From Caldicellulosiruptor hydrothermalis 108 (GTDB lineage: Bacteria; Bacillota; Thermoanaerobacteria; Caldicellulosiruptorales; Caldicellulosiruptoraceae): 64,000 nt of DNA. Of this stretch, positions 1 to 64,000 are shown in pieces. The position numbers were made by a program, and so were the translations under genes. The notes below the pieces were generated by a model. That model made no database searches and was not told the origin of the DNA. It was given only the letters and a program-made list of their open reading frames with translations. Where the stretch lies: positions 186,001 through 250,000 of the forward strand of contig NC_014652.1 of NCBI RefSeq assembly GCF_000166355.1. Direction: 5' to 3'. Each line of letters starts with the position of its first letter. Positions within the stretch are counted from its first letter, which is position 1.

Positions 1-725
1 AGTATGGATATATCATGTATAATGTAATAAAGAACTTCATTGAAAAGCATTATTTAGTAGCACGACTTCAAGCTTTAGAGCTTTTAGCTCTGCAGGCCCA
101 GATTAATCCTCATTTTTTGTTTAATACCCTTGAGCACATATATCTTAAAACTTTGGCTCTAACAGGCACTCCAAATGAAATTACAAGAATGATAGAAAAC
201 CTTTCGGCAATACTCAAGTATTCTCTGAGCAATCCAAAAAGCACTATATTTTTAAGAGATGAAATTAAAGCTACAAAAGCTTATATTGAGCTTGTCAAAG
301 CAAGATATAAAGAAAAGTTTGATGTATTTTGGGACTATAGTGAAGATGTACTTGATGTAAAAGTGATGAAACTTTTATTCCAGCCATTAATTGAAAATTC
401 AATCTATCACGGGATAAAACCTTGCGAAAAGAGATGTGGAATAAAGATTAGAATTAAGAAACTTAAAAATGATTTTGAACACATTGCCATTTGGGTGGTT
501 GACAATGGAATTGGGATGAGCAAGGAAAAGTTAGAAGAGGTGCAAGGCAGGCTTTCACAGGATTTTGACTTTTCAGAGCATATTGGACTTTTAAACACCA
601 ATGAAAGGTTAAAACTCATCTATGGCAATAACTTTAAACTCAAGGTTTGGAGCAAGCTGGGTTTGGGGACAGTTGTTAAAATAATTCTTCCTATTGATTT
701 TGAATACCGAAAGGAGAATGGGTAG
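1..725 (+). CDS. YesM-type sensor histidine kinase, 5' end outside window
   Basis: C-terminal part of a membrane sensor kinase of the LytS/YesM class (His_kinase plus HATPase_c). The frame is open back to the window edge, and the visible part is about 240 residues where family members are nearer 570-600, so the sensor and HAMP region lies upstream. Seen: the phospho-acceptor motif NPHFLFN shortly after the start of the visible part, an N box near FQPLIENSIYHGI, and a DNGIGM G1 box. Kinases of this class normally pair with a YesN-type AraC response regulator and control sugar-uptake genes; the partner would be upstream. The stop codon directly abuts the next ATG, so it is probably co-transcribed with the GH43 gene. 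Confidence 0.9.
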   Translation, partial: YGYIMYNVIKNFIEKHYLVARLQALELLALQAQINPHFLFNTLEHIYLKTLALTGTPNEITRMIENLSAILKYSLSNPKSTIFLRDEIKATKAYIELVKARYKEKFDVFWDYSEDVLDVKVMKLLFQPLIENSIYHGIKPCEKRCGIKIRIKKLKNDFEHIAIWVVDNGIGMSKEKLEEVQGRLSQDFDFSEHIGLLNTNERLKLIYGNNFKLKVWSKLGLGTVVKIILPIDFEYRKENG

Positions 726-1604
726 ATGCTAAAAAGACAGGATATTTATATCCGCGACCCTTTCATTATGCCTGTGAAAGAAAAAAGAGTATACTACATG
801 TTTGGTACAACTGATAAAAACTGCTGGGGCGATGAAAAAGCAACAGGTTTTGATTATTATGTGACATCTGACCTTGAAAATTTTAAAGGACCGTATCCAG
901 CATTTAGACCCCCTCAGAATTTTTGGGCAGACAGAAATTTCTGGGCACCAGAGGTGCATTTTTATAACGGCAAGTATTATATGTTTGCAACTTTTTGTTC
1001 ACCAGAAGGAAAAAGGGGAACTGCGATTCTTGTTTCAGATACTGTAGAAGGACCATATGTTGAACATAGTATTGGACCTGTTACACCAAAGGATTGGATG
1101 TGCCTTGATGGAACACTTTACATAGATGAAGATTCAAATCCCTGGCTTGTATTTTGCCGTGAATGGGTTGAGGTTTATGATGGTCAGATTTTAGCAGCAA
1201 GACTTTCAGATGATTTGAGAAGGATAATTGATGAGCCCATTTTACTCTTTACAGCCTCCAGCGCACCATGGACAGCAAGTATAAGAGTTAAAGATGGCAG
1301 AGAATGTTTTGTGACAGATGGTCCGTTTTTATTCAGAACCCCAAACGGCGCTCTTTTGATGCTATGGTCAAGCTTTGACAGAGAAAGAAGGTACTGTGTT
1401 GGAGTTGCAAAATCACTGTCAGGCAATATTATAGGTCCATGGCAGCACAAACCCGAGCCAATTTTTTCTGATGACGGTGGTCATGGCATGCTTTTTAGAA
1501 CCTTTGAAGGTGATCTTATGCTTTCAATCCACACTCCAAATTCAAGGGGCAATGAAAGGCCTTTGTTTATAAGGTTGAATGAAGATGATTGGGAGAATTT
1601 ATAA
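726..1604 (+). CDS. GH43-family glycoside hydrolase (arabinofuranosidase/xylosidase-like)
   Basis: A 292-residue single-domain five-bladed beta-propeller hydrolase of family 43, which removes arabinose or xylose from plant oligosaccharides. Seen: RDPFI with the putative base Asp11, WAPEV at 73-77, and LDGT with Asp128, the usual pKa-modulating position. Where most family members have an EGP catalytic acid motif, this protein reads TDGPF (Asp198). There is no signal peptide, so it probably acts in the cytoplasm on imported oligosaccharides. Its ATG follows the kinase stop codon with no gap. A strong terminator follows. The exact substrate cannot be read from the sequence. Confidence 0.85.
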   Translation: MLKRQDIYIRDPFIMPVKEKRVYYMFGTTDKNCWGDEKATGFDYYVTSDLENFKGPYPAFRPPQNFWADRNFWAPEVHFYNGKYYMFATFCSPEGKRGTAILVSDTVEGPYVEHSIGPVTPKDWMCLDGTLYIDEDSNPWLVFCREWVEVYDGQILAARLSDDLRRIIDEPILLFTASSAPWTASIRVKDGRECFVTDGPFLFRTPNGALLMLWSSFDRERRYCVGVAKSLSGNIIGPWQHKPEPIFSDDGGHGMLFRTFEGDLMLSIHTPNSRGNERPLFIRLNEDDWENL

Positions 1605-1619
1605 GACATAGTAAAAAAA

Positions 1620-1652
1620 GGCTTATCCAAAGGGGGTTGGATAAGCCCTTTT
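1620..1652. terminator. Bidirectional rho-independent terminator
   Basis: An 11-bp perfect stem (GGCTTATCCAA at 1620-1630 with its complement at 1637-1647) has an A-run before it and a T-rich run after it. It lies between the convergent GH43 and lacZ genes and can end both transcripts. Confidence 0.9.
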
Positions 1653-1657
1653 GACTT

Positions 1658-4422
<2,765 letters not shown>

Positions 4423-4423
4423 A

Positions 4424-5371
4424 ATGTCTAATTTTATTAAAACACAAAAACAAAAATTTTTAAAGATACTTATGACAATTGAGAAAGTAATAAAAGCCCT
4501 GGGATTAAAGATAAAGAGCAGCAGGAGAGGAAGACCGAAGAAATTTAAGCTAAGCCATATAATAGCTTGTTTTGTTTACAAAGTCAAAAACAAGATAAAC
4601 AGCTTCAGGGAATTAGAATACAAGATAAATGAAAATGAAGAATTTAAAAAGGCTATAGGGATAGAGAAGAGCCCTGATCATTCATATTTTTCGAAATGGG
4701 CAAAGGTAATTGAAGAAGGGTATATAGAAGGGATAGCAAGAATTTTAGTGAGAGAAATAGTTCCGCAGACAAAAGTTTGTGCTATAGATTCCACACCTTT
4801 GAGAAGCTCGAGGGGTGACAAAGAGGCAGAAGTAGGAGTATGTGTTAGTTTAGGTTTTTACAATGGGTATAAATTACATGTGTTGGCAACAGTTGAAGAT
4901 GAGGTTATACCTATAGTATGGTGGTTGACACGTGCAAATATCCATGACAGTAAAGTAGTAGAACTTTTGTATGAAGCTAAGATATTTGGACCTGAAGTAA
5001 TATTAGCGGATGCAGGTTATAATTGTGCGAAGTGGTTTGAGGTGGCAGATAGACTTGAGATAAAGTTTGTAGCGGCGGTAAATAAGAGAAATAGTAAGGA
5101 TTTTAGTAATGTAAAAAATATTTTGAGGGTAAAAAATATGGAATTTTTAAGAAGTGAGGAAGGACAAAGGTTATATAAGCAAAGGACAAAAATTGAAAGA
5201 TTATTTGGGAAGTTAAAAGGAGAATACAATTTAGAACAAATAAGGTTAAGAGGTTTTAGAACATATAAGAGGCATGTGGACTGGATAATGATTACTTATT
5301 TGATAGAGGTCTATATTCAAAAAATTGAAAACTGTAAATTTTCTTTTAAATACACGTGGAATAATTTATAG
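4424..5371 (+). CDS. IS5-like DDE transposase
   Basis: About 315 residues, DDE_Tnp_1 fold. Catalytic triad candidates: Asp in CAIDSTPL, Asp in ILADAGYN, Glu in TKIERLFGKLK. The N-terminal region has a basic RRGRPKKF patch typical of DNA-binding. An in-frame ATG at 4418 touches the Shine-Dalgarno sequence, so I prefer the ATG at 4424, which gives a spacing of six bases. No frameshift is needed and the gene looks intact, so the element may be active. Confidence 0.9.
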   Translation: MSNFIKTQKQKFLKILMTIEKVIKALGLKIKSSRRGRPKKFKLSHIIACFVYKVKNKINSFRELEYKINENEEFKKAIGIEKSPDHSYFSKWAKVIEEGYIEGIARILVREIVPQTKVCAIDSTPLRSSRGDKEAEVGVCVSLGFYNGYKLHVLATVEDEVIPIVWWLTRANIHDSKVVELLYEAKIFGPEVILADAGYNCAKWFEVADRLEIKFVAAVNKRNSKDFSNVKNILRVKNMEFLRSEEGQRLYKQRTKIERLFGKLKGEYNLEQIRLRGFRTYKRHVDWIMITYLIEVYIQKIENCKFSFKYTWNNL

Positions 5372-5402
5372 TTCTATATAATAACATTAATGGTATAATT
5401 AT

Positions 5403-5882
<480 letters not shown>

Positions 5883-5901
5883 TTAAAATAACTATCGTTT
5901 T

Positions 5902-5930
5902 TATATACATTATTCATTTTAATTTATCAA
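5902..5930 (-). promoter_or_regulatory. Probable sigma-A promoter of lacZ
   Basis: On the minus strand, TTGATA (5925-5930) and TATATA (5902-5907) are separated by exactly 17 bases. Transcription would start some 30 bases before the lacZ start codon. Confidence 0.7.
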
Positions 5931-6007
5931 CAGGTGCACATACAATATCAAAAAACTAAAAATGATATAAAGATATTAAGCTAAACCACATGACAAAAAT
6001 ATAAGGA

Positions 6008-6035
6008 GCTGCCGCAACATTTTGGCAGCCCCTGT
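6008..6035 (-). terminator. Terminator of the Gld-like ABC operon
   Basis: GCTGCC (6008-6013) pairs with GGCAGC (6024-6029) just past the end of the DUF4340 gene on the minus strand. The T-tract after it is weak and interrupted. Confidence 0.6.
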
Positions 6036-6044
6036 TTTAACCTC

Positions 6045-7490
6045 TTAGTTCTCTGGAGGTTTATATTTGCCTGCAACCAAGTCTTCTAAGTCTTTCAACA
6101 TCTTTTGAACCTGTTCTTTTGCAATCACAAAATCAGACTTTCCATTTCGAACAACCATGTAAAAATCGTCGTTGTAAGGGATGTACTCCATCACATCAAC
6201 CTTTCTGTTGACAAGATAGAACTTCATGGTAACCTCGGGTGTGCCTGTTGGCTTTTTGTCGTTTTCACCGTCAATTAGAAGGCCAATGATTTCCTGATAG
6301 AATTTTTTGAATGTGTCTTCATCAATTTTTCTTCCGTCAGCCTGGAAGTTGTATTTGTACTCATCAGATTCTTCTTCGCTTGTAGCTTTTTTGATGAGCT
6401 TTTTGTCAAGTATAAGTGTATGTTTCTTCTCTTTAGTAAAGATTTCAATCTTGTCAACATAATCGATGTTTACAATATAAGCAAACTTTTCTATGAGGTC
6501 AAAAGGCTTTATGGTATTCATGAAATCTGTTTTGTAAGTTGACATTGTAAATACAACTTTCGAGTCAGCCATTCTGCAGTAAACAGTTGAGTCATCTGCA
6601 TTGTTGCCCACAAAAAGATGCAAAGTGTTTTTGTTGTCCTTTACAATAAGCTCTATCCTTGGTGACTGCAATCCATACTTAGGATTGTATACATCTTCAC
6701 CAACTATATCTTCAGGACTGAAATTTGGAACATTTTCAATAAACTCTGAGAACTTGTCGCTTGCAACTCCAACTGGTTGGCTGTATGGCTGAACCAAGTT
6801 CCAAAGCCTTACATAGTATTTCCATTCATTATCTTCTTTGTTCTTTTCGTCTACTTTCTTTATTTCAATTGTAGGCTGACCTTTTCTGACAAGTTTGACA
6901 TAGGTAATATTTTGCGTATCTATTTCTGGTATTTTGACACTCAAAAGCTTCTGAGGTTTTATGGTAAAGTTTTCTGCGTGGTTTGTCCACACAACATAAA
7001 CTTTTGGGTCGCCTTTTTTCATCAGGTAATAAGTGGAAGTTATTGGCGTTTCAGACCCAAGATAAAATGTAACTTTTTTTCCGTCGCTGAAAGTTGCCTC
7101 AACAATTGATTTTGGATTGTCAAGTCCGTATTTTTTGAGGTCTTTTGGGTTGTTATCAGCTATTTTTTCGGCTGTCATTTGAGCGCACGAAAATGCTATA
7201 TCGTCGATCTTGTCCTGGTCAAAATAAAGAGGGTTGTTGATCCCATTTACAATCCACTTGTCTTTTACCTTTTCAAGGACAAGATGAATGTCGTCATGCT
7301 TGATATCTATCTTTGTAATCTTATTTCTATCAAAATTTGTTACAGTAACAGAGGCTGAAGAGGACTTTTTTTCTTCAGCCTCTTGTTTTTTCTTGTTCAC
7401 ATAGCTTACATAAAAGTACGCGCCAATTATAAGCACCAAAACTAAAAGTACCGATACAATTGTGAAAAGCCTATTTTTCTTCTTTCTCAT
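6045..7490 (-). CDS. DUF4340-domain membrane-anchored protein
   Basis: 481 residues: a basic N-terminus, one transmembrane helix at about residues 8-29, a Lys/Glu-rich linker, then a long extracytoplasmic region. Repeated beta-rich segments (the VTNFDRNKITKIDIKHDD region and a later YVDKIEIF segment) match the DUF4340 pattern. It is the last gene of a four-gene operon, with its ATGA overlapping the stop of the GldG-like gene. DUF4340 proteins accompany GldFG-type ABC exporters, so it is probably an accessory part of that complex. The biochemical role is unknown. Confidence 0.8.
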   Translation of the reverse strand: MRKKKNRLFTIVSVLLVLVLIIGAYFYVSYVNKKKQEAEEKKSSSASVTVTNFDRNKITKIDIKHDDIHLVLEKVKDKWIVNGINNPLYFDQDKIDDIAFSCAQMTAEKIADNNPKDLKKYGLDNPKSIVEATFSDGKKVTFYLGSETPITSTYYLMKKGDPKVYVVWTNHAENFTIKPQKLLSVKIPEIDTQNITYVKLVRKGQPTIEIKKVDEKNKEDNEWKYYVRLWNLVQPYSQPVGVASDKFSEFIENVPNFSPEDIVGEDVYNPKYGLQSPRIELIVKDNKNTLHLFVGNNADDSTVYCRMADSKVVFTMSTYKTDFMNTIKPFDLIEKFAYIVNIDYVDKIEIFTKEKKHTLILDKKLIKKATSEEESDEYKYNFQADGRKIDEDTFKKFYQEIIGLLIDGENDKKPTGTPEVTMKFYLVNRKVDVMEYIPYNDDFYMVVRNGKSDFVIAKEQVQKMLKDLEDLVAGKYKPPEN

Positions 7491-8944
7491 AGATGTCTCC
7501 TCCTCAGCCAGATAGTAAGACCTAATATCAAGATAACAACAGGTATTCCAACAACAGTGATTGCTGCCCAGACCATAGCCTGTGTTGTACTAAGATTGAG
7601 CCTAAAGGTTGTGAGGTCTTTTGGCTGGATCTGCAGATTGTCTTTTTTGTCCTGCAGCCAGTTAAGGCTATTTATCACAAAGTTCAGGTTTCCAGGAACG
7701 CTTTTTGAAAACTGAGCATTTAAAAATGTTGCATTGCCAACTATTACAACCTTTGCGTCTCTTGGTCTTAATTTTGTATTGAGAGCATCTGCCTTGTCGG
7801 TGATTGCAACAGCTAAAGTAAACGGTCCGCTCTCATCGCCTTTTTCTTTGCTAAGTGATGTTGAGTTTAAGTCCTTTCTGAGCCATGAATTTGATGTTGT
7901 TGTAAGAAGTTTTTCAATAGTAATTGTTCTTTTCTTAAATTTTGTCTCAACAATTGGCTGAGCACTTGGTAAGAGCATATACATATTGTTTAAATCTATT
8001 GGGTTTACGATATCATGTGATTCAAGCTTTGGTAAAATCCATACAGGATTGCCTGCATTGTAGTTGTTATCTCCTTCCATAACAACACCATGTTCAAGCC
8101 TTACTCCTAAGCTTTCAAAAAGGCTGTTAAAGTTTTTGAGTTCATCTTTGAGAAGGTCCATCAAAAATAGAACTCTTCCACCACTGTTTATATAATCTTT
8201 TAGTTTCTTTAACTCTATGTCAGATATATCAGTCTTAGGTGAGATAACTACAACAGCCGATACATCCTGCGGAACACTTTTTTCAGTAAGAAGATTTAAA
8301 TCCTTTATTTCAAAGTTTGCAGCTTCAATCTCGCTTGAAACGCCAAGCCCAACAAGCGTGTCCTCTCCGTGACCTTTTAGTTCGTACAAAACAGGGCTTT
8401 TGTCAGATGTAACATACAAAATGGCAGGTGTTAGTTTTTGTTCAATTGTAAGACCTGTTACGTTTGATTCGCCTGTCTGCTCATCATATGAATAATCAAC
8501 CATGTCATATCTGTTTATTACTCTGAACTTGCTACCGCTTTCGACAATGAGTGACCCCTCATCAATTCCTGAACCGCTTGTGTCATATTTTTTAACAAAC
8601 CCTGGGTTTTTATAAGGGTCTATGTATTTAATTTTTACATGAGAGGATTTTTCAGCATATTTCTGGATAAACTCAGATATTACAGGGTTTTCATTTCCGG
8701 TCGGGAAAAGAGCATAAATTGTAACGTCTTTTTTTAGATTTTTCAAAAGGTCAACCGTGGGTTTTGAAAGTGAGTATAGTCTGTTGTGTGTAAGGTCAAG
8801 CTTTGCTGGAATTTGACCAACCAAAAGGTTTAGAACTATCAGAATAGCGATTACAGAGGCTGTCAGCATAGTAGCGTATCCGCCATATTTGAACTTTCTT
8901 GTCTTAAATGAGCTTTTTATACTCTTTAAATCGAGCTTCACCAT
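7487..8944 (-). CDS. GldG-like ABC transporter auxiliary protein
   Basis: About 485 residues. A cytoplasmic N-terminus is followed by a transmembrane helix (around LTASVIAILIVLNLLVG), a large external region with the DLTHNRLYSLS motif typical of the GldG / ABC_transp_aux family, and a C-terminal transmembrane helix (VWAAITVVGIPVVILILGL) ending in Arg/His residues. I chose the ATG at 8944 because AAGGGGG precedes it at proper spacing; an upstream ATG at 8968 lacks a good site. It sits between the permease and DUF4340 genes and probably forms the outer part of the exporter. Confidence 0.8.
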   Translation of the reverse strand: MVKLDLKSIKSSFKTRKFKYGGYATMLTASVIAILIVLNLLVGQIPAKLDLTHNRLYSLSKPTVDLLKNLKKDVTIYALFPTGNENPVISEFIQKYAEKSSHVKIKYIDPYKNPGFVKKYDTSGSGIDEGSLIVESGSKFRVINRYDMVDYSYDEQTGESNVTGLTIEQKLTPAILYVTSDKSPVLYELKGHGEDTLVGLGVSSEIEAANFEIKDLNLLTEKSVPQDVSAVVVISPKTDISDIELKKLKDYINSGGRVLFLMDLLKDELKNFNSLFESLGVRLEHGVVMEGDNNYNAGNPVWILPKLESHDIVNPIDLNNMYMLLPSAQPIVETKFKKRTITIEKLLTTTSNSWLRKDLNSTSLSKEKGDESGPFTLAVAITDKADALNTKLRPRDAKVVIVGNATFLNAQFSKSVPGNLNFVINSLNWLQDKKDNLQIQPKDLTTFRLNLSTTQAMVWAAITVVGIPVVILILGLTIWLRRRHL

Positions 8945-8958
8945 TTCTTCCCCCTTTT

Positions 8959-9822
8959 TTAGCTCCATCTTCTTTTCTCAAGTACTCTTATTGTGAGGAA
9001 TATGAAAACAAATATAAAAGATAGATAGTAGACTATTGATGACAAATCCAGAAGTCCGTTTGTGAATTTTTGATATCTACTTAAAAGCGAAAACCATTTG
9101 AAAAATCTAACTATAGCATTGTCGTAAAACTCTGGTTTTAAGATGTATACTGCAACAAATGACCCTGCTCCTATAATTGCTGCTGATACACTAATGATTA
9201 TATTTCTTATAGTGAGGTAAATCCACGCGCAAACCAGACCTACAAGGATTAGAACAAATACAAATCCTGCAACTCTATCTGTTGGAAGAGCACTTTCCAG
9301 CCAATCTATAACCCATGTCAAAAGCAAAGCAGAAAATGTCACAACAGCTGCAATGAACTGGTTGTCTGTCAGTGATGATATAAAAAGACCTATTGAGATA
9401 AATGAACAGCCAAGAAGGAAAAATCCTATATATGCACCCAAGGTTTCTGCAACAGGAATGTCACCGTAAAAAGAAAGTATTATGGGGTACAATATGGTAA
9501 CAGCAATGGTGATAACAAAAACAGTAACAGCAGCCAAATACTTGCCAAGTACAATTTCAGTAAGTTTCAACGGTGATGTTAAAAGGAGCTGGTCTGTCTT
9601 TGTTCTTGCTTCTTCACTCAAAAGTCTCATTGTCAACACTGGCACAACAACTAAGAATATAAACGTTATGTTACCAAGCACTGATGTATAGTTCGGGCTT
9701 GCTGGAAACAGGTTTGACACTGCAAAGAAAAATCCTGAAATCAAAAGGAAAAATCCCATGAATATATAACCTGTTGGTGTTGAAAAATATATTTTTAGCT
9801 CTTTTTTCAAAACTGCGCTCAT
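8959..9822 (-). CDS. ABC-2 type permease (GldF-like)
   Basis: 287 residues with about six transmembrane helices and the N-terminal AVLKKELKIYFSTPTGYIF motif typical of GldF/NosY-type permeases. A cytoplasmic segment, RLLSEEARTKTDQLLLTSPL, is the usual ATPase-coupling stretch. Its ATG overlaps the ATPase stop codon (ATGA), so the two are translationally coupled. The substrate is unknown; homologues in gliding Bacteroidetes are linked to motility, but here a generic export or envelope role is more likely. Confidence 0.85.
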   Translation of the reverse strand: MSAVLKKELKIYFSTPTGYIFMGFFLLISGFFFAVSNLFPASPNYTSVLGNITFIFLVVVPVLTMRLLSEEARTKTDQLLLTSPLKLTEIVLGKYLAAVTVFVITIAVTILYPIILSFYGDIPVAETLGAYIGFFLLGCSFISIGLFISSLTDNQFIAAVVTFSALLLTWVIDWLESALPTDRVAGFVFVLILVGLVCAWIYLTIRNIIISVSAAIIGAGSFVAVYILKPEFYDNAIVRFFKWFSLLSRYQKFTNGLLDLSSIVYYLSFIFVFIFLTIRVLEKRRWS

Positions 9823-10772
9823 ACAGCTTCAGCCTCCTTCTCCTCGGTTGTAAGCTGCAGGAATATCTCCTCAAGCGTCAGGTCAACCGCTCTCATCATC
9901 AGAATAGGTAGTTTTGCCTCACTCAGCGCATAAAATATATCTGCCCTTATATCTATATCGTTTTCTGCTTCAACAATAATCTCAACAGTGTTTGGTTCTT
10001 TTGGTCCAATGAATTCTATGTATTTTACACCCGGTACCTTTTCAAGTATTCCATAAACCTTTTGTCTTTGACCCAATACTCTTAGCTGAAGTTTGCTTCC
10101 GTGGGTAAGTCTTTTAGATAGATTTTCAGGCGTGTCACTTGCAACTATCTTGCCTTTGTTGATTATCAGAACTCTTTCACAAACAGCACTGACCTCTGGC
10201 AGAATGTGAGAGCTTAAGATTATTGTGTGCTCACTTCTTAGAGACTTTATCACAGACCTAATCTCAATTATCTGCTTTGGGTCAAGTCCGATTGTTGGCT
10301 CGTCCAAAATCAAAACAGGAGGGTTGCCAATTAAAGCCTGGGCAAGTCCAACTCTTTGCTTATAACCTTTTGAAAGATTTTTTATGAGCCTGTTTCTCAC
10401 GTGGGCAATGCCAACAGTTTCCATTATCTTATCCATGCTTCTTTTTTTCTCTTTTTTATCCACCTTTTTGATATCGCTCACAAAGTCAAGATATTCTTGC
10501 ACAGTCATGTCCATATAAAGCGGTGGGTTTTCAGGAAGATATCCTATTCTTTTTTTCACTTCTTCGGGCTCTTCTAAGATGTCGAATCCGTCAACGTAGG
10601 CTGTTCCTTCTGTGGGTGATAAATACCCTGTTATGATATTCATGGTGGTAGACTTTCCAGCACCGTTTGGACCTAGAAAACCAACAATTTCCCCCTTTTG
10701 CACTTCAAATGAAATGTCGTGAATTGCATAGTGCTGGCCATACTTTTTGGTTAAGTGTTCAACCTTTATCAA
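9819..10772 (-). CDS. ABC transporter ATP-binding protein (GldA-like)
   Basis: 317 residues. Walker A GPNGAGKST near residue 34, signature LSKGYKQRVGLAQAL, Walker B LILDEPTIGLDP, and an H-loop in ILSSHILPE. The C-terminal 90 residues form the extra domain common in ABC-2 exporters. The start is TTG at 10772, with GGAGGG seven bases upstream. It is the first gene of the operon, followed by the permease, GldG-like and DUF4340 genes. Confidence 0.92.
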   Translation of the reverse strand: MIKVEHLTKKYGQHYAIHDISFEVQKGEIVGFLGPNGAGKSTTMNIITGYLSPTEGTAYVDGFDILEEPEEVKKRIGYLPENPPLYMDMTVQEYLDFVSDIKKVDKKEKKRSMDKIMETVGIAHVRNRLIKNLSKGYKQRVGLAQALIGNPPVLILDEPTIGLDPKQIIEIRSVIKSLRSEHTIILSSHILPEVSAVCERVLIINKGKIVASDTPENLSKRLTHGSKLQLRVLGQRQKVYGILEKVPGVKYIEFIGPKEPNTVEIIVEAENDIDIRADIFYALSEAKLPILMMRAVDLTLEEIFLQLTTEEKEAEAV

Positions 10773-10826
10773 AAATTATCCCTCCTCTAAAATCAATAAA
10801 GTATATGGGCGCTCAACTTTAATTAT

Positions 10827-10856
10827 AGTATAAACTATATCACAATGTGTTAACAA
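10827..10856 (-). promoter_or_regulatory. Possible promoter of the Gld-like operon
   Basis: Minus strand TTGTTA (10851-10856) and TATACT (10827-10832), 18 bases apart, about 55 bases upstream of the ATPase start. Several overlapping A/T-rich boxes exist, so the exact choice is uncertain. Confidence 0.45.
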
Positions 10857-10910
10857 TTTGTTAAATAAAAAAATAGACAGAGCTGAAAATATTACAAAGA
10901 TGCAAATAGA

Positions 10911-10942
10911 AAAAGCTGCCACGTAGATTGGCAGCTTTTTGT
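10911..10942 (-). terminator. Terminator of the coiled-coil gene
   Basis: AAAAGCTGCC (10911-10920) pairs with GGCAGCTTTT (10930-10939), a 10-bp stem with a nine-base loop and flanking A/T runs. It lies just downstream of the minus-strand coiled-coil gene and could work in both directions. Confidence 0.85.
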
Positions 10943-10955
10943 ATGTAAATGCTCT

Positions 10956-11477
10956 TTAGTTCTTTAGACCCTTCAAAAAAGCTATATCTTGCATATTCTT
11001 TCCACAAACAGATTCAATTACAACCATGTCTTTTTCAAGCCTTGTTATCTTCTCAGAGTTTTCTTCGGTCTTAACAAAAAGCAGCTGATGTTCTTCTTTG
11101 TTTTTTGATATCTCAGAAGAAAGCAGACCTTCAATTCGTGCAAGCTGATGAGTAAAATTGTCATGTTCTGCCTTGTTTACCTGTGCTAAGTGCTCTAAGG
11201 CTTTTAGAATCTGAGTGTTTTCTGCAACCTGCAATTCTAACCTTTCAACTCTTGCCTCAAGTGCATCCATTCTTTTTTCAAGGCTTTCAACCCTTCTTTC
11301 GAGACTTTCAACTCTCCTTTCGAGACTCTCAACTCTCTTTTCGAGGCTTTCAACTCTCTTTTCGAGACTTTCAACTCTCTTTTCGAGGCTTTCGAGCCTC
11401 TTTTCAAGCCTGTCAACCTTTTGGTCAAGCACAGTGACCTTTTCCAGTATTAATTCCAGTATTTCCCTATCACTCAT
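10956..11477 (-). CDS. Heptad-repeat coiled-coil protein
   Basis: 173 residues, no membrane segment. Residues 24-72 are seven near-identical heptads of the form LEKRVES, ideal for a long parallel coiled coil. A second, less regular coiled-coil stretch follows (RVERLELQVAENTQILKAL, then KITRLEKDMVVIES). A good AAGGAG site precedes the ATG. Similar small proteins are scattered in Clostridia without known function. It appears monocistronic, with its own terminator. A scaffold or multimerisation role is a guess. Confidence 0.75.
   Translation of the reverse strand: MSDREILELILEKVTVLDQKVDRLEKRLESLEKRVESLEKRVESLEKRVESLERRVESLERRVESLEKRMDALEARVERLELQVAENTQILKALEHLAQVNKAEHDNFTHQLARIEGLLSSEISKNKEEHQLLFVKTEENSEKITRLEKDMVVIESVCGKNMQDIAFLKGLKN
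11262..11408. repeat. Tandem 21-bp repeats encoding LEKRVES heptads
   Basis: Seven consecutive 21-bp units inside the coiled-coil gene, differing mainly at a few positions (for example GAG versus AGA variants in the Arg/Lys codons). Uninterrupted tandem units with no spacers. Confidence 0.85.
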
Positions 11478-11547
11478 TGCTTTTCTCCTTAAAGTTTTGC
11501 TTGTTTTTCTTAATTATAACACAAACATAGAATAAAAATCTATACAA

Positions 11548-12555
11548 TTATATCCAGAAAACATAAGCTATAAATATAAGATACAGCACTCCACCAAACA
11601 AAAGCGCAAATGGATTGACATTCTTTCTAATTTTAACCCACAAAAGATTTAAAACAGCAGACGAAAAAGCCAAAATCGCAGATACCATTGTAATTCCTTT
11701 CAAGTTCCAGGGTGTAAAGATTATACCAAAAACAACAGGGACAGATGACTGGAACACCATAGCACCTGTTATGTTTCCAATTGCAAGGGTGTCTTTTTTC
11801 TTGCCAATCCATATTACAGAATTCAGCTTTTCAGGAAGCTCTGTTGCAATTGGTGTTATGATGATTGAAAGAACAAGTGTTGAGATTCCAATCAAAGTGG
11901 CAACTTTCTGGACATATTCAACAAAAAGGTGTGCACCAAAGATTATTATAGCAAGTGACAAAATAAGCTGGACGCTTATCCAAAGAAGGTTGTTTGGAAG
12001 TTTTAAAAACCTTGTGAAATACAGCTCTTCAAGCTCTTGAGTTTCTTCATTTTCAGACTCATCCGCAAGCGTCTTTTTTACATAGATAAGATAAGCAACA
12101 AAAAGAATAAAGGCAATTATTGTTCTTATAACCTTATGGTTGTGTATAAAAGTTGTGGCAACAGCAATGCCATAGACAATCATAAAGTAGGTAAGGTCTC
12201 TTTCAAACACACTCAGGTCAACATTCATTTTTAGGGTTCTTTTTTTGAGCAATGTGTAAACTATAACTGCCAGCCCTGTGATAAAGAATGCAAGTGTTCC
12301 CAGCATAAAAGGTGCACCTGCAATCGCACCAATTCCAACTTGGTGAGAACTTTCACCCTTTGAAAAAAGAATGGCAATAATGGGTATAATGGTTTCTGGC
12401 AAAGCTGTGCCAACTGCCGCTAAAATACTTCCAACAGCTCCATCTGCAAGATTGAGTTTTTTCCCAAACCATTCTACTGCATTTGTAAAAAAGGTACACC
12501 CCAAAAGTATAACAAATAGAGAAATAATCAGTTTCAAGACATATCCTGCTACCAT
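11548..12555 (-). CDS. Sodium/calcium exchanger family (CaCA) cation antiporter
   Basis: About 335 residues, ten or so transmembrane helices, with both CaCA alpha repeats: GTALPETIIP in the N-terminal half and ITPIATELPEKLNSVIW in the C-terminal half. These carry the conserved Glu residues that bind the cation. A longer frame reaches 12624 but would start inside the terminator of the upstream gene, so I place the start at the ATG at 12555, preceded by AAAGGG. It lies downstream of and on the same strand as a P-type cation ATPase, which suggests joint calcium or manganese export. Confidence 0.85.
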   Translation of the reverse strand: MVAGYVLKLIISLFVILLGCTFFTNAVEWFGKKLNLADGAVGSILAAVGTALPETIIPIIAILFSKGESSHQVGIGAIAGAPFMLGTLAFFITGLAVIVYTLLKKRTLKMNVDLSVFERDLTYFMIVYGIAVATTFIHNHKVIRTIIAFILFVAYLIYVKKTLADESENEETQELEELYFTRFLKLPNNLLWISVQLILSLAIIIFGAHLFVEYVQKVATLIGISTLVLSIIITPIATELPEKLNSVIWIGKKKDTLAIGNITGAMVFQSSVPVVFGIIFTPWNLKGITMVSAILAFSSAVLNLLWVKIRKNVNPFALLFGGVLYLIFIAYVFWI

Positions 12556-12615
12556 TTTGACATCCCTTTCTTTTGTTATGTTTCTTAATAAGAATACTAC
12601 TATCAAATAAAAAAT

Positions 12616-12650
12616 GTCAAGCAAAGACCAGCATTTTGGTCTTTGCCTGA
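12616..12650 (-). terminator. Terminator of the P-type ATPase gene
   Basis: A stem built from GCAAAGACC (12621-12629) and GGTCTTTGC (12638-12646), extended by flanking GTCA/TGAC, followed on the minus strand by a T-rich tract. Confidence 0.88.
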
Positions 12651-12664
12651 CAATGTTTTTGAAA

Positions 12665-15322
12665 TTATTCTTTATGGAAGTGCCGTGTGAAATACTTTAC
12701 AACTTCCACAATAGGGATAATAGAAAGTGACGCAACAATTACCATTGCCCACTGTGAAAAATTGAGGTAAGAGAGCCTAAATAGCTCTCTCAGCGGAGGA
12801 ACTAATAGCACTACAACCTGAAGCAAAAATGAGGCTATAAAAGCAAGATTTAAATATTTGTTTGAAAACACACCCATTTTGAATAGCGAATTGATGTTTG
12901 AACGCACATTGTATGCATGTGTAAGTTGTATGAGGCTAAGTGTCATGAAAGTCATGGTGATTGCAGTTTTGTGACCATATAGTTTGTTTCCAATAAAGAA
13001 TACCAGTAATGTTATCAAACCTTTTAGCAAGCCCTGATAGAGAATTGAAAAGCCAAGTCCACCTGCAAATATATTTTCTGAAGTTTTCTTTGGTTTTCTC
13101 TTCATTACATCACTTTCTGCTTTTTCCATACCAAGTGCTAAAGCAGGGAACGTATCAGTCACAAGATTTACCCACAGGATATGAATTGGATACAATACTA
13201 CCCAGTTTAAAAGTGTTGCAAAGAACAATGTTACAACCTCTCCAATATTTGAAGAAAGCAAAAACTGTATGGTTTTTCGTATATTGTCATAAATCTTTCT
13301 TCCTTCTTCAACAGCTGCAACAATAGTGGCAAAGTTATCATCTGCTAAAATAACATCAGACACGTTTTTGGTAACATCAGTTCCGGTTATTCCCATACCA
13401 ATTCCAATGTCAGCTGCCTTCAAAGCAGGTGCGTCGTTTACCCCATCACCTGTCATAGCAACTATTTTGCCATGACTTTTCCAACTGCTTACAATTCTTA
13501 ATTTGTGCTCAGGAGAGACTCTTGCATATACTCTCACTTCTTTTACTCTTTCTTTTAGCTGCTGGTCATCTAATTTCTCAATTTCAGTACCTGTCAAAAC
13601 TTGCGAAAGTTCATCTTTGCTTGTATCAATTATTTTTAATTCTTTTGCAATGGCTAAAGCTGTATCTTTGTGGTCTCCTGTTATCATCACAGGTGTTATT
13701 CCTGCTTGGTAGCAGACCTCAACTGCTCCATAAGCTTCTTTCCTTGGCGGGTCAATCATTCCAACAAGTCCTATAAAGATGAGGGTATCTTCAATAGCAT
13801 TTTTATCTTCTAACTCATTTTTATCAATTTCTTTGTAAGCAAAAGCTAATACTCTGAGCGCATTGGAGGACATTTCTTTGTTTGCCTGCAAGATTTTTTG
13901 GTGTGTATTTTCGTCAAGGGGGAGTATTTCATCATTTACCATTATAAACTTACACTTATTAATTATCACATCGACAGCACCTTTGGAAAATACCAAAAGT
14001 TTTTCATCATTTTTGACCTGGTGTACAGTTGTCATCATCTTTCTTACAGAGTCAAAAGGTATTTCGTACACTCTTTTAAAAACCTTTTCGATGGCGTTCT
14101 TGTTCAATCCCTTTTCATAAGCAAATTTTACCAAGGCAATTTCGGTAGGGTCACCTATAAACTGAGGTTGTTTGTCAACCAGATCCAGTTTGACGTCATT
14201 ACAAAGTGCCATTATTCTAAGAAGGGTTTTAGTTGCATTATCTTCATGTTCAAGATTTTCGCTCAAGTTATCATTACAATAGACTTTCACAACATTCATC
14301 TTGTTTTGAGTAAGTGTCCCAGTTTTGTCAGAACAAATAACTTCTACTCTTCCTAATGTTTCAATTGAAGACAGTCTTCTTATTATAGCATTTCGCTTTG
14401 CCATTCTTTGAACACCAATTGCCAAAACAATTGTGACAACAGCGGGAAGTCCTTCAGGGATTGCAGCAACAGCCAATGACACAGCTGTCAAAAACATTTC
14501 AAATACATCTCGCCTGTAAAGCAATCCTGTCACAAACACAATAAATGCTATAGCCAAAATTCCAACTGTGAGATATTTCCCGATTTCTTCTAACTTCTCA
14601 TGAAGAGGAGTTTTAGTATCAATTGCAGATTGGAGGTTGACAAAGTTTGCAATTTTGCCTATCTCTGTTTTCATGCCTGTTGAAACAACCACGCCTTTTG
14701 CTCGACCATATGTTACAATTGTTCCCATAAAAGCCATATTGGTTCTTTCTGCAAGAGGTGTTGACTGGTCAAGAACGTCATTTGCATCTTTTTCAACAGG
14801 GACAGATTCTCCAGTTAAAGCTGACTCATCAATTTTAAGATTGAAGCTTTCAATGAGCCTCAAGTCTGCTGGAACAATATCCCCCGCTTCAATCTCAATT
14901 ATATCACCAACTACTATTTCATCGGTTTTAATCTGCATCAGGTGTCCATCTCTGTAAACCTTTGCATATGGCATATTAAGTTTTTTGAGGGCATCAATCG
15001 CTTTTTCAGCTTTTAACTCTTGGGCAACTCCAAAGACTGCGTTGATGACCAGTACTGCCAAGATGATTGCGGCATCTGCTGCTTCGCCAAGAAGAATTGA
15101 GATTATAGCTGCAGCAAACAATACAAGTACCATTACATTCTTGAATTGTTCCAGGAAAAGAGCAAATATGGATTTCTTTTTTCCTTCTTCAATTACGTTT
15201 TTTCCATATACTTTAAGTCTTTCTTCTGCCTCTTGATAGGAAAGTCCGTTTAAACTGGTTTTAAGATTCTCCAAAATGGTCTTAATAGTTTTAGAGTGAA
15301 AATCAGAAAAATTTTGATTCAA
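12665..15322 (-). CDS. P-type cation ATPase (Ca2+/Mn2+, P2A-like)
   Basis: About 885 residues, the full length of SERCA/PMCA-type bacterial pumps. An N-terminal cation_ATPase_N domain is followed by the actuator with LTGESVPVEK, the phosphorylation site DKTGTLTQNKM, the hinge GDGVNDAPALK, and a C-terminal membrane block (VLYPIHILWVNLVTD). The membrane motif AAIPEGLPAVVTI carries the cation-binding PEGLP. Two in-frame TTG starts exist; the one at 15322 is eight bases from GGAGG and is preferred over 15328. A Mn2+-type riboswitch precedes it, so Mn2+ export is at least as likely as Ca2+ export. Confidence 0.92.
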   Translation of the reverse strand: MNQNFSDFHSKTIKTILENLKTSLNGLSYQEAEERLKVYGKNVIEEGKKKSIFALFLEQFKNVMVLVLFAAAIISILLGEAADAAIILAVLVINAVFGVAQELKAEKAIDALKKLNMPYAKVYRDGHLMQIKTDEIVVGDIIEIEAGDIVPADLRLIESFNLKIDESALTGESVPVEKDANDVLDQSTPLAERTNMAFMGTIVTYGRAKGVVVSTGMKTEIGKIANFVNLQSAIDTKTPLHEKLEEIGKYLTVGILAIAFIVFVTGLLYRRDVFEMFLTAVSLAVAAIPEGLPAVVTIVLAIGVQRMAKRNAIIRRLSSIETLGRVEVICSDKTGTLTQNKMNVVKVYCNDNLSENLEHEDNATKTLLRIMALCNDVKLDLVDKQPQFIGDPTEIALVKFAYEKGLNKNAIEKVFKRVYEIPFDSVRKMMTTVHQVKNDEKLLVFSKGAVDVIINKCKFIMVNDEILPLDENTHQKILQANKEMSSNALRVLAFAYKEIDKNELEDKNAIEDTLIFIGLVGMIDPPRKEAYGAVEVCYQAGITPVMITGDHKDTALAIAKELKIIDTSKDELSQVLTGTEIEKLDDQQLKERVKEVRVYARVSPEHKLRIVSSWKSHGKIVAMTGDGVNDAPALKAADIGIGMGITGTDVTKNVSDVILADDNFATIVAAVEEGRKIYDNIRKTIQFLLSSNIGEVVTLFFATLLNWVVLYPIHILWVNLVTDTFPALALGMEKAESDVMKRKPKKTSENIFAGGLGFSILYQGLLKGLITLLVFFIGNKLYGHKTAITMTFMTLSLIQLTHAYNVRSNINSLFKMGVFSNKYLNLAFIASFLLQVVVLLVPPLRELFRLSYLNFSQWAMVIVASLSIIPIVEVVKYFTRHFHKE

Positions 15323-15424
15323 ACTCAAATCCCTCCTTCTTCAAAAGTGTTTTTGCAATGTTTTTAAAATTGCTAACAAAACTATTATGGGTTTTGCAAA
15401 ATCTTTTTAAAGACAAATAAAAAA

Positions 15425-15463
15425 GACTTTTAACATGTGACGGTGAATCACATGTTAAAAGTC
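15425..15463 (-). terminator. Riboswitch-controlled terminator
   Basis: A 15-bp perfect stem (15425-15439 with 15449-15463) around a nine-base loop, followed on the minus strand by six T residues. Its 5' arm includes the 3' strand of the aptamer P1 helix, so the two structures exclude each other. Confidence 0.88.
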
Positions 15464-15565
15464 TCGCACACCCTATTTTGGGCCCTCATCCCCAGAGAAA
15501 GGTCTTTTAAAATACCTTTCTCGCGAATGTTGAGGACAAGGCTTTTGGTGCTACTCCCTTTTAAC
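15454..15565 (-). promoter_or_regulatory. yybP-ykoY (Mn2+) riboswitch aptamer
   Basis: Read on the minus strand, it begins GTTAAAAGGGAGTAGC and ends GCGAGACTTTTAAC, giving an 8-bp P1 (GTTAAAAG/CTTTTAAC) enclosing the conserved GGGAGTAG and GCRAGAC elements of this family. Inside are TCCTCAACATTCGCGAG and a strong GAGAAAGG/CCTTTCTC hairpin, which compare well with the L. lactis example as I remember it. Folding of P1 would block the downstream terminator, so ligand should switch the ATPase gene on. Family assignment is by eye. Confidence 0.8.
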
Positions 15566-15612
15566 AAAGAGCAGAACCTATTTTTTGTTTTTCGCTAAGG
15601 AAGCTATTTATT

Positions 15613-15641
15613 ATTTTACAGTAAAACCAAACTCTTTTCAA
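15613..15641 (-). promoter_or_regulatory. Promoter of the riboswitch/ATPase transcript
   Basis: Minus strand TTGAAA (15636-15641) and TAAAAT (15613-15618) with a 17-base spacer, about 40 bases upstream of the aptamer. Confidence 0.75.
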
Positions 15642-15649
15642 TACCTTAT

Positions 15650-15973
15650 TTATAGCTCATACTGATGTCCTTTTCGCTTTTTGCCCATCAAAGGGCCTTC
15701 TAACCAAAACATTGTTGTGTCCTCTAAAACTTCTACAATTTCATGAAAATCGCCCATCCTTGTCCAGAGCATATCACCTTTTTCAAGTATGTATTCCTTG
15801 TCTTCTGAAATCACTTTTAATTTACCTTCAAGTACAAAATAGTACTCATCACAGTCGTGAGCATGTTTTTCTACAATGTTTTTCTGCCCTTTTTTGTAAT
15901 AGGCTATACCCCATGAAGAAAATCCCGGGTCACCAAACATGACAGGTTCTTCTCTAATATTTCGCTTTGGCAT
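15650..15973 (-). CDS. Small cupin-domain protein
   Basis: 107 residues, one cupin barrel. Motif 1 is seen as HAHDCDEYYFVLEGKLKV (two His and a Glu as metal ligands) and motif 2 as GDMLWTRMGDFHEIVEV with the third His. Such small cupins bind a divalent metal and may be isomerases, dioxygenases or sugar-binding proteins; nothing here decides. Its stop overlaps the promoter of the riboswitch transcript on the same strand. The function is unknown. Confidence 0.75.
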   Translation of the reverse strand: MPKRNIREEPVMFGDPGFSSWGIAYYKKGQKNIVEKHAHDCDEYYFVLEGKLKVISEDKEYILEKGDMLWTRMGDFHEIVEVLEDTTMFWLEGPLMGKKRKGHQYEL

Positions 15974-16168
15974 TTTTACACCTCACGAAATTCATTTTTT
16001 CCTTCTGGTATGTTATACTTATATTCTAACCCATGTTCATTGCAATTTGAAGATACATTCAAATTTTTTATCTTTTATTTTCCTGCAAGAGTTTACAAGC
16101 TTCACATCAAAATTGCAAGTTTTTTGTTTGCAACTTGCAGCTTACAAAAAATTATCCTCAATTTATTA

Positions 16169-16197
16169 TTGATTGTTTAACAATTTGCTGCTATAAT
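16169..16197 (+). promoter_or_regulatory. Promoter of the glutamate synthase operon
   Basis: TTGATT (16169-16174) and TATAAT (16192-16197) with a 17-base spacer. It leaves a leader of roughly 115 bases before the first start codon. Confidence 0.7.
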
Positions 16198-16213
16198 TAA
16201 ACTTAACCCATTG

Positions 16214-16225
16214 TATACATGTATA
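16214..16225. promoter_or_regulatory. Palindrome in the glutamate synthase leader
   Basis: TATACATGTATA is a perfect 12-bp palindrome about 10 bases downstream of the expected transcription start, a typical position for a repressor operator. The binding protein is unknown. Confidence 0.4.
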
Positions 16226-16321
16226 AATGTTGTTTTTTGTATGCAAAAGATGTAATTTTTTTAGAACTAAAAAACTCAATAGTAAATAATTTTCAATTTA
16301 TATACACAGGAGGTATAGAAA

Positions 16322-17416
16322 TTGTTAAGGGAAGGGCAAGTTAGAATTCCGTCTGGTTGTGCTATTTCGGGGTTTATTAACAAAAAAGGTGTGAGAATTT
16401 CTGGCACAGACATCATCAATTCCATTGCCATCATGAAAGAAAGAGGAAATGGACTTGGTGGTGGATTTGCAGCGTATGGAATCTATCCAGACAGAAAAGA
16501 TTGGTATGCTTTTCACCTATTTTTTGATGATATAAAAGCAAAAGAGGATACAGAGCACTTTTTAAACCAGAACTTTGAGATATTGGAAAGCGAAGTAATT
16601 CCAACAAGAAAGGTTTCAAGCATTCAAAACAGCCCAATTGTCTGGAGATATTTTGTAAAGCCGCTTGAGAAAAGATTGAGAGATACAGAAAAAACAGAAG
16701 AGGACTTTGTTGTTGACAGTGTAATGTTCATAAACAGCAAGATTGACGGTGCATATGTATTTTCAAGTGGCAAGAACATGGGTGCATTCAAAGGCGTTGG
16801 ATATCCAGAGGACATAGGCGAGTTTTTCAGGATTGATGAATATAAAGCATATATCTGGACAGCGCATTCAAGATTCCCAACAAACACGCCAGGCTGGTGG
16901 GGCGGAGCTCACCCCTTTACCCTGCTTGACTGGTCAATTGTCCACAATGGCGAGATTTCATCATATGGAACAAATTATAGATACTTAGAGATGTTCGGTT
17001 ACAAGTGTACACTCAGAACTGACACTGAGGTCATGGCATACCTTTTTGACCTTCTTTTGAGAAGGCACAAGCTTTCTGTTGAGATTGCAGCCAAAGCCCT
17101 GGCAGCTCCGTTTTGGAGTGTGATTGACAGGCAGGATGAAAAAGAAAGAGAAAAGCTCAGAGCAATAAGAGCAGTGTATGCATCTTGTTTAGTAAATGGT
17201 CCGTTTTCGATAATCTTGGGATTTTCAAATGGGATACTAGCGCTTAACGATAGAATAAAGCTGCGACCGCTTGTTGCTGCACAAAAAGGTGATTTTGTAT
17301 ATGTTGCATCAGAAGAGGCAGCAATAAGAGAAATCTGCAAAGACCCTGAAAAGGTTTGGATGCCCAAAGGCGGAGAGCCTGTATATGTTACTTTGGACGA
17401 AGGGGTGATAGTATGA
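16322..17416 (+). CDS. Split glutamate synthase, glutamine amidotransferase subunit (GltB1-like)
   Basis: 364 residues, a class II glutamine amidotransferase domain that releases ammonia from glutamine. The likely nucleophile is Cys13 in IPSGCAISGF, which would become N-terminal after removal of a 12-residue leader. Further motifs are AHSRFPTN, the HNGEISSYGTN loop, and CTLRTDTEVMAYL. The start is TTG at 16322, eight bases after AGGAGG. Its stop overlaps the ATG of the synthase-domain gene (ATGA), the second of five operon genes that together rebuild a glutamate synthase. Confidence 0.88.
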   Translation: MLREGQVRIPSGCAISGFINKKGVRISGTDIINSIAIMKERGNGLGGGFAAYGIYPDRKDWYAFHLFFDDIKAKEDTEHFLNQNFEILESEVIPTRKVSSIQNSPIVWRYFVKPLEKRLRDTEKTEEDFVVDSVMFINSKIDGAYVFSSGKNMGAFKGVGYPEDIGEFFRIDEYKAYIWTAHSRFPTNTPGWWGGAHPFTLLDWSIVHNGEISSYGTNYRYLEMFGYKCTLRTDTEVMAYLFDLLLRRHKLSVEIAAKALAAPFWSVIDRQDEKEREKLRAIRAVYASCLVNGPFSIILGFSNGILALNDRIKLRPLVAAQKGDFVYVASEEAAIREICKDPEKVWMPKGGEPVYVTLDEGVIV

Positions 17417-18921
17417 TTTCACTATATGAAAATGAGTTTGAGGTTGTAAGGGACGAAACAAAGTGCATTCGCTGTAAAGTGTGTGTAAGACAGTGTGCAA
17501 ACGAAGTTCATGAATATGATGAAGAGGAAGACAGAGTAGTTGCAGACTCATCAAAGTGTGTTGCATGCCACAGATGTGTTGTTATGTGCCCAACAAAGGC
17601 GCTTACCATCAAAAAGACAGAAAATGCATTCAAAGAAAATGCTAACTGGACTCCAGCTTATATAAATGAAATATACAAACAGGCAGAGACAGGCGGAATA
17701 CTTTTAACTGGCATGGGAAATGATAAACCAATACCAATTTACTGGGATAGGTTACTCATAAACGCAAGCCAAGTTACAAATCCGTCAATTGACCCGCTGA
17801 GAGAGCCAATGGAGCTGAAAACCTTTATTGGCAGAAAACCTGACAAGCTTGAGTTTGACGAGAACGGAAATCTAAAAACAAAGCTTCCGCCACAGCTTGA
17901 ATTAGAGGTACCTATTATGTTCTCTGCAATGTCGTTTGGTTCTATTTCACTAAACGCTTGCGAATCTTTGGCAGCAGCAGCTGTTGAAGTAGGAACATAT
18001 TGGAACACAGGCGAAGGAGGACTTCATCAGAAACTCTATAAATACAAAGAAAGAGCAATTGTTCAGTGTGCATCAGGAAGATTTGGTGTTGACGTTGACT
18101 ATTTGAACGCAGGTGCGGCAATTGAGATAAAGATTGGTCAGGGTGCAAAGCCGGGAATTGGCGGGCACCTTCCTGGTGAAAAGGTTGGTGAAGAGGTATC
18201 AAGAACAAGAATGATTCCAATTGGCTCTGATGCTATTTCACCGGCTCCGCACCATGATATTTATTCAATTGAGGATTTGCGCCAGCTAATCTTTGCTTTA
18301 AAAGAAGCAACAAACTATACAAAACCTGTTGGTGTTAAAATTGCAGCTGTTCACAACGTTGCAGCAATTGCCTCTGGTATTGCAAGGGCTGGTGCTGACT
18401 TTATCACAATCGATGGTGTCAGAGGCGGGACAGGTGCTGCTCCACTTAGAATAAGGGACAATGTTGGTATACCTATTGAGTTAGCGCTTGCAGCAGTTGA
18501 CTCAAGACTTAGAGAGGAAGGAATTAGAAACCAGGTATCAATCATTGTTGCAGGTTCAATTAGAAACAGCGCAGATGTTGTGAAGGCTATAGCACTTGGT
18601 GCTGATGCGGTCTACATTGGAACAGCAGCGCTAATTTCACTGGGATGCCATGTTTGCCAGAAGTGTCATACAGGAAAGTGTAACTGGGGTATTGCAACAC
18701 AGGACCCTGTTTTGGTAAAAAGACTCAATCCTGAGATTGGAGCAAGAAGAGCAGCAAACCTTTTGAAGGCTTGGAGCCATGAGATAAAAGAGATGCTTGG
18801 TCTTATGGGAATAAATGCGTTGGAGAGCCTAAGAGGTAACAGACTTATGCTCAGAGCAGTTGGACTTACAGAGAAAGAAATGGAAATTCTGGGTGTCAAG
18901 CATGCAGGAGAGGGGGTATAG
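17413..18921 (+). CDS. Split glutamate synthase, FMN/Fe-S synthase subunit (GltB2-like)
   Basis: About 502 residues. Two N-terminal 4Fe-4S motifs (CIRCKVCVRQC and CVACHRCVVMCP) are followed by the FMN-binding TIM barrel of glutamate synthase: MSFGSISLNA, GEGG, IKIGQGAKPGIGGHLPG, and a phosphate-binding GGTGAAP. The 3Fe-4S-type Cys cluster is in CHVCQKCHTGKCNWGIATQ. It converts 2-oxoglutarate plus ammonia to glutamate. I chose the ATG at 17413, which overlaps the upstream stop codon. The GXGXG domain found at the C-terminus of bacterial GltB is absent and encoded separately at 20684. Confidence 0.92.
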   Translation: MISLYENEFEVVRDETKCIRCKVCVRQCANEVHEYDEEEDRVVADSSKCVACHRCVVMCPTKALTIKKTENAFKENANWTPAYINEIYKQAETGGILLTGMGNDKPIPIYWDRLLINASQVTNPSIDPLREPMELKTFIGRKPDKLEFDENGNLKTKLPPQLELEVPIMFSAMSFGSISLNACESLAAAAVEVGTYWNTGEGGLHQKLYKYKERAIVQCASGRFGVDVDYLNAGAAIEIKIGQGAKPGIGGHLPGEKVGEEVSRTRMIPIGSDAISPAPHHDIYSIEDLRQLIFALKEATNYTKPVGVKIAAVHNVAAIASGIARAGADFITIDGVRGGTGAAPLRIRDNVGIPIELALAAVDSRLREEGIRNQVSIIVAGSIRNSADVVKAIALGADAVYIGTAALISLGCHVCQKCHTGKCNWGIATQDPVLVKRLNPEIGARRAANLLKAWSHEIKEMLGLMGINALESLRGNRLMLRAVGLTEKEMEILGVKHAGEGV

Positions 18922-18924
18922 GCT

Positions 18925-19392
18925 TTGGCAAGGAAGATTTTCCCGAAAGAAGATGTATGTGTTGGGTGCCACCTGTGCGAGGTTTACTGTGTGTATGCTC
19001 ACTCTAAATACAAAAAACCAAATGCGAAGGCTCATGAGCTTGTAAAGCTTTATATAAAACATAAAGATTCAAAACCAACACCGAGAATTTTGGTTGAAGA
19101 AAAAAGCGGAACATGGACCACATTTGCCCTGCAGTGCAGGCACTGCGATGATGCTCCATGTACAAAGGCGTGTATTACAGGTGCAATGAAGAGGCTTGAA
19201 GATGGAAGAATAGTGTGTGATGAGGAAAAGTGTGTTGGGTGCTGGTCGTGTATAATGGCATGCCCGCATGGAGCAGTAAGGCGTGGGGAGAACAAAAAAG
19301 CAGCGTCTAAATGTGATTTGTGTTTAGAGCTGGGCGAGCCTGCGTGCGTTAAAAACTGTCCAAACGAGGCCCTTGAAATCAAAGAGGTCTAA
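18925..19392 (+). CDS. 4Fe-4S ferredoxin-type electron transfer subunit
   Basis: 155 residues with four Cys clusters in the DmsB/HycB arrangement: CVGCHLCEVYC, CRHCDDAPCTKAC, CVGCWSCIMACP, and CDLCLELGEPACVKNCP. It is a poly-cluster electron carrier, cytoplasmic, with no signal peptide. The start is a TTG shortly after the GGAGGGGG site. Lying between the synthase and the flavoprotein genes, it probably passes electrons from the flavoprotein to the FMN subunit. Confidence 0.88.
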   Translation: MARKIFPKEDVCVGCHLCEVYCVYAHSKYKKPNAKAHELVKLYIKHKDSKPTPRILVEEKSGTWTTFALQCRHCDDAPCTKACITGAMKRLEDGRIVCDEEKCVGCWSCIMACPHGAVRRGENKKAASKCDLCLELGEPACVKNCPNEALEIKEV

Positions 19393-19413
19393 AAAAGGGG
19401 GAAGAGCTTATCA

Positions 19414-20682
19414 ATGAAGTATGTTATAATAGGCAATTCTGTTGCTGCATGTGGATGCATTGAGGCGATAAGAAAAGTTGACACGCAAAACCCTATTGTT
19501 GTTATATCAGATGAAAAGTACAGGGTATATTCAAGACCACTCATTTCTTACTACCTTGGCGGGAAAGTTGACGAGAGCAAGATGTATATCAGAGATGAGG
19601 ACTACTATGAGAAAAACAAGGTAGAAACAAAGCTTGGCAAAAAAGCGGTAGCAGTTGATTTCAAGAACAAAGAAGTTATACTTGACGATGGTGAAAAGGT
19701 AAAATACGATAAACTCTTGATTGCAACAGGCGGGAAGCCTTTCATCCCGCCAACAAAAGGGTCTGAAGCTAAAAATGTGTTTACATTCATAAAGTTTGAT
19801 GATGTAAAGGCGATAGATGAGGCTATCAAAAATGGTGCAAAAAAGGCAGTAGTCATTGGTGCGGGACTCAGCGGGCTCAAAGCGGCAGAAGCCCTCATCA
19901 AAAGGAATTTAGATGTAACTGTTGTTGAGCTTGCAAACAGGATTTTGGGTTCTATACTGGATTTGGAAGCGTCAAGGATAGTCCAGGACGAGCTTGAAAA
20001 GCATGGTATAGTTTTTAAGCTTGAAACATCTGTTGATGAGATAATAGGCGATGGCAAGGTTGAAAGAGTAAAACTCAAAAATGGTGAGGTTTTAGATGCC
20101 GACATAGTTGTGTTTGCGATAGGTGTTGTACCAAACATCGATTTTTTGAAAGGGACAGATCTTAAAATCAACCGCGGAATTGTTGTTGATAACAGAATGC
20201 AGACAAACATAGAGGATGTGTTTGCAGCAGGGGATTGTGCAGAAGGATACGACTTTGTGTTTGAGCAGCAAAGGGTAATTCCAATCTGGCCAAATGCTTA
20301 TAATCAAGGTGAGACAGCAGGGTATAACATGGCAGGGGCCCAAAAGACATTTGACAGAGGATTTCCAATGAACTCAATAGGATTTTTTGATGTTCACATG
20401 ATAACAGCAGGGATTGTTGTGCCAAACTCTGATGATATAGAAGTTTTGGCAAAACATGATAAGGAAAAAAATACTTACAGAAAGATATATCTTAAAAATG
20501 GCAGAGTTGTTGGTTTTATGTTTATAAACTCAATTGACAGAGCTGGTATGATAACTAATATGATAAAAGAAGGCTTTAACGTTGAGAGTATAAAACACAG
20601 GCTTCTTGACGAGGACTTTGGATATTTAGATTTGCCAAAGGAAATAAGGCAAGAGAAGATTTTAGGGGGTGCAAAAGCTTAA
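19414..20682 (+). CDS. NAD(P)/FAD-dependent oxidoreductase of the glutamate synthase operon
   Basis: 422 residues, pyridine nucleotide-disulphide oxidoreductase class II fold, similar to rubredoxin reductase and the N-terminus of nitrite reductase. An FAD-binding motif (GNSVAACGCIEAI) sits at the N-terminus, an NAD(P) motif is in VVIGAGLSGLKAAEAL, and a second FAD contact is in VFAAGDCAE. It probably supplies reducing power in place of the usual GltD small subunit. AGGGGG precedes the ATG. Its end overlaps the ribosome binding site of the GXGXG-domain gene. Confidence 0.88.
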   Translation: MKYVIIGNSVAACGCIEAIRKVDTQNPIVVISDEKYRVYSRPLISYYLGGKVDESKMYIRDEDYYEKNKVETKLGKKAVAVDFKNKEVILDDGEKVKYDKLLIATGGKPFIPPTKGSEAKNVFTFIKFDDVKAIDEAIKNGAKKAVVIGAGLSGLKAAEALIKRNLDVTVVELANRILGSILDLEASRIVQDELEKHGIVFKLETSVDEIIGDGKVERVKLKNGEVLDADIVVFAIGVVPNIDFLKGTDLKINRGIVVDNRMQTNIEDVFAAGDCAEGYDFVFEQQRVIPIWPNAYNQGETAGYNMAGAQKTFDRGFPMNSIGFFDVHMITAGIVVPNSDDIEVLAKHDKEKNTYRKIYLKNGRVVGFMFINSIDRAGMITNMIKEGFNVESIKHRLLDEDFGYLDLPKEIRQEKILGGAKA

Positions 20683-20683
20683 A

Positions 20684-21436
20684 ATGAATCTTCATAAGCT
20701 TACCATAGATGCAAAAGGCATACATTACAAAGAATTGAATGAGATGATAGAAAACGCTCTGAATGAAGGATATAAAGAGATAGATTTGATAAACGTAAAC
20801 GGCCAGCGCTACATTGGCGATGGTTTAACATTTCCGGACAGGAAACTTAACATCTATGGCACCCCTGGAAACGATATGGCTGCGTTCATGAACGGACTTA
20901 CAATTGAGGTATTTGCAAATGGTCAGGATGGTATTGGAAACACCATGAATGCGGGCAAAATAATAGTTCATGGTTCTGCAGGGGATATTATAGGCTATGG
21001 AATGCGCGGCGGCGAGATTTTCATAAAAGGCGACGTTGGTTACAGAGTAGGAATTCACATGAAAGAATATCAAGACAAGATTCCTGTATTGGTGGTTGGC
21101 GGGAAAGCAGGAGATTTTCTTGGCGAGTACATGGCAGGTGGAAGGATAATTGTGCTGGGTCTTACATTAAAAGATGGTGAGCCTATAACAGGGCTTTACT
21201 GTGGCACAGGTATGCATGGTGGTGTTATGTATCTTCGCGGTCAGCTGCAGCCATACCAGCTTGGGAAAGAGGTTAAAGTTGTTGATATGGAAGAAGAGGA
21301 TTACAAGTTCATTGACAAATATGTTACAGAGTTTGTAAAGCTTTTTGGATATAGCAAAGAGTATATAATGTCAAAGCCATTTTACAAGCTAATTCCTTAC
21401 AACAAACGCCCATACGGAAAGCTGTACGCTTATTAA
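20684..21436 (+). CDS. Split glutamate synthase, GXGXG-domain subunit (GltB3-like)
   Basis: About 250 residues forming a right-handed beta-helix with repeated Gly motifs (GQDGIGNTMNAGKI, GYGMRGGEIFIKGDVG, GGKAGDFLGEYMAGGRI). It corresponds to the C-terminal domain of GltB and has a structural role in the complex. A GTG at 20669 lies within the ribosome binding site, so the ATG at 20684 is preferred. It is the last gene of the operon, and a strong terminator follows. Confidence 0.9.
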   Translation: MNLHKLTIDAKGIHYKELNEMIENALNEGYKEIDLINVNGQRYIGDGLTFPDRKLNIYGTPGNDMAAFMNGLTIEVFANGQDGIGNTMNAGKIIVHGSAGDIIGYGMRGGEIFIKGDVGYRVGIHMKEYQDKIPVLVVGGKAGDFLGEYMAGGRIIVLGLTLKDGEPITGLYCGTGMHGGVMYLRGQLQPYQLGKEVKVVDMEEEDYKFIDKYVTEFVKLFGYSKEYIMSKPFYKLIPYNKRPYGKLYAY

Positions 21437-21456
21437 TAGTCCGGAATATGACATTT

Positions 21457-21490
21457 GGCCAGTGGCAGAAAATTTTGCCATTGGCCGTTT
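21457..21490 (+). terminator. Terminator of the glutamate synthase operon
   Basis: GGCCAGTGGCA pairs with TGCCATTGGCC (one G-T pair) around a short A/T loop, followed by GTTTTG. It lies about 20 bases after the last operon gene. Confidence 0.85.
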
Positions 21491-21530
21491 TGTAATTTGG
21501 CAGAAGTTTTACAAACAGGGGGGTTTTAAG

Positions 21531-22022
21531 TTGGACTCTATTGATTTAATTGCCTTGGAGATGATAAAATATTTCAAAAATGATGTGAGAAGAATAAACC
21601 ATGCACTCAAAGTATTTTCATTTGCAAGACTGATTGGAAAGGCGGAAGGTTTGGACGGCAAAAAACAGTATATTTTAGAAGCTGCAGCGCTTTTGCATGA
21701 TATTGGGATTAAGGTGTGTGAACAGAAATATAACCAGGCAGCAGGTCATCTGCAGGAGATTGAAGGACCAGAGGTTGCAAAAGAAATTTTGCTACCTATG
21801 AATATTGAAAAAGATATACTTGAGAGGATACTTTTTCTTATCGGCAACCATCATTCATATTCAAAGATAGATGACATTGATTTTCAAATCCTTGTTGAAG
21901 CAGATTTTCTTGTAAATATATATGAAGACTCTATGAAACTCGAAACAATAAAGAGTATAAAGCACAAATACTTCAAAACAAAGATGGGACTTTTCATGCT
22001 TGAAAAGATGTTTGAAGTATGA
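21531..22022 (+). CDS. HD-domain phosphohydrolase
   Basis: About 163 residues. HD superfamily metal-binding motifs: His in NHALKVFSFA, the HD pair in AALLHDIGI, then GNHHSY and a late Asp in VEADFLV. These proteins hydrolyse phosphate esters, often nucleotides. A longer frame from 21462 runs through the terminator, so I chose the TTG at 21531 after the AGGGGGG site. The substrate is unknown. It is followed by a lactate permease-like gene after a 96-base gap that holds a bulged hairpin. Confidence 0.78.
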   Translation: MDSIDLIALEMIKYFKNDVRRINHALKVFSFARLIGKAEGLDGKKQYILEAAALLHDIGIKVCEQKYNQAAGHLQEIEGPEVAKEILLPMNIEKDILERILFLIGNHHSYSKIDDIDFQILVEADFLVNIYEDSMKLETIKSIKHKYFKTKMGLFMLEKMFEV

Positions 22023-22118
22023 GGTAGAACTGGTAGGATGGCCAGCTGCAAATAAGATTTGCGCTGGTCTTCAAAAAAATAAAATCTGTAGGATGGTAGA
22101 AGGGGGATTGATGGTAGT

Positions 22119-23684
22119 ATGGATTTATTTTTAAGTGTCTTGCCAATTTTACTTGTCTTATTTCTTCTCATCTTTGCAAAAAAGACTGCAGACATTGCAG
22201 GGCTTGTCGGATGGGTTGTAACAGCTTTGATTGCCATTGTGTATTTTAAAACCTCATTTGATGTTGTGTTAAAATCATCCATAATGGGATTTTTAGCTGC
22301 CCTTCCTGTATCTTTAGTTGTTGTCACATCAATCCTGCAGCTCAATGTCATGGAGTCAGCAGGTGCAATGAAAAGAATTATTGTATTTGTAAAAGGTTTG
22401 TCAAAGGATGACAAGGTGTTCCAGACACTGATTTTGAACGTAGGGTTTGGAACGTTTTTGGCAGCAACCGGAGCGGTCCCTGTGACTGTGCTTCCACCAA
22501 TTTTGATTGGGCTTGGTTATTCGACCTTTGCTGCAATTGCCCTGTCTGCAGTCGGGTTTGATGCGCTGTGTACATATGCTCTTCTTGGCACACCTTTGGT
22601 TGTATTTTCACAGATTGCAAATGTGGATTTGATAACAGCTGCAAGGTACTTTTTGCCGTTTGTTGGAGTTGTTTCATTTACAATATCTCTTGCAATGCTT
22701 TTTATAATTGGCAATAGCAAGTTTGTCAAAAGAGGGTTTGTGCCTGCCATAATTGTTGGGCTTACATCTTATGCAGCAGCAGAACTTGCAATTTTGGTAA
22801 AAGCACCAGTTATCACTGGCATCTTCGCAGGAATCCTAATAATGCTTGTTATGATGGTAATTCTCAAACTTCTTGGCAAAAGAGTATATGACTCAAGCCA
22901 TTTTACAGAGGAAGATAGAAAAGTTGAAAAGACAATGGGGATAATAAAAGCAACATCTCCGTGGATACTGCTGGTTGTCTTTATTCTCATTACAAATCTC
23001 ATTACTCCTATAAGAGAGTTTTTGTATGACAAACTTTCAATGCCGGTTGAAGTAATGAAAGGTCCAAAAATAAAGCCCATTTTCACAAGGGTGATCTGGC
23101 AGTCATACACATGGATCTTGATCTCAACAGTTATTTCAATCTTCATCTTCAAGATGGATGGCAAGCAACTGAAAAGTGTATGGGAAAAGACAAAATCAAG
23201 AATTCCAAAACCTTTCTGGTCTTCAACTGTGTTTTTCCTGATGGCCTATGTCATGATGTACTCAGGCTATCAAAAGACTTCAAATGGGTATGAGCTTTTG
23301 CAAAAGGCGCACAACATTGTGTATGTGCTTGCAGAATATTCAGCAAAAGGATTTAAAAACGCATATGCTTTTATTGCTCCATATCTGGGCATCTTGGGCG
23401 GTTTCATTACAGGTACTGAAACATCCACCGTTGCCATGTTTGCAAAGTATACCATTGAAACCTCAAACTTGCTTGGGCTGTCTCCACTTTTGATGGTTGC
23501 AGCTGTTGCGTTTGGTGGTGGGCTTGCTTCTGGGATATCACCGTCAAAGCTTCAAAATGCAGCTGCTGCAATTGATGCAATTGGCCAAGAGTCAAAGGTA
23601 TTAAAAACAACGCTTGTGATTTCGCTTGTAATGGCGTTTATAACGGGGATAATCAGCTTTGTGTTAAGGAATTTTACAGTATAG
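22119..23684 (+). CDS. lctP: L-lactate permease family (LctP) transporter
   Basis: 521 residues, about 12-14 transmembrane helices. The GFLAALPVSLVVVTSILQ stretch, the FGTFLAATGA...VLPPILIGLGY segment, and the C-terminal GGFITGTETSTVAMFAKY and GGGLASGISPSKLQNAAAA motifs match the LctP family of proton/lactate symporters. It would move lactate or a related 2-hydroxy acid across the cytoplasmic membrane. Ends in a strong terminator. The exact substrate is inferred from the family. Confidence 0.82.
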   Translation: MDLFLSVLPILLVLFLLIFAKKTADIAGLVGWVVTALIAIVYFKTSFDVVLKSSIMGFLAALPVSLVVVTSILQLNVMESAGAMKRIIVFVKGLSKDDKVFQTLILNVGFGTFLAATGAVPVTVLPPILIGLGYSTFAAIALSAVGFDALCTYALLGTPLVVFSQIANVDLITAARYFLPFVGVVSFTISLAMLFIIGNSKFVKRGFVPAIIVGLTSYAAAELAILVKAPVITGIFAGILIMLVMMVILKLLGKRVYDSSHFTEEDRKVEKTMGIIKATSPWILLVVFILITNLITPIREFLYDKLSMPVEVMKGPKIKPIFTRVIWQSYTWILISTVISIFIFKMDGKQLKSVWEKTKSRIPKPFWSSTVFFLMAYVMMYSGYQKTSNGYELLQKAHNIVYVLAEYSAKGFKNAYAFIAPYLGILGGFITGTETSTVAMFAKYTIETSNLLGLSPLLMVAAVAFGGGLASGISPSKLQNAAAAIDAIGQESKVLKTTLVISLVMAFITGIISFVLRNFTV

Positions 23685-23702
23685 TATATAAAGATTTTTA
23701 TG

Positions 23703-23732
23703 GCTGCTATTTATAAAAATAGCAGCTTTTTG
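23703..23732 (+). terminator. Terminator after the lactate permease gene
   Basis: GCTGCTATTT (23703-23712) pairs with AAATAGCAGC, followed by TTTTTG. Confidence 0.88.
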
Positions 23733-23848
23733 TTTAAATTTTTATTATTAGTTTATTTGCTTTATACTTTGTGCTTTATATTGAATGTATATAGGTGATA
23801 TAATATTTTAAGAAGTATGTGCTTTAAAATTTCGGAGGAAACATATTT

Positions 23849-26187
23849 ATGAGGAAAGTCAAAAAGGTTAAAAGTATATTTATGGTAATATTATTATCAT
23901 TTATAGTGGTATTTCTGATCCCTATTATTACCAATCTATTTTTCTATACTAATACATATAATGCTTTAAAAGACTACTTATACAAATACAACTCAGCCAT
24001 TTTAAATCAAGTAGAAAATAAAATCAACGAGGAAATAATTCAGCCTTTAGAGACTATAAAGTCTTTGACTAATGCAAATCCATTTTATGTAGATTTTGTT
24101 TTTCCAAGCGATAATATTTCGAAAACAGATATATATTTGGATTACAAGACTTTTTCTAGAGAGCTTATGACCTACTATTCCAATCCTTTTATATTAGAAG
24201 TTTGTGTATATGTTCCAACAAAAAACAAGATAGTTAGTGCTAACTTTTTTGAATCGCCAAAGTTGTATTATGAATATATTAACAAGCCTATAGATATGTC
24301 TTATTCTACTTGGATTAAGTTTTTAAATGGCTACTATAACAATAGATTTATTTCTTCCTTCAAAACAATATACAATAAAAGGAAAGAAGTACACTTTTAT
24401 TTATTCACAGCCTTGAGAACTGGAAATTTGGTTCAGGGAATGCAAATTTGTTGGTTTATCTTGATGAAGAGAAATTAAAAGAATATTTAAGAGAACTTCT
24501 TCTTGACCAAAGTGGAAGTATTGTTATTATGGATAAAAATAGTAAACCCATAGTTGAATACTCTGAAATTTATAAGGAGGATAACATATTTCTCAAAGAA
24601 GCTACAAAAATAAGAAGGGATAATGGGTTTTCAAATATAAGAATTAACAATAAGAATTACATAGTATATACAACAATATCAGCAGTAAATGGTTGGAAGT
24701 ATTATTACTTTATTTTATCTGACAAGTTTTTAGTTAATTTGAAAAGAATAAGGATTACATTAATTCTCATGATTACTTTTACTATTGTAATAGGTGGAGT
24801 TATTATATACTTGCTTAGTTTAAAAAATTATAAACCAATAAGAGAAGTGAAAAATTTGCTTTTATCGTATTCAGAGAAAGAACAATCAAAATATAAAGCG
24901 TTTTCAGATGAGTATAGTCTTATAAAAGAATTGATTTTTAAATTAATAAAAGAGGATGCAAATCTAAAACGGCAGTTAACAAAGGTTGAAGATATCTTAA
25001 AAAATATTTATATAATTCAGTTTTTAAAAGGTGAGGGTGAAATATCACATCATTTGGTATCTTATTTTGAAAACAAACTTAGCTCAAAAGGAAAATATGC
25101 TACTGTTGTTATTGAAGTTGAAGAGTATTTCAAGCATACTCAAGAAAAAATAGATGAGGACTTAACCTAACTTATTTTGTTTAATATTCTTTGCGAGATG
25201 TTTGAAAATGAAGGTTATATTACCTACCCCATTGTTTTGTCAAAAAAAGAGATTGCTATTATTTTAGGTTCTGCTGAGAATAATATAAATCTTGATTCAG
25301 TTAAAGAGGTATTAGAGAGAGGGAAAAAATTTATAGAAAGAAATTTTTCAGTATATTTTACGTTAGGTGTCAGTGAAATAAAAGATAATATTAATTGTTT
25401 ACCTAAGTGTTACAAAGAAGCTAAAGAGGCTCTAAAATTAAAATATGCTTTTGGCGGGAACAAGATATATTCTTATAAGGAAGTTGGAAGTTCAACTGAG
25501 CATAGTAAATACATATATTTGCCAATAGAAATAGAAAATATTATCATTAACAATATAACTACAGGAGATGTTGAAGGAACAAAGCAAGTAATGGAGAAGC
25601 TGTTTTATGACTATTTTACATTTCTTTCATATCAACCAAATTTACAGAGATTATTTTTAATGCAGCTTTTTACACTTTATCTTAAAGTTATTTATATGAT
25701 AGGGAAAAAAGATGATGTTACTTTATCAACAACATTATTAGATTATATTAATGAGATTGAGCAAGATGATGTAGACAAGGCAAAAGCAAATTTGGATGCA
25801 ATCAAGGAAAAGTTTATAGCCTTAGCGCGCAACATAAATGAAGTTACAAATAAATCAGGTTCACATCTTATATCGAGAGTAATAAAATTTATTGATGATA
25901 ACTATTGTGATCCAAATCTTTCTTTGACGTATATTTCAGATAAATTTAATATTTCACCACAATATTTGTCTACTATTTTCAAAGAAAAAGTGGGAATGAA
26001 CCTGAGCGACTATATTTTTCAGTTAAGAATTTCAAAAGCAAAAGAATTACTTATAAATACAGATAAATCAGTTAATGAAATTTGCCAACTGATAGGATAC
26101 ACACATGTAAGCAGTTTTATTAAAGCTTTTAAAAAGACAGAGGGCATTTCACCGGCAAAGTATAGAAGTGTGTATCAAAAACAGTGA
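23849..26187 (+). pseudogene. Membrane-bound AraC-family sensor-regulator, broken
   Basis: A single gene of about 780 codons now in three pieces (23849-24478, about 24430-25170, and 25171-26187). It has an N-terminal transmembrane helix, a Cache-like outer sensor domain, a second transmembrane helix (ITLILMITFTIVIGGVIIYL), a linker, and a C-terminal AraC double helix-turn-helix (SLTYISDKFNISPQYLSTIF, then VNEICQLIGY). Lesion 1: a one-base loss, best placed in the T-run at 24427-24429; one added T restores GNFGSGNANLLVYLDEE. Lesion 2: an in-frame TAA at 25168-25170, one C-to-T change from CAA. It neighbours a sugar transporter it probably regulated. The DNA-binding part alone might still be made from an internal TTG. 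Confidence 0.85.
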
Positions 26188-26219
26188 GGACTGGGGTTGA
26201 TATTTTCCCAGTCCTTTTC
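26187..26219 (+). terminator. Terminator after the AraC-type gene
   Basis: AGGACTGGG pairs with CCCAGTCCT around an 11-base loop, followed by TTTTC. It overlaps the last stop-codon base. Confidence 0.85.
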
Positions 26220-26246
26220 AAGATATGTTAGTAATTACTTATGTTC

Positions 26247-26789
<543 letters not shown>

Positions 26790-26813
26790 TTATATTTAAG
26801 ATGGTAATAATAA

Positions 26814-26846
26814 CCAAAGGATGGTTCATTAAACACCATCCCTTGG
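26814..26846 (-). terminator. Hairpin after the sugar-binding protein gene
   Basis: CCAAAGGATGG (26814-26824) pairs with CCATCCCTTGG (26836-26846) apart from one mismatch, followed on the minus strand by TTATTATTA. It is a likely partial terminator between the binding-protein and isomerase genes. Confidence 0.6.
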
Positions 26847-26855
26847 ACTCAGAGT

Positions 26856-28472
26856 TTATATCTTTCTCTTAATATACCTATTGTATGCATCTTGATAAAC
26901 TTTTAGCACTTCGTCTATACCCATTCTCTTGAGTGTTTTCTGGAAACTATCAATGTTAGTGAATTTTCCTGTAATCATTCTGACAAACATTTCATCATAA
27001 TAAGTATTTATAGCATTCAATATATTTGCAACTTTTTTACTTTCTTCGACTGTTAATGTTACAGGTGGCAATATTTTTGAATTAGATGGTTGACTTAATA
27101 TTTTCAAAGCCTCTCGTTGTTGTGGGAACGGAAGAATTTGAACAACGTAATCTTCTGATTGTGGGAAAGGCCCAACCCATCCTGCTCTTGCATACTTTGA
27201 TAGAGCTTCCAATATCGAAAGCTTAGGGTTATTTAGAATTTCATCAGTATACATAGGCTTGCCATTCTTAATAACATATGATTTTCCTTTAATGCCAAAA
27301 TTATATACCATATAACCTTCTTTACTGTATCCCCAATCAAGTATCTTCATAGCCAAAGGTATGTTTTTGCACTGTGTTGTTATGGCAGCAGAACCATATC
27401 CTGGGTAAGCAAAGTGTTTATGACCAATTTCAGGTTTTTGTCCTTTTTTCAAAACTGGCCATGGAGCTACAGTAATATCAAATTCTGTACCCTTTTTTGC
27501 TTGCAAAAATCTTCCTGTGTCCCCTGAAACTCTACCCAAATATGCACCAATTTGATCATTTAGAATTTTTGCCTGTATAGCTTGCGTATTCATGTTTAAA
27601 ATATCAGGATCAATTAAATTTTCTTTCCACCATGTTTGAAGTACTTTTATAAACTCTTTATACTGTGACGTTAATGGCCCATATTTAACTTTACCATTTT
27701 CAACATAGAAATCCAACGTAATTCCCCATGCGCCTGCAAGGAATGAACCACGCCAACTTGTTCTTAGAGTAGAGCCAAAGCGGAATGCAATACTGAATGG
27801 ATAAATTGGAGCTTTCCTACCATTAAGAATTTTTGCATTGTCACGGAATTTTCTCAACATATTTGTCCACTCATTTACTGTTTCTGGTACAGGCAGTTTT
27901 AATTTATCGAGCCAATCTTTTCTGATGTATGGACCATCACCAACACGAGTAAGATTGCCTTCTCTTATAAAAGGAAAGCAATAAATTGTTCCATCATCTG
28001 TGATAACATCTCTCTTTATATCGGGATGAGTGTCCAAATATTTCTTTAAGTTTGGTGCATACTTTTGAAGATAATTATTCAATTTTATTATGACTCCATC
28101 GGCAATTGCCTTTAAAGGTCCTCCTGGATAGCTTAGCCAATCAGTTTCAATTATATCAGGTAATTTTTTAGAGGCCAACATAAGATTGAATTGTTCTGTT
28201 TCGCTTCCACTCGGTGGATGAATAAATTCAATTTTAACATTAAATTTTTTCATTAAGTACTGATAACAAGCAACCTGGGCAAGGTTATTATAGCTTACAG
28301 CAACTTTTGCGTCCAATGCAGTCCACCATGTTATTACAGGCTTGCTACTTTTACTACTTGCTGCAAAACTTGGGGATACTGCCGAAACAGGCAGTGTAAT
28401 AAATATAAAGAATACTATCAAAAGAGTAAAGGACAGCACAACTTTAAATTTTTTTGATTTAACACTCGTCAT
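26856..28472 (-). CDS. Sugar ABC transporter substrate-binding protein (LplA-like), promoter cut off
   Basis: About 538 residues. A Sec signal peptide (KKFKVVLSFTLLIVFFIFI, then an Ala-Ser rich cleavage region) without an obvious lipobox Cys precedes a family-1-type solute-binding domain of the LplA size class. Its end (PLAMKILDWGYSKEGY through the QDAYNRYIKRK tail) is clearly paralogous to the protein at 63281-64000. GGAGG overlaps a TTG at 28484, so I prefer the ATG at 28472. The coding frame is intact, but a 1832-bp IS sits about six bases upstream of the ribosome binding site and separates it from its own promoter. Confidence 0.88.
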   Translation of the reverse strand: MTSVKSKKFKVVLSFTLLIVFFIFITLPVSAVSPSFAASSKSSKPVITWWTALDAKVAVSYNNLAQVACYQYLMKKFNVKIEFIHPPSGSETEQFNLMLASKKLPDIIETDWLSYPGGPLKAIADGVIIKLNNYLQKYAPNLKKYLDTHPDIKRDVITDDGTIYCFPFIREGNLTRVGDGPYIRKDWLDKLKLPVPETVNEWTNMLRKFRDNAKILNGRKAPIYPFSIAFRFGSTLRTSWRGSFLAGAWGITLDFYVENGKVKYGPLTSQYKEFIKVLQTWWKENLIDPDILNMNTQAIQAKILNDQIGAYLGRVSGDTGRFLQAKKGTEFDITVAPWPVLKKGQKPEIGHKHFAYPGYGSAAITTQCKNIPLAMKILDWGYSKEGYMVYNFGIKGKSYVIKNGKPMYTDEILNNPKLSILEALSKYARAGWVGPFPQSEDYVVQILPFPQQREALKILSQPSNSKILPPVTLTVEESKKVANILNAINTYYDEMFVRMITGKFTNIDSFQKTLKRMGIDEVLKVYQDAYNRYIKRKI

Positions 28473-28494
28473 TTTACTAAACAACCTCCTTCAT

Positions 28495-28508
28495 TGTAAA
28501 ATTATTTT
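28495..28508. repeat. Target-site duplication, left of IS copy 1
   Basis: TGTAAAATTATTTT, repeated exactly at 30341-30354. The rebuilt empty site is a near-palindrome, TTGTAAAATTATTTTTACAA. Confidence 0.88.
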
Positions 28509-28524
28509 TAGCCTTTTGCAAAAA

Positions 28525-28539
28525 CGCTCAAGATGAGCG
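28525..28539 (-). terminator. Outward-facing terminator-like hairpin at IS copy 1 left end
   Basis: CGCTCA-AGA-TGAGCG, six pairs with a three-base loop. Read outward on the minus strand it is followed by TTTTTGC. It would stop transcripts leaving the IS toward the binding-protein gene. Short, so moderate confidence. Confidence 0.5.
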
Positions 28540-28575
28540 TTATCAAGCTTTACATAGAATCAAAAAAGACTGGTC

Positions 28576-28638
28576 ACCCTCCTCATAATTGTAGTAAAAT
28601 ATGATTATATAAAACAAATTTTCTACTATGAGGAGGGT
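28576..28638 (+). promoter_or_regulatory. Hairpin hiding the transposase Shine-Dalgarno, IS copy 1
   Basis: ACCCTCCTCAT (28576-28586) and ATGAGGAGGGT (28628-28638) form a perfect 11-bp stem that can extend inward through GTAG/CTAC and A/T pairs. The 3' arm holds AGGAGGG, seven bases before the ATG. The layout is the same as in the unrelated IS at 4358-4422. Confidence 0.75.
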
Positions 28639-28644
28639 TCCAAA

Positions 28645-30075
28645 ATGTTCAACACCAAACCTAAACAACTTTCTTTCATAGACCTATTCTCCCACCTAAA
28701 GGCTTCGGCTCTCTACAAGCCTGAAAGCCTCTTGGGCTTGTTCAATAAATTCATTGACTTGTCACATTATATACCTTCTTCTTTCTACAATGCCTACTAC
28801 AAATATTTCGGTAAGCATAGATACTTCTCTTTAGAATCTATGCTTTGTTGCTTCCTCGTCCAAAAATTGCTCAAACTCAATACTTTAACTCAGCTTCGTG
28901 CTGTCTTACTCAACTCATTCGAACTTCGCTCATTTTGTAATCTTCATGGCAATGTCCCTTCTATCTCTACTCTCTCTCGCTTTAGAAAAATATTTGCAAG
29001 TGAAATCCATAAACTTTTTCAAAATATCTCTATCCATGCACATAATATTTCCATCCAACAATGCCCTCAAGATTCTTCAATCTTAATCTTCGACACAACA
29101 GGTATTGTCCCAAAAGTTCGTGAAAACAATCCTAAATTCATTCATCTACTGCTGAAAAATACCTCAAAAGCTAACCCTGAACTTCCCTCTGAAAAAGTCT
29201 ACTCTCTCGTTTATTCTTCTTTGCCTAAAACTGCTAACGCTAATTCTAACATCCGTCTTATGTTTGTAAATGGCCATTTCTGCTGGGCTTTAAAATTTGC
29301 AGTCATTACCAACGCTCTCGGTATCCCTTTAGCTTTAGTACCTCTGTTTAACTATGATTCCCCTTCCTCTGACCCACAAGAAGCAAAAGCTATCTCCGAC
29401 TCTAAAGGTTTAATTCCTTCGCTCGAAACTTTATTCTCTTATATCCCCAAAAATTTCTCCACTTTCATCGCCGACAGTGCTTTGGATTCCCACAACATAT
29501 ACTCCACTTTAAAAAATACCTTTAACTTCTCCAAAATCGTTATTCCACTAAATACAAGAGCTTCTAAAAATACTACACCTACATCAGACCCCAATATCGT
29601 TATTTCTGAAGATGGTATCCCTATCTGCAAAAAGTTCAACAAACCTTTTAAACCCGAAGGCAAATGTCAGGGTAAAAATCGCTCTTTGCGCCTTAAATGG
29701 ACTTGCCCTATGTCACAATACAAAGATGGCAAACGCATCTGCTCTTGCCCTCAGCCTTGTACTACCTCTAAATCGGGTAGAATGTTCTATACATACCCAG
29801 ATAACTTTCGCTCTTTCCCAGGTATCAACAGAAATTCACAAGAGTTTTTTGACCTCTACAAAAAACGTGTCGCTGTAGAGCAGACTATTTACCACCTGAA
29901 ATCCTACATGGGCTCTGATACTATCTCTACTTATGACCATATTTCTATTTTCTCTGATTTCTTGCTATCTGCCATTACTTTCTCGCTCTTGTTTATTCTC
30001 GCTCACAATATCAAACTCTATTGCTCTAAATTGACTATCAAAAAACTTAACAAGCTCAAAAAACTTATCGCTTAA
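28645..30075 (+). CDS. DDE transposase of the 1832-bp IS, copy 1
   Basis: 476 residues. An N-terminal all-helical DUF772-like region (HRYFSLESMLCCFLVQKLL, STLSRFRKIF) leads to a DDE core: Asp in SSILIFDTTG, Asp in STFIADSALDS, and Glu in KRVAVEQTIYHLKS. A Cys-rich insert between the second Asp and the Glu (CKKF...CQGK...CPMS...CSCPQPC) may bind metal. The C-terminus has a hydrophobic and a Lys-rich segment. The predicted protein matches the copy at 43367-44797 exactly. Confidence 0.9.
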   Translation: MFNTKPKQLSFIDLFSHLKASALYKPESLLGLFNKFIDLSHYIPSSFYNAYYKYFGKHRYFSLESMLCCFLVQKLLKLNTLTQLRAVLLNSFELRSFCNLHGNVPSISTLSRFRKIFASEIHKLFQNISIHAHNISIQQCPQDSSILIFDTTGIVPKVRENNPKFIHLLLKNTSKANPELPSEKVYSLVYSSLPKTANANSNIRLMFVNGHFCWALKFAVITNALGIPLALVPLFNYDSPSSDPQEAKAISDSKGLIPSLETLFSYIPKNFSTFIADSALDSHNIYSTLKNTFNFSKIVIPLNTRASKNTTPTSDPNIVISEDGIPICKKFNKPFKPEGKCQGKNRSLRLKWTCPMSQYKDGKRICSCPQPCTTSKSGRMFYTYPDNFRSFPGINRNSQEFFDLYKKRVAVEQTIYHLKSYMGSDTISTYDHISIFSDFLLSAITFSLLFILAHNIKLYCSKLTIKKLNKLKKLIA

Positions 30076-30340
30076 TACTACTATTTTTTAAATCTATTTC
30101 TTACAAAAAATTTCTGGTTTTGTTTTTACTTAACCTTCTAAAACAAGGAGTTAAGAAGGCTTAGGATATTATTGTCTTTTTTGAAGTTGTTAATTTTTGT
30201 CATATGTTTGTTGCTGATTATTTTTGCTGGTATTGATAATATTTGGTTTTCACTTCTCTTTTCTTTTTGTATCTTGATTGTATTTCATGTTAGTATTGGT
30301 GCCTTTTACCTTCAATCACCACCTATTTTGCAAACGCCTA

Positions 30341-30580
30341 TGTAAAATTATTTTTACAATCCTCATTTTAAATAGTGCAACATGTGCAATGCAATGAGAA
30401 TTACTTCATAAATATTAGCCATATTTCACTTTTTTATTAAAAAATCTTTGCACTATTTTAATCCAGTTTGCATTTTTTAAGATTGTTGATAATAAAACAT
30501 TAAATATTAACAAAGTCTAATTGAACATGTGAAAATATAGAGGTAAAGTAATATTAACAAAATTAAAGGAGGCAAACAAA
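30341..30580. other. Intergenic region between IS copy 1 and the permease operon
   Basis: 240 bases, very A/T-rich. It starts with the 14-bp target copy (30341-30354). Before the IS arrived, this was the shared upstream region of the divergent binding-protein and permease genes, so both promoters should be here. I cannot pick a convincing promoter pair. AAAGGAGG precedes the permease ATG. Confidence 0.6.
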
Positions 30581-31504
30581 ATGAACAAATGGCAAGAGCT
30601 GAGAAAAGATTTAATTAGAAATCGTAACCTTTATTTAATGCTATTGCCCATAGTCGCTTACTATTTTATATTCCACTACATACCTATATATGGTCTTCAA
30701 ATAGCTTTTAAAGATTTCAACCCTGCAAAAGGTATTTGGGGAAGTCAGTGGGTAGGTTTAGAAAAGTTTAAAGAGTTTTTTGTCTATGACAGTTTTTATG
30801 TTTGGAGAATTATCCGAAACACAATTCTTATAAATGTGTATGATATTATATTTGGATTTCCAGCACCTATAATATTTGCTCTTCTTTTAAACGAAGTAAA
30901 AAACAGCATGTACAAAAGGACACTTCAGACAATAAGTTATATGCCACACTTTATATCAACTGTTGTGTTAGTTGGAATTATATTAGATTTCTTTTCTCGA
31001 GATGGACTTATAAATCAAATATTAAAATCCTTAGGTTTGCTTTCTGAGCCAATTTCTTTCATGACAGAACCAGGTTGGTTCAGACCAATATATGTTGGAT
31101 CTGGTATTTGGCAGCAGCTCGGATGGAATTCAATTATTTACCTTGCAGCAATATCTAACATTGACCCTCAGCTTTATGAAGCAGCAAAAATAGATGGTGC
31201 AGGGAGATTTAGGCAAGCATTGTATGTTACTCTTCCAGGAATAATGCCAACTATTATCATAATGTTCATTTTAAGAGTTGGGAGTATTATGAATGTCGGA
31301 TTTGAAAAGGTATTTTTGATGTATAATCCTCTAACATATGAAACAGCAGATGTTATTTCCACATACGTATATAGAAAAGGACTTTTAGAGATGGACTATA
31401 GCTACGGGGCAGCAGTTGGACTTTTTAATTCACTCATAAACTTTGCACTTGTTGTATTGACAAATCAACTGAGCAAAAGGTTTACAGAAACATCTCTGTG
31501 GTAA
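30581..31504 (+). CDS. Sugar ABC transporter permease (LplB-like), locus 1
   Basis: 307 residues, six transmembrane helices, binding-protein-dependent transport permease domain. The coupling EAA loop is seen at YEAAKIDGAGRFRQALYVTLPGI. An AAAGGAGG site precedes the ATG. It pairs with the next gene, and both have close paralogues at 62160 and 61251. With the LplA-like protein it would import an oligosaccharide. No transporter ATPase gene is nearby, as usual for this class, which shares an MsmK-type ATPase. Confidence 0.9.
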   Translation: MNKWQELRKDLIRNRNLYLMLLPIVAYYFIFHYIPIYGLQIAFKDFNPAKGIWGSQWVGLEKFKEFFVYDSFYVWRIIRNTILINVYDIIFGFPAPIIFALLLNEVKNSMYKRTLQTISYMPHFISTVVLVGIILDFFSRDGLINQILKSLGLLSEPISFMTEPGWFRPIYVGSGIWQQLGWNSIIYLAAISNIDPQLYEAAKIDGAGRFRQALYVTLPGIMPTIIIMFILRVGSIMNVGFEKVFLMYNPLTYETADVISTYVYRKGLLEMDYSYGAAVGLFNSLINFALVVLTNQLSKRFTETSLW

Positions 31505-31521
31505 GGGAGTGAAATTATAAT

Positions 31522-32406
31522 ATGAAGATAAGAAAGAGTGCAGGTGAAATAATATTTGATTCTTTTAACTACATATTCTTAGGTTTGTTATGCTTTACAA
31601 TGTTATATCCAATACTTTATGTTATATTTGCTTCATTCAGTAACCCTATTAAGCTTATGGCATACAGAGGACCACTTTTGCGACCCCTCGACTTTTCGGT
31701 GGAAGCTTATAAACTGCTTCTCAGTTACCCTATGATTTGGATTGGTTATAGAAACACAATTATTTACGTTGTCTTAGGAACAGCAATAAATATTCTTCTT
31801 ACGACAATGGGTGGATATGTGCTATCTCGAAAAAATTTAAAGCTAAAAAACCCGATTATGTTCTTCATTGCATTTACCATGTACTTTAGCGGCGGTATGA
31901 TTCCAACATACTTGCTTGTCCAATCTCTTGGCATGATAGACACAATCTGGGCAATGATAATCCCAGGGGCAATTTCTACAACAAACCTCATCATCATGAG
32001 AACCGGTTTTCATGCTGTGCCAGACAGTTTGGAAGAGTCTGCAAGGATAGATGGAGCTGGGGACTGGACAATACTTTTTAGAATCATGATACCACTTGCA
32101 ATGCCAATGATAGCCGTTATGATACTCTTTTATGCGGTAGGGCACTGGAATGCATTTTTCAATGCGATTATATACCTGCGCTCAAGAGAACTTTACCCTC
32201 TTCAGCTTGTTTTAAGAGAAATACTTATTATGAGTAGCACTGAGAACATGACAACAGGAATTTCAGATGCATCAGACAGATTTGCAGTGACAGAGCTTAT
32301 AAAATACGCGGCAATTGTGGTATCAACAGTACCAATCCTGTGTATATACCCATTTTTGCAAAAGTATTTTGTAAAAGGGGTCATGATTGGGGCAATTAAA
32401 GAATAA
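31522..32406 (+). CDS. Sugar ABC transporter permease (LplC/YtcP-like), locus 1
   Basis: 294 residues, six transmembrane helices, with an EAA loop at LEESARIDGAGDWTILFRIMIPL. It starts 17 bases after the first permease. Compared with the paralogue at 61251-62135, only about 12 residues differ, eleven of them in the first 112, but many third codon positions differ, so the duplication is old and the protein strongly conserved. Confidence 0.9.
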   Translation: MKIRKSAGEIIFDSFNYIFLGLLCFTMLYPILYVIFASFSNPIKLMAYRGPLLRPLDFSVEAYKLLLSYPMIWIGYRNTIIYVVLGTAINILLTTMGGYVLSRKNLKLKNPIMFFIAFTMYFSGGMIPTYLLVQSLGMIDTIWAMIIPGAISTTNLIIMRTGFHAVPDSLEESARIDGAGDWTILFRIMIPLAMPMIAVMILFYAVGHWNAFFNAIIYLRSRELYPLQLVLREILIMSSTENMTTGISDASDRFAVTELIKYAAIVVSTVPILCIYPFLQKYFVKGVMIGAIKE

Positions 32407-32540
32407 AGAATATCAGTAATCGTTTGGATTTGGGGGTGAAAAAATGTGATGGATAAAATTAAGTAAGGTTTATATTCATGAAGTGATATATCCTATACTT
32501 AAGCAGTAATTTTAAAAAAGTTTGCAAAGGAGAGATGAAG

Positions 32541-33941
32541 ATGAAAATATCAATTGTAGGTGCAGGAAGTGTAAGATATTCTCTGCAACTAATAGGAGAT
32601 ATTGCAAAGATTCCAGAACTATCAGGTGTTAATGTGACTCTAATGGATATCAATAATCAACGATTAGATGCAATTTACATCCTTGCCAAAAAATACATTG
32701 AAGAACTTGGTGCAAATATTTCTATAGAGAAAACATTATCTTTAGAAGAAGCAGTAAAAGGCGCAGATTTCATTATAAACACGGCTTTGCCTTATCCTCC
32801 AGAGCATGAAGATGGATTTGAAAAATATGAGATTATTACTCAAGTTGCAGAAAAATATGGATATTACAGAGGTATTGATAGCCAAGAGTTTAATATGGTT
32901 TCAACTTATTCTTATATGATTTGCAGTTATTTTGATTTAAAACTTGCATTGCAAATTTCAGAATTAATGGAAAAGTACTCTCCGAATGCTTGGCTCTTGC
33001 AAACTGCAAATCCGATATTTGAAATAACACAGTATTTAACTCGATACACAAATACAAAAATAATCGGATTTTGTCATGGGTATGGAGGTATATATGAGGT
33101 ATTTGAAACCCTTGGTATGGACAAAAACGAGGTGGATTGGCAGGTTTCTGGTGTAAATCATGGCATTTGGCTCAATAGGTTCAAGTATAAAGGTGAAGAT
33201 GGCTACAAATTATTAGATAAGTGGATTGAAGAAGGACTTCCAAATTGGGAATCCAAAAATCCATGGGATCTGCAACTAAGTCCTGCAGCGATAGACATGT
33301 ACAAATTCTATGGTATGCTTCCAATAGGCGATACAGTCCGCAATGGTTCTTGGAAATACCATTACAATTTGGAAACTAAAAAGAAATGGCATGGCAAGTT
33401 TGGAGGAATTGATAATGAAGTAGAAAGGCCAAAATTCCACAGACAGCTCAGAGCAAGCAAACAAAGGCTTATAGAACTTGCAAAGAAAGTAGAAGCTGAC
33501 TCAAACTGTTCTTTAACAGTTGAGCTTCCAGAGCTGTTTACAACAGACAGAATGAGTGGTGAACAACAGATTCTCTTTATAAATGCATTGATAAATGATA
33601 AAAGAACAAGACTTGTTTTAAATATTCCTAACAGAGGCGTAATTTCAGGAATTCCTGATGATGTTGTAGTTGAAGTAACCTGTCAGGTAGATGCTCAAGG
33701 AATTCACCCAGAAAAAGTGGAACCTGACCTAACTGATAGAATAAAGAAATTTTATTTAGTTCCAAGAATAATGAGAATGGAAATGGCTTTAGAAGCTTTT
33801 AGGACAAGAGATATAAAAGTGCTTGAAGAGTTTTTAATAAGAGATCCAAGAACACGTTCATATGAACAGGTAAAAAATGTTTTGAGAGAGTTACTCGAAC
33901 TTCCTTTTAACAGAGAGATTAAAGAATATTTTGGTGTATAA
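32541..33941 (+). CDS. GH4-family glycosidase with CHGY motif (alpha-glucuronidase-like candidate)
   Basis: About 466 residues, an NAD+- and Mn2+-dependent family 4 hydrolase. A Rossmann motif VGAGSVRYS sits at the N-terminus, the metal-site Asn is in LQTANPIF, the Cys-His motif reads CHGYGG, and NHG follows. In this family the four residues at Cys-His track specificity; from memory, CHGx occurs in alpha-glucuronidases and CHEV in alpha-galacturonidases. An ATG at 32535 is too close to the ribosome binding site, so 32541 is preferred. It lies downstream of the permeases and likely acts on the imported sugar in the cytoplasm. Confidence 0.85.
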   Translation: MKISIVGAGSVRYSLQLIGDIAKIPELSGVNVTLMDINNQRLDAIYILAKKYIEELGANISIEKTLSLEEAVKGADFIINTALPYPPEHEDGFEKYEIITQVAEKYGYYRGIDSQEFNMVSTYSYMICSYFDLKLALQISELMEKYSPNAWLLQTANPIFEITQYLTRYTNTKIIGFCHGYGGIYEVFETLGMDKNEVDWQVSGVNHGIWLNRFKYKGEDGYKLLDKWIEEGLPNWESKNPWDLQLSPAAIDMYKFYGMLPIGDTVRNGSWKYHYNLETKKKWHGKFGGIDNEVERPKFHRQLRASKQRLIELAKKVEADSNCSLTVELPELFTTDRMSGEQQILFINALINDKRTRLVLNIPNRGVISGIPDDVVVEVTCQVDAQGIHPEKVEPDLTDRIKKFYLVPRIMRMEMALEAFRTRDIKVLEEFLIRDPRTRSYEQVKNVLRELLELPFNREIKEYFGV

Positions 33942-33963
33942 CACACAAATTTCAATTTAAAGA

Positions 33964-34004
33964 ATAGGGGCTGTTTGCAAAAAAAGCGAGCAGCCTCTAT
34001 TTTA
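33964..34004 (+). terminator. Terminator after the GH4 gene
   Basis: ATAGGGGCTG (33964-33973) pairs with CAGCCTCTAT (33991-34000) with a G-T pair, followed by TTTTA. Confidence 0.8.
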
Positions 34005-34080
34005 TAGAATTTTAATTTTTGTAACTTTTGCTGAGAAGATTTTAATAAACTATATAATCTAAAATTTCATAAAATCACAA

Positions 34081-34110
34081 TTGATGTGAAAAACCAAATG
34101 GTGTTATAAT
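34081..34110 (+). promoter_or_regulatory. Promoter of the GH3 gene
   Basis: TTGATG (34081-34086) and TATAAT (34105-34110), 18 bases apart. It leaves a leader of about 100 bases that contains a cre-like site. Confidence 0.65.
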
Positions 34111-34154
34111 CATAATAAAAGATGATATTCACACTATTAGTTGTTTTATCTATC

Positions 34155-34169
34155 TTGAAACCGTTTTCT
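34155..34169 (+). promoter_or_regulatory. cre-like (CcpA/LacI-family) operator upstream of GH3
   Basis: TTGAAACCGTTTTCT fits the published cre consensus WTGNAANCGNWNNCW at every position. It lies about 40 bases after the expected transcription start, where it could act as a roadblock. A sequence sharing AACCGTTTTC lies at 58342-58356. Confidence 0.5.
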
Positions 34170-34220
34170 ACCCCCAGCACAAAGTTTTTTTGAAAATCAT
34201 ATTTGGAGGTGCAAGTAAAA

Positions 34221-36536
34221 GTGTCAATTGAAAAAAAAGTAAACGAGCTTTTGAAGCAAATGACAGTTGAAGAAAAGGTGTATCAGCTCACAAGTGTGCT
34301 TGTAAAAGATATTTTGGAAAACAACCAATTTTCTGAGGAAAAAGCAAAGAAAGTCATTCCTCATGGTATTGGCCAGATTACAAGGGTTGCAGGTGCGAGC
34401 AATTTCACACCTCAACAGGCTTTAGAGGCAGCAAACCAAATCCAAAAGTTTTTGATTGAAAACACAAGGCTCAAAATTCCTGCGATAATCCATGAAGAAT
34501 CTTGTTCTGGTTTTATGGCAAGCAAAGCAACAGTATTTCCACAGAGCATTGGTGTTGCCTGCACTTTTGACAATGAACTTGTAAAAGAGATGGCAAAAGT
34601 TATAAGGCTGCAGATGAAAGCTGTAGGTGCGCATCAGGCTTTGGCGCCGCTGATTGATGTTGCAAGGGATGCACGATGGGGAAGAGTTGAAGAGACGTTT
34701 GGTGAAGATCCATACCTTGTTGCAAATATGGCAGTAAGTTATGTTGAAGGAATTCAGGGCAAGAACTTTGAAGAAAAGATTATTGCAACAGGCAAACATT
34801 TTGTTGGTTATGCAATGTCAGAAGGTGGGATGAACTGGGCACCTGTTCATATTCCTGAAAGAGAGCTAAGAGAAGTGTATCTTTATCCATTTGAGGTTGC
34901 TGTAAAGGTGGCAGGCTTGAAATCAATTATGCCAGCTTACCATGAAATTGACGGAATTCCTTGTCATGCAAATAGGAAGCTTTTAACCGAAATTGCAAGG
35001 GACGAATGGGGATTTGATGGAATATTTGTGTCCGACTACAGTGGTGTTAAAAATATCTTAGACTATCATAAGTCGGTTAAAACTTATGAAGAAGCAGCGT
35101 ATATTTCTCTTTGGGCAGGACTTGATATTGAGCTTCCAAGAATAGAGTGTTTTACAGAGAAGTTTATTGAGGCATTAAAAGAAGGCAAGTTTGATATGGC
35201 AGTTGTTGATGCTGCTGTGAAGAGAGTTTTAGAGATGAAGTTCAGGCTCGGACTTTTTGACAATCCATTTGTAAAAACAGAAAATATTATAGAACTTTTT
35301 GACAATAAAGAACAAAGAAGCCTTGCAAGAAAAGTTGCCCAAGAGTCTATGGTTCTTTTGAAAAACGACGGTATATTGCCACTTAAAGAAAAAGACCTCA
35401 AGAAAGTTGCTGTGATAGGACCAAATGCTAACTCAGTTAGAAACCTTCTTGGTGATTATTCTTATCCAGCACACATATCAACAACAGAAATGTTCTTTAT
35501 GAAAGAAGAGGTTGACCTCGGCGATGAAGATGCATTTGTCAAAAAGGTTGTAAATATTAAATCTGTATATGAAGTTATAAAAGAAAGAATAGGTAAGCAT
35601 ACAGAGGTAGTCTATGCAAAAGGTTGTGATGTAAACTCTCAAGATAAGTCCAGCTTTGAAGAAGCTAAAAAAGCTGCCCAGGGCGCAGATGTTGTTATAG
35701 TTGTAGTTGGTGACAAGGCAGGGTTAAAACTTGACTGCACATCTGGTGAGTCAAGAGATAGAGCAAGCTTAAAACTTCCAGGTGTTCAGGAAGAGCTGAT
35801 AGAAGAAATTTCAAAAGTAAATCAAAACATTGTTGTTATTCTTGTAAACGGTCGACCTGTTGCGCTCGAAAATTTCTGGCAAAAGTCCAAAGCTATTCTT
35901 GAAGCTTGGTTCCCGGGCGAAGAAGGTGCAGAGGCGATTGCAGATGTTATCTTTGGAAAGTACAATCCGGGTGGAAAACTTGCAATTTCATTCCCAAGAG
36001 ATGTTGGGCAAGTACCGGTATACTATGGACACAAACCATCCGGTGGAAAATCATGCTGGCATGGGGACTATGTTGAAATGTCTTCAAAGCCATTTTTACC
36101 ATTTGGTTATGGTCTTTCGTATACAACTTTTGAATACAAAAATCTTACTATTGAAAAAGAAAAAATTACAATGGATGAGAGCATAAAAATCTCAGTTGAG
36201 ATAGAAAATACAGGAAACTATGAAGGCGATGAGGTAGTTCAGCTGTATACAAGAAAAGAAGAGTTTTTAGTAACAAGACCTGTAAAAGAGCTAAAGGCAT
36301 ACAAGAGAGTTCACTTAAAACCTGGTGAAAAGAAGAAAGTTGTATTTGAAATCTTCCCAGACCAGTTTGCATACTATGATTATGATATGAACAGGGTAAT
36401 CTCACCCGGCACTGTTGAGGTCATGGTAGGGGCATCTTCAGAGGACATAAAGTTTACAGGGACATTTGAGATTGTGGGCGAAAAGAAAGATGCAAAAGAA
36501 ATCAAAAATTATCTTAGCCGTGCATGGTGTGAATAA
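34221..36536 (+). CDS. GH3-family beta-glucosidase/beta-xylosidase
   Basis: About 771 residues. The GH3 N-terminal TIM barrel carries the nucleophile Asp in GIFVSDYSGV and the substrate-contact motif GKHFVGYA. The GH3 C-terminal alpha/beta sandwich follows (VAVIGPNA, WFPGEEGAEAIADV), then a fibronectin-III-like domain (EGDEVVQLYTRKE). No signal peptide, so it is intracellular. A TTG at 34203 overlaps GGAGGT; the GTG at 34221 has correct spacing and is preferred. GH3 enzymes of this layout remove xylose or glucose from oligosaccharides; I cannot decide which. Transcribed alone, with its own promoter and terminator. Confidence 0.9.
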   Translation: MSIEKKVNELLKQMTVEEKVYQLTSVLVKDILENNQFSEEKAKKVIPHGIGQITRVAGASNFTPQQALEAANQIQKFLIENTRLKIPAIIHEESCSGFMASKATVFPQSIGVACTFDNELVKEMAKVIRLQMKAVGAHQALAPLIDVARDARWGRVEETFGEDPYLVANMAVSYVEGIQGKNFEEKIIATGKHFVGYAMSEGGMNWAPVHIPERELREVYLYPFEVAVKVAGLKSIMPAYHEIDGIPCHANRKLLTEIARDEWGFDGIFVSDYSGVKNILDYHKSVKTYEEAAYISLWAGLDIELPRIECFTEKFIEALKEGKFDMAVVDAAVKRVLEMKFRLGLFDNPFVKTENIIELFDNKEQRSLARKVAQESMVLLKNDGILPLKEKDLKKVAVIGPNANSVRNLLGDYSYPAHISTTEMFFMKEEVDLGDEDAFVKKVVNIKSVYEVIKERIGKHTEVVYAKGCDVNSQDKSSFEEAKKAAQGADVVIVVVGDKAGLKLDCTSGESRDRASLKLPGVQEELIEEISKVNQNIVVILVNGRPVALENFWQKSKAILEAWFPGEEGAEAIADVIFGKYNPGGKLAISFPRDVGQVPVYYGHKPSGGKSCWHGDYVEMSSKPFLPFGYGLSYTTFEYKNLTIEKEKITMDESIKISVEIENTGNYEGDEVVQLYTRKEEFLVTRPVKELKAYKRVHLKPGEKKKVVFEIFPDQFAYYDYDMNRVISPGTVEVMVGASSEDIKFTGTFEIVGEKKDAKEIKNYLSRAWCE

Positions 36537-36549
36537 ACTTAAAAATGAT

Positions 36550-36591
36550 AAGGGACTGATGCCAATGAGTGGTACCAGTCCCTTGTTTTTT
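36550..36591. terminator. Bidirectional terminator between GH3 and the propeller gene
   Basis: AAGGGACTG (36550-36558) pairs with CAGTCCCTT (36576-36584), followed by GTTTTTTAA. The flanking genes converge here. Confidence 0.88.
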
Positions 36592-36603
36592 AAGTGCTAT
36601 AAT

Positions 36604-38607
36604 TTAAGTGTTATAAAAAGAGTACTCCCCTCTATAGTTTGAACCATTTATAGTGGAGTATTTATTTGGAACAAGCACGTCTGATTTAATGCCATTGTCT
36701 TGCTGGGTATAAATATACATTTTCTTTTCATCCCACAGCAATATCTCATCTCTGCCGTCACCTGTCAAATCAATGCTATCTGCACAAAGGATTGGATGAC
36801 CATCATCAGGGAAAGTTACAACCCTTCTTCCAAAACCATCAATCATTCCACCATGCTGAACATGACCGCTTAGAAGTATTAAATCTTTTCCGTCCCCCGT
36901 CCAGTTGACAGGTGTTATTATATTTCCAGGTACTGGTGATTCGAACTGATGCAGAAGATTCCCTTTACAATCAAAGATGTATATTATTCCTTGATATCCC
37001 CAGTATGTAGTTACGCATATCTCATAGCCTTTAAGATCAGGTCGGTAGTTTCCAACACTTATTCTTTGAGCATGACCTATTAAATGTCGCTTTATAATAT
37101 TGCCTTTAAGGTCAGAGAGTACAAGGCCTTCATCACCACATGCCATCGCAATGATATCTTCATTTCTCTCAGGGTCAATTGGACCAATTATAATCTCATC
37201 AGTGTGGTCAGATTCAATGGGTAAAGTCCAGATAAGCTTTCCATCATGGTCTAAAAGATGATAACCTACAACAACCTCTTCTTTGCCATCATTATCAATG
37301 TCTTTGGTGAACATAAAATGCCCTGTGTTTTTGCCATTGAACTTCCACAGAAGCTCAAGATTGTTGTCATATGCCCAAAGTCTGCTGTACCTATCTTTTA
37401 CAATTATATCTGTTGGCTTAGATTTGCCAGTTAGGTTTGCAATTCTGATTGAGTCAATATTGACCCTATCAAAGGCATATTGGCCAAATGGCACAGAGTA
37501 TAGCTTGTCAGTTTCATCAGAAAAAGGCGCAGGAATTTGTTTTTTTATTTTTCCTGTGAGCCCGTCTAAAATCATGATTTTAAAGTTTCTTGCCACAATT
37601 ACCTCATCAACCCCGTCAAGGTCAACATCGCACACCTGAAAAGGAAGGTCAGCTGTAAGATATGCATGGTCTTTTTGTGAAGATGCTTCACCTATCTGCC
37701 AAAGAATTCTGCCATCTAAATCAATTGCGGTAAGGCAGCTGATATTGGCGTATGCATCTCTGTGCACCCGCTTTTGATGCTGGGCTATTACCATAAACTT
37801 CTGATTGTTTTCTGGTAAATTTCCAAATCTTATTTGCCTGCCTGCGCCAAAATTTTTAAAATCAATTATCTTCCATAAGACCGGCTGAGGATACTCGCAT
37901 TGAAGATTTTTTTCAACTTGAACCCAATTGTTTTTTGCCATCAAATAATTTTTATAAGCTTGATGGTTCATCAACACCCTGACATCTGTAAATTGTGCAG
38001 GCATTGTTGCTGTAATCCCGATTTTTCCTCTTGTATATGAGCTATCAATTGCTTCTACCATCTTTTTGTTGTCTACATATCCAATTAATTTGCTGCCACA
38101 ACATTCCACTTTCAGATTATAAAATGTATCGCAATCATAATTGAAGTTGCACCAAGCCAGAACCTCAAGATTTTCCTGGTCTTTTTTGATAAGTTTGAGC
38201 TTTTTGTCATGAAGCAAAAGAGCATAAAAACTGCGCGCATGTACGTATCTAAACATTATGCCTGCATGGGCTGAAGGCAAGGTTGAAAGCATCCTAACTT
38301 GAGCTTCTACCATATAGTCTTGCCAAAACTCATCTCCTGTTACAAGCATTGGCCACAGATTCTTCAATGCGGCGAGCACCCTTGTCTGTTCCATAAACTT
38401 TTTGCCATCTTCCTCTGTCACAATCCATGTAGGGCCACTTCCGTTCCAGCCATGATATACAACAGGGTCGTACCATCTACCACGGTAACCTTCGGGAATA
38501 TAACAATGGTATTCACCTATGGCAGAATGATTAGGGTCAAAGGGGAAATTACCAATGGGAAAGTCTTTAAATGTTTCTTGCTGGAGAATAATTAGCTTTT
38601 CTTGCAT
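36604..38607 (-). CDS. Cytoplasmic LamG-like plus beta-propeller protein (PL11-like repeats)
   Basis: 667 residues with no signal peptide or membrane segment. The first 230 residues resemble a concanavalin-type sandwich (MVEAQVRMLS, AGIMFRYVHARSFYALLL, YTRGKIGITATMPAQFTDVRV). The rest looks like a beta-propeller with Asp-rich calcium-type loops: DVDLDGVDEV, DIDNDGKEEV, DLTGDGRDEI. Such loops occur in rhamnogalacturonan lyases (PL11) and FG-GAP proteins, but those are usually secreted. The ribosome binding site is weak. It stands next to the GH3 gene, so a carbohydrate role is likely; activity is unknown. Confidence 0.65.
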   Translation of the reverse strand: MQEKLIILQQETFKDFPIGNFPFDPNHSAIGEYHCYIPEGYRGRWYDPVVYHGWNGSGPTWIVTEEDGKKFMEQTRVLAALKNLWPMLVTGDEFWQDYMVEAQVRMLSTLPSAHAGIMFRYVHARSFYALLLHDKKLKLIKKDQENLEVLAWCNFNYDCDTFYNLKVECCGSKLIGYVDNKKMVEAIDSSYTRGKIGITATMPAQFTDVRVLMNHQAYKNYLMAKNNWVQVEKNLQCEYPQPVLWKIIDFKNFGAGRQIRFGNLPENNQKFMVIAQHQKRVHRDAYANISCLTAIDLDGRILWQIGEASSQKDHAYLTADLPFQVCDVDLDGVDEVIVARNFKIMILDGLTGKIKKQIPAPFSDETDKLYSVPFGQYAFDRVNIDSIRIANLTGKSKPTDIIVKDRYSRLWAYDNNLELLWKFNGKNTGHFMFTKDIDNDGKEEVVVGYHLLDHDGKLIWTLPIESDHTDEIIIGPIDPERNEDIIAMACGDEGLVLSDLKGNIIKRHLIGHAQRISVGNYRPDLKGYEICVTTYWGYQGIIYIFDCKGNLLHQFESPVPGNIITPVNWTGDGKDLILLSGHVQHGGMIDGFGRRVVTFPDDGHPILCADSIDLTGDGRDEILLWDEKKMYIYTQQDNGIKSDVLVPNKYSTINGSNYRGEYSFYNT

Positions 38608-38691
38608 CTTTTTTTTATTTTATCCCTCGCCCAAAAGTGCTTTTTATTTAATTATATCAAAGTGCAAAGCATTTTGCAGACAAACCTGATT

Positions 38692-39765
38692 TTATTTTCT
38701 ATGCTTTTTAACATTGAGAGGCAACTGAATAATAAATTCTGTACCTTTTCCAAGCTGGCTGTTGACAAAAATTTTTCCATTATGTAATTCTACTATCTTT
38801 TTGACTATTGACAGTCCAAGTCCACTACCACTAACAGCACGATTACGAGATTTGTCTGCTTTAAAAAATCGTTCAAAAATACGAGGGAGGTCTTGTTCAG
38901 AAATTCCTATGCCTGTGTCTGAAATTGTTACAATTGCATAAGTTTCTTTTTTATAAAGCTGGATTTTTATAGCACCACCTTTCAGAGTAAATTTTATTGC
39001 ATTATCAATAAGATTCTGCCAAACTTGTTTCAGCAAATCTTGATCAGCTGTGATAATAATTTCGTCCAAGGAAAGAGTAATATCCAGCTCTTTTTCAGAC
39101 CACTGTGGTTCAAATTCAAGAATAGTTAGTTGAATTTGTTTGTCCAGACGATACGTAGTTAAGTGAAGAGGATACTGCTCTGAATCTAACATTGTCAAGC
39201 GTAACAAATTTTCGCTTAATTTAGATAATCTAATGCATTCATTTTCAATAATATCGAGATAATGCTTTCTTTGTTCGAAGCTTAAATTCTCATTCTTTAG
39301 TGCACTGGCAAATCCCCTGATTGAAGTAAGAGGAGAGCCAATTTCGTGTGAAATGTTAGAAATAAACTCTTGACGCATTTCTTCCATTGCTTTAAGATTT
39401 GCAGCCATATTGTTAATTCCATCTATTAACTCAATAAATGGATGATTTTGTTTATTCAACTTTTCAAGATTTACATTAAAATCTCCTTTAGAAATTTTAT
39501 TTATTGCATTTATTACTTCTTTCCAGAGAGGATGTTCACGTCTGCCCTTAAATAAAAATGAGCTAACCAATCTTATAGTAATACCTGACAAAATAATTCC
39601 AAGAATAGAATTAATAATTTGAGCTACTAGTTCTTGTGGTTGCCATGAAAGTTTAGTATAAATCGCTTTAGTAATGAAATAGGTAATTACCAAAAATGCA
39701 GAGACTAAACAGATTAAGAAAAGATATATAAACACAAATTTGATAATTTCAAGGTGTCGTTTCAT
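38692..39765 (-). CDS. Two-component sensor histidine kinase
   Basis: 357 residues. Two transmembrane helices in the first 70 residues with almost no external loop, a HAMP-like linker, then a HisKA domain with the phospho-acceptor in FISNISHEIGSPLTSIRGFA, an N box (LIDNAIKFT), G1 (DTGIGI), and G2 (SGSGLGLSIVK). The near-absence of an outer domain suggests intramembrane sensing, as in kinases linked to antibiotic or envelope stress. Its ATG overlaps the stop of the response regulator gene. Confidence 0.9.
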   Translation of the reverse strand: MKRHLEIIKFVFIYLFLICLVSAFLVITYFITKAIYTKLSWQPQELVAQIINSILGIILSGITIRLVSSFLFKGRREHPLWKEVINAINKISKGDFNVNLEKLNKQNHPFIELIDGINNMAANLKAMEEMRQEFISNISHEIGSPLTSIRGFASALKNENLSFEQRKHYLDIIENECIRLSKLSENLLRLTMLDSEQYPLHLTTYRLDKQIQLTILEFEPQWSEKELDITLSLDEIIITADQDLLKQVWQNLIDNAIKFTLKGGAIKIQLYKKETYAIVTISDTGIGISEQDLPRIFERFFKADKSRNRAVSGSGLGLSIVKKIVELHNGKIFVNSQLGKGTEFIIQLPLNVKKHRK

Positions 39766-40436
39766 TTAATGACCTCCAATCTATAACCAAGTCCGCGAAT
39801 TGTTCTAATTACAAAGATACAGTATTTTGAAAATTTTTCTCTTAATCTTTTAATATGGACATCCACAGTTCTTTCATCTCCCTCATAGTCATAGCCCCAG
39901 ATTTCTTCAATCAATTGGTCGCGTGTAAATGTTTTTCCTGGATAGCTTGCTAACTTGAACAGTAGTTCGAATTCTTTTGGTGGCAGAAGAATTTCTTCTT
40001 CTCCAACGCGACATTCATATGTTTTTTTATTTAGAAACAACTCACCAATCTTAATTGTCTGTGATGTTGATATTTGATAACGTCTAAGTAGAGCTTTGAC
40101 TCGGGCAACAAGTTCTATCGGATCAAATGGTTTAACAAGATAGTCGTCAGCTCCCACTTCAAATCCTTTCACTTTATCATTTGTTTCACCTTTGACTGTC
40201 AACATCAAAATAGGTATGTCGCCATAATATTTCCGAATATTATGACAAAGCTGCCAACCATCTATTTCTGGCATCATAATATCTAATATGACTAAATCAA
40301 CTTTAACTGTATCAAGTATGTTAAGTGCATCTTTTCCATTTGCTGCCTCATATATGTCAAAGCCTTCAAGGGTCAAAAAATGTGCAACAAGTTCTCTAAT
40401 ATGTGGGTCATCGTCCACAATTAGTATCCGTGGCAT
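39762..40436 (-). CDS. OmpR-family response regulator
   Basis: About 224 residues. Receiver domain with the acidic DDD pair, the phosphorylation Asp in VDLVILDIMMPE, and Lys in DYLVKPFD; a C-terminal winged helix (DQLIEEIWGYDYEGDERTVDVHIKRLREK). An upstream ATG at 40472 exists, but AAGGTGAG sits just before the ATG at 40436, which starts the conserved PRILIVDDD segment. It lies downstream of the ABC exporter genes on the same strand and overlaps the kinase gene. Confidence 0.92.
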   Translation of the reverse strand: MPRILIVDDDPHIRELVAHFLTLEGFDIYEAANGKDALNILDTVKVDLVILDIMMPEIDGWQLCHNIRKYYGDIPILMLTVKGETNDKVKGFEVGADDYLVKPFDPIELVARVKALLRRYQISTSQTIKIGELFLNKKTYECRVGEEEILLPPKEFELLFKLASYPGKTFTRDQLIEEIWGYDYEGDERTVDVHIKRLREKFSKYCIFVIRTIRGLGYRLEVIK

Positions 40437-40555
40437 TTGTCTCACCTTCTTTTTGTTTCCAGTTTCAATCATTATTGTACCTTAACTGTTATAGTTTTGT
40501 TAACAACAAACATTAATTGTATATTAATTTTTTTGTAAAAGATTATACAAAAAAC

Positions 40556-40581
40556 ATGGTGTACCGTCTAAGGTACACCAT
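40556..40581 (-). terminator. Terminator of the DrrAB-like operon
   Basis: ATGGTGTACC (40556-40565) pairs with GGTACACCAT (40572-40581), followed on the minus strand by GTTTTTTG. Confidence 0.9.
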
Positions 40582-40585
40582 ACAA

Positions 40586-41389
40586 CTATGTTCTTCGCGA
40601 ATATATTCTTACCGTTAAAGGTGCAAATATTCCAACAATGATTATCATTCCAATAAGAGAAATGACAAAATCAGAACCAATTTTTCCGACGTTAGTTAAT
40701 TCACGGACAGCAGTAATGATATGCGAAATAGGATTATTTTTAGCAAACCATTGGACTGCATGAGGCATAGTTTCAACTGGTACAAAAGCATTAGAAAGAA
40801 ACATAAGCGGGAACATTACAAGCATTGAAATCGCTTGAACACTTGAAGCTGTGCGTGCAACAACCCCCACAAAAGCAAAGACCCAGCTAATACTCCAGCT
40901 AAATCCAATTACAAAGAGTGCTGCAATTATCAAATGTCCAACTCCTCCTGCTGGGCGATAACCGATAATATATCCTGTGATAAATGTTGAGAGCATTGCT
41001 ACCACGTAACGTAATATATCTGCCAATAATGGACCAGCCAATGGAGCAATTTGTGCAATTGGTAATGACTTAAATCTATCAAATACTCCTGTGTCCATGT
41101 CCTCACGCAGCTGTGTTCCTGAAATAATTGAAGCACTAAATAGTGTTTGTACAAGAATAGCAGGGACAATAGTTGGTAAGTATTTGTGTACATTTCCAGC
41201 AATTGCTCCGCCAAAGATATAAGCAAACATGAGAATAAAAAAGACGGGTTGAAGAGTTACATCGGTTAGTTGTTCAGGTGTGTGCCAAACCTTTAGCAAA
41301 CTTCTGAAAGCCAATATTAATGAGTTCTGTATAGCCTGGATAAAACCTGGTTGTCTTCTTAATTGGTAATTAACTGCAAAGTTATCCAT
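40586..41389 (-). CDS. ABC-2 exporter permease (DrrB-like)
   Basis: 267 residues, six transmembrane helices. The N-terminal RSLLKVWHTPEQLTDVTLQPVFFILMF region and the internal FLSNAFVPVETMPHAVQWFAKNNP motif are hallmarks of the daunorubicin-resistance (DrrB) permease family. GGAGGGAGG precedes the ATG. It follows the ATPase gene by 44 bases. Likely exports a hydrophobic compound or drug; the substrate is unknown. Confidence 0.88.
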   Translation of the reverse strand: MDNFAVNYQLRRQPGFIQAIQNSLILAFRSLLKVWHTPEQLTDVTLQPVFFILMFAYIFGGAIAGNVHKYLPTIVPAILVQTLFSASIISGTQLREDMDTGVFDRFKSLPIAQIAPLAGPLLADILRYVVAMLSTFITGYIIGYRPAGGVGHLIIAALFVIGFSWSISWVFAFVGVVARTASSVQAISMLVMFPLMFLSNAFVPVETMPHAVQWFAKNNPISHIITAVRELTNVGKIGSDFVISLIGMIIIVGIFAPLTVRIYSRRT

Positions 41390-41433
41390 ATTTTATACCT
41401 CCCTCCATAATTTTTAACTTACGCACTTTTATT

Positions 41434-42390
41434 TCAATTTTGGCCAATAATAGCCAAGAAAACTTCGTCGAGCGTTGGCTGTTGAACATTCAATTCAGCA
41501 ATATGAATTTTTGATTCGCGCAAAGCGATAACCAAATCTGCAATTAGCTCAGTATCAGTCATTGGAGCAGTAATACTTCCAGTTTCCAATGAGACATTAG
41601 AGCGAGTTTTAAGTAAACTTTCAACTATTTTTCGTGCAGTTTCAAGGTCTGTGGGATTTTTTACCTTTAATTGCAATGTTGAATTACCAATAGATTTTTT
41701 AAGTTCTTCTACAGTTCCCTCGGCAACAACTTTACCGTGATTAATCACTGCAATTTGATCAGCAAGTTCTTCAGCCTCTTGTAAATATTGGGTTGTTAAT
41801 AGTACAGTTGAACCAGTTTTTACTAACCTACGGATTGTATTCCACATTTGATTACGCGTACGTGGGTCAAGACCTGTTGTGGGTTCATCAAGAAAAATAA
41901 GGGGTTTTTGAACAATAAGGCTTGCTGCTATGTCTACCCGTCGTTTCATACCACCTGAAAGCTTTTTCAAAGGCAATTTAGCAGCTTCTATCAATTCAAA
42001 TTCTTCTAAAAGCTCGTTTGCTCTTCGTCTTGCTTCTTTTCTATTCAATCCCAATAATTGACCAATTAAAATCAAGTTTTCTAAACCACTTAAAGATTCA
42101 TCTAATGATGCGTACTGCCCAGTTACACTAATCAATTGACGGACAATGTAAGCATCTTTGACAACATCAAAGCCAAAGATACGTGCCCAACCACCATCTG
42201 GTCGCAAAATTGTTGCCAGCATTTTTATTGTTGTTGTTTTACCCGCTCCATTGGGGCCAAGTACACAATAAATGCTGCCTGAACGCACTTTCAAATTTAC
42301 GCCGTCAACTGCGCGATTTTCTCCAAATTTTTTGATAAGATTATATGTTTCAATAGCAAACTCAGTTGATATACTTCTTGCTTTTGTCAT
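41434..42390 (-). CDS. ABC exporter ATPase (DrrA-like)
   Basis: 318 residues. Walker A GPNGAGKTT, signature LSGGMKRRVDIA, Walker B LIFLDEPTTGLDP, and a C-terminal regulatory extension ending in LDEVFLAI, a motif typical of DrrA proteins. AAGGAGG lies at good spacing before the ATG. It is the first gene of the exporter pair and is divergent from the GntR-type gene at 42544. Confidence 0.92.
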   Translation of the reverse strand: MTKARSISTEFAIETYNLIKKFGENRAVDGVNLKVRSGSIYCVLGPNGAGKTTTIKMLATILRPDGGWARIFGFDVVKDAYIVRQLISVTGQYASLDESLSGLENLILIGQLLGLNRKEARRRANELLEEFELIEAAKLPLKKLSGGMKRRVDIAASLIVQKPLIFLDEPTTGLDPRTRNQMWNTIRRLVKTGSTVLLTTQYLQEAEELADQIAVINHGKVVAEGTVEELKKSIGNSTLQLKVKNPTDLETARKIVESLLKTRSNVSLETGSITAPMTDTELIADLVIALRESKIHIAELNVQQPTLDEVFLAIIGQN

Positions 42391-42482
42391 GTCTTATACC
42401 TCCTTTGACAATTAGTTTTCGCAGTGAATAATAACATGGTTTTATGAATTGAATATGAACGAAAATTTTTAAGAACTGTCTC

Positions 42483-42511
42483 TTGACAATCTCATCGTAT
42501 TAGTATATTAT
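42483..42511 (+). promoter_or_regulatory. Promoter of the GntR/ABC operon
   Basis: TTGACA (42483-42488) and TATTAT (42506-42511), 17 bases apart, about 33 bases before the GntR start. A match this good suggests a strong promoter held down by a repressor, probably the GntR protein itself. Confidence 0.75.
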
Positions 42512-42543
42512 CATAATAGAACACAATAACAGGAGGAAGAGGA

Positions 42544-42909
42544 TTGATTGAGTTTGATCCAAATGTTCCTATTTATTTGCAGGTAATAGAGTATTTAAAA
42601 AAAGAAATAGTTAGTGGAAAAATAAAGCCTGGCGAAAAACTCCCATCTGTCAGGGAGATGTCGAGAATGTTTAACATTAATCCTAACACAGCACAAAGAG
42701 TTTTTCAGGAACTTGAAAGAGAAGGACTTACAAAGACAGAAAGAGGAATAGGGAATTTTGTCACAACTGATAGTAAACTTATTCAGGAACTGAAAGAGAA
42801 AATGGCTGAAAAAATAGTAGAAAATTTCATTGTCACAATGAAGGAGATAGGTTATGACGAAGACAAAATTTTAGGTCTTATTTCTAAAAAATTAAATGGA
42901 AAGGGGTAG
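42544..42909 (+). CDS. GntR-family regulator (YtrA-like)
   Basis: 121 residues: a winged helix (PIYLQVIEYLKKEIVSGKI, LPSVREMSRMFNINPNTAQRVFQEL) and a short dimerising tail, as in the YtrA subfamily that controls its own ABC operon. The start is TTG at 42544, preceded by AGGAGG. The stop codon directly abuts the ATG of the ABC ATPase gene. Confidence 0.88.
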   Translation: MIEFDPNVPIYLQVIEYLKKEIVSGKIKPGEKLPSVREMSRMFNINPNTAQRVFQELEREGLTKTERGIGNFVTTDSKLIQELKEKMAEKIVENFIVTMKEIGYDEDKILGLISKKLNGKG

Positions 42910-43104
42910 ATGTTTTTGTTACTTGAGGTTAAGAACTTATTCAAAAGATATGGTAAAAAAGAAGTTTTAAAAGATATTAATTTTTCTGTTGATAAAGGTA
43001 AAATTGTAGGGCTCATCGGCGAAAACGGCTCAGGGAAGACAACACTTTTAAAAATAATTGCAGGGTTTTCAAGACCAACCTCAGGAAAGGTTTTTATAAA
43101 TTAG
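42910..43104 (+). pseudogene. ABC ATPase (YtrB-like), 5' fragment cut by IS copy 2
   Basis: 64 codons holding the Walker A motif ([17 protein letters not shown]) and the start of the catalytic core, ending at a TAG supplied by the IS. The remainder is at 44945-45451. Removing the IS and one target copy gives a continuous 232-residue ATPase. The fragment lacks signature and Walker B and cannot hydrolyse ATP alone. Confidence 0.9.
43091..43101. repeat. Target-site duplication, left of IS copy 2
   Basis: TTTTTATAAAT, repeated exactly at 44934-44944. Confidence 0.9.
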
Positions 43105-43366
43105 GCGTTTGCAAAATAGGTGGTGATTGAAGGTAAAAGGCACCAATACTAACATGAAATACAATCAAGATACAAAAAGAAAAGAGAAGTGAAAACCAAA
43201 TATTATCAATACCAACAAAAATAATCAGCAACAAACATATGACAAAAATTAACAACTTCAAAAAAGACAATAATATCCTAAGCCTTCTTAACTCCTTGTT
43301 TTAGAAGGTTAAGTAAAAACAAAACCAGAAATTTTTTGTAAGAAATAGATTTAAAAAATAGTAGTA

Positions 43367-44797
43367 TTAAGCGATAAGTTTTTTGAGCTTGTTAAGTTTT
43401 TTGATAGTCAATTTAGAGCAATAGAGTTTGATATTGTGAGCGAGAATAAACAAGAGCGAGAAAGTAATGGCAGATAGCAAGAAATCAGAGAAAATAGAAA
43501 TATGGTCATAAGTAGAGATAGTATCAGAGCCCATGTAGGATTTCAGGTGGTAAATAGTCTGCTCTACAGCGACACGTTTTTTGTAGAGGTCAAAAAACTC
43601 TTGTGAATTTCTGTTGATACCTGGGAAAGAGCGAAAGTTATCTGGGTATGTATAGAACATTCTACCCGATTTAGAGGTAGTACAAGGCTGAGGGCAAGAG
43701 CAGATGCGTTTGCCATCTTTGTATTGTGACATAGGGCAAGTCCATTTAAGGCGCAAAGAGCGATTTTTACCCTGACATTTGCCTTCGGGTTTAAAAGGTT
43801 TGTTGAACTTTTTGCAGATAGGGATACCATCTTCAGAAATAACGATATTGGGGTCTGATGTAGGTGTAGTATTTTTAGAAGCTCTTGTATTTAGTGGAAT
43901 AACGATTTTGGAGAAGTTAAAGGTATTTTTTAAAGTGGAGTATATGTTGTGGGAATCCAAAGCACTGTCGGCGATGAAAGTGGAGAAATTTTTGGGGATA
44001 TAAGAGAATAAAGTTTCGAGCGAAGGAATTAAACCTTTAGAGTCGGAGATAGCTTTTGCTTCTTGTGGGTCAGAGGAAGGGGAATCATAGTTAAACAGAG
44101 GTACTAAAGCTAAAGGGATACCGAGAGCGTTGGTAATGACTGCAAATTTTAAAGCCCAGCAGAAATGGCCATTTACAAACATAAGACGGATGTTAGAATT
44201 AGCGTTAGCAGTTTTAGGCAAAGAAGAATAAACGAGAGAGTAGACTTTTTCAGAGGGAAGTTCAGGGTTAGCTTTTGAGGTATTTTTCAGCAGTAGATGA
44301 ATGAATTTAGGATTGTTTTCACGAACCTTTGGGACAATACCTGTTGTGTCGAAGATTAAGATTGAAGAATCTTGAGGGCATTGTTGGATGGAAATATTAT
44401 GTGCATGGATAGAGATATTTTGAAAAAGTTTATGGATTTCACTTGCAAATATTTTTCTAAAGCGAGAGAGAGTAGAGATAGAAGGGACATTGCCATGAAG
44501 ATTACAAAATGAGCGAAGTTCGAATGAGTTGAGTAAGACAGCACGAAGCTGAGTTAAAGTATTGAGTTTGAGCAATTTTTGGACGAGGAAGCAACAAAGC
44601 ATAGATTCTAAAGAGAAGTATCTATGCTTACCGAAATATTTGTAGTAGGCATTGTAGAAAGAAGAAGGTATATAATGTGACAAGTCAATGAATTTATTGA
44701 ACAAGCCCAAGAGGCTTTCAGGCTTGTAGAGAGCCGAAGCCTTTAGGTGGGAGAATAGGTCTATGAAAGAAAGTTGTTTAGGTTTGGTGTTGAACAT
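43367..44797 (-). CDS. DDE transposase of the 1832-bp IS, copy 2
   Basis: 476 residues, predicted protein identical to the product of 28645-30075, with the same DDE residues and Cys-rich insert. The reading frame is intact. It is transcribed against the direction of the interrupted ABC operon, so its transcript runs antisense to the 5' ATPase fragment. Confidence 0.9.
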   Translation of the reverse strand: MFNTKPKQLSFIDLFSHLKASALYKPESLLGLFNKFIDLSHYIPSSFYNAYYKYFGKHRYFSLESMLCCFLVQKLLKLNTLTQLRAVLLNSFELRSFCNLHGNVPSISTLSRFRKIFASEIHKLFQNISIHAHNISIQQCPQDSSILIFDTTGIVPKVRENNPKFIHLLLKNTSKANPELPSEKVYSLVYSSLPKTANANSNIRLMFVNGHFCWALKFAVITNALGIPLALVPLFNYDSPSSDPQEAKAISDSKGLIPSLETLFSYIPKNFSTFIADSALDSHNIYSTLKNTFNFSKIVIPLNTRASKNTTPTSDPNIVISEDGIPICKKFNKPFKPEGKCQGKNRSLRLKWTCPMSQYKDGKRICSCPQPCTTSKSGRMFYTYPDNFRSFPGINRNSQEFFDLYKKRVAVEQTIYHLKSYMGSDTISTYDHISIFSDFLLSAITFSLLFILAHNIKLYCSKLTIKKLNKLKKLIA

Positions 44798-44803
44798 TTT
44801 GGA

Positions 44804-44876
44804 ACCCTCCTCATAGTAGAAAATTTGTTTTATATAATCATATTTTACTACAATTATGAGGAGGGTGACCAGTCTT
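44804..44876 (-). promoter_or_regulatory. Hairpin hiding the transposase Shine-Dalgarno, IS copy 2
   Basis: Arms at 44804-44814 and 44866-44876, the same 11-bp repeat as in copy 1, with the ribosome binding site in the arm nearer the start codon. Confidence 0.75.
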
Positions 44877-44902
44877 TTTTGATTCTATGTAAAGCTTGAT
44901 AA

Positions 44903-44917
44903 CGCTCATCTTGAGCG
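44903..44917 (+). terminator. Outward-facing terminator-like hairpin, IS copy 2
   Basis: CGCTCA-TCT-TGAGCG followed by TTTTTGC, read toward the 3' ATPase fragment. It should reduce transcription of the downstream fragment and membrane gene. Confidence 0.5.
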
Positions 44918-44920
44918 TTT

Positions 44921-45451
44921 TTGCAAAAGGCTATTTTTATAAATGGCAAAGAGGTGGGTGTGGATACACGAAAGCATATTGCATTTTTGCCAGATACAAT
45001 TATCTTTCCAAGATGGATGAAAGTGAAAGATGCCCTTTGTTTTTATTCAGAGTTTTTTGATGACTTTGTTTTAGAAAAAGCAAATTCAATACTTGACTCC
45101 TTAGATATTAGCAAAAACATAAAGATTCATGATTTATCAAGAGGCACAATTGAAAAATTTTCACTTGCACTTTTGCTTTCAAGAGATGCAAATCTGTATC
45201 TTTTAGACGAGCCGCTTGCATATGTTGACCCACTATCAAGAGAAACTTTGGTGGATTTGATTTTAAAAAATTTGAGCGATGACAAAACAATTATCATATC
45301 AACAAATATAATTTCGGAGGTTGAACATTTATTTGATGAAATAATTATTCTAAAAGAGGGAAGAATTGTATACATGGATTTGGCTGAAAATTTGAGAGAA
45401 AAGTCTGGGCTTTCGGTAAACCAGTTTTTCAAGGAGGTAGATAAAAAATGA
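44921..45451 (+). pseudogene. ABC ATPase (YtrB-like), 3' fragment
   Basis: 168 codons of the interrupted ATPase after an eight-residue IS/target-encoded lead with a TTG start. It holds the signature region (LSRGTIEKFSLALLLS, a degenerate form of LSGGQ), Walker B (LYLLDEPLAYVDP) and the switch region. The right-hand target copy is at 44934-44944. It overlaps the next gene by four bases (ATGA). Confidence 0.9.
44934..44944. repeat. Target-site duplication, right of IS copy 2
   Basis: TTTTTATAAAT, identical to 43091-43101. Confidence 0.9.
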
Positions 45452-46146
45452 TGGCAAAATATTTAAAATATCAGTACAGAAGTGGCTTGCTGTTTTATAT
45501 TTTCTTTGTTCTGGGTATAACCTTTGCTATGGTATGGTCTTTCAATTCAAAAAGTGTAAAGATTGAACCAGATAGAACTCTTAAAATTGTAATTATTTGG
45601 CTGTGGTGGTTTTTGTCACTCATGGGCGTGCTTGTCTACCATTTTGTGAGGTGGAGTGGTATTTTTAAAAGTCCAGAAAGGTTTTTGCTGCTTTCTTCTC
45701 CAAAGTTCAAACCTTTCCATTTTCTATTTGGTGGAATTGCTCATGCTGTTTTAGATGTACTAATTTTTTCAGTATGGTTTAACTTAGTTGGGGCAATCAT
45801 GATAACTCCTAAAAAGTATATTTTAGATTTTCACAAGATAGTAAGAATTCTGGGATTAAATGATGTTTTTATCATATCTGTATTATTCTTTACTACTATA
45901 TATTTTTGGTATTTAACTACAGTTATATACTGGAATACTATCAAAAGCTCTTCTAAATGGGGTTGGTGTTTGATATTTGCATTTGTGGTTCTTGGGTATA
46001 TTCAGATAAAGATTTCTGAGTTTATAGGAAAAATAAATTTGAGTTTTCCAGCGTTTATCTTGGCAGTTATACTTTTTAACTTTGCAATATACAGCATTTT
46101 GATCTTCTTTAACTTAAAAGCTCTGAAAAAAGGCTTGGATACTTAA
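45448..46146 (+). CDS. Multi-spanning membrane protein, partner of the YtrB-like ATPase
   Basis: 232 residues, about six transmembrane helices (for example LLFYIFFVLGITFAMVW and FPAFILAVILFNFAIYSILI). It resembles ABC-2-type permease subunits of YtrA-regulated operons in position and topology, though sequence motifs are weak. GGAGG precedes the ATG, which overlaps the ATPase stop codon. With the ATPase gene split upstream, it is probably poorly expressed and has no partner. Confidence 0.7.
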   Translation: MMAKYLKYQYRSGLLFYIFFVLGITFAMVWSFNSKSVKIEPDRTLKIVIIWLWWFLSLMGVLVYHFVRWSGIFKSPERFLLLSSPKFKPFHFLFGGIAHAVLDVLIFSVWFNLVGAIMITPKKYILDFHKIVRILGLNDVFIISVLFFTTIYFWYLTTVIYWNTIKSSSKWGWCLIFAFVVLGYIQIKISEFIGKINLSFPAFILAVILFNFAIYSILIFFNLKALKKGLDT

Positions 46147-46173
46147 AAAGAAAGAAAATAAATGATTTATTAT

Positions 46174-46222
46174 TGGGACTGTTGCAGATAAGAAAATTAA
46201 ACAAAACAGTCCCATTTATTTT
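46174..46222 (+). terminator. Terminator of the GntR/ABC operon
   Basis: TGGGACTGTT (46174-46183) pairs with AACAGTCCCA (46205-46214), followed by TTTATTTTG. Confidence 0.8.
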
Positions 46223-46301
46223 GTCATTTAGAAGGAGTTTGTAGATAGCTGGAGAAATATATAAATCAATTACAAATCTTTATGGAAGGAGAAGACAATC
46301 T

Positions 46302-47006
46302 GTGGACAAATTTGTATTGAAATTAAAGTCAATACCTTATTTTTCTATACTATCAAAAGACCTCACCAAATCAAAATCAAATCTATTAAAACTTATTGCC
46401 TGTATCACAATGTTTATTGACCACACAGGCTATTTATTCTTCCCGCAAAAACCTATTTTAAGAATTATTGGGCGTATTGCTTTCCCCATCTTTGCCTATC
46501 AAGTGGCGGTGGGGTTCTGGCACACATCTGACCACAAAAAATACTTAAAAAGACTCTTAATATTTGCCATCATATCCCAGTATCCTTTTTATCTTATGAC
46601 AGGCGATGGAGAGCTGAATGTCATTGCGACCTTCTTTTTTGCAGCACTTTGCCTTTATTTTTTCAAAAGTTCATGGTATGTATTAGTAATTGTTCCACTT
46701 GCCATATCATACTTTGTTTCAATGGACTATGGAATCTACGGTGTTTTAGCTGTATTGATATTTTATTTTCTATATGAAAAACCCATTTTGCAGCTTGTGG
46801 GATTTTCCGTTCTTACAGTAATTGCCTCATACCTGTTAGGCTGGCAGCTTCAAGTATATTCTATTTTGAGTGTTATACTTATACTTTTTATAAGAATGTT
46901 CCCAGTTGACTTTGAATTCAGACTAAATAAATACTTTTTTTACTGGTTTTATCCTGTGCATATGCTGTTTTTAGTTTTTATTGGCAAGCTGCTGGGATAT
47001 TTATAA
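46302..47006 (+). CDS. TraX-family membrane protein
   Basis: 234 residues, about eight transmembrane helices. The LLKLIACITMFIDHTGYLFF opening, then GRIAFPIFAYQVAVGFWHTSDHKKYLKRL and the C-terminal FYWFYPVHMLFLVFIG, match the TraX family, named for the F-pilin acetyltransferase. In Firmicutes the role is unknown; acylation of a surface molecule is a reasonable guess. The start is GTG at 46302 with GGAAGGAGA upstream. No conjugation genes are near. Confidence 0.85.
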   Translation: MDKFVLKLKSIPYFSILSKDLTKSKSNLLKLIACITMFIDHTGYLFFPQKPILRIIGRIAFPIFAYQVAVGFWHTSDHKKYLKRLLIFAIISQYPFYLMTGDGELNVIATFFFAALCLYFFKSSWYVLVIVPLAISYFVSMDYGIYGVLAVLIFYFLYEKPILQLVGFSVLTVIASYLLGWQLQVYSILSVILILFIRMFPVDFEFRLNKYFFYWFYPVHMLFLVFIGKLLGYL

Positions 47007-47115
47007 AAGATGAATCTCATAAATTTGTGAGCTTATAAACCTTGATGTGTGGTAAAATATTTCTATAAGTAGATTATTACATTAAAGTTTTTAAAGAAAA
47101 AGAAGGTAAAAAGGC

Positions 47116-47550
47116 ATGCCTGAGATTAACATTCAGGAAATAAAAAAGGTAGTTGTGGAGATTTTAAAGAAGGAAATATCGCCTTGGCTTATAATTATTT
47201 TTGGTTCTCTTGCCAAAGGAAATTTTAGGCAAGATAGTGATATTGACATTGCATTTTTTTCTGATAGAGAAGTATCAAATATTGAGAGGTTTAGAATTTC
47301 GCAAGAGCTTGCAGATAAACTAAACAGAGATGTAGATTTAGTGGATTTAAAAAGTGCTTCTACAGTACTAAAAGCCCAGATTGTTGGCACAGGAGAGGTA
47401 ATATATTGTGAGGATGAAAAAAGAAAAAATTTATTTTTTATGAGAACTTTGAAAGAATACGCACTTTTGAATGAAGAAAGAGATATTGTTTTGAAAAGCT
47501 TTTTTGGGATGAGTATTTATTCTGAGGGTGAGAAGAATTATGATAGATGA
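47116..47550 (+). CDS. mntA: MntA-like nucleotidyltransferase antitoxin
   Basis: 144 residues, minimal nucleotidyltransferase fold. The signature GSX10DXD is perfect: GSLAKGNFRQDSDID, with a further Asp in RDVDLVDL. In type VII toxin-antitoxin systems this enzyme adds AMP to a tyrosine of the HEPN toxin and neutralises it. The gene overlaps the HEPN gene by 11 bases and comes first. Confidence 0.85.
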   Translation: MPEINIQEIKKVVVEILKKEISPWLIIIFGSLAKGNFRQDSDIDIAFFSDREVSNIERFRISQELADKLNRDVDLVDLKSASTVLKAQIVGTGEVIYCEDEKRKNLFFMRTLKEYALLNEERDIVLKSFFGMSIYSEGEKNYDR

Positions 47551-47959
47551 TATAATTGCAAATAAAATTCAGATTATAGAAAGATGTTTAAGAAGAATAA
47601 ATGAAGAATATGAAAACAACCCTAAAAATCTTCTTAATTATACAAAGCAAGATTCAATAGTTTTAAATCTTCAAAGGGCTATAGAGGCAGCAATAGATAT
47701 TGCAATACATTTATGTGCAGTTTTTAAATTTGGTATTCCACAAAGTTGTAGAGAAGTTTTCGATTTGTTGGAGAAAAATAAAGTTGTGTCAGAAGAGTTA
47801 GCTAAGAAATTGAAGGCTATGGTAGGGTTTAGAAATATTGCAGTACATGATTATCAAGCAATTAATCTTGAAATCCTCAAAAACATAATTGAAAAAAATT
47901 TATCTGATTTTTTAGAATTTAAAAGTTCCATACTTAATTTTTTACAAAAAAGGAGCTGA
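47540..47959 (+). CDS. hepT: HepT-like HEPN toxin (DUF86)
   Basis: 139 residues, all-helical HEPN domain with the ribonuclease motif RX4HXY seen as RNIAVHDY near residue 107. HepT proteins cleave RNA and are held inactive by AMP on the Tyr of this motif. I start at the ATG at 47540, since GAGGGTGAGAAG before it is a good binding site, whereas the GTG at 47528 lies within that site. A Dus gene follows closely. Confidence 0.85.
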   Translation: MIDDIIANKIQIIERCLRRINEEYENNPKNLLNYTKQDSIVLNLQRAIEAAIDIAIHLCAVFKFGIPQSCREVFDLLEKNKVVSEELAKKLKAMVGFRNIAVHDYQAINLEILKNIIEKNLSDFLEFKSSILNFLQKRS

Positions 47960-47970
47960 TAGTGTAAAAT

Positions 47971-48957
47971 ATGCTTGACATCAAAGGGAAAATTTTCTTA
48001 GCACCTATGGCAGGGTTTACAGACAAAGTTTTCAGAAGGCTTTGCTCAAGATTTGGAGCGGATGTTACAGTGACCGAGATGGTCAGCAGCAAAGCACTTG
48101 TTCTTGGCAGCGCAAAAACAAAAGAGCTTATTTCATTTTCAGAGGAAGAGAAGATAAGAAGTGTTCAAATTTTTGGTAGCGACGCTAAAATTATGGCAGA
48201 ATCGGTGAAAATCCTGCAGGATGAATTTGAATACGATTTTATTGACATAAACATGGGCTGTCCTGTTCCAAAGGTTGTAAAAAGTGGCGAAGGAAGCGCT
48301 CTTATGAAAAATCCTTCTTTGGCTGCGAAGATAGTCGAAGAGGTTGCAAAGGTGAGTAGAAAACCTGTATCTGTCAAAATTCGAAAGGGATTTGATGATG
48401 AAAATATTAATGCTCCTGAATTTGCATACATCCTGCAAGAAAGCGGAGCCTCTTTTGTGACAGTTCATGGAAGAACAAGGGCTCAGCTGTACTCTGGGAA
48501 AGCTGACTGGGAGATAATCAGAAAGGTAAAAGAAAAGGTCAAAATTCCGGTTATTGCGAACGGAGATATAGTAGATTTTGAGTCGGCAAAAAGAGCGTAT
48601 GAAGTAACAAGAGCTGATAGCATCATGATAGGAAGAGCAGCGCTTGGGAACCCTTGGGTGTTTCTTCAGATCAAAGAAGGGTTTGAAAAGGGGTATGTTG
48701 AAACTAAAGTCTTGCCTCATATGAAGATAAGAGTTGCGATTGAGTTTTTCACGCAGCTTTGCAGCGAAAAAGGCGAGAAGATGGCAGTCTTGGAAGCAAG
48801 AAAGCACCTTAGCTTTTTTGTAAAAGGAATTGAGAATGCCGCTAAGATAAGAGATAAAATTAACAGAATAAATAATGCTACAGAGCTTTTAGAGTTTCTT
48901 GAAGAGCTTGCAGCTTCTCTTGAGAAAAAAGAAAGCTTTGTCGATAATATCTTATAG
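47971..48957 (+). CDS. dusB: tRNA-dihydrouridine synthase (DusB-like)
   Basis: 328 residues, FMN-dependent TIM barrel that reduces uridine in the tRNA D-loop. LAPMAGFTDKVFRRLC at the N-terminus, the catalytic Cys in DINMGCPVPKVVKSGEG, HGRTRAQLYSG, and the FMN phosphate-binding IMIGRAALGNPW. The C-terminal helical domain is complete. It follows the HEPN gene by 11 bases and may be co-transcribed. The last residues are Glu/Lys-rich. Confidence 0.92.
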   Translation: MLDIKGKIFLAPMAGFTDKVFRRLCSRFGADVTVTEMVSSKALVLGSAKTKELISFSEEEKIRSVQIFGSDAKIMAESVKILQDEFEYDFIDINMGCPVPKVVKSGEGSALMKNPSLAAKIVEEVAKVSRKPVSVKIRKGFDDENINAPEFAYILQESGASFVTVHGRTRAQLYSGKADWEIIRKVKEKVKIPVIANGDIVDFESAKRAYEVTRADSIMIGRAALGNPWVFLQIKEGFEKGYVETKVLPHMKIRVAIEFFTQLCSEKGEKMAVLEARKHLSFFVKGIENAAKIRDKINRINNATELLEFLEELAASLEKKESFVDNIL

Positions 48958-48998
48958 GACAAAATTTTTGAGTGAAAATAAAGCGGGGGATTTTTAGC

Positions 48999-51900
48999 AT
49001 GATAAAAAATAAGATGAAAATAATTACCTTATATAGATTAATAAGCTGGGTAGTTTTGATTTTGTTTTTTTTGATGCTCATTCCTGCAAATATCCAAGCT
49101 GCTCAGGAGTATGTAGGAAGCAGCAGCTACAGCAAGATGGCAAAAAATACTCAAATTGTGAACTTGCCTCATAACGCCCTGGCAAGAGATTCGTTTTTAT
49201 TTTTATCAGCCTTGGGCTTTTTTAACACTGTTGCAAGACAGAAGATAAACCCTTCTGATACGCTGTCAAAGGAAGAGGCGCTGTCTGTAATTTTAAACAG
49301 CGTTGGCAAACAGCAGGATGCTTTTGTGAGGGCTGAAAAGCTGGAACTAAAAAGACCATCAGGACAAAAGCTTGTAAAGCCATACAACTATCTTTATCTT
49401 GGATATATTCAGCTTGCATATGATATGAAAATTTTGTCCAAAAAAGAGTATCAGGATGCGATATCTCAAGTGCAGCCAAGTGAAAAAGAACATGAGAAGA
49501 TGACCCAGCAGCTGATAAAGAAAAATGATGATACCATTGCAAAAGCTGTGTATGAAGGAAGACCATATTCGTATGACGATTTGATATTTGTACGATCTGC
49601 ACCTGCTACCCGTCAGGAAGTTTGCTTATGGGTTGTAAAGGCATTCAAAGTACCTCTCACTTATGAGAATTTAGCCAAGACTTATCCTGATTATGACAGA
49701 ATAGACAGTAAGTTTTTAAGTTCAATTAATACTCTTTTGAAAAATGGTGCTCTTGTTGGAAGGTCTGATGGATATCTTCATCCAGACGACTACATAACAT
49801 ATGAAGAGCTGGCATTTATCCTCGGGAGTCTCAAACCAAATATCCTTAGCGCAAATGGATTAAAAGAGGTAAAGCTTGAGGTAAAAGATATTCAGAAGTT
49901 TAATACCGATAAAATGGTTTTAGACTGTGAAGATGACAACGGAAATGATGTAAATATTACTGTTAACCCTGGCAAACAGGATTTTGGAGTAATAGCAGAT
50001 GGAAACTTTTTAAGCTCTTCCTATCTTCAAAAAGGAGACTATGTAGCCTTTTATGTAAATAGCAAGAACGAGGTTGTGCTGGCCAGCATTTTGCAAAGGC
50101 CTGGTCAGGAAAACATAAAAGGTGTAATCTCCAAAATTGATGCAAAAAAGAGAACATTTTCACTAAAACTGGCAGATGGTAAAGTTTACAACCTGAGTTT
50201 ACATCCCAAAGTTACAATCTATGATGCAAACTCAGGAAAGAGTTTAAACTTTTCAGAATTGAATGTAGGAAATCTTGTACAGGTTAAAGTCCAAAAAGAC
50301 AGAGCAGATGCCATAACATTGCTTTCGCTTGACAGTCCTGAAATTGAAAGAGTACAGGGAATAATCTCAAGAATAACAAAGGACAGGATTGTACTCAGTC
50401 AAAATGGACAGCTAACAGAGTATCTTCTTTCACCAGATACAGTCTACATTGATAAAGGTGATTTTTCAAGAGTTCTTATAAAGAATGATTTTTATGAGGG
50501 TATGAAAGTTTTGGCAGGTACGGCTTGCGGGTATGTACAGTATCTCAGCACCACATATGATGAGAAATCTGAAGATATAGTTTCCGGTATTTTGCACGAG
50601 GTAGATTCAAACTTGGGGTATCTTGAGATTTACAACCAGGAAGGCGCAAAGAAGAGCTACAGATTTTCAAAAAAGCTTGGGCTAAAAGTAAAAAAGGATG
50701 GTCAAAATGCTTCTTTAGACAGCCTTTTGCCAGGCGATGTTGTTTTCCTCTATTTTAGCGGCGATTTTGTGCGCACAGTCACAGCAAGTTCAAACCTGCA
50801 GCAGAAGGTTGCAAAGATTGAAAATGTTGTAAGAAGCCTTGCAAGCGGTCTTCCACAAAAAATAATTGTCAATATCGATGGGAGAATATATGGACCATAT
50901 GAAATAAATGACAACGTTGATATTGTAAAAAATGGCATTCCTGCAGCTTTAAAGGATATTATGCCGGGTCAGTATGTGAAGCTCACTGGGAGCTTCTTTG
51001 GAAGCTCAGCGTACATCCGCAGAATAGAGATATCAGGGAATGAATATGTAAAAAATATCTACATCGCAAAAGGAACGGTCAATGGAAATGTTTTATATCT
51101 TTCTGACATCCAGATTTTAAGAAACAACGCATTTGAACCGCTGTATACATGGCTTTCTTTCCAGATTCCATCTGATTTGAAATTCATTTTAGATGGCAGA
51201 CCTCAAGCATCACTTTCAAAGTTGCAAAACTTACCTGTTGTAGTTGTGACAAAGGAAAGATTTTCACAGGAGGTTTTGGACACCGTTGTGGCAATATCAA
51301 GAGGTTCTTTTACCAAGATACAGGGCGAGGTGAGCATGGTTTCTTCAAATTCGGTGGTGATATCTGGAAATAGGTATTCAATAGGAAACAAAACGTACAC
51401 CGTTGCAAACGGGCTTTTGACCCCTGCAAGCTTCAAGGTTGGGGATGAAATAATTGGCGTTGCAAGCCAGGACACCATTGTTGTAGCAAAGTACCAGGAA
51501 GGTATGTCAAAACCCGTATTTGTTCGCGGGCAGGTGCTTGATGTTTCAGAGCTTGAATATATCACTGTGAAAGACTATGTCTATTTAGATGGTCAGAGAG
51601 GATGGCAGTATGTTCCGAGCAAGTTAACTCTTCTTTATGATACACAGACAGTTTTGTGCGATGTATATGGACTTGGCAGCCCGAAAGAGATATTGAATCT
51701 GAAAAACAAGAGTGTGTATATCATTCACAATGGTAAGTACGCAAATGTGATAATTGATGCAAGCTTTGGTGGATACATTGTCACAGGCGTGGTTGGCAAG
51801 GACATGAAGATTCTAAATGCCCAGTACAACGATATGATGACCCAGACATGGAACAGAATTGATAAAAGTTTTACCCTTGACACCACCCAAGCAGTTTTGA

Positions 51901-52031
51901 TAGACGCAGGAGGGAACTTAACAGCTCAGATGCCACAATTTGGCGACAGGGTTTTGTTACTTGTTCCTCAGAGCAGTTTTGACATCTCAAAATCGGTATT
52001 AACGCCATCGATTGTGCTTGTAAATTACTGA
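48999..52031 (+). CDS. Large S-layer homology (SLH) surface protein
   Basis: About 1010 residues. A signal peptide (basic start, LISWVVLILFFLMLIPANIQA) is followed by two SLH-type segments: residues about 50-100, and a clearer one around LVGRSDGYLHPDDYITYEELAFILGSL. After residue 300, repeated short beta-domains of the form VGNLVQVKVQKDRADAITLL recur, looking like OB-type modules. The ATG at 48999 is preceded by GGGGGAT at good spacing; an upstream GTG at 48972 is less likely. It probably binds the cell wall through SLH repeats. It is followed by another SLH protein and a CtpA protease. Confidence 0.8.
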   Translation: MIKNKMKIITLYRLISWVVLILFFLMLIPANIQAAQEYVGSSSYSKMAKNTQIVNLPHNALARDSFLFLSALGFFNTVARQKINPSDTLSKEEALSVILNSVGKQQDAFVRAEKLELKRPSGQKLVKPYNYLYLGYIQLAYDMKILSKKEYQDAISQVQPSEKEHEKMTQQLIKKNDDTIAKAVYEGRPYSYDDLIFVRSAPATRQEVCLWVVKAFKVPLTYENLAKTYPDYDRIDSKFLSSINTLLKNGALVGRSDGYLHPDDYITYEELAFILGSLKPNILSANGLKEVKLEVKDIQKFNTDKMVLDCEDDNGNDVNITVNPGKQDFGVIADGNFLSSSYLQKGDYVAFYVNSKNEVVLASILQRPGQENIKGVISKIDAKKRTFSLKLADGKVYNLSLHPKVTIYDANSGKSLNFSELNVGNLVQVKVQKDRADAITLLSLDSPEIERVQGIISRITKDRIVLSQNGQLTEYLLSPDTVYIDKGDFSRVLIKNDFYEGMKVLAGTACGYVQYLSTTYDEKSEDIVSGILHEVDSNLGYLEIYNQEGAKKSYRFSKKLGLKVKKDGQNASLDSLLPGDVVFLYFSGDFVRTVTASSNLQQKVAKIENVVRSLASGLPQKIIVNIDGRIYGPYEINDNVDIVKNGIPAALKDIMPGQYVKLTGSFFGSSAYIRRIEISGNEYVKNIYIAKGTVNGNVLYLSDIQILRNNAFEPLYTWLSFQIPSDLKFILDGRPQASLSKLQNLPVVVVTKERFSQEVLDTVVAISRGSFTKIQGEVSMVSSNSVVISGNRYSIGNKTYTVANGLLTPASFKVGDEIIGVASQDTIVVAKYQEGMSKPVFVRGQVLDVSELEYITVKDYVYLDGQRGWQYVPSKLTLLYDTQTVLCDVYGLGSPKEILNLKNKSVYIIHNGKYANVIIDASFGGYIVTGVVGKDMKILNAQYNDMMTQTWNRIDKSFTLDTTQAVLIDAGGNLTAQMPQFGDRVLLLVPQSSFDISKSVLTPSIVLVNY

Positions 52032-52066
52032 GAGCTTTTATTGCAAAAAAGGGGGAAGTTTAAAAA

Positions 52067-53521
52067 TTGAACAAAAGATATCCAATAGCAGTAATTATGT
52101 TTTTGTGTGTACTTTTTATTTTTGGCTGGCAGGTTGCTTTTGGTGAGGAAGGATATTTAGGATACGAAGGTGGAATTTCAGCATACAAAGACCCTGACCC
52201 AAAAAAGACCAAGATTGAATACTATGAATATACGTTTATAACGGGAAAACCTATACTTCTTTCAGGCACTATTGATGCTAAGATAAAAAGGGCCGCAAAT
52301 AATGAGACTCTTTCTTACAATTATGACCTTAAAGATTCTACTGGGAAAATCTCAGTAAAAAGAACTGTAAGTTTAAAAGGCACCTTGACAAAGCTTCAAA
52401 ATGGGAGTATAACAAAGGAGTATACAATCAGCACATACAAGGAGACCCTCACGGTAGATAGTACTACTTACAATCTACAGAACTATTCGTTTTCAAAGTC
52501 CACTGCAGTTGATACAAACCCGGCTGTGAGCTTTTTTCAGGGTCAGTGGACACTTGAAAAGACATATGATAAGGGGCTAAAGATTACTATCGAAGGTAAA
52601 AACTACGGGTATGACGGGTACTGGGGAAGCGGAGAGTTTCAGAATATAAAACAGACAGTGGAAACACCTTCATGGTTTGCAACCATCAATTACAATATTG
52701 CTACTGTGCAAAAAACTATCTTGGAGTTTCAACAAAATAATCTTCCATCCAGTATTCCAGGGACATATGTATTAAAGTCCAAGGTTGAAGGCAATTTCAC
52801 TGCCATGTACGACCTTCCAACCTTTACAAAGACGGGAGAAGTTCTGACAATAAGGCAGAAAGGCAAAGTGACAAAAAGCATTGCAAAAAGTCCAATTGTC
52901 AGGATGGCAATTGCACCGACTCTTCCAAAAGTGAAAGGGTATGAGTACGAGGATGCGGTGAACACTTGCTTTGCTTTTGGCGGATTTGACAGTGCCACTG
53001 ATTTTAATCCCACAGAGTATATAACCCGTGCTCAGTTTGCTAAGCTATTAATGGATACGCTCAACATATATTCTAACTATTACAATCCGCGAACGGTACA
53101 AAAAAAGTCGATATACAAGGATGTGCCGCTCAATCACAAGTATTATGGCTACATATACGCAGTCACAAAGGCAGGGCTGATGAGAGGCAAAAGTGCTGAG
53201 TATTTCAAGCCGGAAGACTATATAACCAGAGCGGAAGCTGCTGTTGTCATCTCAAAGGTGCTTGGTTTTGACAAAAAGGTAACCCAGCCAATCACTCAAA
53301 CAGATTACCTTGATGACGATAGTATTCCTGTTTGGGCAAAGGATGCTGTTAAGGTATTGAAGGATGAAAAGATAATGGTTGGAACTGAGGATAACAACTT
53401 TTTGCCGCAGCAAAGGCTTACAAAAGGCACTGCTGCAAACCTTGTTTATAACCTTATAAACTTTTTAAGAGACACACTCGCAAGAAGATATCTTGACATG
53501 AGCCTCTTTAGCTCGGATTAA
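52067..53521 (+). CDS. SLH-domain secreted protein
   Basis: 484 residues. A signal peptide (IAVIMFLCVLFIFGWQVAFG) leads to a beta-rich central region without recognisable catalytic motifs, and at least two SLH repeats at the C-terminus (FNPTEYITRAQFAKLLMDTL, FKPEDYITRAEAAVVISKVL, then a third around FLPQQRLTKGTAANLV). The start is TTG at 52067 after a GGGGGAAG site. Wall-anchored; function otherwise unknown. It lies 35 bases after the larger SLH gene. Confidence 0.85.
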   Translation: MNKRYPIAVIMFLCVLFIFGWQVAFGEEGYLGYEGGISAYKDPDPKKTKIEYYEYTFITGKPILLSGTIDAKIKRAANNETLSYNYDLKDSTGKISVKRTVSLKGTLTKLQNGSITKEYTISTYKETLTVDSTTYNLQNYSFSKSTAVDTNPAVSFFQGQWTLEKTYDKGLKITIEGKNYGYDGYWGSGEFQNIKQTVETPSWFATINYNIATVQKTILEFQQNNLPSSIPGTYVLKSKVEGNFTAMYDLPTFTKTGEVLTIRQKGKVTKSIAKSPIVRMAIAPTLPKVKGYEYEDAVNTCFAFGGFDSATDFNPTEYITRAQFAKLLMDTLNIYSNYYNPRTVQKKSIYKDVPLNHKYYGYIYAVTKAGLMRGKSAEYFKPEDYITRAEAAVVISKVLGFDKKVTQPITQTDYLDDDSIPVWAKDAVKVLKDEKIMVGTEDNNFLPQQRLTKGTAANLVYNLINFLRDTLARRYLDMSLFSSD

Positions 53522-53595
53522 CGGTTAAATTAGAAAAGGTTTAAAGTAGTAGATTTTGAGCATACAAAAAATCATGATGTGGAGGCAGGAGAGAG

Positions 53596-55014
53596 ATGAG
53601 AATTAACAAAAAGCTTTTAATAAAAATTGTAGCTGTAGTGGTTGCACTTTCTATCTTTGTTGCAGTTCCTGTGTATTCTCAGTTTTTTATAATCTCAACT
53701 GATTTTCCTACAGACAAGCAGATGGATTATATCAAAAAGGTGTTGCAGGTTGCAAAGGTGTATCATATAGGCAAGTACAGTTATGATGAGCTTATTGATA
53801 TGATGTTTACAGGGCTTTTCAAGAGCCTTGACAAATATTCAGAGTACATGAAACCACAGCAAGCTCAGGACTTTACCCAGAGCGTAAATGGCGAGTTTTC
53901 GGGAATAGGTATCCAGATAGAAAAACAGGAGGACTACATAGTTGTTGTTGGAGTTTTTGACGGAACACCTGCAAAGGAAGCGGGGCTAAAGGTTGGAGAT
54001 AAAATCATAGCAGCAGATGGAAAGTCTCTGGTTGGGAAGACAACAGATGATGCTGTTAAGCTCATTCGCGGGCAGGAAGGCACAACTGTTGTGATTGACA
54101 TCTTAAGAGATGGCAAGACTTACAGATTTTCTATTGTCAGAAGAAAGATAAAGATTCCTGTTGTCGAGTACAAGGTACTTGACAACAACATCGGCTATAT
54201 TAAACTTACACAGTTTACCCAAGGGTGTTCAAATGATGTCAAGAAAGCTCTTGATGAGTTTGACAAAAAAGGTATCAAGAACATTATTTTTGATATTCGA
54301 AACAACCCCGGCGGACTTTTGGATGAGGTTGTAAAGATATGTGAATATTTTGTGCCAGAAGGACCAATTGTAACAATTGAGTACAACACCTTTAAAGATG
54401 AGTACAAGTCCAAGAACAAAAATCCAAAGTACAAACTTGCAGTTTTAACAAACGAGTCGAGCGCATCTGCTTCAGAGATTTTTGCCCAGGCTATAAAGGA
54501 CAGAAAAGTAGGAGTTGTGATTGGTACAAAAACATATGGCAAAGGAACTGTACAGACCTTGGTGAGCCTTCCTGAGACAGACACAAAAAAAGGGTACGTG
54601 GCGAAAGTGACTGTTGCAAAGTACAAGTCACCGTCTGGCTATTATGTTGAAGGAAAAGGTGTTGTGCCAGACATAGAGGTTCAGGACGACTCACTCTCCC
54701 AGTTTGGACCTGATAAGATTTTGAGCCTGAGCGCAACCAAGAAGTTCAAAAAAGGTGATATGGACTTGGAGGTTTTGGCAGCTCAGCAAAGGCTTTTCTA
54801 CCTTGGATATTTAAGCAACTGGACAGCCAAGATGGATGATAGCACAGTGGCTGCGGTTAAAAAGTTCCAGAAAGACACTAAGCTTTATCCTTCTGGAGTG
54901 CTTGATATAACCACGCAGAAAAAGCTAAATGAAAAGTTTTCAGAGTTTGTAAAATCCAAATATGTTGACAAACAGCTACAGCGAGCAATCCAGTATTTCA
55001 AAACTGGAAAGTAA
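53596..55014 (+). CDS. ctpA: C-terminal processing protease (S41, CtpA-like) with peptidoglycan-binding domain
   Basis: 472 residues. An N-terminal signal anchor (LLIKIVAVVVALSIFVAVPV), a PDZ domain (GEFSGIGIQIEKQEDYIVVVG, GDKIIAADGKSL), an S41 catalytic domain with FDIRNNPGGLLDE, catalytic Ser in NESSASASEIF and Lys in GTKTYGKGTVQ, then a C-terminal PG_binding_1 domain (QQRLFYLGYLS, TVAAVKKFQKD). It processes proteins outside the membrane, anchored to peptidoglycan. GGAGG precedes the ATG, and a strong terminator follows. Confidence 0.92.
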   Translation: MRINKKLLIKIVAVVVALSIFVAVPVYSQFFIISTDFPTDKQMDYIKKVLQVAKVYHIGKYSYDELIDMMFTGLFKSLDKYSEYMKPQQAQDFTQSVNGEFSGIGIQIEKQEDYIVVVGVFDGTPAKEAGLKVGDKIIAADGKSLVGKTTDDAVKLIRGQEGTTVVIDILRDGKTYRFSIVRRKIKIPVVEYKVLDNNIGYIKLTQFTQGCSNDVKKALDEFDKKGIKNIIFDIRNNPGGLLDEVVKICEYFVPEGPIVTIEYNTFKDEYKSKNKNPKYKLAVLTNESSASASEIFAQAIKDRKVGVVIGTKTYGKGTVQTLVSLPETDTKKGYVAKVTVAKYKSPSGYYVEGKGVVPDIEVQDDSLSQFGPDKILSLSATKKFKKGDMDLEVLAAQQRLFYLGYLSNWTAKMDDSTVAAVKKFQKDTKLYPSGVLDITTQKKLNEKFSEFVKSKYVDKQLQRAIQYFKTGK

Positions 55015-55025
55015 TAAAGTTACAG

Positions 55026-55072
55026 GGCTTTTGCCGGCAGTTTAAAAGTGAGTGCGGCGAAAGCCTTTTTTG
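55026..55072 (+). terminator. Terminator after the CtpA gene
   Basis: GGCTTTTGCCG (55026-55036) pairs with CGGCGAAAGCC (55055-55065) with one G-T pair, followed by TTTTTTG. Confidence 0.9.
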
Positions 55073-55100
55073 TTTTCTAAAAAATTGTATATAAAATTCA

Positions 55101-55129
55101 TTGAAAATATGCAAATTAAAAATTAAAAT
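55101..55129 (+). promoter_or_regulatory. Promoter of the mreB/flagellar rod operon
   Basis: TTGAAA (55101-55106) and TAAAAT (55124-55129), 17 bases apart, about 50 bases before the MreB-family start. Looks like a sigma-A rather than a sigma-D promoter. Confidence 0.6.
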
Positions 55130-55181
55130 ATATTTAAGGTATATTTACAAAAAAGAAAAATAGAAAGGATAGGGCGGCGTT

Positions 55182-56201
55182 ATGGCATTTGGAACAGATA
55201 TAGGAATAGATTTGGGTACAGCAACAGTTTTAGTGTATGTGAAAGGAAAGGGTATAGTTTTGAGAGAGCCATCAGTTGTTGCGATAGAGCAGACAAGAAA
55301 ACAGATTTTAGCAGTGGGTGAAGAAGCAAGACGCATGATTGGAAGAACACCGGGCAATATCGTGGCTGTAAGACCTCTTCGCGACGGTGTCATTTCAGAC
55401 TATGAGGTCACAGAGGCAATGCTGAAATATTTTTTGGGGAAGGTACTTGGCAAGAGGGTATTTTTCAAGCCGAGGGTTGTTGTGTGTGTGCCATCCGGAG
55501 TTACTGAAGTTGAAAAAAGAGCAGTCTTAGATGCAACATACGAAGCAGGCGCAAAACAGACATTCTTGATTGAAGAGCCCATTGCAGCTGCGATTGGTGC
55601 AGGGCTTGACATCTCAAAGCCGGTAGGATGCATGGTGATTGACATCGGTGGTGGAACAACAGACATTGCGGTGATTTCTCTTGGTGGGGCAGTGGTCAGC
55701 GAATCGATTAAAGTTGCGGGGGATAAATTTGACGAAGCAATTATCCGATATATAAGAAAGAAGCACAGTGTTGCAATTGGCGAAAGAACCGCAGAGGAAC
55801 TGAAGATAAACATTGGATGTGCTTACAAAAAACCAAAGCTTGAGTCAATGGATGTGCGAGGAAGAAGTCTTTTGACAGGTCTTCCAAAGACAATAACCGT
55901 CACATCTGACGAGATGCTTTTAGCTTTAGAAGAGCCTGTTTCGGCTATAATTGAAGCTGTGCACAGAGTCTTGGAAAATACACCACCTGAACTTGCAGCA
56001 GACATTACATCAACTGGGATAGTGATGACAGGCGGAGGAAGCTTGCTGTGGGGGCTTGACAAGCTTATCTCTGAAAAAACAGGAATTCCAACAAGGATTG
56101 CTGACGACCCTGTGTCGTGCGTTGCACTTGGAACAGGAAAAGCGTTAGAATCATTAGATGTTCTGGAAGCAAGTCTTATAAAAGACCCGAGAGTAAGGTA
56201 G
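55182..56201 (+). CDS. mbl: MreB/Mbl-family rod-shape actin homologue
   Basis: 339 residues, complete actin-like ATPase. Phosphate-1 motif (IGIDLGTATVLVYVKGKGI), connect-1 and phosphate-2 (VIDIGGGTTDIAVISLGG), and adenosine motif (GIVMTGGGSLLWGLDKLI). It polymerises under the membrane and guides side-wall synthesis. Position right before two flagellar rod-type genes matches the B. subtilis mbl-flhO-flhP order, which is why I lean to Mbl; sequence alone does not separate it from MreB. Confidence 0.88.
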   Translation: MAFGTDIGIDLGTATVLVYVKGKGIVLREPSVVAIEQTRKQILAVGEEARRMIGRTPGNIVAVRPLRDGVISDYEVTEAMLKYFLGKVLGKRVFFKPRVVVCVPSGVTEVEKRAVLDATYEAGAKQTFLIEEPIAAAIGAGLDISKPVGCMVIDIGGGTTDIAVISLGGAVVSESIKVAGDKFDEAIIRYIRKKHSVAIGERTAEELKINIGCAYKKPKLESMDVRGRSLLTGLPKTITVTSDEMLLALEEPVSAIIEAVHRVLENTPPELAADITSTGIVMTGGGSLLWGLDKLISEKTGIPTRIADDPVSCVALGTGKALESLDVLEASLIKDPRVR

Positions 56202-56218
56202 AGGGGATTATAGAGAAG

Positions 56219-56986
56219 ATGATTAGAGGAATTTACACATCGGCATCGGGGATGATTTTGAATCAAAAACTTATGGACATAACAGCAAACAATGTTGGCA
56301 ATGTGAGCACTACTGGTTTTAAAAGAGATGTTGCGCAGGTTGAAAGTTTCAGAAACATGCTTGCCTATAGAATATACGACAAACCTTCTTCGCCTGACAA
56401 TGCAATAGGGTATATGTCGCTCGGTAGCGACGTGTCAAGGATTGTGAGTGATTTTTCCCAGGGGCTTTACATAAAAACAGATGAGCCTTTGAACTTGGCA
56501 ATAAGAGGGAATGGATTTTTTGCTGTTGAGATGCCAAATAATCAAGGGGCTCAGCAAATCCTTTATACCAGAAACGGTGCGTTTACTTTAAATTCGCGGG
56601 GAGAGCTTGTGACACTTGATGGTTTTTACGTCCTTGGACAGAACGGAAGGATTGTTCTTCAAAATGGTGGGCAAGTGAGAATTGATGAGCAGGGGAATGT
56701 CTATCAGGATGGGAGGTTTGTTGACAGACTCAGGGTTGTTGATTTTCAGGATAAGCAACTTCTTCGCAAAGTTGGCAATAACCTGTTTGAAGCAGATGCG
56801 CTTAGCCAATCGATACCATTTTCAGGCAAGATTATTCAGGGGTATTTGGAAGGCTCTAATGTAAATTCAGTTCAAGAGATGGTCAACATGATAAATGTTT
56901 TGCGGGCGTATGAAGCAAACCAGAAAGCGTTTGTTATTCAGGATGAGACTTTGCAAAAGGCAGTAAATGAGATAGCAAGAAAGTAG
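56219..56986 (+). CDS. flhO: Flagellar basal-body rod protein (FlgF/FlhO-like)
   Basis: 255 residues. N-terminal rod motif MIRGIYTSASGMILNQKLMDITANNVGNVSTTGFKRD in part, the central RGNGFFAVE motif, and the C-terminal amphipathic helix (NVNSVQEMVNMINVLRAYEANQKAF). Exported through the flagellar type III system, no Sec signal. The ATG at 56219 starts the conserved motif; longer frames upstream overlap the MreB-family gene. In an operon with the next two genes. Confidence 0.9.
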   Translation: MIRGIYTSASGMILNQKLMDITANNVGNVSTTGFKRDVAQVESFRNMLAYRIYDKPSSPDNAIGYMSLGSDVSRIVSDFSQGLYIKTDEPLNLAIRGNGFFAVEMPNNQGAQQILYTRNGAFTLNSRGELVTLDGFYVLGQNGRIVLQNGGQVRIDEQGNVYQDGRFVDRLRVVDFQDKQLLRKVGNNLFEADALSQSIPFSGKIIQGYLEGSNVNSVQEMVNMINVLRAYEANQKAFVIQDETLQKAVNEIARK

Positions 56987-57041
56987 TTAGGATGTAACTT
57001 GCGAAAAGAATTAGTGAGGTAAAAGGAGGAAAAAGAATAAG

Positions 57042-57845
57042 ATGATGAGAGCACTTTATTCTGCCGCTCTTGGTATGAAAGCGCAGCAGACAAATGTTGA
57101 TATCATATCCAACAACCTTGCAAATGTGAATACAACAGCTTTCAAAAAAGACAAAGCTGAGTTTAAAGACCTTTTGTATGAGACTTTGTCGCGTGCAGAT
57201 GTTGTTGCAGGTGATGGAAAGCCTGTGAGTCTCCAAATAGGTCATGGCGTTACAATCTCTGCTATAACAAAAAGCTTTGCAGAAGGAAACTTGGAGAGGA
57301 CTGAAAACCCGCTTGATCTGGCAATTCAGGGGGAAGGATTTTTTGTTGTATCAACTCCCAACGGCCCAAGATATACAAGGGATGGAAGTTTTAAAGTTTC
57401 CAATGTTGAGGGGCAAATAAAACTTGTGACTTCAGATGGATATCCAGTTTTAGCAGAGGGCGACACTGAGATTGTTCTTCCAGAGACTGCAATCTCAAGT
57501 ATCACAATAGATGAAACAGGAAGGATTACTTACAAGGATCAAGATGGCCAAATTCAGGATTCAGGTTTTAAAATCAAGATAGTAAGATTTATAAACCCTC
57601 AAGGACTTTTGGCAGAGGGTAAAAACCTGTATAATGTTTCTGCTACATCTGGCGACCCTGTATCTGAAGAGGAGATGGAAGGTCAAAAGAGCAGGATTTT
57701 ACAAGGGTTTTTGGAGATGTCAAACGTTCAGGTTGTTGATGAGATGGTAAAACTTATAATTGCCCAGAGAGCGTATGAGATAAATTCCAAGGCAATCCAA
57801 ACAGCTGACGATATGCTTTCCATGGCAAACAACCTGAAGAGATAA
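57042..57845 (+). CDS. flhP: Flagellar rod/hook protein (FlgG/FlhP-like)
   Basis: 267 residues. N-terminal MMRALYSAALGMKAQQTNVD and ISNNLANVNTTAFKKDKAEF, the central IQGEGFFVVS motif, and C-terminal LEMSNVQVVDEMVKLIIAQRAYEINSKA, the classic FlgG tail. It forms part of the distal rod or a hook-related structure. AAGGAGG lies shortly before two adjacent ATGs; the first is used here. Confidence 0.92.
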   Translation: MMRALYSAALGMKAQQTNVDIISNNLANVNTTAFKKDKAEFKDLLYETLSRADVVAGDGKPVSLQIGHGVTISAITKSFAEGNLERTENPLDLAIQGEGFFVVSTPNGPRYTRDGSFKVSNVEGQIKLVTSDGYPVLAEGDTEIVLPETAISSITIDETGRITYKDQDGQIQDSGFKIKIVRFINPQGLLAEGKNLYNVSATSGDPVSEEEMEGQKSRILQGFLEMSNVQVVDEMVKLIIAQRAYEINSKAIQTADDMLSMANNLKR

Positions 57846-57869
57846 GTCTTATAAGGCAGGTAATTACCA

Positions 57870-58220
57870 ATGAGTGATGTATCAAGCATTAAGATTCAGG
57901 CACATTATCAGCAGGGAATTAGCAACTCTATCATAGACAAGCTTGAAAAAGCGTATTCTGAGAAAGACAAACAGAAACTCAAAGAGGCTTGTGAGGAATT
58001 TGAAGCAATAATGCTTTCTACCATTTTTAAACAGATGAAAAAGTCGATACCAAAAGGTGGACTTTTTAAAGAGAGTATTGCAGATGATATCTTTAACGAT
58101 ATGTTTGTTGATGAGGTTTCAAAAAGTGCTTCAAAACAAGGTGGAATAGGTCTTTCCAAGCTTTTGTATGATTCTATGATAAAGAGGATTGAAAATGCAT
58201 ATAAATTCAAAGAGGAATAA
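57870..58220 (+). CDS. FlgJ-like rod-binding protein
   Basis: 116 residues, only the rod-binding domain of FlgJ: LKEACEEFEAIMLSTIFKQMKKSIPKGG, then FNDMFVDEVSKSASKQGGIGLSKLLYDSM. The muramidase domain of proteobacterial FlgJ is absent, as usual in Firmicutes. It probably caps or assists rod assembly. Last gene of the operon, with a terminator seven bases on. Confidence 0.88.
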   Translation: MSDVSSIKIQAHYQQGISNSIIDKLEKAYSEKDKQKLKEACEEFEAIMLSTIFKQMKKSIPKGGLFKESIADDIFNDMFVDEVSKSASKQGGIGLSKLLYDSMIKRIENAYKFKEE

Positions 58221-58226
58221 AAAATG

Positions 58227-58256
58227 GCTGGCATAATTTTGCCAGCTTATTTTTTT
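58227..58256 (+). terminator. Terminator of the flagellar rod operon
   Basis: GCTGGC (58227-58232) pairs with GCCAGC (58241-58246), followed by TTATTTTTTT. Confidence 0.88.
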
Positions 58257-58341
58257 GGTTTTATTGTTGAAAATGAAAATCAATAGGTGTAAAATATATT
58301 TAAAAACACATAAAAACAAAAAAATTTTCTTAATCCCAATT

Positions 58342-58356
58342 TTTTAACCGTTTTCA
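58342..58356 (+). promoter_or_regulatory. cre-like operator upstream of the isomerase operon
   Basis: TTTTAACCGTTTTCA shares AACCGTTTTC with the site at 34155-34169 and misses the cre consensus at one position. A TTGACT at 58359-58364 just after it may be a -35 box; no clear -10 follows. Confidence 0.35.
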
Positions 58357-58418
58357 AATTGACTTTTTACTTTGGATTTGTGTCGAATGGAATTTGAACA
58401 AGGGGGTATGGTGAGAAG

Positions 58419-59234
58419 ATGTATAAATTTATATTCTCAGCATTTGGAGATGAGATAGCAAGCAGTTTGGATGAACAGATAGAGGTTTTGAAAAAACATG
58501 GTATTGAATATTTAGAGTTTCGGTCTGCAAATGGTAAAAACATTGCTGACTATACTGAAAATGAAGCAAAGGAAGTTTTAAAAAAATTAAAAGATAGTGG
58601 TATAAAGGTTTCAGCAATAGGGTCTCCAATCGGCAAGGTTGATGTAAACTGCGACTTTGAAAAGTATCTTGAGCTTTTCAAGCACATCCTGCAGCTTGCG
58701 CACATCCTTGAGACAAAGTACATACGCATCTTTTCGTTTTATGTTCCAGAGGGTGAAGAAGAAAAGTACACAGATGTTGTCATAGAAAGGCTTTCAAAGT
58801 TTACTGAGATTGCTAAGAGAGAAAATCTTGTTCTTCTTCACGAGAACGAAAAGGAGATATATGGAAGCAATGCTGAAAGGTGTTTTAAAATCCTCTCCAC
58901 AATCAACTCACCCAATTTGAGAGCAACATTTGACCCGGCAAATTTTGTTCAGTGCAAAGTAGAGGTCTATCCTCACGCATTTGAGCTTTTAAAGGATTAC
59001 ATTGAGTACGTGCACATAAAAGATGCAAAATTTTCAGACGGCAGTGTTACAGTTGCAGGTGAGGGTGACGGAAGGGTAAAAGATGTGATAAAAGCACTAA
59101 AGAGGAGAGCCTTTTGTGGGTTTTTGTCGATAGAGCCTCATCTTAATAATAATCTTCCTGGTGGTGGACCTGAAAACTTTGCGAGGGCTTATAGAGCAAT
59201 TAAAAAGATCATCGATGAGGAAGGAGAGATTTAA
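58419..59234 (+). CDS. Sugar-phosphate isomerase/epimerase (xylose isomerase-like TIM barrel)
   Basis: 271 residues, AP_endonuc_2 TIM barrel. Metal ligands are spread as expected: Glu in LLHENEKEIYG, Asp in ATFDPANFVQ, the YVHIKDAKF strand with its His, and Glu in LSIEPHL. Family members isomerise or epimerise sugars, or dehydrate inositols. The gene ends one base before the ATG of the dehydrogenase, suggesting a shared pathway. The substrate is unknown. Confidence 0.85.
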   Translation: MYKFIFSAFGDEIASSLDEQIEVLKKHGIEYLEFRSANGKNIADYTENEAKEVLKKLKDSGIKVSAIGSPIGKVDVNCDFEKYLELFKHILQLAHILETKYIRIFSFYVPEGEEEKYTDVVIERLSKFTEIAKRENLVLLHENEKEIYGSNAERCFKILSTINSPNLRATFDPANFVQCKVEVYPHAFELLKDYIEYVHIKDAKFSDGSVTVAGEGDGRVKDVIKALKRRAFCGFLSIEPHLNNNLPGGGPENFARAYRAIKKIIDEEGEI

Positions 59235-59235
59235 A

Positions 59236-60336
59236 ATGTCAAAGCTTAAGTTTGGTATTGTTGGTTGTGGGGTTATATCAAAGACACATGCGACTGCTAT
59301 CTCAGCTCTTTCAAGCGATGCAGAGCTTGTTGCTGTGTGCGACACAATTGAAGAAAGAGCTCGAAAAATTGCAGATGAATTTGGAGCAAAAAAGATTTAC
59401 ACAGACTACGAAAAGATGTTGCAAGATACTGATATAGATGTTATTACAATCTGTACACCTTCAGGTATGCATGCTGATATGGCTGTTTTAGCAGCAGACG
59501 CAAAAAAACATGTCATTGTTGAAAAGCCAATGGATATAACATTGTCTAAGGCTGATAAAATAATAGAAGCTCAAAATAGAAACAATGTAGTGATCTCTAT
59601 AATTTCCCAGCACAGATACAGCGACTGTATGCAACTTTTAAAAAGGCTTATGAATGAAGGAAAATTTGGTAGAATAGTATTGGCGGCAAGCTATACTAAA
59701 TGGTATAGGTCTCAGGAATATTACGACAGCGGTAGTTGGCGTGGTACTTGGAGCTTAGATGGCGGTGGTGCGCTGATGAACCAATCAATTCATTACATAG
59801 ACATGCTCCAGTGGATTGTTGGCAAGGTATCAGAGGTTTTTGCATACTGCACAACAAGAGCACATGAAAGAATTGAGGTGGAAGATGGTGCTGTGGCTGT
59901 AGTTAAGTTTGAAAATGGTGCAATCGGTCAGATACTTGGGACAACAAGTGCATATCCGGGATTTGAAACAAGGCTTGAGATCTTTGGGGAAAAAGGCTCT
60001 GCAATAGCCATTAACACCCAGCTTGAAAGTCTTTTCTTCAAAGATGGGTCTGAGAAGGAGTATTTGGAGAGTTACAAAAAGGAGGATGGGGGACCTGTTG
60101 GTGCATCATCTGCTGCCATCAAAGAAGGAGGGCATGTAAGACAGTACAGAGATGTGATAAATGCTATAAAAACCGGGACAAAACCACTTATCCCTGCTGA
60201 AGAAGGAAGACATCCTGTTGAAATTATACTTGCCATTTACCTCTCAAGCTTGACAGGAAAACCTGTAAAACTTCCTCTTGAAAGTGATGAGGAGGTTTTA
60301 AAGGAGATTGAAAAGATAAAAGGCAAAGGCTTTTGA
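59236..60336 (+). CDS. Gfo/Idh/MocA-family NAD(P)-dependent dehydrogenase
   Basis: 366 residues. Rossmann motif GIVGCGVISKTHATAI at the N-terminus, the EKPMDITLSKADKII motif (Glu-Lys-Pro), and the C-terminal beta-sheet domain with GSWRGTWSLDGGGALMNQSIHYIDMLQW, which holds the catalytic His/Asp region. It oxidises or reduces a sugar, inositol or similar polyol. The ATG at 59236 has AAGGAGAG upstream. Coupled to the preceding isomerase-like gene. Confidence 0.9.
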   Translation: MSKLKFGIVGCGVISKTHATAISALSSDAELVAVCDTIEERARKIADEFGAKKIYTDYEKMLQDTDIDVITICTPSGMHADMAVLAADAKKHVIVEKPMDITLSKADKIIEAQNRNNVVISIISQHRYSDCMQLLKRLMNEGKFGRIVLAASYTKWYRSQEYYDSGSWRGTWSLDGGGALMNQSIHYIDMLQWIVGKVSEVFAYCTTRAHERIEVEDGAVAVVKFENGAIGQILGTTSAYPGFETRLEIFGEKGSAIAINTQLESLFFKDGSEKEYLESYKKEDGGPVGASSAAIKEGGHVRQYRDVINAIKTGTKPLIPAEEGRHPVEIILAIYLSSLTGKPVKLPLESDEEVLKEIEKIKGKGF

Positions 60337-60371
60337 AATTTGTTATTACAAAATTGTCCATTTAAAAACAA

Positions 60372-60411
60372 ATGGCTTGAGAATTTGTTGCAAATTCTCA
60401 AGCCATTATTT
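60372..60411. terminator. Bidirectional terminator
   Basis: ATGGCTTGAGAATTTG pairs with CAAATTCTCAAGCCAT across a short loop, 60372-60406, with T-rich flanks on both strands. It lies between the convergent dehydrogenase and isomerase genes. Confidence 0.9.
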
Positions 60412-60426
60412 TGCTTGTGAATAGAG

Positions 60427-61194
60427 TCAATCCAGATAATTTTTTGTGAGAAAATCAAAGCTCATCTTAAGACTTTCGAATGGTGAGCGCTGACACATAT
60501 CCTGTTCAATTATATACCATTCAACTCCTGCCTCATTGCAAGAAGCTATTATTCCGTCCCAGTCCAAATTTCCAAACCCCACTTCAAACATACCTTGTTT
60601 GAAATCTTCAATCATTCCCATATCCTTAAGATGTACAAGAGGAATTCGACCTTCTAAACTTCTTATCCACTTTTCAGGGTTTGCACCCGCAAACTGAACC
60701 CAGTACGTATCAATTTCAATCATAAGATATTCCGGGCTTGAATTTTCAATCAGTATCTCAAGCCATGTCTTTCCACCATATTTTTTGAATTCAAAACTGT
60801 GGTTGTGGTACGAAAGAGTAATTCCTTCCTCTTTAAGCTTTTTTCCAATTTCATTGCACGCTAAAGCAAACATCAGCGCACCCTCTTCAGACTTGTACTC
60901 AGAAGGTGCAGAGGGTATTGCAATGTGAGAGCAATCCAGAATTTTGTGTTCTTGCACAACATTGTCAAGTTCGGTTTTGAGCCTTTCAAAAGGTATGTGG
61001 GTTGCACACACTTTAAGGTCAAACTCATCACAGATTTCCTTTAATCTTTTTGGTTCAATCTTTCCAATACCCGAAATCTGGACAGCTTTAAATCCAATCT
61101 CACTTACCTTTTTGAGGCTGTAGAAGATATCCTCTTCAGTCTTCAAAAATTCACGCAGAGTGTACAGCTGTGCGGCTATTTTATCTTTTTTCAT
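60427..61194 (-). CDS. Sugar-phosphate isomerase/epimerase, second copy type
   Basis: 255 residues, AP_endonuc_2 TIM barrel. It opens with KIAAQLYTLREFLKTEEDIFYSLKKV in parts, with metal-ligand regions LSYHNHSFEF, IEIDTYWVQFAG, VHLKDMG and EQDMC. Not a close relative of the isomerase at 58419 but the same fold. It lies downstream of the second transporter's permeases on the same strand, after a 56-base gap, so it may process the imported sugar. Confidence 0.85.
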   Translation of the reverse strand: MKKDKIAAQLYTLREFLKTEEDIFYSLKKVSEIGFKAVQISGIGKIEPKRLKEICDEFDLKVCATHIPFERLKTELDNVVQEHKILDCSHIAIPSAPSEYKSEEGALMFALACNEIGKKLKEEGITLSYHNHSFEFKKYGGKTWLEILIENSSPEYLMIEIDTYWVQFAGANPEKWIRSLEGRIPLVHLKDMGMIEDFKQGMFEVGFGNLDWDGIIASCNEAGVEWYIIEQDMCQRSPFESLKMSFDFLTKNYLD

Positions 61195-61250
61195 ATTGAT
61201 TTTGCACCACTTTTCTTTTGTTTAAGTTTATTTAATTATACCACAAATTA

Positions 61251-62135
61251 TTACTCTTTAATAGCCCCAATCATGACACCTTTTACAAAGTACTTTTGCA
61301 AAAATGGGTATATACAGAGGATTGGTACTGTTGATACCACAATTGCTGCGTATTTGATAAGCTCTGTCACTGCAAATCTGTCTGATGCATCTGAAATTCC
61401 TGTTGTCATGTTCTCAGTGCTACTCATAATTAGTATTTCTCTGAGCACAAGTTGAAGCGGGTAAAGTTCTCTTGAACGCAGGTATATGATAGCGCTGAAA
61501 AATGCGTTCCAGTGACCTACAGCATAAAAGAGTATCATAACGGCAATCATTGGCATTGCAAGTGGTATCATGATTCTAAAAAGTATTGTCCAATCGCCTG
61601 CACCATCTATTCGTGCTGACTCTTCCAAGCTGTCTGGCACTGCGTGAAAACCAGTTCTCATGATAATTAAGTTTGTTGTTGAGATAGCACCTGGGATTAT
61701 CATTGCCCAGATTGTGTCTATCATCCCAAGTGATTGAACAAGCAAGTATGTTGGAATCATACCGCCGCTAAAATACATGGTGAATGCTATGAAGAACATC
61801 ACAGGATTTTTAAGTTTCAAATTTTTTCTTGACAGAACATATCCACCCATTGTAGTAAGAAGAATATTTATCGCCGTTCCAACAACAACGTATATAAGTG
61901 TGTTTTTATATCCTATCCATATCATAGGGTAGCTGAGAAGCAGTTTATATGCTTCTGTTGAAAATTCAAGCGGTCGCCACAGCGGTCCCCTGTATGCCAT
62001 GAGTTTAATTGGATTACTAAACGATGCAAAGATGACATACAGCATTGGATAAAGCATTGTAAAACAAAGAAGACCTAAGAATACATAGTTAAAGGTGTCA
62101 AATATTATCTCGCCTGGACTTTTTCTTATTTTCAT
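61251..62135 (-). CDS. Sugar ABC transporter permease (LplC/YtcP-like), locus 2
   Basis: 294 residues, close paralogue of the protein at 31522-32406 with about 12 differing residues, eleven of them in the first 112. Same six-helix topology and EAA loop. AAAAGGGGTGAG precedes the ATG. Gene order on the minus strand is binding protein, permease, permease, isomerase. No interruption is seen, so this locus looks functional. Confidence 0.9.
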   Translation of the reverse strand: MKIRKSPGEIIFDTFNYVFLGLLCFTMLYPMLYVIFASFSNPIKLMAYRGPLWRPLEFSTEAYKLLLSYPMIWIGYKNTLIYVVVGTAINILLTTMGGYVLSRKNLKLKNPVMFFIAFTMYFSGGMIPTYLLVQSLGMIDTIWAMIIPGAISTTNLIIMRTGFHAVPDSLEESARIDGAGDWTILFRIMIPLAMPMIAVMILFYAVGHWNAFFSAIIYLRSRELYPLQLVLREILIMSSTENMTTGISDASDRFAVTELIKYAAIVVSTVPILCIYPFLQKYFVKGVMIGAIKE

Positions 62136-62159
62136 CTTGTAAAACTCACCCCTTTTCTT

Positions 62160-63113
62160 TTACCACAGCGATGTCTCTGTAAGTTTTTTAGCAATCTTAT
62201 TAGAGAATATGACCAGTAAGAAGTTGATAACAGAGTTGAAAAGTCCAACTGCAGCGCCGTAGCTGTAGTCCATTTCTAAAAGACCTTTCCTGTATACGTA
62301 TGTTGAAATAACGTCAGCAGTCTCGTATGTTAGAGGATTGTACATCAAAAATACCTTTTCAAATCCAACATTCATCATGTGCCCAACTCTCAGAAGGAAC
62401 ATAATAACAATTGTTGGCAGTATTCCTGGTATTGTGACATAAAGTGCCTGTCTGAACCTTCCAGCACCATCTATAAGTGCTGCTTCATAAAGCTGTGGGT
62501 CAATGTTTGAGATTGCAGCCAGGTACACAATCGAACCCCAACCGAGGTTTTGCCATATTCCAGAGCCGACATACAGTGGTCTGAACCAGCCAGGTTCTGT
62601 CATGAAAGAGATTGGTTCTGATAAAATACCGAGAGACTTTAAAATCTGATTTATAAGACCGTCTCTTGAGAAAAAGTCCATAATCATACCAACAATGACA
62701 ACTGTTGATATAAAGTGTGGCATGTAGCTTACTGTCTGAAGAGTCCTTTTGTATATGCTGTTTTTGATTTCGTTTAGCAAAAGTGCAAAAAGAATTGGAG
62801 CAGGAAAACCAAATATAAGGTCGTAAACATTTATAAGTATTGTATTTCGGATTATTCTCCATACATAAAAACTGTCATAAACAAAAAACTCTTTGAACTT
62901 TTCAAGTCCGACCCATGGGCTGCCCCAGATACCTTTTGCTGGTGTGAAGTCTTTAAAAGCTATTTGAAGACCGTACATTGGGATGTAGTGGAATATAAAA
63001 TAATATGCAACAACAGGGATGAGCATTATATAAAGACTTTTGTTTCGTATGAGGTCTTTTTTTAGCTCCTGCCATCTGCTTGGCTGAAAATGCTTTGTTG
63101 CAGCTTTTTCCAT
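62160..63113 (-). CDS. Sugar ABC transporter permease (LplB-like), locus 2
   Basis: 317 residues, six transmembrane helices, with an EAA loop at YEAALIDGAGRFRQALYVTIPGI. Paralogue of 30581-31504 with a ten-residue N-terminal extension (MEKAATKHFQ). GAGGAGG precedes the ATG. Separated from the binding-protein gene by a strong hairpin. Confidence 0.9.
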   Translation of the reverse strand: MEKAATKHFQPSRWQELKKDLIRNKSLYIMLIPVVAYYFIFHYIPMYGLQIAFKDFTPAKGIWGSPWVGLEKFKEFFVYDSFYVWRIIRNTILINVYDLIFGFPAPILFALLLNEIKNSIYKRTLQTVSYMPHFISTVVIVGMIMDFFSRDGLINQILKSLGILSEPISFMTEPGWFRPLYVGSGIWQNLGWGSIVYLAAISNIDPQLYEAALIDGAGRFRQALYVTIPGILPTIVIMFLLRVGHMMNVGFEKVFLMYNPLTYETADVISTYVYRKGLLEMDYSYGAAVGLFNSVINFLLVIFSNKIAKKLTETSLW

Positions 63114-63188
63114 CTTGTTTTAAACCTCCTCATAAAAAGAATGCATCTTTGTGCCCAAAAAGAGTATGCATCAAAAAGGTTTTATAAA

Positions 63189-63259
63189 AAAGAGCCTTGC
63201 AATAAGGTGTGCCATCAAGAAAGCTTCCTAATTACTGTCAGCCTTGTTGCAAGGCTCTT
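63189..63259 (-). terminator. Partial terminator between binding-protein and permease genes
   Basis: GAGCCTTGCAA (63192-63202) pairs with TTGCAAGGCTC (63246-63256) around a 43-base loop, followed on the minus strand by TTTTTT. Such hairpins commonly keep the binding protein more abundant than the permeases. Confidence 0.8.
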
Positions 63260-63280
63260 TTGTTCATAAAATAGCCTATA

Positions 63281-64000
63281 TTATTTTCTCTTCTTCCACC
63301 TGTCATAAGCCTGCTGGTAAATCTTAATAGCCTCGTCAATCTTCATCTGTTTGAGTGTCTTTACAAACGCATCGACATTTGTTGCCTTTCCTGTCATGAG
63401 TCTTAAGAACATCTCATCGTAGTATGTGTTGACAGTGTTCATGATATTTGCAAGTCTCTTTGACTCATCGTCTGTGAACGACAGTGGTGGTAGAATTCTG
63501 TCGTTTTTGACTTGGCTCCACTTGTTGACAACAGCATCTTTTTGCTGTGGATACATCATCTGAATCTGATAGTAGTATTCATCAGCTTGAGCAAATGGAC
63601 CGCTTATAGATGCACGAGCGTATTTTGCTAAAGCCTCTGCTGCAGAAAGTCCTTGCGGATTTTTCAAGATTTCATCTGTGTAATATACCTTGCCATCTTT
63701 CTTGACATAAGATTTTCCAAGCACACCATAGTTGAACGCTTCATACCCTTCTTTGCTGTATCCCCAGTCAAGAACCTTCATAGCAAGTGGAACATTTTTA
63801 CATGCTGTTGTGATTGCTGCACTTGTTCGTGAGAACAAGAACTCTGCCTGGCCCAAAAGTGGGTATTCACCTTTTTTGAGCACAGGGAACTTTGTTGCTA
63901 TGATATCTTTCTTGAGATTCAGGAAAAAGCCCATATCACCAGAAAGAAGTCCTATCCATGCACCAATTACATCATTTTGAACGTTTGCCCTGATAACCTT
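63281..64000 (-). CDS. Sugar ABC transporter substrate-binding protein, locus 2, 5' end outside window
   Basis: C-terminal 239 residues of an LplA-like binding protein. The frame stays open to the window edge (it can be read KVIRANVQNDVIGAWIGLLSGD before the first internal ATG at 63934). It lines up with the protein at 26856-28472 through DWGYSKEGY, TDEIL and the IKIYQQAYDRWKKRK tail. First gene of the second transporter operon. Confidence 0.9.
   Translation of the reverse strand, partial: KVIRANVQNDVIGAWIGLLSGDMGFFLNLKKDIIATKFPVLKKGEYPLLGQAEFLFSRTSAAITTACKNVPLAMKVLDWGYSKEGYEAFNYGVLGKSYVKKDGKVYYTDEILKNPQGLSAAEALAKYARASISGPFAQADEYYYQIQMMYPQQKDAVVNKWSQVKNDRILPPLSFTDDESKRLANIMNTVNTYYDEMFLRLMTGKATNVDAFVKTLKQMKIDEAIKIYQQAYDRWKKRK

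Follow-up and report, generated by a model that had tools for sequence, protein, structure and literature searches.

The minus-strand leader of a P-type ATPase gene in Caldicellulosiruptor hydrothermalis 108 is, at a probability of about 0.87, a yybP-ykoY Mn2+ riboswitch (15565-15454) coupled to a terminator (15465-15423), so that Mn2+ turns on transcription of the gene for a Mn2+-exporting ATPase. Coordinates refer to the window, the whole stretch of 64,000 nucleotides that was analysed. The leader occurs throughout the genus and, as a riboswitch of the Mn2+ type, controls the P-type ATPase by antitermination; the current Rfam model misses it, but it is otherwise an unremarkable representative of a known family. 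We infer three parts of this reading: that the RNA binds Mn2+, that the switch works in the ON direction in living cells, and that the pump moves Mn2+.

Leader architecture and proposed switching

The outermost stem of the aptamer, P1.1, pairs GTTAAAAG with CTTTTAAC in eight perfect pairs that can be read directly from the sequence (Table 1). As the preliminary description had it, the two motifs of the family lie inside this 8-bp stem (15565-15558 with 15461-15454): GGGAGTAG begins at the last base of the P1.1 5' strand, and GCGAGAC (15467-15461) runs into the 3' strand. The clean upstream promoter that it described is also there, and the TTGAAA-17-TAnAAT pattern is preserved, by eye, in 12 of the 13 orthologous leaders (the exception is L123). 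The terminator stem, given earlier as 15 bp, is longer at 18-19 bp by both the terminator scan and RNAfold, and the hairpin is conserved in all 14 leaders compared. Because the 3' strand of P1.1 sits in the 5' arm of the terminator, the aptamer and terminator folds are mutually exclusive. This agrees with the dual use of the strand claimed before and supports an antitermination layout at the P-type ATPase.

Table 1. Positions of the leader elements and downstream genes in the window
Feature	Positions	Strand	Basis or remark
Sigma-70-type promoter, TTGAAA-N17-TAAAAT	15641-15613	minus	promoter scan, 10/12 matches
Candidate 5' strand CTGCTCTTT, able to pair with AGGGAGTAG (15559-15551)	15574-15566	minus	folds
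P1.1 5' strand, GTTAAAAG	15565-15558	minus	sequence, fold, R1
L1 5' side, GGGAGTAG, invariant in the yybP-ykoY family	15558-15551	minus	
P3.1, 9-nt L3 AACATTCGC (15531-15523) and P3.2 arm	15541-15484	minus	
P4 hairpin, GCCC-AAAATA-GGGT	15483-15470	minus	fold
P1.2 3' strand GTGC and L1 3' side GAGA, to the first base of the P1.1 3' strand	15469-15461	minus	
P1.1 3' strand, CTTTTAAC, shared with the terminator 5' arm (switch)	15461-15454	minus	sequence, RNAfold
Intrinsic terminator hairpin, 18-19 bp, then T tract to about 15415	15465-15423	minus	terminator scan, RNAfold
P-type IIA ATPase, 887 aa	15328-12665	minus	annotated Ca2+ pump
CaCA-family (PF01699) antiporter	12624-11548	minus	second gene, behind the ATPase; start perhaps ATG 12555

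The aptamer folded in isolation (-40.6 kcal/mol) has P1.1 closed and continues through an internal loop into P1.2, a long P3 arm that is itself interrupted by an internal loop, and P4; the P2 stem, part of the four-way junction of solved structures, is absent from this fold. The leader as a whole is far more stable than its shuffles (z -9.2, 0 of 200 as stable), a value for which the terminator accounts in large part. None of the transcript lengths tried with RNAfold, whose energies leave out tertiary contacts and metal, gives a minimum-energy fold that contains P1.1, a point against the switch. In Lactococcus lactis, Mn2+ stabilises P1.1, the 3' segment of which otherwise joins the terminator (PMC11087558). 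By this precedent, Mn2+ should keep P1.1 of the window leader closed and let the ATPase gene be transcribed. In the proposed mechanism, CTTTTAAC would enter the terminator hairpin when Mn2+ is scarce, and transcription would end before the ATPase gene. Mn2+ binding between L1 and L3, with a contact to N7 of A15528, would dock the two arms and hold P1.1 closed; the terminator would then be blocked, the ATPase made and Mn2+ exported.

The proposed arrangement is that known from Lactococcus yoaB and Streptococcus mgtA. Published accounts describe for the L. lactis yoaB riboswitch the same core motifs, the same competition between P1.1 and an intrinsic terminator, the Mn2+ ON logic predicted here and a P-type ATPase as the controlled gene (PMC11087558, PMC11477304). 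Unlike yoaB, the window aptamer has no P2, a 9-nt L3 and a possible 5' anti-aptamer hairpin. Mn2+ riboswitches are also reported to precede the cation P-type ATPases mgtA (Mn2+/Ca2+) of Streptococcus pneumoniae and CD2503 of Clostridioides difficile (PMC9331361, PMC11477304), a likeness in arrangement to systems of other lineages.

The possible hairpin involves a candidate strand immediately 5' of P1.1. In folds at 37 C of transcripts too short to include the terminator, 15574-15566 pairs with 15559-15551 at about 6 kcal/mol better than P1.1; at 70 C the margin over P1.1 is 1.3, with a different fold. All 12 leaders of the genus carry such a 5' complement to L1 (P 0-0.03 against mononucleotide shuffles). 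It is absent from the sister-genus leader (G012) and from a paralog in the same genome (L135), and reaches P<0.05 in just 2 of 40 other family members. When the upstream stretch is widened and dinucleotides are shuffled, four leaders show a strong complement (P 0.0003-0.005) and a fifth reaches 0.014, while P is only 0.08-0.16 in the window's own leader (L111), L115 and L117. In an anti-aptamer hairpin the strand may mask the aptamer's 5' side, a lead that we noticed only after seeing the fold.

Family membership and the reach of RF00080

The preliminary description had predicted a match to the Rfam yybP-ykoY model, RF00080, and had named its absence as grounds for refutation. Formally, that absence is what was found: RF00080 matched nowhere in the window at its gathering score and, at E<=10, neither in stretches of 401 and 136 nt nor in the whole genome. 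The other Rfam families gave only weak matches to unrelated hairpins at the gathering score and at E<=10. A tRNA search found none, a BLAST of the leader against plasmids returned nothing, and a literature search for a yybP-ykoY riboswitch in Caldicellulosiruptor brought up nothing relevant.

We examined family membership with an independent covariance model (R1), built from an alignment (A1) of 29 RF00080-detected members, none of them from Caldicellulosiruptor or its sister genus. The topology of A1 was set by hand and then checked by pair counts: 20 of the 24 pairs change on both sides and 90.1% of the cells are paired, a level that none of 500 shuffles attained. R1 matches the window at exactly 15565-15454 on the minus strand, over its full length (model positions 1-101 of 101) with 43.0 bits and an E value of 1.8e-9; the next-best matches in the window score 10.7 and 10.6 bits. 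The leader is the sole R1 match in the 2.77-Mb genome, and the R1 matches listed at E<=0.1 across 41 genomes all score at least 42 bits. We also searched 80 ATPase loci from public genomes, chosen only for encoding a relative of the window ATPase. All 36 R1 matches there are in sense orientation, and 28 of them stop no more than 350 nt short of the gene, so the matches are not random. Three of these loci (L001, L050 and L057) have two tandem R1 matches upstream of the ATPase.

The window sequence satisfies every invariant column of A1: GGGAGTAG, the C that closes P3.1, the CA of L3 and AGAC. The L1 pair of motifs, GGGAGTAG and GAGAC, lies within P1.1 and P1.2, and L3 with its invariant adenosine (C..CA after P3.1) is present as CTCAACAT, the adenosine being A15528. 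Crystal structures show that Mn2+ is contacted by N7 of an adenosine that is invariant in L3 (A41 of L. lactis, A48 of Xanthomonas oryzae) and that an L1 adenosine (A10, L. lactis numbering) crosses to P3.1 (PMC6754395). By alignment, A15528 would be the equivalent of the Mn2+-contacting adenosine and A15555 that of the cross-helix A10. Every departure of the leader from the standard form recurs in members that RF00080 does detect. The A-U pair of P1.1 adjoining L1 is found in L179 and L191, and CCTCAACAT...TGGGG around L3 in L144. The form without P2 recurs in L144, L168 and L187; P2 is hence not defining.

Furthermore, all 13 genomes of the two genera (its own, 11 others of the genus and the sister-genus genome G012) retain the leader, always before the same ATPase. 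G012 additionally carries the diverged paralogous riboswitch L135 (R1, 36.2 bits). The 12 distinct sequences of clade and paralog have 99.7% of cells paired and seven pairs in which both partners change, where shuffles give 0.7; this covariation is owed mostly to the paralog, and the alignment used (A3) was fitted to the model and so leans towards structure. Covariation upholds P1.1, P3.1 and P3.2 both in clade plus paralog and in the family, with P4 left uncounted. In one genome (G003; L117/L224) the riboswitch is intact and the ATPase frame is broken, in pieces with internal TAA and TGA codons.

The family assignment of the preliminary description is thus borne out by the R1 match, the invariant core and linkage to the ATPase in 35 of 41 relatives, and the missing RF00080 match reflects the detection limit or threshold of the model, not a biological feature. 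None of 18 other ATPase-linked loci passes the RF00080 gathering score, which makes the absence of a match a poor basis for refutation. RF00080 has a match above its cut-off in just 7 of 299 genomes of the phylum, and it gives many family members 20-45 bits although their core motifs are complete. The leader shares the invariant core and topology of RF00080 (Manganese), and the model is blind to this clade and to the ATPase-linked loci tried. Since the curated threshold overlooks Mn2+ riboswitches before such ATPases, current counts probably underestimate both the yybP-ykoY riboswitch and its regulon.

Alternative readings of the leader

Could the leader be a structured attenuator that answers a protein, RNA polymerase pausing or temperature, with a superficial yybP-ykoY likeness? 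The lack of an Rfam match and the strong, unconditional terminator of the minimum-energy fold would suit such a device, which we nevertheless regard as very improbable given the E value of R1 across the full model length, the invariant L1 and L3 motifs and the conserved linkage to metal transporters. Somewhat less improbable, though still unlikely, is a genuine yybP-ykoY fold that a 9-nt L3 and the loss of P2 have retuned to another divalent ion (e.g., Ca2+, Co2+ or Cd2+), in keeping with the Ca2+ annotation of the pump. Of 90 distinct aptamers, 71 have an L3 of 8 nt; the loop has 9 nt in all 12 distinct aptamers of the clade and in one other ATPase-linked aptamer (L220). The extra base is located 3' of the Mn2+-contacting adenosine, and the longer loop could alter the metal site. 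A review expects yybP variants of altered ion specificity (PMC7266159), and the pump exceeds the cut-off of a SERCA-type Ca2+ ATPase model. Weighing against a change of ion, none of the 14 leaders departs from the Mn2+-contacting adenosine or from GGGAGTAG of L1, and the paralog in the sister genus lies ahead of an antiporter of the CaCA family, in which a Mn2+ exporter under yybP-ykoY control has been proven (PMC8546581). Loop length also drifts by itself, as five ATPase-linked aptamers from Clostridia (L001-L005) have a 7-nt L3 (e.g., AACAACC).

A broader proposal would set these leaders apart as a three-strand subclass, invisible to Rfam, in which the 5' strand masks L1, P2 is lost and the 9-nt L3 retunes metal affinity or choice. 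We consider it doubtful, if less so than a plain change of ion, and prefer to read the leader as an ordinary Mn2+ riboswitch.

The ATPase and other linked genes

The ATPase matches the Pfam cation-ATPase families and scores 732.6 with the NCBIfam SERCA-type Ca2+ model (cut-off 703.4), consistent with the earlier remark that its sequence would usually be annotated as a Ca2+ pump. It has the ion-site motifs of TM4-TM6 (IPEGL, N..E and N..TD). Among pumps of solved structure, Listeria LMCA1 and human SPCA1 come closest to it; LMCA1, the closest bacterial one, is a Ca2+ pump, which counts against the Mn2+ reading. Linkage to the riboswitch points the other way and makes the ATPase a likely Mn2+/Ca2+ exporter. 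In the 35 of 41 related genomes with an R1 match upstream of the ATPase, none lies upstream of the second ATPase paralog. In a tree, 29 of the 31 riboswitch-linked ATPases form one clade together with three unlinked ones, and the linked L228 and L229 fall elsewhere; the second ATPase of the window's own genome belongs to an unlinked clade. We strongly infer that Mn2+ is both the ion sensed and the ion exported, which assigns a likely Mn2+ role, genus-wide, to a pump annotated as a Ca2+ ATPase.

A comparison of riboswitch-linked and unlinked ATPases found no residues that separate Mn2+ from Ca2+ pumps. The TM6 residue after the Asp, which is S, T or A in riboswitch-linked ATPases and G in the main unlinked clade, was considered as a Mn2+ marker and rejected: it follows the tree, and the Ca2+ pump LMCA1 also has S.

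The CaCA antiporter, which follows the ATPase after some 40-110 nt and lacks its own riboswitch, is a second candidate Mn2+ exporter in the same regulon. Its G012 ortholog stands behind the paralogous riboswitch L135, and RF00080 or R1 matches precede CaCA (PF01699) antiporters in several families (L135, L162, L185, L251, L261, L263, L265-L267, L270 and L272). Bordetella pertussis BP3410 is a proven CaCA Mn2+ exporter behind a yybP-ykoY riboswitch (PMC8546581). In the sister genus an antiporter of this type belongs to the corresponding regulon through L135; unlike BP3410, the window antiporter is the second gene, behind the ATPase and past a possible terminator. This element, at about 12600-12650 on the minus strand, is a 10-bp hairpin followed by TTGACATTTTTT, and the antiporter may therefore have its own promoter or be only partially co-transcribed.

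Genes found behind R1 or RF00080 matches elsewhere include GDT1/UPF0016, TerC, CaCA antiporters and OAD beta. The last, the beta subunit of a Na+-transporting oxaloacetate decarboxylase (PF03977), is an odd partner for a Mn2+ switch and follows ten of the yybP-ykoY RNAs of related genomes (L164, L221, L227 and L232-L238). Next after the window antiporter (10956-11477, minus strand) is a gene for a 173-aa coiled-coil protein with ESLEKRV-type heptad repeats.
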